From a virus: a DNA stretch of 24,910 nt. Location of the stretch: IMG/VR virus record IMGVR_UViG_3300026285_000003, positions 1 to 24,910 of that record, one strand, 5' to 3'. The translations under genes and the position numbers were made by a program. Below the pieces are notes generated by a model that saw only the letters and a program-made list of their open reading frames with translations, was not told the DNA's origin and searched no databases. Of this stretch, positions 1 to 24,910 are shown piece by piece (within the stretch, counting starts at the first letter, position 1; every line of letters begins with the position of its first letter).

Positions 1-167
1 AGGGCGCGTCGTTCTTCGTCGGCGAGGAGGCGATGGGCGCGTTGGACGTCGAGTTCGAGGGTGCCTTCGTAGCCGGGCTTTTGCTTGATCTTGGCGGCGA
101 GCTTGCCCTCGGCGAGGGTGAGGGCCTGGCGGAGTCGGTCGAGCTTGGAGACGGGTCCGGTCTTCAC
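1..167 (-). CDS. Small charged helical protein, 3' part cut by window edge
   Basis: The reverse strand opens with a GTG at 167 and stays open to base 1, giving 55 residues and no stop, so the C-terminus lies outside the window. A good Shine-Dalgarno (CAGGAGGG, 183-176) sits about 8 bases upstream, and the GTG overlaps the TGA of the preceding gene as GTGA. The visible sequence is lysine-, arginine- and leucine-rich (SKLDRLRQALTLAEGKLAAK) and probably mostly helical. Wobble positions are strongly G/C, as in the neighbours. No family was recognised. It is the last visible cistron of the leftward early operon, so an accessory DNA-metabolism role is possible but unproven. Confidence 0.6.
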   Translation of the reverse strand, partial: MKTGPVSKLDRLRQALTLAEGKLAAKIKQKPGYEGTLELDVQRAHRLLADEERRA

Positions 168-403
168 GGTTGGGTCCCTCCTGCGGGGTGCTGAGCCGGC
201 GTCGTGCGGTTCCTCCCTGAGAAGTCGTTCGCCTTAGGGCAGCATTTGAAGTGGTTGACGAGGACGGTGCGGCCTGTGACGAGGGCGACTCCTTGGGGGT
301 CGATCTCGACGACGGGGACGCGTTCGAGGGGGACGGCCTTGCCGGAGGGGGTCTTGGCCCATTCGATGGTGCGGCCGCATCCGGTGCATGGGCGGGCGCT
401 CAC
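164..403 (-). CDS. Small zinc-finger-like phage protein (CxxC)
   Basis: This encodes 79 residues from GTG 403, overlapping the methyltransferase stop as GTGA. Near the N-terminus is CTGC (Cys6, Cys9), followed by an EWAKTPSGKAVPLE stretch, and later HFKCC (His51, Cys54, Cys55). This layout, a CxGC knuckle, a W-x-x-T-P-x-G-K-x-x-P-L segment and a distal H/C cluster, recurs in small hypothetical phage proteins found near replication and methylase genes. Cys6, Cys9, His51 and Cys54 or Cys55 are plausible zinc ligands. The last ~20 residues are polar and probably disordered. The molecular function is unknown; a nucleic-acid or protein-binding zinc ribbon is the simplest reading. Confidence 0.75.
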   Translation of the reverse strand: MSARPCTGCGRTIEWAKTPSGKAVPLERVPVVEIDPQGVALVTGRTVLVNHFKCCPKANDFSGRNRTTPAQHPAGGTQP

Positions 404-1098
404 TGGTCCCGCCCCAGCGCCATCATGGCGTAGCGGCCTATGTGCTCGGCGTAGGCTGGCGGGATGGCCTGAGCGAGCTCTAAACCTGACATCCAGTCGA
501 TATCAAGTGCGACGGCCCATTCGTCCTTCGTGCCGGCTCTCCCACGATAGCCGCCGCTCTTACCGGAGTCTTTCCGGTAGTAACGGCTGAAGGTCGTTCC
601 GGGATGGCCCGCGACCGTGACCGCTTCCGGGTGTGTGCATGGACCGAAGCGACGCCCGACCGGTGGTGCGAGGATGAAGAAGTTGCTCTCGAAGATTCGG
701 CGGCGCTCGGTGCGCCGATGGCGCATCGGGAACATGGTGCCATCCAGGGTAACCGGCGAAACCAGTTTCGCCTGTGGCACATTCTCGATGACATGGAGGT
801 GCCCGCTTTTCTGGAGCAACTCCCGCGTCCTTGGAATGAGGTTGGGGGCGCGGGCGCGACTCGTGCGGGAATTCCGACCAGCTGCGAGCGAAGCGTGCTG
901 GCACGGCGGACTCGCCCATACGAGATCGAAGTCCTCCAGCCTCACTGGGGGCCTAAGCGCGTCCGCCCGGATGAACGGGAACGGGTATCGAGGCTGCTTG
1001 CGGTTGTCTATGCCGACGATGTCGAAACCCGCGCGGTAGAGGCCCATCGCCGCTCCGCCAGCCCCGCAGAAGAGATCGAGCGCGCGAGGGCGGGTCAC
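400..1098 (-). CDS. Phage DNA (cytosine-5) methyltransferase
   Basis: This 232-residue protein should transfer a methyl group from S-adenosylmethionine to C5 of cytosine in DNA. Motif I is DLFCGAGG (residues 8-15), the catalytic motif IV is SPPCQ (63-67, nucleophile Cys66), motif VI is ENV (105-107), and a motif VIII-like RRRIFESNF lies at 132-140. The C-terminal AIPPAYAEHIG is typical of short phage C5 methylases. At 232 residues it is shorter than restriction-modification enzymes, with a reduced target-recognition region, which is common for phage orphan methylases. The GTG at 1098 was chosen because AGGAGGG lies 4 bases upstream and it overlaps the preceding stop as GTGA; the frame stays open much further upstream but without a good ribosome site. 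No cognate restriction enzyme is nearby, so the likely role is protecting phage DNA from host nucleases. Confidence 0.93.
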   Translation of the reverse strand: MTRPRALDLFCGAGGAAMGLYRAGFDIVGIDNRKQPRYPFPFIRADALRPPVRLEDFDLVWASPPCQHASLAAGRNSRTSRARAPNLIPRTRELLQKSGHLHVIENVPQAKLVSPVTLDGTMFPMRHRRTERRRIFESNFFILAPPVGRRFGPCTHPEAVTVAGHPGTTFSRYYRKDSGKSGGYRGRAGTKDEWAVALDIDWMSGLELAQAIPPAYAEHIGRYAMMALGRDQ

Positions 1099-1610
1099 GA
1101 TGCCCTCCTGGGATCGCCCTGCGGGCGGAGCTCGGGGTGCGCCGGCAGGCCCGTCTCCGGGGTCTCCTCGGCGGTGATGACCACCACCCCGGCCTCGGTG
1201 TCCCGGTGGAAGCGCACGGTGAAACCACGGTATCCCTGGACGACGGGCAGGTCCAGGCGGATGCCCCCGGCCTTGGCGGCGACTGCCGCGAGGGCGCAGA
1301 GGAACTGGGACTCCGCGATCAGCCAGCCTTCCTCCTGGGACTGGAGGAGCTGGTCGTAGCAGCGCTCGACCCAGGGGTAGCCGCAGTTCGCGCACTGTCG
1401 GTGGAGGTGCTCGCCGTCGACCTCGCAGCCCATGACCCGCGGCAGGGTCACGGCGTCCTGGTGCGGGAGGCAGAAGACGACGTGGTGGTTTTTGCTCGAG
1501 CACTTCGGGCACTCGCCTCCGGTGTGGTTGAAGGCGTGTGGGACGGTGGAGTCGTGGCCTTGGGGGCGCATGGCTAAGACGACGCCGTCCTGGGGGCGCT
1601 TGGATCCCAT
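1095..1610 (-). CDS. Zinc-ribbon protein of unknown function
   Basis: This encodes 171 residues from ATG 1610, which has GGGAGG five bases upstream. Two CxxC knuckles are visible, CPKC (34-37) and CANC (73-76), with extra cysteines at 47 and 62 between them, so a four-cysteine zinc ribbon over residues 34-76 is likely. The rest contains a hydrophobic helix (FLCALAAVAAKAGG) and a beta-rich segment (VVQGYRGFTVRFHRD) ending in a Pro-rich tail. Its start overlaps the stop of the upstream gene (TGATG) and its end overlaps the methylase start (GTGA), so the three are probably co-translated. No named family was recognised. Position between replication genes and the methylase suggests DNA or RNA binding, which is inference. 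Confidence 0.8.
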   Translation of the reverse strand: MGSKRPQDGVVLAMRPQGHDSTVPHAFNHTGGECPKCSSKNHHVVFCLPHQDAVTLPRVMGCEVDGEHLHRQCANCGYPWVERCYDQLLQSQEEGWLIAESQFLCALAAVAAKAGGIRLDLPVVQGYRGFTVRFHRDTEAGVVVITAEETPETGLPAHPELRPQGDPRRAS

Positions 1611-1834
1611 CAGGGCCTCCCCGCTGTCTGCGATGTGCGGTAGCGGAACGTGGGTCCGTGGATCGGCCGGCGACGACGAACCGCGGCCTTGGGTTTGCGA
1701 TGTCTCGGAGCGCCAAGGATCGCCGTGATCGCGTTGTTCCAGTGCCGGGGCAAGAGGCTCTTCTTCACGAACTCCACGGCCGTTATCTGCTCCTGGGTCT
1801 TTCGGGCCGCGCGCCATCTCTGGATCAGGTTCAC
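1610..1834 (-). CDS. Small basic protein, unknown
   Basis: This encodes 74 residues from GTG 1834. The Shine-Dalgarno AGGAG lies about 6 bases upstream inside the end of the preceding gene, whose TAG directly abuts this GTG. The stop overlaps the next ATG (TGATG). The N-terminal ~45 residues look helical (RWRAARKTQEQITAVEFVKK) and the C-terminal third is very rich in Arg, Lys and Pro. The high positive charge would suit nucleic-acid binding, but no motif proves it. Coding status rests on the ribosome site, the exact abutment with both neighbours and operon continuity. Confidence 0.6.
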   Translation of the reverse strand: MNLIQRWRAARKTQEQITAVEFVKKSLLPRHWNNAITAILGAPRHRKPKAAVRRRRPIHGPTFRYRTSQTAGRP

Positions 1835-2212
1835 CTACGACTCCTGTGGCGGGGGAACGTCCGCCGGTTCGGGGAACAGCGTCTCCTCGGGGCCCTCGTA
1901 GGCGTCCCCGCGCGGCAGGATCGACCTCGGAGTCGAGAAGCCAGCCACCAAGGCCGAGGCCATGGGCATCTCCGGGACCGAGAGAGGCGGCATGGACCAG
2001 TTCGGGTCGTGGCGCATCTGGAAGGCCGACCGGCACGTCTCCGGCGGGTGGTTCCCGCAGAGCTCCGCGTTACGCTTGATCCAGGTCGTGTACGCCCGAG
2101 CCTCGATCGAGGACCGCTGCTGGCTCGCGGTCTCGCCTGCGGGCTTAAACTGCTCGCCGATTAGCCCTTCGAGCCGGTAGGTCTCGAGCAGCGCCGAGTT
2201 CTCGGGCGTCAC
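1835..2212 (-). CDS. Hypothetical early phage protein
   Basis: This encodes 125 residues from GTG 2212, overlapping the previous stop as GTGA. The N-terminal half is helical and charged (TYRLEGLIGEQFKPAGETAS, then a RSSIEARAYTTWIKRNAELC segment), followed by CGNHPPETCRSAF with two cysteines and a histidine that could bind metal or form a small knuckle. The C-terminus is Pro/Glu-rich (EGPEETLFPEPADVPPPQES) and probably disordered. No family was recognised. It sits directly after the helicase-loader-like gene, so a replication-accessory role is possible. Confidence 0.72.
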   Translation of the reverse strand: MTPENSALLETYRLEGLIGEQFKPAGETASQQRSSIEARAYTTWIKRNAELCGNHPPETCRSAFQMRHDPNWSMPPLSVPEMPMASALVAGFSTPRSILPRGDAYEGPEETLFPEPADVPPPQES

Positions 2213-2754
2213 GCTGGCAGGGCCTTTGGCGGCTTAGGCGCCGGGAGCCTCGCGCGGGAGAGGTCGGAGAGGAGCCCGACCCGGATGTCATCGGATACAC
2301 CCTCATACACCTCCTTAAACCCAGCCTCCCAGCCGAAAATGGGCTTCCCGTTGCCATCGCATGGCTCGCCTACGCGGGCCAACGTCTCCTCGATCGCGAG
2401 TCTCGTGGCCTGGTTGATCCCATCGGGCCACTCCCACGTGCGTTCCTCGTAGGCGAAGGATCCGTCGCGTCGGTACACCGGAGTCCGAACGTCGGCGCGC
2501 CGGATCAGGGCCTGGGTTTCTGCGCTGTACGTCGGTCCCTCTCCGGACTCCGCCAGAACAGCCTCCCTAACCTCAGCCAACCTGGGAAAGAACTTGCGGG
2601 TGAGGATGATCCTGTGGACGGCCTTGGCAAGTAGGTGCCCCTCCACGTCGGTTAGCCCGTTGACGTAGACCTCGATCGTCTCCTCTCCTATGCCGTCCTT
2701 GCCGAACGCGGCGACCAACTTGGACACCTGCTCGACCACATCCGACCGTTTCAC
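2209..2754 (-). CDS. Probable replicative helicase loader (G39P/lambda-P-like role)
   Basis: This encodes 181 residues from GTG 2754, overlapping the initiator stop as GTGA. Residues 1-70 form a helical domain in which VYVNGLTDVEGHLLAKAVHR is followed by RKFFPRLAEVREAV (54-67). The pattern of an early helix, an 'AV..ii.t.+FFP.laEvre' segment and a polar C-terminal tail resembles the small phage helicase loaders of the G39P type, which sit next to the initiator gene and deliver replicative helicase to the origin. The C-terminal half includes a W-rich segment (ERTWEWPDGINQ) and a Pro/Lys-rich end. Gene order, initiator then loader, supports the call. The helicase itself is not in this window. 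The family assignment is from pattern recall, not from a search. Confidence 0.62.
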   Translation of the reverse strand: MKRSDVVEQVSKLVAAFGKDGIGEETIEVYVNGLTDVEGHLLAKAVHRIILTRKFFPRLAEVREAVLAESGEGPTYSAETQALIRRADVRTPVYRRDGSFAYEERTWEWPDGINQATRLAIEETLARVGEPCDGNGKPIFGWEAGFKEVYEGVSDDIRVGLLSDLSRARLPAPKPPKALPA

Positions 2755-3578
2755 TTTCCCTCCGATCTCAGTTTTTCCGCGAACGCCCTAAGTCCCCGTG
2801 CGGTCACTCCAGCCTTTCCGTTGCGCTGATTATTCTTTTCCCAGTAGCGCACGGACGCCTTCCAACTTTTCATTGGATTAGGACCAACGCGCCAGCCGTT
2901 CGACTCGTAGTGGTCCATCCAGAGGCCCGGGTCGATACCGTTCCCACGTTCCAGGCAGTAGGCCTGGACCTCTTCAAGCGTGGGCGGGGTGAAACGTGAC
3001 CGCGAAGCGGGCACAGTGTCTGTCTTTACCCCCTTCGTAGTCTCAATGACGGTGCTATCAGGAAAGAGGCTCGAAGACTCACCTACGCTCCCCTCTGCGT
3101 CTTCTTCTGCCTCTGCTTCCTGCTTCTGCTTACTGCTTACTGCTTGGCGTGATTTTGCGTTACTCGCGTTACTATCACGTGACGTCACGTGACGGTCCGT
3201 TACGCTAGAGCGCAACCTCTCTCGGTGCTTCCTGGCACGTAACCTGTTTTGCTCCTTGATCTTCTCAAGGTCGTTGGCGGTGCGGTACTTGTCGTAGTTC
3301 ACGATGAGCCACCCCCAGTTTCGGCGCTCGTCGAGGCGCGACAGCCTCGCTCCTCGAGCCTCCGGCGACCTACTCCTGGGGTCTGGAGCCTCGAGACGGA
3401 GGATGGCGGCTTGGACCTGCTGGATCGGAAACCCGATGTCGGCGGCGATTCGGTCGTGGATCACGTCGGCGATTCCGTTCGCGTCGGAGTGGGCGCATAG
3501 GTAGACGAGCACGAGTTGGTCGAGCCCGTGTCCGCGCATCGAGCCCTCCCATAGGCTGCGGTAGATCTTTGCGTACAC
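2751..3578 (-). CDS. Phage replication initiator / replisome organiser (lambda-O-like)
   Basis: This encodes about 275 residues. The N-terminal ~95 residues look like a winged-helix DNA-binding domain (LDQLVLVYLCAHSDANGIA, then RIAADIGFPIQQVQAAILRLE and a WLIVNYDKYR strand). A basic, Ser/Gln/Glu-rich linker follows (about 100-190), then a compact C-terminal domain starting FTPPTLEEVQAYC (from ~196) and ending in WKASVRYWEKN, typical of phage replisome organisers. I chose GTG 3578, preceded by AGGGGG at about 5 bases; GTG 3584 is an alternative. An open frame back to TTG 3677 has no ribosome site. The gene heads the leftward operon and is followed by a helicase-loader-like gene. Its linker region carries repeats that may be the origin. 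Confidence 0.82.
   Translation of the reverse strand: MYAKIYRSLWEGSMRGHGLDQLVLVYLCAHSDANGIADVIHDRIAADIGFPIQQVQAAILRLEAPDPRSRSPEARGARLSRLDERRNWGWLIVNYDKYRTANDLEKIKEQNRLRARKHRERLRSSVTDRHVTSRDSNASNAKSRQAVSSKQKQEAEAEEDAEGSVGESSSLFPDSTVIETTKGVKTDTVPASRSRFTPPTLEEVQAYCLERGNGIDPGLWMDHYESNGWRVGPNPMKSWKASVRYWEKNNQRNGKAGVTARGLRAFAEKLRSEGK
3113..3204. repeat. Iteron-like repeat cluster inside the initiator gene (candidate replication origin)
   Basis: On the plus strand CTGCTT occurs five times, starting at 3113, 3120, 3126, 3133 and 3140, that is every 6-7 bases. Just beyond are GCGTTACT at 3157-3164 and again at 3166-3173, a further CGTTAC at 3198-3203, and an 18-bp palindrome between them. The cluster encodes residues ~125-156 of the initiator, the low-complexity linker between its two domains. 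In lambdoid phages the origin lies at the equivalent place in gene O. Low-complexity coding alone could explain the CTGCTT copies (Glu/Ala/Lys/Gln codons), so origin function is inferred. Confidence 0.45.
3175..3192. promoter_or_regulatory. 18-bp perfect palindrome with two TCACGTGA half-units
   Basis: TCACGTGACGTCACGTGA reads identically on both strands and contains two copies of the palindromic octamer TCACGTGA separated by CG. It lies inside the initiator coding region next to the direct repeats. A dimer-binding site for the initiator or another DNA-binding protein is plausible. No binding protein can be named from sequence alone. Confidence 0.5.
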
Positions 3579-3661
3579 GGTCACCCCCTGGTGGACTTCC
3601 CCCGCCCCGTGTACGACGCGACGCGAATAACGCTTGGGGCGTGACAGCACAGTGCCCGAGG

Positions 3662-3673
3662 CGCTAAATAGCG
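3662..3673. promoter_or_regulatory. Inverted repeat, possible operator
   Basis: CGCTAAATAGCG has 5-base arms (CGCTA/TAGCG) around AA. It sits within the candidate leftward promoter and just upstream of the rightward TAAAAT element, where a repressor could control both directions. The nested XRE-like ORF at 3892 would be a natural candidate binder. Assignment is by position and symmetry only. Confidence 0.35.
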
Positions 3674-3700
3674 TCAAGGGGAAAGTTCTAAAATCTTTGG

Positions 3701-3712
3701 CTTGACATCAAG
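3701..3712. promoter_or_regulatory. Inverted repeat overlapping a TTGACA element, possible operator
   Basis: CTTGACATCAAG has 5-base arms (CTTGA/TCAAG) around CA and contains a perfect TTGACA. Its arms differ from those of the 3662 repeat, so the two would probably not be sites for the same protein unless binding is degenerate. Confidence 0.3.
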
Positions 3713-3719
3713 GCGGCCT

Positions 3720-4220
3720 GTGGCCAATCTCGCGCGAGCCATGGCTGATCCGAGGTTTGAGGGGGACGAGATCCCAGATGCTACCCACGGCATATGTAAA
3801 ACGCACAACCTCGGCGGCGTCGTTCGGCTGGTGGACGAGAGTGGACGTCTGGCCCCGAACGGGATGTGCCAGTTCTGCTGGGAGGAGTTGAATGGAGGCG
3901 GATATTTTGCGTGCCCGACTCATGGAATCCAGCTCAAGGCCGCGGGCCGAGACGGGTGCCCTTTCCCAGACTGCCTGGGAGAGGACACTGGACCAACTGA
4001 GGCTGAGGTTGAAAGGGAGGCCGAGTCGTACGCGCATCTTTGGCCGGGCGGGGCTCCGAAACGGCAAGATGTACTGGATGCGCCGGAACCCGGACCTGAG
4101 AGCGAGCGTGGTCGTGAAACTGTCGAAAGCGCTTCGCGTGCACCCGAGCACGTTCTTCCGGCTGATGTACCTCGAGGCGACGAGGGACCTGGATGGCGTG
4201 ATCCGTTTTTAGAACCGTGA
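3720..4220 (+). CDS. Cys/His-rich protein with two probable zinc sites
   Basis: From GTG 3720 this gives 166 residues. Ligand pairs are regularly arranged: Cys26/His29, Cys50/Cys53, Cys65/His68 and Cys80/Cys85, enough for two zinc ions, within segments such as HGICKTH, GMCQFCWEEL and FACPTHG. After about residue 90 the sequence becomes acidic and Pro-rich, and third positions lose their G/C bias exactly where the overlapping +1-frame ORF gains it. The C-terminal ~75 residues may therefore be a passenger of the nested gene rather than a folded domain. Start choice is uncertain: GTG 3720 has AAGGCGG nearby, while ATG 3741 and TTG 3702 lack ribosome sites. First gene of the rightward arm; no family recognised. 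Confidence 0.6.
   Translation: MANLARAMADPRFEGDEIPDATHGICKTHNLGGVVRLVDESGRLAPNGMCQFCWEELNGGGYFACPTHGIQLKAAGRDGCPFPDCLGEDTGPTEAEVEREAESYAHLWPGGAPKRQDVLDAPEPGPESERGRETVESASRAPEHVLPADVPRGDEGPGWRDPFLEP
3892..4212 (+). CDS. XRE-like helix-turn-helix regulator nested out of frame in the zinc-protein gene
   Basis: This ORF encodes 106 residues from ATG 3892, preceded by GGGAGGAG (3880-3887) with 4-base spacing, one of the best ribosome sites in the window. Residues ~33-95 follow the XRE/Cro pattern: RTLDQLRLRLKGRPSRTRI, then a FGRAGLRNGKMYWMRR turn region and VVVKLSKALRVHPSTFF, matching the usual 'l.klakaLgv.p..lf' end. From about 4000 to 4212 its third positions are strongly G/C whereas the enclosing frame's are not, so this is the better-supported frame there. 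It lies just right of the divergent region, a normal place for a phage repressor or Cro-like protein. The first ~30 residues are polar, and translation could also begin later. Confidence 0.6.
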   Translation: MEADILRARLMESSSRPRAETGALSQTAWERTLDQLRLRLKGRPSRTRIFGRAGLRNGKMYWMRRNPDLRASVVVKLSKALRVHPSTFFRLMYLEATRDLDGVIRF

Positions 4221-4233
4221 CGGAGGTGGGAAC

Positions 4234-4344
4234 ATGAAAGAGGTCCTGCACTGGATGGTGGTAGGGTTCTGTTTTGGGGTCGGCTTCGCGACGGGGCAGG
4301 CCGTGTACGCATCGGTCCTCCATCTGCTCCAGGGGCGTAAATGA
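4234..4344 (+). CDS. 36-residue single-span membrane peptide
   Basis: This small ORF starts at ATG 4234 after GGAGGTGGG (3-base spacing) and ends in a TGA that overlaps the next ATG as ATGA. The translation is MKEVLHWMVVGFCFG followed by VGFATGQAVYASVLHLLQGRK, essentially one hydrophobic segment with charged ends. It contains small-xxx-small residues (G, A) that could support helix packing. The strong ribosome site and coupled stop/start support expression. A role in the inner membrane such as lysis timing or superinfection exclusion is possible, but no family was recognised. Confidence 0.65.
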   Translation: MKEVLHWMVVGFCFGVGFATGQAVYASVLHLLQGRK

Positions 4345-4664
4345 GCACGACCGGGCACACCTCACAGTTCGAGAAAGACGAGCAGGGCCGGCCCGCGGGC
4401 GGCGTGAGCTACGGGCTCGGCTTCAGCATCAGCTGGCAGGACGGCCCGCTGGGCCGCGGCGACGAGAGGAAGCCGCCCAACGGCGCCTTCGTCGAGGACG
4501 TGCTCTACGCCTGCCTCGATCGGCTGCGGTTCTACGAGGATTCGGAGTTCGCCTGCGCCGAGAACGCGGACGCGATCACGCGTATCGCTGAGGCACTGAA
4601 CCGGCTCGACGATCGCACGAGGCGCCGGATCGCCGCCGGCGTCGAGGGGACACACGCGAAGTGA
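4341..4664 (+). CDS. Small phage protein with possible Acb2/Tad1-type helical hairpin
   Basis: This encodes 107 residues from ATG 4341. The N-terminal ~45 residues contain the beta-like GLGFSISWQDGPLGRGDERK and PPNGAFVEDVL. The C-terminal half is a two-helix hairpin in which FACAENADAITRIAEALNRL leads into DDRTRRRIAAGVEGTH. The layout 'DGPLGRG..R+.PNGAFVEdV...a..RL.fyq.s.FAcrEN..AIt...EAL.wL..RT..R...GVEGTH' is a widespread small phage family. Its hairpin resembles the one in the cyclic-nucleotide sponges Acb2 and Tad1, which bind CBASS or Thoeris signal molecules. That resemblance is recalled, not searched. It shares overlaps with both neighbours (ATGA in, GTGA out). It is a confident gene with a tentative function. 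Confidence 0.8.
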   Translation: MSTTGHTSQFEKDEQGRPAGGVSYGLGFSISWQDGPLGRGDERKPPNGAFVEDVLYACLDRLRFYEDSEFACAENADAITRIAEALNRLDDRTRRRIAAGVEGTHAK

Positions 4665-5017
4665 GAGATCGCCCGTCGATGCTGCTCGCGTTCGCCATCT
4701 GCGCGGCCATCGGGCTCCTCCTCGTGGCCTCGGCTCCGCTGCGCGACGCGAACGGGAGAATCCACCGCTCGCAGTCGGCCGTGCACCGCTTCCAGGTCTC
4801 GACCGGGCACCCGAACGGCTGGCCGGGGCACGTGGTCGACCACATCGTCCCGCTCGCCTCCGGCGGCCCAGACGAGCCCATCAACATGCAATGGGAATCG
4901 GACGCCGAGGGCAAGGCCAAGGACGCGATCGAGAGGCTGCCCGCCGCGGTCGCGCTCGAGGTGCAGATTCTCGCCTGCCGCAGGGCAAGGACGGACACGA
5001 TCAGGATGGCGAAATGA
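4661..5017 (+). CDS. HNH nuclease-like protein with N-terminal membrane/signal segment
   Basis: This encodes 118 residues from GTG 4661 (GTGA overlap). Residues ~7-25 form a hydrophobic segment (MLLAFAICAAIGLLLVASA) resembling a signal peptide or anchor. The HNH core follows: GHPNGWPGHVVDHIVPLASG, then GPDEPINMQWES, with Asp60-His61 and Asn75 as the expected beta-beta-alpha-metal residues, and a helix containing KAKDAIERL. This core matches small HNH proteins of the 'vDHIvPL..GG.d...NmQW' type. The N-terminal segment would place the nuclease outside the cytoplasm. That separates it from the cytoplasmic HNH enzymes that help terminases, despite lying ~600 bases upstream of one. ATG 4679 is an alternative start. 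Confidence 0.85.
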   Translation: MRDRPSMLLAFAICAAIGLLLVASAPLRDANGRIHRSQSAVHRFQVSTGHPNGWPGHVVDHIVPLASGGPDEPINMQWESDAEGKAKDAIERLPAAVALEVQILACRRARTDTIRMAK

Positions 5018-5370
5018 CCGGCGCGCTCTGGGCCATCCTCCTCGCGCTCATGGCGGTCGTCTCCGCCGTCAGTTTCTATGCTGGCTACCGCTCCGCGCGC
5101 TCTTACCTGAGCGCCGCCCAGGCCGTGCTCAGACTCACGAACGCGGTGGCCGAGCAGAACAACTCCTTCGGCGCCGCGCTGGACAAATCGACGACCCAGG
5201 ATGCACTCTTGCGGAAATCGGTTGAGCACCTCACGGAGGTCGTGGATGCGCGACAACGAGCCGTCGAAGACTCCATCCTCCTCGTCCTACAGGGACTCGA
5301 GAGATCGGGCATTGCTAGAAGCGCAAGCCGAGCGCCGGGCCGCCAAGTTGGCGAGAAGGGCCCGGAATAA
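5014..5370 (+). CDS. Membrane-anchored helical protein, unknown
   Basis: This encodes 118 residues from ATG 5014, overlapping the HNH stop as ATGA. Residues ~4-24 are a transmembrane helix (ALWAILLALMAVVSAVSFYAG), followed by a long polar helical region with heptad-like hydrophobics (AAQAVLRLTNAVAEQNNSFG, then LLRKSVEHLTEVVDARQ). The topology, one N-terminal span and an extended helical domain, is shared with inner-membrane spanins and other phage membrane proteins, but no Rz-type feature is diagnostic. The last ~40 codons overlap an ORF in the terminase frame starting at ATG 5246. It forms a short membrane/export cluster with the 36-residue peptide and the HNH protein. Confidence 0.72.
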   Translation: MTGALWAILLALMAVVSAVSFYAGYRSARSYLSAAQAVLRLTNAVAEQNNSFGAALDKSTTQDALLRKSVEHLTEVVDARQRAVEDSILLVLQGLERSGIARSASRAPGRQVGEKGPE

Positions 5371-5638
5371 AGCAGTCTGGGCGGAACAAAGGAGGCAACG
5401 AGATGCCGAGCACCAAATTCGCCTGCAGAGTCGTCGGGCACGAAATGACCTTCAAAAAGGACCGGGTGCTGGTGAAGGTGAAGCTCAAAAACGAGGTCGA
5501 GGGCCTCAAGGTCGAGCTGATCGTGGACGAGGAGGACCGCGTGAAGTATCCGTTCGGGTCCAGCGCCATGCTCGACTTCAACGTGCAGCAGACGATCCCA
5601 CTCGAGAGGTAGCCGCGCGGCGCGGGGCGGCCGAGGAC
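5246..5638 (+). other. Upstream in-frame extension of the terminase ORF with its own strong ribosome site
   Basis: ATG 5246 has GGAGG (5235-5239) 6 bases upstream and is in the terminase frame, which stays open from here to 7456. The first ~50 codons translate to an Arg/Ala-rich helix (RALLEAQAERRAAKLARRAR). Beyond 5403 the frame runs under the well-supported 5403-5612 gene and becomes Gly/Arg-rich shadow sequence. Either a short overlapping product or a 736-residue terminase form could be made. I treat it as unproven and start the terminase at 5639. Confidence 0.3.
5403..5612 (+). CDS. Small beta-rich protein, unknown
   Basis: This encodes 69 residues from ATG 5403, with GGAGG about 7 bases upstream. 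Third positions are almost all G/C, clearly more than in the overlapping frames, which confirms this frame. The sequence alternates charged and hydrophobic residues (KDRVLVKVKLKNEVEGLKVE, LIVDEEDRVKYPFG), suggesting a small beta-barrel or beta-sandwich. It lies just before the terminase, where a small terminase subunit might be expected. No helix-turn-helix is visible, so that role is not supported. No family recognised. Confidence 0.82.
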   Translation: MPSTKFACRVVGHEMTFKKDRVLVKVKLKNEVEGLKVELIVDEEDRVKYPFGSSAMLDFNVQQTIPLER

Positions 5639-7456
5639 GTGCCGCCCCCGCCTGAGTTCCCCGGCCTCGACTACTACCGCGACCTCGCCCACTTTGAGGA
5701 GTTCTGCCGGGACTGCCTCGTCATCGTCACCAAGCAGGGCCACCGCGTCCGCTTCGTCCTCAACAGCAGCCAGCGGATCATCCTCAAAAGAGTCCGAGAG
5801 CTGATCGCAAACGGCATCCCGCCGCGCATCTTGTGCCTTAAAGCGAGACAGGTCGGGGTCTCGACCCTGATCGAGGCACTCCTTTCCTGGGACTGCCTCA
5901 TGCAGCCCAACCGATCCGCCCTCGTGATCGCGCACACGCTCAAGAGCTCCAAGGTGCTCTTCCGAATGAGCCGGAACTACCACCGCTTCCTCCGCGGCGA
6001 GATGCAGCAGGAGACCCGCATCCAGAACGTGCACGAGATCGAGTTCGATTCGGGGTCACGTCTCCAGGTCGAGGTCCAGGGAGACCCGCGCGGGTACACG
6101 GCGCAGAAGGTTCACCTGAGCGAGTTCGCCTACTACGAGCAGGCTGAGGCCACCCTTCAGGCCATCATGCAAACCGTTCCACTGAGTCTCGACTCGCTGG
6201 CCGTCATCGAGAGCACGGCAAACGGAATGGGTGGGATCGGGCAGAAGTTTCACAAGATGTGGCAGCGAGCGGTCGGCCTGTCGCTCGACAAGGACGTGCC
6301 GGAGGACGAGAAGGGGTGGACGCCCATCTTCGTCCCCTGGTTCGAGCACGAGGAGTACGAGTTTCCGCTCAAGGGGGAGCGCTTCTTCCGTAACTCCGTC
6401 GAGCAGGCGCTCTGCCGAGCTCACCCGCAGATCACGAACCAGAAGCTCAAGTGGCGGCGGTGGTGCATCAGCGCAAATCTGGACGGGGACGAGGTGAGGT
6501 TCGCGCAGGAGTATCCCGCGACTGACCTCGAGGCCTTCTCTCTTTCCGGTCGCCCCGCGTTCGACGTCGAGGCGGTCGAGCACTACACGAAGGCCCTGAA
6601 CGACCTCGTGGGGGCGAACAAGATGCCCGAGTGCACGGAGATCGAGGCGGAGCCCTCGGGATTCGGAGTGCCGCAGATCGTGGTTCACGACCGGGGGCGG
6701 CTCAGGGTCTTCTTCGAGCCCCAGAAGAGGCACACCTACGTCATCGGCGCCGATCCCTCGGAAGGCGACCCCGGGTCGGACCACTCCCCGCTTGCGGTCC
6801 TGGACGACCAGACGATGGACCTCGCCGCGACCTGGTACGGGAAGGCACCGCCCGACGTCCTGGCGCTCCGCGCGATCGACATGGCGCACTACTTCAACGA
6901 CGGGCTCATCATCGGCGAGGCCAACAACCACGGCATCCTCTTCCACGACACGATCACCCAGGTTGGCTACCCGAACCTCTACTACCGGAAGGTGAGCGCC
7001 GAGTCGGTTGCCGGCGAGATCACGGACAAGCCCGGGTACATGGCGACGACCAAGATGCGCCAGCACCTCTTCGACACGCTCAGGAAGTACGTGCGGATGA
7101 AAATGGGGAAGATCCACTGCCCGCATATGATCCAGCAGATCCAAACGCTCATCTACGTCGACGACAAGGTCCAGGCGGGGGTCGGCTCGGAAAAGGACCT
7201 GTTGGTCGCGTTCGGGCTCTGCCTCATGGCGCACCGAGGCTCGATGCACAACCCGCTGGAGGCGCACCCCGAGGAGTTCGTCCGGTCGGTCGCCACGGCC
7301 GCGTCGCTCCTCAAGGAGCGAGAGGGGCCCGAGGTCGCAGCCCGGTACGCGATGGTCCAGAGCGGGATGTCTATGGACGAGGTCCTGAAAATGGAGGATG
7401 CTATCCTGGCTCGGGAGGCCGCGCGCAAGAAGTTCGGAATCGCTGGCTTGCGGTAG
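5639..7456 (+). CDS. terL: Terminase large subunit (DNA-packaging ATPase/nuclease)
   Basis: This 605-residue protein pumps phage DNA into the prohead through the portal and cuts concatemers. The ATPase domain has the deviant Walker A KARQVGVST (68-76) and Walker B ending VIE (189-191). The C-terminal RNase-H-like nuclease domain shows acidic residues at Asp372 (GADPSEGD), Glu427 (GEANNHG) and Asp520 (SEKDLL). The YRDLAHFEEFCRDCLVIV opening matches the normal N-terminus of this family, which favours GTG 5639. The ribosome site there is only moderate (GAGG close to the GTG), and the frame is open upstream to ATG 5246. It stands at the head of the packaging/virion module, with the portal two small genes downstream. 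Confidence 0.95.
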   Translation: MPPPPEFPGLDYYRDLAHFEEFCRDCLVIVTKQGHRVRFVLNSSQRIILKRVRELIANGIPPRILCLKARQVGVSTLIEALLSWDCLMQPNRSALVIAHTLKSSKVLFRMSRNYHRFLRGEMQQETRIQNVHEIEFDSGSRLQVEVQGDPRGYTAQKVHLSEFAYYEQAEATLQAIMQTVPLSLDSLAVIESTANGMGGIGQKFHKMWQRAVGLSLDKDVPEDEKGWTPIFVPWFEHEEYEFPLKGERFFRNSVEQALCRAHPQITNQKLKWRRWCISANLDGDEVRFAQEYPATDLEAFSLSGRPAFDVEAVEHYTKALNDLVGANKMPECTEIEAEPSGFGVPQIVVHDRGRLRVFFEPQKRHTYVIGADPSEGDPGSDHSPLAVLDDQTMDLAATWYGKAPPDVLALRAIDMAHYFNDGLIIGEANNHGILFHDTITQVGYPNLYYRKVSAESVAGEITDKPGYMATTKMRQHLFDTLRKYVRMKMGKIHCPHMIQQIQTLIYVDDKVQAGVGSEKDLLVAFGLCLMAHRGSMHNPLEAHPEEFVRSVATAASLLKEREGPEVAARYAMVQSGMSMDEVLKMEDAILAREAARKKFGIAGLR

Positions 7457-7469
7457 GAGGGGCTGTGGC

Positions 7470-7766
7470 GTGAGCGACGAAAGACTCTTCGATGACGGAA
7501 GGTTCCCTGACAGCGATGGGCGGGCGGAGTGCTTTTGGTGTGGGCGCAAGGTGGACCCGCTCGATCCCAAGCGCGTGACGTACACGCCCAACGCCGCGGC
7601 CTGCGAGCCACTACCGGCCCACGAGTCATGCCTCGCCGGCGACAGCAACCACATGGAGCGCGTGCGCATCGCGGCCATGGCGGCCATAAACCAGATGGGC
7701 AATGCGAACATCAAGCGCGCTCGCGAGGCGGCCCAGTGCGTCGCGCCCTCACCGGTCCAGCACTGA
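7470..7766 (+). CDS. Small CxxC protein, unknown
   Basis: This encodes 98 residues from GTG 7470, with GGAGGGG about 8 bases upstream. An ECFWCGRKVDPLDPKR segment supplies a CxxC knuckle (Cys22, Cys25), and later cysteines in AAACEPLPAHESCLAG with a histidine could complete a zinc site. The C-terminal third is helical (MERVRIAAMAAINQMG). The stop overlaps the next start (TGATG). Its position between terminase and portal suggests a packaging-time accessory, but no family was recognised. Confidence 0.72.
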   Translation: MSDERLFDDGRFPDSDGRAECFWCGRKVDPLDPKRVTYTPNAAACEPLPAHESCLAGDSNHMERVRIAAMAAINQMGNANIKRAREAAQCVAPSPVQH

Positions 7767-8068
7767 TGGCTCCGTTGTACGATTACGTTTGCGAAAAGGG
7801 CCACGTCACCGAGCAATTCCGCCATATGAGCGACCCGGAGCCCGGAGTCGTGCGCTGCGGCTCCTGTCCGCATCTCGCGTCGCGAGTATTCGCCCCGCCA
7901 GCCGTGATCGACGATTTCCCGGAGCACGTGTCCATCGCCTTCGGATGCGTCGTCAAGAATCGAGCGCACCACCGAGAACTCCAGCGGATCCATGGGACGC
8001 ACGACTGGCAGCCCGTCAAGGAGGCCCCGTTGTTCAGCAAGTTGCGTAAGGAGGGGTACGCGATCTGA
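7766..8068 (+). CDS. FmdB-like zinc-ribbon protein
   Basis: This encodes 100 residues from ATG 7766, overlapping the previous stop. The N-terminus APLYDYVCEKGHVTEQF, then RCGSC and ASRVFAPPAV, reproduces the FmdB-type putative regulatory zinc ribbon ('Y.Y.C..cGh.fE........C..C.....RvfspP'). Here one ligand of the first knuckle is His (C-x3-H) instead of Cys. The second half (residues ~55-100) is polar and helical with a histidine run (NRAHHRELQRIHGTHDW). Proteins of this type are common in phages near the portal. Their role is not established. Confidence 0.8.
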   Translation: MAPLYDYVCEKGHVTEQFRHMSDPEPGVVRCGSCPHLASRVFAPPAVIDDFPEHVSIAFGCVVKNRAHHRELQRIHGTHDWQPVKEAPLFSKLRKEGYAI

Positions 8069-9909
8069 TGCCGGGTACGGCGTTCACTCTCGACGACGGC
8101 TCGATCTTCGCCGCCAGCGAGCGGCACGTTCCCGAGACCCCCGCGTTCGGCTCCTTCGGAGACGGACCCGAGGGAGAGGGCAAGATCAGGGCGTGGGTCG
8201 CGGACAAGTGGAATGTCGTATTCCAGCTGAAGCGAGGCGAGCAGGAGAGGCTCAAGACCTGCGAGCTCTACTACGCCGGGTTCCACTACGTCGATCCCTG
8301 GGAGAACCGCAACAACCCGGTCACGAACTACTGCATGTCCACCGTCGAGACGATCTGGCCCATCCTCACGCAGTCGAGGCCCAGGCCCGAGCCCGTGCCG
8401 CGGAACTTCATGGACGCGGAGAAGATCGAGCGGCTCCGGGAGTACTCGACCTACAAGATGGACAGCAGCGGGTTCGACCGGATCTTCCGAATCTGCGTCC
8501 GGGATCTCCTGAAGTACGGCTGGTGCTGCCCGATGATCGGCTGGGACCCGCAGGGGAGGGCGCTCCCGCGCTATCTCTCCCCGTTCGACTTCTACCCCGA
8601 CCAGGCGCCGGACGAGTCGGAACTCGAGTGCTTCTTCATCGCCCGGCCCGTATCGGTGCGCAGGCTTCGCGCGCTTTTCCCGAAGGTCGCCGACAAGATC
8701 AAGCCCGACAACATCGCGAGCCCGAGTTACGAGGTCTTGGTCCAGCCCTACCTCGACGCGGAGGGTCTGTTCGGGGGCATCCGGGGCCCCCAGTTCATAG
8801 GCACGATGCCATCGGCCTCGTTCGAGGACGGCGCGGCCGCGACGACGAGCGGGGAGTACGCGATCGACACCGGCTCCTTCTCCGTGTTCGGCCAGACGGT
8901 CTTCTTGCTCCAGATGTTCGTTCGCGACTACACGACCATGTCCGTGAGATACGAGGGCACGCGCTACATCGACGATCCGACCGGGCAACTCGAGGTGCCG
9001 CACTCGATGACGGTCCAGGAGCCCTGCTGTCCCTCGGGCTGGCGCATGATCCCGATGACCGCGTCGGGCGCTATCCTGGACACCCCGAAGCCCGTGGATC
9101 CGGTGCTCGGGGGTATCCCGCTCGTGATCGGCAGGGACTACGAGCAGGGCGGCAAGTTCTATCCCAAGGGCGAACTGGACGACATCATCCCGATCCAGCG
9201 GGACATCAACCGGAGCGACGCCATGATCGCGCGCGCCCTGGAACTTCAGGGGAACCCGCCAGTCGTGACGAGCATCGACTCCAGACTCTCGACCGACAAG
9301 TCCTCGGTCGAGGGCGGCGAGATCCTCCGCATCGCTCGCGGGTCGACGCTCGTTTATCTTCAGCCGCAGGGCCTTGCGGAGTCGCACTTTGTTCGCCGCG
9401 CCGGCCGCCGTCAGGACATCCAGATCGTCGCTGGCACGCCGGACTCCCTCCAGGGGCAGAGGCCGATCGGGGTCGAGGCAGCGTCCGCGATCCGGCAACT
9501 CACGGAGTCGGGCGCATCGCGAGCACGCGCCAAGGGAGCGGGGCTGCTCGAGTGGGCCGCGCTCTTGCTCCAGAAGATGATCCGGGCCGACATCAGGAAG
9601 AGCGTCGACCCGATCTACTTCCGCACCACGAGCGGCGGCGACATGTGGCTGAACCCGGACGATTACACGGCGGACGACTTCGAAGTTCGGTGGAGTTCGG
9701 ACAGCGGAGACGCTCAGGGTCGCCAAGACAGGCAGGACCTGGACCTGCAGCTCTACCAACTGGGGGTCATCGACGCTCAGCAGCTTCTCGACGACTTCGA
9801 CTACCCCAACAGGGCCGCCATCCTCCAGAGAATTGCGATCAACCGGATCCAAATGGCGCAAGCGGCGGCCGCCACGAACGGCGGCGGACCAAAGGGAGGC
9901 GGACAGTGA
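8068..9909 (+). CDS. Portal protein
   Basis: This 613-residue protein starts at ATG 8068 (TGATG overlap). Its position directly after the terminase block, its size and its content fit a dodecameric portal through which DNA enters and leaves the head. Visible features include an N-terminal wing with NRNNPVTNYCMSTVETIWPI and a mixed beta region with aromatic YLSPFDFYPDQ. A long helical part (DIIPIQRDINRSDAMIARAL, RRAGRRQDIQIVAGTPDS) follows, then EAASAIRQLTESGASRARAK with LLEWAALLLQKMI, the usual clip/stem helices. The end is Ala/Gly-rich (QAAAATNGGGPKGGG). It most resembles long podovirus-type portals. Subfamily not assigned. Confidence 0.9.
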   Translation: MPGTAFTLDDGSIFAASERHVPETPAFGSFGDGPEGEGKIRAWVADKWNVVFQLKRGEQERLKTCELYYAGFHYVDPWENRNNPVTNYCMSTVETIWPILTQSRPRPEPVPRNFMDAEKIERLREYSTYKMDSSGFDRIFRICVRDLLKYGWCCPMIGWDPQGRALPRYLSPFDFYPDQAPDESELECFFIARPVSVRRLRALFPKVADKIKPDNIASPSYEVLVQPYLDAEGLFGGIRGPQFIGTMPSASFEDGAAATTSGEYAIDTGSFSVFGQTVFLLQMFVRDYTTMSVRYEGTRYIDDPTGQLEVPHSMTVQEPCCPSGWRMIPMTASGAILDTPKPVDPVLGGIPLVIGRDYEQGGKFYPKGELDDIIPIQRDINRSDAMIARALELQGNPPVVTSIDSRLSTDKSSVEGGEILRIARGSTLVYLQPQGLAESHFVRRAGRRQDIQIVAGTPDSLQGQRPIGVEAASAIRQLTESGASRARAKGAGLLEWAALLLQKMIRADIRKSVDPIYFRTTSGGDMWLNPDDYTADDFEVRWSSDSGDAQGRQDRQDLDLQLYQLGVIDAQQLLDDFDYPNRAAILQRIAINRIQMAQAAAATNGGGPKGGGQ

Positions 9910-10103
9910 AGCCTGTCAAGCACATCGGATTCGCAGCGGCCGTCGCGAAGGCCAAGGCTGGAGGCGCCACGAACCCGGCGGGAGCGATCGCGGCGGCAGC
10001 GCGGAAGGCGAGCCCGGCAGCGGTGGCGAGAAACCCGAGGCTGCTTAAGGTGAAGCGCGGCAAGAAACGACAGAAGATCGCCGCGATTCGGGCCGGATAC
10101 TAG
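9906..10103 (+). CDS. Small Lys/Ala-rich basic protein, paralogue of next gene at its C-terminus
   Basis: This encodes 65 residues from GTG 9906 (GTGA overlap, GGGAGG upstream). The composition is Ala- and Lys-rich, histone-tail-like (FAAAVAKAKAGGATNPAG). The last residues KKRQKIAAIRAG closely match the C-terminus of the next gene (KKRRQRIAEIRAG). The charge suits DNA or scaffold binding inside the prohead. The position between portal and scaffold supports a head-assembly or internal-protein role. No family recognised. Confidence 0.72.
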   Translation: MKPVKHIGFAAAVAKAKAGGATNPAGAIAAAARKASPAAVARNPRLLKVKRGKKRQKIAAIRAGY

Positions 10104-10104
10104 G

Positions 10105-10311
10105 ATGCCGTCAGTCTCGCAAGTTCAGCAGGAGATGATGGGAGCGGACTACGCCCGGGCGAGAGCCGGCAAGCCGACGAGGACCGGAATGAGCGTCGCC
10201 CAACTGAAAGAGTTTGCGTCAACCCCGCGCAAGGGGCTACCGTACAGAGCAGCGTCGTCCAAGAAGAAGCGTCGGCAGAGAATCGCGGAGATCAGGGCGG
10301 GAGGTGGGTGA
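10105..10311 (+). CDS. Small basic protein sharing a C-terminal motif with the preceding gene
   Basis: This encodes 68 residues from ATG 10105, one base after the previous TAG. The N-terminal half is polar and helical (VQQEMMGADYARARAGKP), followed by MSVAQLKEFASTPRKGLP. It ends in KKKRRQRIAEIRAGGG, nearly the same motif as the upstream 65-residue protein. The N-terminal halves differ, so this is either a partial duplication or two proteins carrying one docking tail. The ribosome site is weak, consistent with coupling to the gene before it. Confidence 0.7.
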   Translation: MPSVSQVQQEMMGADYARARAGKPTRTGMSVAQLKEFASTPRKGLPYRAASSKKKRRQRIAEIRAGGG

Positions 10312-10314
10312 GAC

Positions 10315-10638
10315 ATGCCGATGAGCCCCGAAATGGCGGTGGGCGCAACGCAGGACGCGCCCCCAGACCGTCCCACAGCAAACCTCGAGCAGCTACTGAC
10401 CCAGGCCACGATGATCATAGGCAGAGATGGCGGGATCGACCAGAACGAGAAGCAGATCGTCCGGCGCTTCGTCGAGCAGTTGTCCATGATGGCCCAGGGT
10501 GGCCAGTTGGGCGGACCTGGCGCGCCAGGCGCTGGGGGAGCGCAGGCTCTTCCGCCGAGCCCCGGCGAGATGAACATGAACACTCAGGACATGGGCACCG
10601 TGGAAGGTGCCCAGCCCGAATACGAGGGGGCCTACTAA
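10315..10638 (+). CDS. Hypothetical head-region protein
   Basis: This encodes 107 residues from ATG 10315, with GGAGGTG about 9 bases upstream. An internal helical segment (LEQLLTQATMIIGRDGGID, then QIVRRFVEQLSMMAQG) is flanked by Pro/Gly/Ala-rich, probably disordered ends, including GGPGAPGAGGAQALPPSPGE. Such a layout suits a head-completion or scaffold-cofactor protein, but no family is recognised. It lies between two small basic proteins and the scaffold-like gene in an unbroken series of 1-3-base gaps. Confidence 0.7.
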   Translation: MPMSPEMAVGATQDAPPDRPTANLEQLLTQATMIIGRDGGIDQNEKQIVRRFVEQLSMMAQGGQLGGPGAPGAGGAQALPPSPGEMNMNTQDMGTVEGAQPEYEGAY

Positions 10639-10639
10639 C

Positions 10640-11479
10640 ATGGCGAATCCAGCTTCAGTGATGATTCCGCCGGACGCAGCCGAGAAGGCTGCGGAGGCGG
10701 CCAAGACGCGCGACTACTACGCCGACCTGACCGACGAGGAGCGCGCCGAAGAGGGGTTGCCCCCGCGGGAGCCTGCAAAGGCCGAGACCGCGCCCGGCGA
10801 GAAGCCCCCAGAGGAAGAGCCCGAAGAGGGCGAGCCAGAAGAGGAACCCGAAGAAGAGTCGGTCGAGGACGAGGACAGCGCGACCGAGCGGCTCTTCGAG
10901 GAGATCGCGAACCTCCAGGAGAGCGTCGACGACGCACTTGGCAGGACCAAGCCGGCCAGGACCGAGGGAGAGGTCGACGCACGACTCAAGGCGGCGCTGG
11001 AAAGCGACGACGAGTCGACACGCTTTCTAGCCGAGGAACTCATAGCCGCGAAGCAGAGGCTTGAGCGAGTCGAGCTAGACGCGCGCACGGAGCGGGTCGA
11101 TCGGCAGAGAACCAAGGACGACACCGACTTCAGGAATCTCCAGAAGGGCTACACCGTCGGTGGGAAACCAATGACGAAGGCGCAAGTCGAGATGGTCGAG
11201 GACTACATCGACGCGAACAAGGAAGTGGGAAGTCGGCTCGACATCGAGGACGTCGCTCGCGTCGTGTTCAAGGACGCGCTCGGCCGAGTCAACCCCAAGT
11301 CGTCCCCGGGCAAGGCCCCCGGCGGCTCAGTCAACGGAAAGGGTTCCCCCGTCGCAACGATCGTGGACGAGGGGAGCGCCGGCGGAGTTACCGTCGGCCC
11401 TTGGAAGCCAAGGCCCAACGAGACCATGGAGTCGGCGGTGGACGCCGCGGGGGCTGCACTTCTCGGCGTAAAGCGCTGA
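10640..11479 (+). CDS. Scaffold-like capsid assembly protein
   Basis: This encodes 279 residues from ATG 10640. A strongly acidic Pro/Glu tract (about residues 47-75) precedes a long helical, coiled-coil-like region (ATERLFEEIANLQESVDDAL, LAEELIAAKQRLERVELDAR). A segment with GGKPMTKAQVEMVEDYID follows, then a disordered Gly/Ser/Pro end. An acidic, helical protein encoded immediately before the major capsid gene is the standard profile of a phage scaffold, which directs coat subunits into a prohead and then leaves. No protease domain is visible. Function is inferred from position and composition. Confidence 0.78.
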   Translation: MANPASVMIPPDAAEKAAEAAKTRDYYADLTDEERAEEGLPPREPAKAETAPGEKPPEEEPEEGEPEEEPEEESVEDEDSATERLFEEIANLQESVDDALGRTKPARTEGEVDARLKAALESDDESTRFLAEELIAAKQRLERVELDARTERVDRQRTKDDTDFRNLQKGYTVGGKPMTKAQVEMVEDYIDANKEVGSRLDIEDVARVVFKDALGRVNPKSSPGKAPGGSVNGKGSPVATIVDEGSAGGVTVGPWKPRPNETMESAVDAAGAALLGVKR

Positions 11480-11501
11480 TCGCACATAGGAGTACGCGAA
11501 A

Positions 11502-12554
11502 ATGACCTCTTCGTTCCCCTGGAACCAGGTGAACGTAATGGTCCAGGACTTCATCATTCCCACGATCCAGGACCAGATTTTCCTCTCGAACGCGATGCTG
11601 AATCGCATGAGAGGGCGGGTAAAGCACTTCACTGGAGGCCGCAGGATCGTAGTACCACTCTCCTGGCGCACGCAGGGCGGGCTGAAGTGGTTCGCCGGGG
11701 CGGACGTATTCGCGCCGACGATCCGCGATCCCTTCCAGGCAGCCGAGTTCACGCCGAAGAACGCCAACGTCGATCTCACGATCGATTGGGACGAGGAGAT
11801 GACCGCCTCGGGCCTGAACCAGGTCATGGACCTGATGGCGGCCAAGGGCGAGATGGCCCGGAACACCTTCTTCGACGGGATGGCGAGCGAGATCTACAAC
11901 GACGGCACGGACACGCGCGCTCTCGCCGGCCTCCAGTACGCGCTCAAGGAAGGCGCCACCGGCGGCCAGGTGCCTCCGACGATGACCTACGGCGGGATCT
12001 CTCGGAGTTCCACGTTGAACACGTGGTGGAACCACAACTCCGACAACCCGACCACGGCCTACGTCACCGGAGCCTCGAGCACCTTCGCGGGCTCGGCGTC
12101 GACGGGGCCGAACTTCGCGCCCATCAACAAGATGTTCGCGAACATCAAGCTCCGGTCCGGCAAGCTACCCACGCTGATCCTGAGCAACGTCGGGGCGTGG
12201 AGCGACATCCACTACAACCTCGTGAAAAACGAGCGCTACCAGCGTCCTCAGCAGCAGACGGACCTGTTTAAGGCGGGCTTCGAGAACTTCATGTTCCGAA
12301 ACGCCACGTGGGTCCAGGACGAGAAGGCCCCGCGGGACACGAGCGCGAACAAGTTCGAGAAGGTCTACATCCTCTACGAGCCGTCCATTCGGCTCCACGT
12401 GGATTCCCGAGCCGACTTCGCGTTCGAGCCGTTCCGCAAGCCCCACAACCAGATGGTCCGCACCGCCTACATCCTCTGGCGGGGCGAGCTCATCATCAAC
12501 GAGCCGCGTGCGAACGGGGTCATGCCCCGCATCGACACGTCCGGCGTCTCGTAA
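11502..12554 (+). CDS. Major capsid protein (HK97-fold)
   Basis: This encodes 350 residues from ATG 11502, with TAGGAG about 8 bases upstream. The pattern GRVKHFTGGRRIVVPLSWRT, then WFAGADVFAPTIRDPFQAAE and a TASGLNQVMDLMAAKGEMAR spine-helix region, followed by MASEIYNDGTDTRALAGLQYA, matches a known group of HK97-fold coat proteins. The C-terminal part (VRTAYILWRGELIINEPRAN) is the typical closing strand region. There is no obvious propeptide, which fits the separate scaffold gene upstream. It should be the most abundant virion protein. Confidence 0.92.
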   Translation: MTSSFPWNQVNVMVQDFIIPTIQDQIFLSNAMLNRMRGRVKHFTGGRRIVVPLSWRTQGGLKWFAGADVFAPTIRDPFQAAEFTPKNANVDLTIDWDEEMTASGLNQVMDLMAAKGEMARNTFFDGMASEIYNDGTDTRALAGLQYALKEGATGGQVPPTMTYGGISRSSTLNTWWNHNSDNPTTAYVTGASSTFAGSASTGPNFAPINKMFANIKLRSGKLPTLILSNVGAWSDIHYNLVKNERYQRPQQQTDLFKAGFENFMFRNATWVQDEKAPRDTSANKFEKVYILYEPSIRLHVDSRADFAFEPFRKPHNQMVRTAYILWRGELIINEPRANGVMPRIDTSGVS

Positions 12555-12569
12555 GGGGGGCCAGCGTCC

Positions 12570-13139
12570 ATGTTGAACATCGGTCTGGAAGTCCAGCAGC
12601 AGATCCGCGGCGCGGACGGCACGCTCCTCTGGAGCGGAGCCCAGGCGATCGCGACGAGCTACATCGCCATCAGCAGCGAGGCGTCAGCCGCATTCGTCAT
12701 GGGCGAAGCCGCGCTGTGGGATCCGGCGACGGTCTCGACGGGATTCATCCCGAGGCAGGAGACGACGGCGGCGGGCGGCACCCCGGCGTCGGATCTTCCT
12801 GGTTCTCTCGTCCTCGGCATCAAGCGCACGACGGCGGGCGGCATCGGAACCGACGTTGGCTTCCTGGGCGTGGTCCAGGAGCCGGTCGGGCCGGGAAAGC
12901 GCGGAGTCGTCGCTGGCGTTGGGAGTCTGACGAGCGTGCTCGTGACCACGGGCGCGATCGCGGTGGGAACGATCCTCGTGAGTTCCGCGACGATCGGGCT
13001 CTGCGCTCCGGGCGCCACGAAGGCCGCGACGGTACCGGCGTACGGGACCGTGCTCGGCATCTGTCTCAAGACGAACACCACCGGTGCCACGGGCACCAAT
13101 AGCACGAGCTGGGCCGGGATCCTCGTTCTACCGGGCTAG
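12570..13139 (+). CDS. Probable capsid decoration/stabilisation protein
   Basis: This encodes 189 residues from ATG 12570, with a G-rich ribosome site (AAGGGGGG) upstream. The sequence is beta-rich, with many Ala, Gly, Thr and Val and few charges (VLVTTGAIAVGTILVSSATI, then GTVLGICLKTNTTG). The PGKRGVVAGVGSL...GTILV...GTVLGICL pattern resembles small head-decoration proteins that coat mature capsids. The gene sits directly after the major capsid gene, where these proteins are usually encoded. Family membership is suggestive, not proven. A strong hairpin follows the stop. Confidence 0.65.
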   Translation: MLNIGLEVQQQIRGADGTLLWSGAQAIATSYIAISSEASAAFVMGEAALWDPATVSTGFIPRQETTAAGGTPASDLPGSLVLGIKRTTAGGIGTDVGFLGVVQEPVGPGKRGVVAGVGSLTSVLVTTGAIAVGTILVSSATIGLCAPGATKAATVPAYGTVLGICLKTNTTGATGTNSTSWAGILVLPG

Positions 13140-13159
13140 CCGCGCGCGAGGAAAGCGGG

Positions 13160-13192
13160 GCGCCGTGCGCGGTAGCGTTACGTGCACGGCGC
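13160..13192. terminator. Strong 12-bp hairpin after the decoration gene, no T-tract
   Basis: Left arm GCGCCGTGCGCG (13160-13171) pairs with right arm CGTGCACGGCGC (13181-13192), with one G-U wobble and a 9-base loop. It lies in the 75-base gap between the capsid/decoration genes and the next small gene. No run of Ts follows, so it is not a classical intrinsic terminator. It may instead stabilise the capsid mRNA, attenuate, or mark a processing site. The hairpin also makes the upstream GTG 13182 an unlikely start for the next gene. Confidence 0.5.
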
Positions 13193-13214
13193 TTCATCGT
13201 ATGCGGGGGACCTG

Positions 13215-13439
13215 ATGGCGTTCAGCGCCGCTTCGTTGGACATCGTGTCGCAGGCGGTTTCGGACCTTCAGCAGCTGGTGAAGGCCCGCCAGCAGTCGAA
13301 ACTCTCGATCGCCGACGTCCCGCTGATCCCGCTCAGCGCGGCCACGATCCAGCAGGCGAAGGAGGACGCGAAGACGCTTGCGAATAGCCTGATCGCGACA
13401 GTCAAGACGGAAGCGGCGGGTTGGGGGCCGATACCGTAA
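13215..13439 (+). CDS. Small helical protein, unknown
   Basis: This encodes 74 residues from ATG 13215, preceded by GGGGGA with 4-base spacing; this beats GTG 13182, which lies in the hairpin. Two helical parts (LDIVSQAVSDLQQLVKARQQ and TIQQAKEDAKTLANSLIATV) flank a SIADVPLIPLS linker. The stop overlaps the next start (TAATG). The high Gln/Ala/Lys content fits a small structural or chaperone-like protein. No family recognised. Confidence 0.68.
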   Translation: MAFSAASLDIVSQAVSDLQQLVKARQQSKLSIADVPLIPLSAATIQQAKEDAKTLANSLIATVKTEAAGWGPIP

Positions 13440-13684
13440 TGGCTGGCGCCCAGGTTCTCAGCGTCGACGTGGGTTCGGTTCCCCTCAAGGTGCCAGCGCT
13501 CGTGGTCGGGTGGGACGACGCTGGCCAGTTGACGGTTGTAGTTCTGGACGGGGATCTCTTGCGTGCGTGCGCGCTGCTTCATATCGCGGCGTCGAAGCTC
13601 GACACGATGAACGGAATCGCCAACTTGCCGAAGGTCCTTCCTTTTGCGAAGGGCCCTCCGAACGGCAATCCCGGGGGAGTGTAG
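13439..13684 (+). CDS. Small virion-region protein, unknown
   Basis: This encodes 81 residues from ATG 13439, overlapping the previous stop. The N-terminal half is beta-like (AGAQVLSVDVGSVPLKVPAL, VVGWDDAGQLTVVVLDGDLL), followed by a helix (CALLHIAASKLDTM) and a Pro/Gly-rich end. The strand-turn pattern with a GWDDAGQL turn could be a small barrel. Coding is supported by the overlap with the upstream gene and the match to the local codon bias. No family recognised. Confidence 0.65.
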   Translation: MAGAQVLSVDVGSVPLKVPALVVGWDDAGQLTVVVLDGDLLRACALLHIAASKLDTMNGIANLPKVLPFAKGPPNGNPGGV

Positions 13685-13687
13685 CCA

Positions 13688-14110
13688 GTGTCCCAGATGT
13701 CGGATTTTTTGGAGCAGGGCCTCCTGGGGCACCTCTTCAGGACGGCGTCCTTCACAAAGCCGACGGTCATAGCGATCGCGCTGTGCACCGCCGCGCCGAC
13801 GGACGCGAGCACCGGGGCGACGATTGTCGAGGTGCCGAACTCGAATAACTACGCTCGCGTCTCCCTGAACCCGTTGGACGCGAACTGGGCTGCGGTAGGA
13901 GTCGGCGGTGTCACAAGCAACTCCGTGGCGATCACGTTCGCCGCTGCGACCGGGTCGTGGGGCACGGTGTCTCACGTGGCTATCTGTGACAGCGCGACGT
14001 GGGGAGCCGGGAACATGCTCCTGTACGGGGCGCTCGCCGTGAGCAAGGCCGTCGCGAACGGGGACACTTTCAGTTTCGCGATCGGCGCGCTGACCGTGAC
14101 GTTCGCATAG
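13688..14110 (+). CDS. Small phage tail/fiber-type structural protein
   Basis: This encodes 140 residues from GTG 13688, preceded by GGGGGAG about 8 bases upstream. The layout is highly recognisable: SDFLEQGLLGHLFRTASF, then VIAIALCTAAPTDASTGAT, NYARVSLNP, VAITFAAATGSWGTVSHVAI and LYGALAVSKAVANGDTF, ending ALTVTFA. It is a common environmental-phage and prophage family found among tail and fiber genes, with a beta-sandwich-like sequence. The exact virion role is not known to me. It opens the host-interaction block of this phage. Confidence 0.75.
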   Translation: MSQMSDFLEQGLLGHLFRTASFTKPTVIAIALCTAAPTDASTGATIVEVPNSNNYARVSLNPLDANWAAVGVGGVTSNSVAITFAAATGSWGTVSHVAICDSATWGAGNMLLYGALAVSKAVANGDTFSFAIGALTVTFA

Positions 14111-14118
14111 AAGTGAAA

Positions 14119-14134
14119 GGGGGATAAAGCCATC
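14119..14134 (+). promoter_or_regulatory. Strong ribosome site positioned for an ATC start codon
   Basis: GGGGGA (14119-14124) is followed seven bases later by ATC (14132-14134). An in-frame TGA at 14114 forbids earlier starts, and no ATG, GTG or TTG occurs in this frame between 14117 and TTG 14183, which itself has no ribosome site. The placement suggests initiation at ATC. Confidence 0.4.
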
Positions 14135-14671
14135 GGTCGCCAGTATTTCGGGGATGTTCTTGCAGATCCGCCGAACGCGGCGTTGGCGACGATCACGGCT
14201 ACAAGCGAGACCGTGCTCGTCCCGACGATCTTTACGCCGATCCCAGCGAACGAGCCGCGCGCAGGCAAAATCTATAAGCTCAGCGTGGGCGGGACGTGCA
14301 CGACCGGGACGGCGGGGACGCTGATCGTCACGCCGCGGTACGGCTTGGTTATCGGCGGGGTCGCGCTCGGCGCCTCTCCGACGCAGAACTACGTGCCTTC
14401 TATCACGCTCGCGCCGTTCATTTTCGAGTACACGCTCGTCTTCCGCTCGATCGGAGTGGCGGCCGGAGCGAACTCGACGTGCGTGGGCAGCGGCGTCTGG
14501 ATCTCCAACGGGGCGGTGGCTACGGCCGCAAGCTCCACGGTTGTCGTCGCCTCCAGCACCGCCAGCGTCTCCGTCGATACGACGATCGCGAGCGGGCTCT
14601 GGATCGGCGTGACGTTCTCCGTGGCTCCGTCGGTGATCCCGCACTGGATGACCTGGCGAGCGCTGAACTAG
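14132..14671 (+). CDS. Beta-rich structural protein, probable non-canonical ATC start
   Basis: The frame encodes 179 residues if it starts at ATC 14132, or 162 from TTG 14183. The extra residues, GRQYFGDVLADPPNAA, look like a natural N-terminus for this kind of protein. The body is beta-rich and Thr/Ser/Gly-rich: FTPIPANEPRAGKIYKLSVG, GTLIVTPRYGLVIGGVALG and PFIFEYTLVFRSIG. This resembles small virion proteins carried in environmental phages between fiber genes. The C-terminus is Thr/Ser/Val-rich, ending IPHWMTWRALN. Either start gives the same body, so the gene is solid and only the start is in doubt. Confidence 0.75.
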   Translation: MGRQYFGDVLADPPNAALATITATSETVLVPTIFTPIPANEPRAGKIYKLSVGGTCTTGTAGTLIVTPRYGLVIGGVALGASPTQNYVPSITLAPFIFEYTLVFRSIGVAAGANSTCVGSGVWISNGAVATAASSTVVVASSTASVSVDTTIASGLWIGVTFSVAPSVIPHWMTWRALN

Positions 14672-14675
14672 GCCG

Positions 14676-16724
14676 ATGCCGGGGCTCGGTCCGTCAAGCC
14701 TCGGGATAACCTTCTACGTACCGCCAGGGAAGCGATCGTCCCAGTGGGACGTGCTCTCCGATATCGCGGGCCTGGGGCTCCTTGAGGCGTCCGCTACGAG
14801 CCCGCTGTTCTTCGCGGCCTGCGCCATCGCCGCGAGCGGAGTCATCTCCTCGGCCTCCGCGAGCCTCACCCTGGGCGCAACCGCCGCCATCACCGGATTC
14901 GCCACTGTCTCCGCCGCGTCCGGTGGCATCTTTCAGCTTGGCGGCCTTCTCGGCGGCGACATCCTCTACGACGACGACCTGAACGCCGACGCCTCGCTCG
15001 ATGCCGTCGCTGGCTCCTACCACATGGAGGACCTCTACCAGAAGAGCCAGGCGAACGGCTGGAAGGCCGCCGACGGCATAACAGCAGCCATCGAGAAGTG
15101 GGGCGGGATCGTCTTCGGGCTCCTCGCGCGCTACTGGTTCCACGTGTCGATCCAGAACGGCGACGGAGTGAGCCTCAAGACCACCACGCTCAAGATCTCC
15201 CGGTGCAACTTCACCTTCGATACCGGGAAGACGATGAAGGTGAGCGCAGTCGGCATCGCGAACCGCTGGACGATCATGGGGCTGGTGCAGCAGGCGGGAT
15301 CGGCCTCTCCTGTCGGCTACGACGGCTGCGAGGGCACGCTCGGAGCCACGACAACCATCGACGGGCAGACCCAGATTTACGGGACCAAGTTCCGCACCGT
15401 CGGGGCGAACGTGCAGCTGACGATCCGCCGGACGAGCACGTCCGCAGCCGGGGACGCGGTGAACGTCACCCTGGAGAGCGCCGGAACCGGCGTCGCGACG
15501 CTCGCCTTCGGCACGTCCGCGATCCCGTTCGCGCGGGCGCATCACATCTACCTCAACACGATCGGTTCCACGACGGCCGGCGTGAGCCTCTTCAACGTCA
15601 TCGACGCCGACGACCTCCACGTGGACGGCATCGCGAACAACGCGATCAACGTGATCTCCGCCTACACGCTGATCCGGGATGGGGTCATCCACGGCACGCC
15701 CGGATCGGTCGATCTGCGGGGGAGCACCGGCGTCACGGACCTCGTGGACTTCACGTGGTCCGGTACGGCCGCGCAGCAGACGAGCACGGCGACCACGAAC
15801 GACTACCGCACCTACTCGCCGATCGTGGTGGACGCGAACGGGAACGCCTCAGCGGGCGACCTCATCGAACTTCTCGATGCGTCGATGACTGTGGTGGTGT
15901 CGGCGACGTCGAACGCGGACGGGATGATCGCCTACACGACGCCGGGCTTCACGGGCATCGCTATCGCGAACGCGGTGAAAGCCAGGATCCGGGGGCTCAC
16001 CGGCTGGGTCGACCAGGGCCCATTCACCGTGCGGCGGAACGGCCTCGTCGTGCAGAAGTTCACTTGGCCCAGGCGCTCCTACGTGGTCGGCGGGAACACG
16101 TACTACCAACTCTTCCCCGTCTACGACACGATCGGGCCCGCAGAGACCCTCAAGGCCGCCTTCAGCGTGAATCCTGGAGGCGGGCAGCCGCCGCTTTCGG
16201 TCCAGTTCACGGACCGCAGCACGACGAGGCCCGGAAACGCGATCACGGCCTGGTTCTGGGACTTCGGGGACGGGAACACGAGCACGGTGCAAAACCCGGT
16301 CCACGTGTATCTCTCGGCGGGGCTCTTCCAGGTGAGCCTCACCGTGACGGACGCGAGCGGGCAGGCGAGCGAGTCGGACATCAACGCGGTCTACGTCGCC
16401 ACGACCCCTGGAAGTTACGTGCGAAAGGCCATGCCGGATGTGCCGTACGTGCATCAGGACGGAGCCGTGACGCCGTTCTCCCCGAGGGACATCCCGGTGC
16501 AGCAGTTCACGCCGGTCAACCCGCCCGGGACCGCGTACACGCACAAGGCGGGACCCGTGACCGACCTCACGCACCGAGCGCAGCCAGTGACGGCGTACAA
16601 ACGCAAGGGCGTCCCTGCGGTCGGCTATACTGAGTTCGGCCTTCCGGTCCCTGCGCCGGAGGAGGAGTTCATTATCTTCGGTGGCATGGGCGGGATGCCG
16701 GTGGAGGGGGCGGAGGAGCCATGA
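14676..16724 (+). CDS. Tail-fiber/adhesin-like protein with PKD domain and C-terminal decapeptide repeats
   Basis: This encodes 682 residues from ATG 14676. An N-terminal Ala/Ser/Gly-rich hydrophobic region (about 30-95) is followed by an acidic segment (DILYDDDLNADASLDA). A long beta-rich, probably beta-helical body follows (about 140-400), with many Thr, Asn, Gly and Val. Residues ~494-578 form a PKD domain, identified by its WDFGDG core, the AFSV..G..PLSVQFTD opening and VSLTVTDASG ending. Residues 582-661 are eight decapeptide repeats, followed by an acidic end. PKD domains mediate protein or carbohydrate contacts on surfaces, so a receptor-binding or fiber role is likely. The stop overlaps the tailspike start (ATGA). 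Confidence 0.82.
   Translation: MPGLGPSSLGITFYVPPGKRSSQWDVLSDIAGLGLLEASATSPLFFAACAIAASGVISSASASLTLGATAAITGFATVSAASGGIFQLGGLLGGDILYDDDLNADASLDAVAGSYHMEDLYQKSQANGWKAADGITAAIEKWGGIVFGLLARYWFHVSIQNGDGVSLKTTTLKISRCNFTFDTGKTMKVSAVGIANRWTIMGLVQQAGSASPVGYDGCEGTLGATTTIDGQTQIYGTKFRTVGANVQLTIRRTSTSAAGDAVNVTLESAGTGVATLAFGTSAIPFARAHHIYLNTIGSTTAGVSLFNVIDADDLHVDGIANNAINVISAYTLIRDGVIHGTPGSVDLRGSTGVTDLVDFTWSGTAAQQTSTATTNDYRTYSPIVVDANGNASAGDLIELLDASMTVVVSATSNADGMIAYTTPGFTGIAIANAVKARIRGLTGWVDQGPFTVRRNGLVVQKFTWPRRSYVVGGNTYYQLFPVYDTIGPAETLKAAFSVNPGGGQPPLSVQFTDRSTTRPGNAITAWFWDFGDGNTSTVQNPVHVYLSAGLFQVSLTVTDASGQASESDINAVYVATTPGSYVRKAMPDVPYVHQDGAVTPFSPRDIPVQQFTPVNPPGTAYTHKAGPVTDLTHRAQPVTAYKRKGVPAVGYTEFGLPVPAPEEEFIIFGGMGGMPVEGAEEP
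16419..16658 (+). repeat. Eight tandem decapeptide-coding units (30 bp each)
   Basis: Reading from Val582 of the PKD protein, the sequence divides exactly into eight 10-residue units, for example VRKAMPDVPY, SPRDIPVQQF, THKAGPVTDL, THRAQPVTAY and KRKGVPAVGY. Position 10 is Tyr, Phe or Leu in seven of eight units, Pro recurs near position 6 and Val near 7, and positions 2-3 are often basic. The DNA has diverged more than the protein pattern, so this is an old, selected repeat and not a recent slippage product. Confidence 0.75.
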
Positions 16725-18715
16725 GAAGGGTCGGAAGGCTGCTGGCGACACTGTTGTGCGCGGGATTGCTCTGGGCGCAGCCCGCGTCCGCGGTCCTCTT
16801 CTTCGGTTCTGGGGCAGGCGCTGTGTGGGGGATGGCGAAGGGCGCCTTCAAGGCCACGCCCTACGACGGGGACGCCACGGGGCTCGCAAACATCGACGCC
16901 TCGTTCCCGCTGGGTGGACTCGGGCAGCTCGGCCCGGGGACCGAGGGGCTGACGCTGCCGGCCTACCGAGCGGGCGTGTGCTACCTCTGGTGTCGATACG
17001 ACGCCTACCGGATCGTCGGGACCCCGTTCGAGAGTTGGCCTGGAGGGATTCGGCAGTTCCGCGTGGACTCCCTGGGCGTCCGTGCGGACTCCGGGATGAT
17101 CGCGCCGAGATTCGGTCCTGCGTCTGGCTCGGGCTTCGGCGGGGCGATCCGGGTCGTGGATGGAGTGACGTTTCCAGCTACCGACGTCGGGGTGAACGCC
17201 GCCATCGCTGACTGCCCCTCGGCTGGTTGTACCGTGTTCCTCCCTGCCCAGACAATCACGGTCAACACGCCGATTCTCTATCCGGCAGGAAAGCGGGTCC
17301 GACTGATATGCGCGGGACGTGGAGCAACGGTTCTCAAGCGCGGGTCGGGCACCAATTACGTCATTTCCGGTACAAGCACGCACCTTCCAGGGGAATGGTA
17401 TCGGTCCCTTGAGAATGTGACGCTTGATGGGAACGGACAGAACGGTACTATCGACAGCCTCACTGACTTCACGCTGTTTACGATGCGGGACGTGACGATC
17501 CGCAACGGTCCGCAAACCGGCCTCAAGCTCACATCGTTCTTCGATTCCCACTTCGAGAACGTCTACGTAGAGGAGTGTGGCGACGCCACGCATCCGTTTG
17601 TTGTGCTGGACGCCACAACCAATTCCTCTGACACCTTCAATAACTGCCAGTTTTACAACCTCCACATCGAGGCGAATAACCAGGACGCGATCTTCCTGGA
17701 CCTGATCGGGAACGGCACGAATGCCGTAGTAGGAAACTACTTTTACGGGCTGAAGGTGCACGGAAACGCCTCTACGGGAAACCCGGCCAGACCGCTGATC
17801 CGGCTTGGGACGAACGCGACGAGCAATGTTTTCGATGGGGGTGAGGTTTCCTACGGTAACGGCTCGTCTCAGGTTGAGTGTTCTGGGACGCGCAATAGGT
17901 TCAACGCTCAGCTCTTCGGCATCGCCGCCGCGCATCCTCCAGCCAGAGCTTTTCAGTTCATCGGTGGCCCGAACTCGGTTTTCGAGACCCACTTCATCAA
18001 CTCGAACCTGTACACGACGGCCTGTATCAGGTTCGACTCCGGGGCGAACAACTGCCTGGTGATGGGTCCGTTTCTGGCTAGCGGGGGGACCTCGATCTCC
18101 GACGCCGCGACGGGAACTATGCTTATCTACAGGGACGAGACCTCCGGACAGAACATCGTCACCGTTGGCACAGCCACGATCAACACGCTGGCCGACGTTC
18201 CTGGGAACATGACTTTTGGGAACGGCTCGATCGTTAGGATGAAGGATACGGGTGGCACAGCCAGGAACCTGCTCCGTACCTTCGGCACGAATTTGCTCAA
18301 GTGGTATCCGTTGGCTTCCGGACAGGCGACTCGCTTCCAGAACTTTGCCGACAACGCGACGAATTTTGAGATAGGAGACAACGGACTCAGCACGGCGCTG
18401 ACCTTCCACGCCGACTCCGTAAGCACGCCGGGCGGCCTCTTTGTGGGCGGCCAGAGGGTGAACAAGATCCTTAGAGCCTCTGCCACGCTCGACTTCGATC
18501 TCACGGCCGTTACGTGCCAGGACCTCACGATCACGTTGGCTGGAGCCGCACTAAACGATGAGGTTGTCCTTGGGGTTCCGAACGGATCGGTTACGAGCGG
18601 AGTGGATTACACCGCATGGGTGTCCGCTGCAGGCACCGTGACGGTGAGGGCCTGCACGTTCATTGCGGCCCAGAATCCCGCGAGCGGAACCTTCAAGGTC
18701 ACGGTAGTCCAGTGA
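16721..18715 (+). CDS. Signal-peptide-bearing right-handed beta-helix tailspike (pectate-lyase-like)
   Basis: This encodes 664 residues from ATG 16721 (ATGA overlap). The first ~25 residues are a classical signal peptide (LLATLLCAGLLWAQPASA, cleavage after ASA). Residues ~145-420 begin with DVGVNAAIADCPSAGCTVFL and PAGKRVRLICAGRGATVLK, the start of pectate-lyase-superfamily beta-helices. Repeating coils follow (LENVTLDGNG, MRDVTIRNGPQTGLKL, FENVYVEECG, FYNLHIEANNQDAIF). The last ~80 residues (ASATLDFDLTAVTCQDLTIT, ending FKVTVVQ) match a C-terminal beta domain common on environmental phage fibers, probably for trimerisation or carbohydrate binding. Likely a capsule or exopolysaccharide depolymerase. 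Its central part is visibly less G/C-rich than the flanks, suggesting acquisition. Confidence 0.85.
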   Translation: MRRVGRLLATLLCAGLLWAQPASAVLFFGSGAGAVWGMAKGAFKATPYDGDATGLANIDASFPLGGLGQLGPGTEGLTLPAYRAGVCYLWCRYDAYRIVGTPFESWPGGIRQFRVDSLGVRADSGMIAPRFGPASGSGFGGAIRVVDGVTFPATDVGVNAAIADCPSAGCTVFLPAQTITVNTPILYPAGKRVRLICAGRGATVLKRGSGTNYVISGTSTHLPGEWYRSLENVTLDGNGQNGTIDSLTDFTLFTMRDVTIRNGPQTGLKLTSFFDSHFENVYVEECGDATHPFVVLDATTNSSDTFNNCQFYNLHIEANNQDAIFLDLIGNGTNAVVGNYFYGLKVHGNASTGNPARPLIRLGTNATSNVFDGGEVSYGNGSSQVECSGTRNRFNAQLFGIAAAHPPARAFQFIGGPNSVFETHFINSNLYTTACIRFDSGANNCLVMGPFLASGGTSISDAATGTMLIYRDETSGQNIVTVGTATINTLADVPGNMTFGNGSIVRMKDTGGTARNLLRTFGTNLLKWYPLASGQATRFQNFADNATNFEIGDNGLSTALTFHADSVSTPGGLFVGGQRVNKILRASATLDFDLTAVTCQDLTITLAGAALNDEVVLGVPNGSVTSGVDYTAWVSAAGTVTVRACTFIAAQNPASGTFKVTVVQ

Positions 18716-19236
18716 GGCCCCTACTGCTTCTCCTGGCCCTGGCGTTCGCCAATGGCGCGTACGCGAGCACGTATACGATCGTTTTCACCGTGCCGTCGAC
18801 GAACTCCTACGTCGAGGGCGACAGCGTCTTCTACTGCGACGGCGGCGGGCCTACCGACGACCTCGCGCAGGTCCGCTTCATGCGCCAGGACGTGATCGGC
18901 GGGCAGCCCTACGCGTTCGACTCGCTGGACGTTCGCGGCATGGAGGCGCAGGAGGACTCGCTGCACGTGGAATCGGGCCCAGGCACGCACGTCTACGCGA
19001 TCGCCGTGGACGATTCGGGCAACGGCGCTTGCTGGTCCGCTGGGGTCTACCTTCCCGGATACGTGACGGCGGTGGGAGACGTAGGAGGGCCAGAGTGGCG
19101 GAATCCACTGAGCGTGCGGACCTACGACGTCCAGGGCAGGCTCGCCGAGGGACACCTGGCCTCTGGCGTCTATCGGATGGTAGAGATTTACGCCGACGGC
19201 CGAAGGCGCTACACGAAGATCGTGGTGGTGCGTTGA
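18712..19236 (+). CDS. Exported beta-rich protein with sorting-domain-like C-terminus
   Basis: This encodes 174 residues from GTG 18712 (GTGA overlap). The N-terminus RPLLLLLALAFANGAYA is a signal peptide. The middle is a beta-sandwich-like domain with two cysteines (VFYCDGGGP and GACWSAG) that could form a disulfide outside the cytoplasm. The last ~40 residues contain SVRTYDVQGRLAEGHLASGVY and end YADGRRRYTKIVVVR. This follows the pattern 'v..yd..Gr.v...l..GvY...v..dg.....kivv.r' seen in FlgD-like and type IX secretion C-terminal sorting domains of FCB-group bacteria. In a phage gene this is unusual. It may come from the host and act at the cell surface. Confidence 0.75.
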   Translation: MRPLLLLLALAFANGAYASTYTIVFTVPSTNSYVEGDSVFYCDGGGPTDDLAQVRFMRQDVIGGQPYAFDSLDVRGMEAQEDSLHVESGPGTHVYAIAVDDSGNGACWSAGVYLPGYVTAVGDVGGPEWRNPLSVRTYDVQGRLAEGHLASGVYRMVEIYADGRRRYTKIVVVR

Positions 19237-19427
19237 TCCCTGGGCTCGAACTCAAACGCCTCGCGCGCCAGCGAGTGCTCTTCCGCTGCCCGAGGTGCGG
19301 GACGTCCTTCTCGTTGCAGCCGGCCGTCGCCAAGGACCGGAGCCGGAACGGCCGCCGCCGCCCCTGCTGCTCCAACTCCTGCGCGGTATCCGCAGTGCAC
19401 GCACGCCGTCGCGGCGAGAGAATCTAG
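19233..19427 (+). CDS. Small arginine-rich zinc-finger protein
   Basis: This encodes 64 residues from TTG 19233, which overlaps the previous stop as TTGA. A first knuckle, FRCPRCGTSF (Cys21, Cys24), and a second, PCCSNSC, separated by a basic stretch (KDRSRNGRRR), make a compact four-cysteine zinc ribbon. The end is Arg-rich. The size and fold suit nucleic-acid binding. Ribosome-site support for the TTG is weak and translation probably depends on coupling. It abuts the next gene directly. It is odd to find such a protein inside the tail block. Confidence 0.62.
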   Translation: MIPGLELKRLARQRVLFRCPRCGTSFSLQPAVAKDRSRNGRRRPCCSNSCAVSAVHARRRGERI

Positions 19428-22400
19428 GTGCCGTTCCCGACCTGGGCAAACCTCGGTCCCGCGAGCGGCGGCACGGGCGCTGTCACCGTCAACTACCCGG
19501 TCAACTACTCCACAAACGACATCGCCGTACTGGTTTGCCAGTCTTCGAACGAGACGGTCACGGAGACGAGCGGAGGATGGACGCAGAAAGCGGCGATCGG
19601 GCTCGGCACTCCCGGCGCGCCAGGATCGACCAAGCTGACGGTGTTCTGGAAGCGCGTGACGAACGGGGGCGGAGAGACCCCCGCGGCGCTCGCCGACGCG
19701 GGCGACCACGTGAACGGCATCATCGCGATCATTCGCGGCTGCCCGCTCACCGGCGATCCCTTCGATATCGTCGCGACCGGAAGCGAAGCGACCGTGGACG
19801 CCAGCCTGGACCTGACCGGGCCGAGTTCGAGCTTGGGCGAGTGCCTGGTGCTGATCACAGCGTGCCACGCCGTCGACACCGCGAACCCGGAATGGTCCGG
19901 GCAGACCGCTCCGAACCTCGGAACGCTTACCGAGAGGTACGACAAGTCCATCACGATCGGGAACGGCGGCGGAACCGCGATCTGGAGCGGCACGCTGGCG
20001 GCCGCGGGCGCGGTCGGGCCATTCTCGGCGATCGGCGACGTGGCGACGGTGAAGGCGTGGGCCGTCCTGGTCCTGAAGCCCAAGGCCAGGCTCCTAAACC
20101 TGAACGCGATTCCCTCGATCCCGGGGCCCTGGCAGTGGTCGAATCCTGGCGCCGGCGGCACGTGGGCGCAAGCATCCGCAGGGCCGACCGGGATCATGCT
20201 CGTCGCGAGCGATCTCGCGGGCCTGTACATGAGCACCGATCGAGGGAACTCCTGGACCGGGATCGGGAACAAGCAGGGGCTTAACGAACAGTTCATCCAC
20301 GCCGCAGGCTTCGATCCGACCGATCCAGCGATCATGTACGCGGCCTCCGCGCACGGGGTCTATCGGACGGCGGATACCGGAGCGCACTGGACGCTCGTGA
20401 GCTCCGATCTCTGGATCGGCGACGTCGTGCCAGCACCGTCGAACCACGACATCGTCTACGCGGCCTACCATCCGACCCAGCTCGACCCCGCGACCGGGAT
20501 TCTCAAGAGCACCGATCGCGGCCTCACGTTCTCGGTCGTCGCGAGCGACCTGCCGACGAACCTCACGATCAACCGCCTCATGGTCGATACGCTGAATCCC
20601 GCGATCCTCTATATCGTCTCCTCCTACCACGACTTCAACCACACGCCGGATGACGCGATCTTCAGGAGCGCCAACAGCGGGGCGAACTGGACCAGGATCA
20701 GCGGCGTGCTCGAAGCCGCCGGGAAGGTCTGGGACTGCGTGGTCGATCGTTCAACCCCGACGACGCTCTGGGCGACGATCTACACGGGCGACCCCTACGT
20801 GACGCCCTTCACCTGGGCGGGATCGGCGTGGAAGAGCATCGACTCCGGGACGACCTGGACCAACAAGGTCGCGCACACGGGGAACGTGATGGTGAAGCAC
20901 AACGACTCAAACACCATCTGGATCGTCGACAACAAGCGGAGCCAGGGGAACGCGGAGGAAGGCTTCTGGGAATCGACGAACGGGGGGACCAGTTTCGCCA
21001 AGAAGAGCACCCTGTCCGACTACGACTTCGGATGGCAGGCCAACGCGGACCGCTCCTACGGGGCCGGGAACTACGGCATCTGCCACGGCTTCGGCCAGGA
21101 CCTCTCCGACCCGAACACGGTTCTCCAGGTGAGCCCTCAGTTCGTCCACGGCTCCTTCGACGCTGGCCTCGTCTTCCACAACCTCTACACCTACCAGGTC
21201 TCGGCCAACGCCTGGATCACGCGGCGTCTCGAGAACCTCACCGTCGGGGAAATCAGGATCAGCCCCGCCCTGGGAGGGCTCGTCTACGGAGGTGCTTTCG
21301 ATACCGGCATGTGGAGGAGCTTCGATGGCGGGCTGAGCTGGCAGTCGTGCAACTCGCCGGATTTCACCGGGGACTGGAACGGGGAGGGCGGGAACACGTG
21401 CACGATCATGCCCGACCCAGGCGACGAGAATGTCGTGTGGGCCGCCCAGGGGCGCACCGAGACGACGTCGAACCTCATCAAGAGCGTCACGAAGGGCGAG
21501 GCCGGCGGATGGATGGCCGTCTCTGGCCTGCCGGCGGACAAGTTCGTCTACGGGCTCTCGATCAACCGCCGGACCACGATCGGGAACCGGACCCTGTTCG
21601 TCACGATCGGGGACAATACTTCGCGGAGCGGGGACGTCTACCGGAGCACGGACGACGGCCTCACCTGGAGCCTCGTGCTATCTCCCACCCTGAACGCCGC
21701 AGCCCGGGTCACGGCGGTCGATGCCGTCGATGGAAACCTCGTCTACGCCGGAGGAGAGGGCGGGCTCTGGCGATCGACCACGGGCGGGGCCTCGAGCTCC
21801 TGGACGCTCCTCACGACACCGGCGGACTTCGTGGGCACGACGACCGGGAACAGCCTCGGTGCCCTGAGATGGAGCGGCGTGGCGTGGGTCGAGGCGGACC
21901 CTACGGTGGCAAATCGCCTGTACGTGGCCTGCTACGGAGACACGGGAACGAATCGCGGGCTCTACCGGAGCGACGACGCGGGGATCACCTGGACGAAGAT
22001 TCTCACGGGCGACTACATCCGGCGCGTGGGCGTGCATCCGACGAACTCGGACATCGTGTTCGCTGCCTCCGCGAGGACGGCGACGTCCCCCGCCGCGAAC
22101 AGTTATCTCTCCAAGGGCATCCGTCGGAGCAAGGATTCTGGTGCGAGTTGGGAGGACGTCAACGATAATCTCCCGTGGACGCTCGCGGGACCGATCGCCG
22201 TGGGACCGGGCGATCCCTACGACGTGTTCGTGGGGAGCACCGGGAACGGCTTCCTGAAGCGGACCTTCTCGTCGGCCGATGAGGCGCCGGCAATCGAGGT
22301 GAACGTGAGCACGTTGGTTAGCTACCTCGTCGACGACGCGGCCCAAGCCATCGGCGATCCGAACAAGCAGCGCATCCAGATCCCCCAGTGGCTCTCGATA

Positions 22401-22973
22401 TACAACCGCAGCAACCGCGAACTCTGCCAGAAGGCGAACGTGCTGCGGTTCCTCGACGCCTTCGATCTGATTGCGAGCCAGACCAAGTACGACTTCCCAC
22501 AGTCGATGGTGGTGATGAACGGCATCGCTGTGTCCGAGAACCCCAGCGACCAGACCTCCTTCCGATGGATCAAGGAGATGTTTGAGGACGAGTTCAGGGA
22601 AAAGACCACCTCGAACTACCCGTCGGCGACGCTCCCCGAATCGTACTTTTGCACCTCCGGCTGGTTCTACCTCGTCGGCGCTGCTACCGGGACGATCGTC
22701 GACGGCGGGTGCATCGACTACTTCGGGCTCCCGGACCGGATCACGGACTTGAGCACCGCGCTGATGCAGGTGGACGACATGGCGCAGGACTACCTGGTGC
22801 GCCTGATGATCATTCACGCGCTAGAGTCCCGGAACCGCTACGCGGAGGCTGAGGAGCAGCTCAAGCTCTGGAACGCCGACATGGAGACGCTGAAGGACAA
22901 GCTCGACGATAGAAGCGTCGACCGCAGGTCCACCATCGCCCCTCGCCGCAATCGGCTCAGCGGCATGAGATAA
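19428..22973 (+). CDS. BNR/Asp-box beta-propeller fused to head-tail adaptor-like domain
   Basis: This encodes 1181 residues from GTG 19428. Residues ~1-222 form a beta-rich N-terminal domain of the 'GD..vl.v......GWT......g....l.vfWK.' type common in phage and environmental proteins. Residues ~225-945 hold about eleven Asp-box motifs, such as STDRGNSWTGI (from 269), SIDSGTTWTNK, SFDGGLSWQSC, STDDGLTWSLV, SDDAGITWTKI and SKDSGASWEDV (from 901). This is a sialidase/sortilin-like propeller, probably glycan-binding or hydrolytic. The last ~222 residues (from ~960) resemble SU10-like podovirus head-tail adaptors: LVSYLVDDAAQAIGDPNKQR, IPQWLSIYNRSNRELC, DFPQSMVVMNGIAVSEN and LVRLMIIHALESRNRY. The frame is continuous with no stop between the parts. 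A strong internal ribosome site precedes the adaptor part. Confidence 0.85.
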   Translation: MPFPTWANLGPASGGTGAVTVNYPVNYSTNDIAVLVCQSSNETVTETSGGWTQKAAIGLGTPGAPGSTKLTVFWKRVTNGGGETPAALADAGDHVNGIIAIIRGCPLTGDPFDIVATGSEATVDASLDLTGPSSSLGECLVLITACHAVDTANPEWSGQTAPNLGTLTERYDKSITIGNGGGTAIWSGTLAAAGAVGPFSAIGDVATVKAWAVLVLKPKARLLNLNAIPSIPGPWQWSNPGAGGTWAQASAGPTGIMLVASDLAGLYMSTDRGNSWTGIGNKQGLNEQFIHAAGFDPTDPAIMYAASAHGVYRTADTGAHWTLVSSDLWIGDVVPAPSNHDIVYAAYHPTQLDPATGILKSTDRGLTFSVVASDLPTNLTINRLMVDTLNPAILYIVSSYHDFNHTPDDAIFRSANSGANWTRISGVLEAAGKVWDCVVDRSTPTTLWATIYTGDPYVTPFTWAGSAWKSIDSGTTWTNKVAHTGNVMVKHNDSNTIWIVDNKRSQGNAEEGFWESTNGGTSFAKKSTLSDYDFGWQANADRSYGAGNYGICHGFGQDLSDPNTVLQVSPQFVHGSFDAGLVFHNLYTYQVSANAWITRRLENLTVGEIRISPALGGLVYGGAFDTGMWRSFDGGLSWQSCNSPDFTGDWNGEGGNTCTIMPDPGDENVVWAAQGRTETTSNLIKSVTKGEAGGWMAVSGLPADKFVYGLSINRRTTIGNRTLFVTIGDNTSRSGDVYRSTDDGLTWSLVLSPTLNAAARVTAVDAVDGNLVYAGGEGGLWRSTTGGASSSWTLLTTPADFVGTTTGNSLGALRWSGVAWVEADPTVANRLYVACYGDTGTNRGLYRSDDAGITWTKILTGDYIRRVGVHPTNSDIVFAASARTATSPAANSYLSKGIRRSKDSGASWEDVNDNLPWTLAGPIAVGPGDPYDVFVGSTGNGFLKRTFSSADEAPAIEVNVSTLVSYLVDDAAQAIGDPNKQRIQIPQWLSIYNRSNRELCQKANVLRFLDAFDLIASQTKYDFPQSMVVMNGIAVSENPSDQTSFRWIKEMFEDEFREKTTSNYPSATLPESYFCTSGWFYLVGAATGTIVDGGCIDYFGLPDRITDLSTALMQVDDMAQDYLVRLMIIHALESRNRYAEAEEQLKLWNADMETLKDKLDDRSVDRRSTIAPRRNRLSGMR
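22296..22307 (+). promoter_or_regulatory. Internal ribosome site and in-frame GTG before the adaptor domain
   Basis: GAGGTGA (22296-22302) precedes an in-frame GTG at 22305, right at the junction between propeller and adaptor-like domain. Initiation here would give a 223-residue protein of normal adaptor length. Since GAGGTGA also encodes residues of the fusion, this may be chance. The match in position to a domain border is what makes it notable. Confidence 0.4.
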
Positions 22974-22974
22974 C

Positions 22975-24910
22975 ATGAGCCCCCGCACCGCGACTCGCGA
23001 GATCGCGATTCCGCTCCGGGACTTCTCGGGCGGGATCCAGGGGGGCGTGTCCGAGCGCGGCCTGCGCAGGATCAACTGGCTAAGTGCCGCTGACAACCTC
23101 TACGGCAGGCCCTACCGTGGCCTCCGCGTGCGCCCCGGAACGCGCGATCTATCGAGTGCGGTCCTCTCGGACGCGCCCCACAGCCTCATGGGCTTCTACT
23201 CCGGCGGGGGCAACAAGCTCTTCGTCGGCGCGGACGCCAAGATCCTCGAAGTCACGAGCACCGCGTACACGCTTCAGACCCTCCCCGGCGGCCACCCGGC
23301 ATCGTCGGACATCTACACGCACACGAACCTGGACGGCGTCCTTGTGGCGACCCAGCGCACGGGCGCGCTCGGGCCGCTCATGTACGACGGCGCCTGGAAG
23401 GAACTCAAACTCCCGAAGCCGACGGACACGATCGGGTTCGCTGCGGACAGCGCGATCATCGCTCCCGCGATCGGTGTCGACGTCGGGGACCACTACTACC
23501 GGATCCGCTGGCGCTTCGCGAAGGGGTCGAGCCTCGTGGGTCCTACGAGCGCCAAGCATACCGTGGCGGCCCCGAACCGGACCGTGAACATCAACGCCGG
23601 GCTCACGGCCTCGGGCCGCAGCGACTACATCGGCTGGACGCTAGAGCGGACCAAGGTGAACGGCACCGTGACGGGCCCGTTCTGGTTCGTGAAGGACGGC
23701 ACGGGAACGACGACTACAGACGACACTGCCGACGCTTCCCTGGGCTACTTGGCCGATGAGGGCCTGCACGGGGAACCGCCTCACGGGGACGGGATCGCGA
23801 GTTTCACGAACCGCCTGTGGCTCTGGGCCGGGTCAACCATCTACGTGAGCCAAGCCGCCTTCGGGGACCTCGAAGCTACTGGGATCGCAAACTTCGATGC
23901 CGACCTCACTTTTCCGGTGGCGAAGGACGACGGCGACATGATCCAAGTCTGCGTTGTCGTCCTGGACGAGCTCCTGATCCTGAAGAAGCGCAGCGTCCAC
24001 GTGATCTCCGGAGTGGACCCGGACAGCTACGTGCTCACGAGCGTCGTATACGCCGATCCCGCGCGCGGTAGCGAGGCTGGCTGCGCGGGCCCGAGGGCCG
24101 CCTGTGTGATCGGCGGAGTCGCCTACTTCTGGGGAGAGTCGGGTGGGCTCTTCACGTACTCGAAGGGAGCGGTCAAGCCGGTCGCGTGGAGCGAGATGGG
24201 ACGCTACCTGGACGAGGTGAATCCAGCGGCGCTCGACAATCTGCTCCTGACGAACCACCAGGGCAACTACATGATCGCCTGGTACCCGAGGAGCGGCACC
24301 ACTGCGGACGAGCAACTCGTTCGAGATGTCAGATTCAAGATCCAGTGGTGGCACTGGAAGGGCTGGGGCGCGCGCGACGCGCTCGAACTCAAGTCGGGAA
24401 TCCTGGGCGCGACCTCGCTTGCCTACTGCGACCCCAGGAACCGAGCCTCCTTCCCGGCCATCTCGAACGGGGCGACCATCACGGGCTCTGGCGTGCCGGG
24501 CGCGACCACCGTAAGCGGCGCCGTGGTCGCTGGCGCGACGAGCCTGACCATGAGCGCCAACGCCTCCGCCACCGCGCAGAACGTCACGTTGACGATCGCG
24601 GGCATCGACCGGCCGCGCTGCAACACGGTCTCTGGTTCGCCCACGGTCACGATCTCGGAATACCACTGCTGGTCCGCGTTCGACGGGTTCAAGGACGAGA
24701 AGGATTCGAGCGGCGGCGGCGGCCAGGCCGTGTCGGTGCTCCAGGAGCATCCCTGGCTGGACGACGGAATGCCGGACGACTGGAAGGACCTGGACCGGAT
24801 CGCATTCTCCTCCGAGGGGGATCTCACGCCCGTCAACGTCTCGATCCAGACGGACCCGGCGGGAGGCGCGTCGTCGGTCTCCTTGATCGCTCAAGGAAGC
24901 GGGGCCGATT
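22975..24910 (+). CDS. Tail nozzle/tubular-protein-like virion protein, 3' end outside window
   Basis: The frame opens at ATG 22975, one base after the preceding TAA, and runs 645 codons without a stop to the window end. The start region shows IPLRDFSGGIQGG, then NWLSAADNLYGRPYRGLRVR and PGTRDLSS. The pattern 'dFsGGi......p...l..a.N......G.l.vRPGt..l' followed by successive beta-propeller-like blades (FYSGGGNKLFVGADAKILEV, FTNRLWLWAGSTIYVSQAAF, LLILKKRSVHVISGVDPDSY) fits podovirus nozzle or T7-gp12-type tubular proteins. These follow the adaptor gene in short-tailed phages. Residues ~504-540 (GSGVPGATTVSG and following) look like a small inserted beta module. Family assignment is by pattern and position. 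Confidence 0.78.
   Translation, partial: MSPRTATREIAIPLRDFSGGIQGGVSERGLRRINWLSAADNLYGRPYRGLRVRPGTRDLSSAVLSDAPHSLMGFYSGGGNKLFVGADAKILEVTSTAYTLQTLPGGHPASSDIYTHTNLDGVLVATQRTGALGPLMYDGAWKELKLPKPTDTIGFAADSAIIAPAIGVDVGDHYYRIRWRFAKGSSLVGPTSAKHTVAAPNRTVNINAGLTASGRSDYIGWTLERTKVNGTVTGPFWFVKDGTGTTTTDDTADASLGYLADEGLHGEPPHGDGIASFTNRLWLWAGSTIYVSQAAFGDLEATGIANFDADLTFPVAKDDGDMIQVCVVVLDELLILKKRSVHVISGVDPDSYVLTSVVYADPARGSEAGCAGPRAACVIGGVAYFWGESGGLFTYSKGAVKPVAWSEMGRYLDEVNPAALDNLLLTNHQGNYMIAWYPRSGTTADEQLVRDVRFKIQWWHWKGWGARDALELKSGILGATSLAYCDPRNRASFPAISNGATITGSGVPGATTVSGAVVAGATSLTMSANASATAQNVTLTIAGIDRPRCNTVSGSPTVTISEYHCWSAFDGFKDEKDSSGGGGQAVSVLQEHPWLDDGMPDDWKDLDRIAFSSEGDLTPVNVSIQTDPAGGASSVSLIAQGSGAD

Follow-up and report, generated by a model that had tools for sequence, protein, structure and literature searches.

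A short-tailed phage usually makes its host-recognition spike and the adaptor ring of its neck from different genes, and the locus studied here raises the question of what becomes of that arrangement when the two lie in one reading frame. The locus is part of a virus record of 24,910 bases (hereafter the window), which is a metagenomic fragment. According to a preliminary description made from the sequence, a single frame joins a propeller of some 945 N-terminal residues to what looks like a complete podovirus adaptor of about 222 residues, and translation of the window does give such a frame, which starts with GTG and runs through 1181 aa with zero internal stops. The features of the locus, together with two context genes, are collected in Table 1; judged by its position only, 7992-10103 is probably the portal gene. 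Here, we consider it rather likely that this short-tailed phage has a spike fused to its adaptor in a gene translated from two starts, and that a minority of the ring subunits would carry a tethered propeller.

Table 1. Coordinates of the fusion gene, its parts and its context in the window.
Feature	Coordinates	Strand	Basis
Terminase large subunit (context)	5201..7456	+	phrog_2, E 2.6e-16
Major head protein (context)	11502..12554	+	phrog_9953, E 7.1e-35
Fusion ORF: N-terminal domain, double propeller, linker, adaptor	19428..22973	+	Open frame; equal length and no indel in L001
N-terminal domain, about residues 1-223	19428..20096	+	Similar to L004:1999-2679 and to Erythrobacter phage XM05 minor tail protein
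Predicted tandem beta-propellers, GH74/sortilin type, residues 252-947	20181..22268	+	PF15902; Foldseek match to GH74 5fkq on a low-confidence model
Linker, residues 948-959	22269..22304	+	Alignment with L001; frame open throughout, SSADE kept, last seven residues divergent
Internal Shine-Dalgarno GAGGTGA, GAGG core 5 nt before GTG	22296..22302	+	Sequence; -11.8 kcal/mol
Adaptor (SU10 type), 222 aa, internal start GTG 22305-22307	22305..22973	+	Separate gene in four relatives
Nozzle-like gene, running off the window	22975..24910	+	Matches to phrog_3287, phrog_511 and phrog_376; directly after adaptor in L001, L004, L005 and L006 too

To place the fusion among its relatives, we sought further copies of the propeller in viral contigs, and the only contig found was 3300036859_000534 (43.9 kb; L001). 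This encodes a matching fusion, likewise of 1181 aa, which is 80% identical to that of the window with 0 indels over 1181 codons, and the fusion is seen in these two genomes only. In four other relatives (L004, L005, L006, and the distant L014), the adaptor is a separate gene of 219-222 residues; it begins at the residue matching the internal start of the fusion, and the nearest in-frame stop lies 3 to 57 codons before it. The last 222 residues of the fusion match the whole of this separate gene in all four. While the existence of relatives with a separate true adaptor had been named in the preliminary description as a point against the fusion, the adaptor that we found in these four is the homologue of the fusion's own C-terminal part.

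Family searches point the same way. With the curated Pfam cut-off for SU10_adaptor (PF24175) at 27 bits, the family is matched at 35.9 bits in the fused L001 frame (an open frame of 1181, aligned over positions 6-191 of 194) and also by the separate adaptors of L005 (37.8 bits), L006 (48.7 bits), and L014 (63.9 bits). The Pfam search did not report PF24175 for the window's copy or that of L004, and gave no match in the last 234 residues of the window fusion, whose adaptor part shares 72% identity with its L001 counterpart. Moreover, there is a profile match (89%, E 2.3e-6, from residue 3 onwards) to a Kafunavirus structural protein encoded between the head and nozzle genes. The AF2 model of the adaptor part is poor (pLDDT 44), and on this low-confidence model the best structural match was to 8jov_2 from the portal-tail complex of phage GP4 (Z 9.2, rmsd 3.2 for 91 residues, with 3-201 on 3-210), the second-best match having a Z of 3.0. 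Judged from these comparisons, residues 960-1181 are a complete SU10-type adaptor (PF24175), which bears out the preliminary assignment. Two other identities were rejected, namely kinship with T7 gp11 (PF17212; hhalign probability 0.9%, with T7 gp11 matching PF17212 and the separate relatives PF24175) and an Mx8-type tail tubular protein, matched weakly at a probability of 7.5%. Neither adaptor nor nozzle had a tblastn match in INPHARED, a search with A4 found no adaptor in genome contigs, and sequence searches of the PDB returned nothing usable. Each of four records searched contained one adaptor match, and no second, true adaptor was found elsewhere in the fused genomes by the searches made, one of which was run without a positive control.

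The part before the adaptor is not a propeller throughout. Whereas the proposed propeller holds for residues 252-947, residues 1 to ~223 seem to form a domain of their own at the N-terminus, which is related to a stand-alone 226-aa protein of L004 and gives, over residues 10-219, a 30% identity-level match to the minor tail protein of Erythrobacter phage XM05. For the propeller proper, PF15902 (Sortilin-Vps10) is matched at 57.2 bits (E 1.7e-15) in the window fusion and at 61.9 bits in L001 (curated cut-off 33), and BNR repeats gave a weak Pfam match within the N-terminal 947 residues of the window fusion. The PF15902 match is that of a shared propeller repeat and is no evidence of a sortilin. 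In a Foldseek search with residues 252-947, GH74 chains head the list with sortilin behind them, and 5fkq was matched at E 3.8e-19 over 751 columns, using a model with a mean pLDDT of 42 and for which the two-domain rmsd is large. The nearest NCBIfam family is the F510_1955-type glycosylhydrolase, which was matched below its cut-off. An enzyme activity of the propeller part is possible.

At the junction of the two parts, both the GAGGTGA motif and the in-frame GTG of the preliminary description are present, and the start position and Shine-Dalgarno core are conserved in L001. The window's internal site ranks 1 of 54 in-frame start codons by Shine-Dalgarno energy, while the long-form start reaches -3.7 kcal/mol; in L001, the gap is smaller, with -8.0 kcal/mol for the internal start versus -6.4 kcal/mol for the long-form one. 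Codon 960 also has the best joint Shine-Dalgarno (-11.8 and -8.0 kcal/mol) among the 23 in-frame start codons that the two fusion genes have in common. The linker residues 953-959 read APAIEVN in the window versus QAAQGVN in L001, their codons having diverged with the number kept, and at the core itself the encoded residues differ (E-V-N versus G-V-N), as do the core (GAGG versus GGAG) and the start codon (GTG versus ATG, both able to initiate). Even so, each core lies 5 nt before its start codon. A core and spacing kept despite changed linker codons is the pattern expected if a free adaptor is still made there, and on these sequence grounds the long and short ring proteins are probably both made from one reading frame. 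At the other end of the gene, a 64-aa ORF with a TTG start and a weak zinc-ribbon match (window 19233-19427; L001 about 6967-7159) has its TAG directly before the fusion start in the window and L001, and the small ORF and the fusion may be translationally coupled.

The genes that separate the head genes from the adaptor differ in part from one relative to the next, as expected of a recombining spike region. In the window, this region includes a gene for a 682-aa protein with a PKD domain (14676-16724; PF18911, 1.1e-17), with related genes in the corresponding position of L004 and L005 and a weaker likeness in L001. Signal-peptide-like starts (e.g. MRRVGRLLATLLCAGLLWAQPASA), judged by eye, are found in the window genes at 16721-18715 and about 18709-19236, as well as in L005 (7338-9278) and L004 (7589-9991), and are odd for virion proteins. 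The L004 gene encodes 800 aa with cadherin-like and Big_9 repeats and ends 9 nt before the separate adaptor gene; since both are in the same frame, a single stop codon separates them. Homology of this gene to the propeller, which a tblastn match running through a TAA had suggested, was rejected once its reading gave the cadherin/Big_9 repeats and signal-peptide-like start.

From the gene architecture as observed, we infer two products and a mixed ring. Recombination within the variable spike region would have placed a stop-less propeller gene in frame ahead of the adaptor gene in an ancestor shared by the window and L001. Translation from the weak start at 19428 would then give the long form of about 125 kDa, consisting of N-terminal domain, double propeller, and adaptor, and that from the strong start at 22305 would give an excess of free adaptor of about 25 kDa, with MSTLVSYL as its predicted N-terminus. 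With a strong internal and a weak external start, long subunits should be a minority, and a ring in which every copy carries a propeller, which the preliminary description raised beside a mixed ring, seems unlikely given these starts in the window. Because it has no stop of its own, the propeller would be made only as a fusion, barring cleavage or a ribosome frame change. Both forms would assemble on the portal, with a minority of the 12 subunits carrying a covalently tethered propeller, and this would bind or cut host surface polysaccharide and replace the usual non-covalent docking of fibres on the adaptor ring. In SU10, the dodecameric adaptor ring is the attachment site of six long fibres, and the C-terminal loop of the adaptor grips the portal (PMC9509320), so that an N-terminal extension would leave the portal contact free. 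Whether the ratio of the two starts in one frame sets how many of the 12 adaptors carry the covalent double-propeller enzyme or adhesin is, in our estimate, evenly balanced. Against a mixed ring, an adaptor N-terminus situated in the channel would bar the long form from being built in, and twelve, or even six, double propellers of such size may not fit round the neck. Moreover, the strengths of the two starts differ less in L001.

Alternatively, the stop codon may have been lost by accident and the resulting read-through tolerated, a reading that we regard as possible and distinctly less probable than the mixed ring. The adaptor from the internal start would then suffice for the neck, while the long form, though made, would stay out of the ring, its propeller acting elsewhere or perhaps being released by a protease at the linker. 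The strong internal start, the divergence of linker residues 953-959, and the presence of the fusion in two genomes only are all consistent with this. Also in its favour, an open linker surviving by drift is not improbable at the measured stop frequencies. Since stops are rare (1.7% of codons) in the remaining forward frames of this G+C-rich DNA, an open linker that has lasted across a single genome pair is no proof of selection for the fusion. However, at a dS of about 0.75-1.1 between the window and L001 fusions, dN/dS is 0.11-0.23 across all three domains and 0.11-0.14 in the propeller, from which the propeller is judged to be under purifying selection and thus used, and there is no in-frame stop to free it.

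It seems improbable that all twelve adaptors are of the long form, with the internal start an unused relic of a separate gene. The frame is open, the adaptor is single-copy, and the internal site could indeed be inherited from a separate gene, but both genomes retain a Shine-Dalgarno core and start codon with unaltered spacing despite the changed linker codons, the long-form start of the window is much the weaker, and crowding round the neck would be expected. Less probable again is that ribosomes shift frame by +1 or +2 around the junction, ending the propeller and making free propeller the main long product. In each of the two genomes, the two other frames do run into stops close by (at -50, +1 and -25), though such stops are expected there; inspection, rather than a systematic search, recognised no slippery site or stimulatory structure, and the in-frame SSADE of the linker is common to the window and L001. 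Lastly, while the window is a metagenomic fragment, a sequencing or assembly error that deleted a stop codon is very hard to credit, because L001, a separate contig diverged to a dS of ~1, shares the open frame without an indel and the stop would have to have been lost in both records.

Returning to the mixed ring, its components can be compared with known systems. The likeness to SU10 gp11-type adaptors (PF24175) consists in the family match of the fused L001 copy, the position before the nozzle, and the helix - beta - helix layout of the models; in SU10, however, the adaptor is separate and fibres dock non-covalently, whereas in the present fusion the adaptor bears a 100-kDa propeller protein at its N-terminus. 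For T7 gp11 with its gp17 fibres, which sit at the adaptor-nozzle junction (PMC6702177), the role and gene order (adaptor, then nozzle) are expected to be the same, yet there is no detectable sequence relationship and the T7 genes are separate. GH74 xyloglucanases and sortilin Vps10 have large or tandem beta-propellers with BNR-type repeats, as predicted here, and are the best structural matches of the modelled residues 252-947, but here the propeller is viral, with a tail-protein domain before it, an adaptor after it, and an activity that is putative. Long and short products from one reading frame or gene start are made by lambda C/Nu3 and Q-beta coat/A1. Those are other proteins, and here the short form would be a neck adaptor and the extension an N-terminal spike.

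In a limited search of open-licence papers, we found no described spike-adaptor fusion, in agreement with the preliminary description, which knew of no phage with this arrangement. Both halves belong to known families, and it is their join and the two-start arrangement for which no described precedent was found in that literature. As a small sample for other fusions, SU10 adaptors were sought in 393 genomes from the phylum of a Spirochaetia MAG, where they occurred in only five places, and none of these five had an N-terminal fusion. Two candidates were rejected, a 1195-aa frame in G143 being a sub-threshold match inside a lipoprotein-like protein and a 459-aa frame in G007 being an adaptor with an insertion instead. 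The latter (L039 2204-3574) is an SU10-type adaptor of 457 aa, and its large internal insertion, weakly like a galactose-binding F5/F8 type C domain (13.8 bits, short of the cut-off), hints at a ring able to accommodate additional sequence.

If the mixed ring is true, the mounting of the spike differs from non-covalent docking. With the long form present in virions, a covalent fusion to the neck ring would amount to the gain of a host-recognition protein in one recombination step, with no docking domain to evolve. The retained internal start would explain how such a change was survived, in that the normal adaptor is still made, and the stoichiometry of an appendage would become testable from translation signals.
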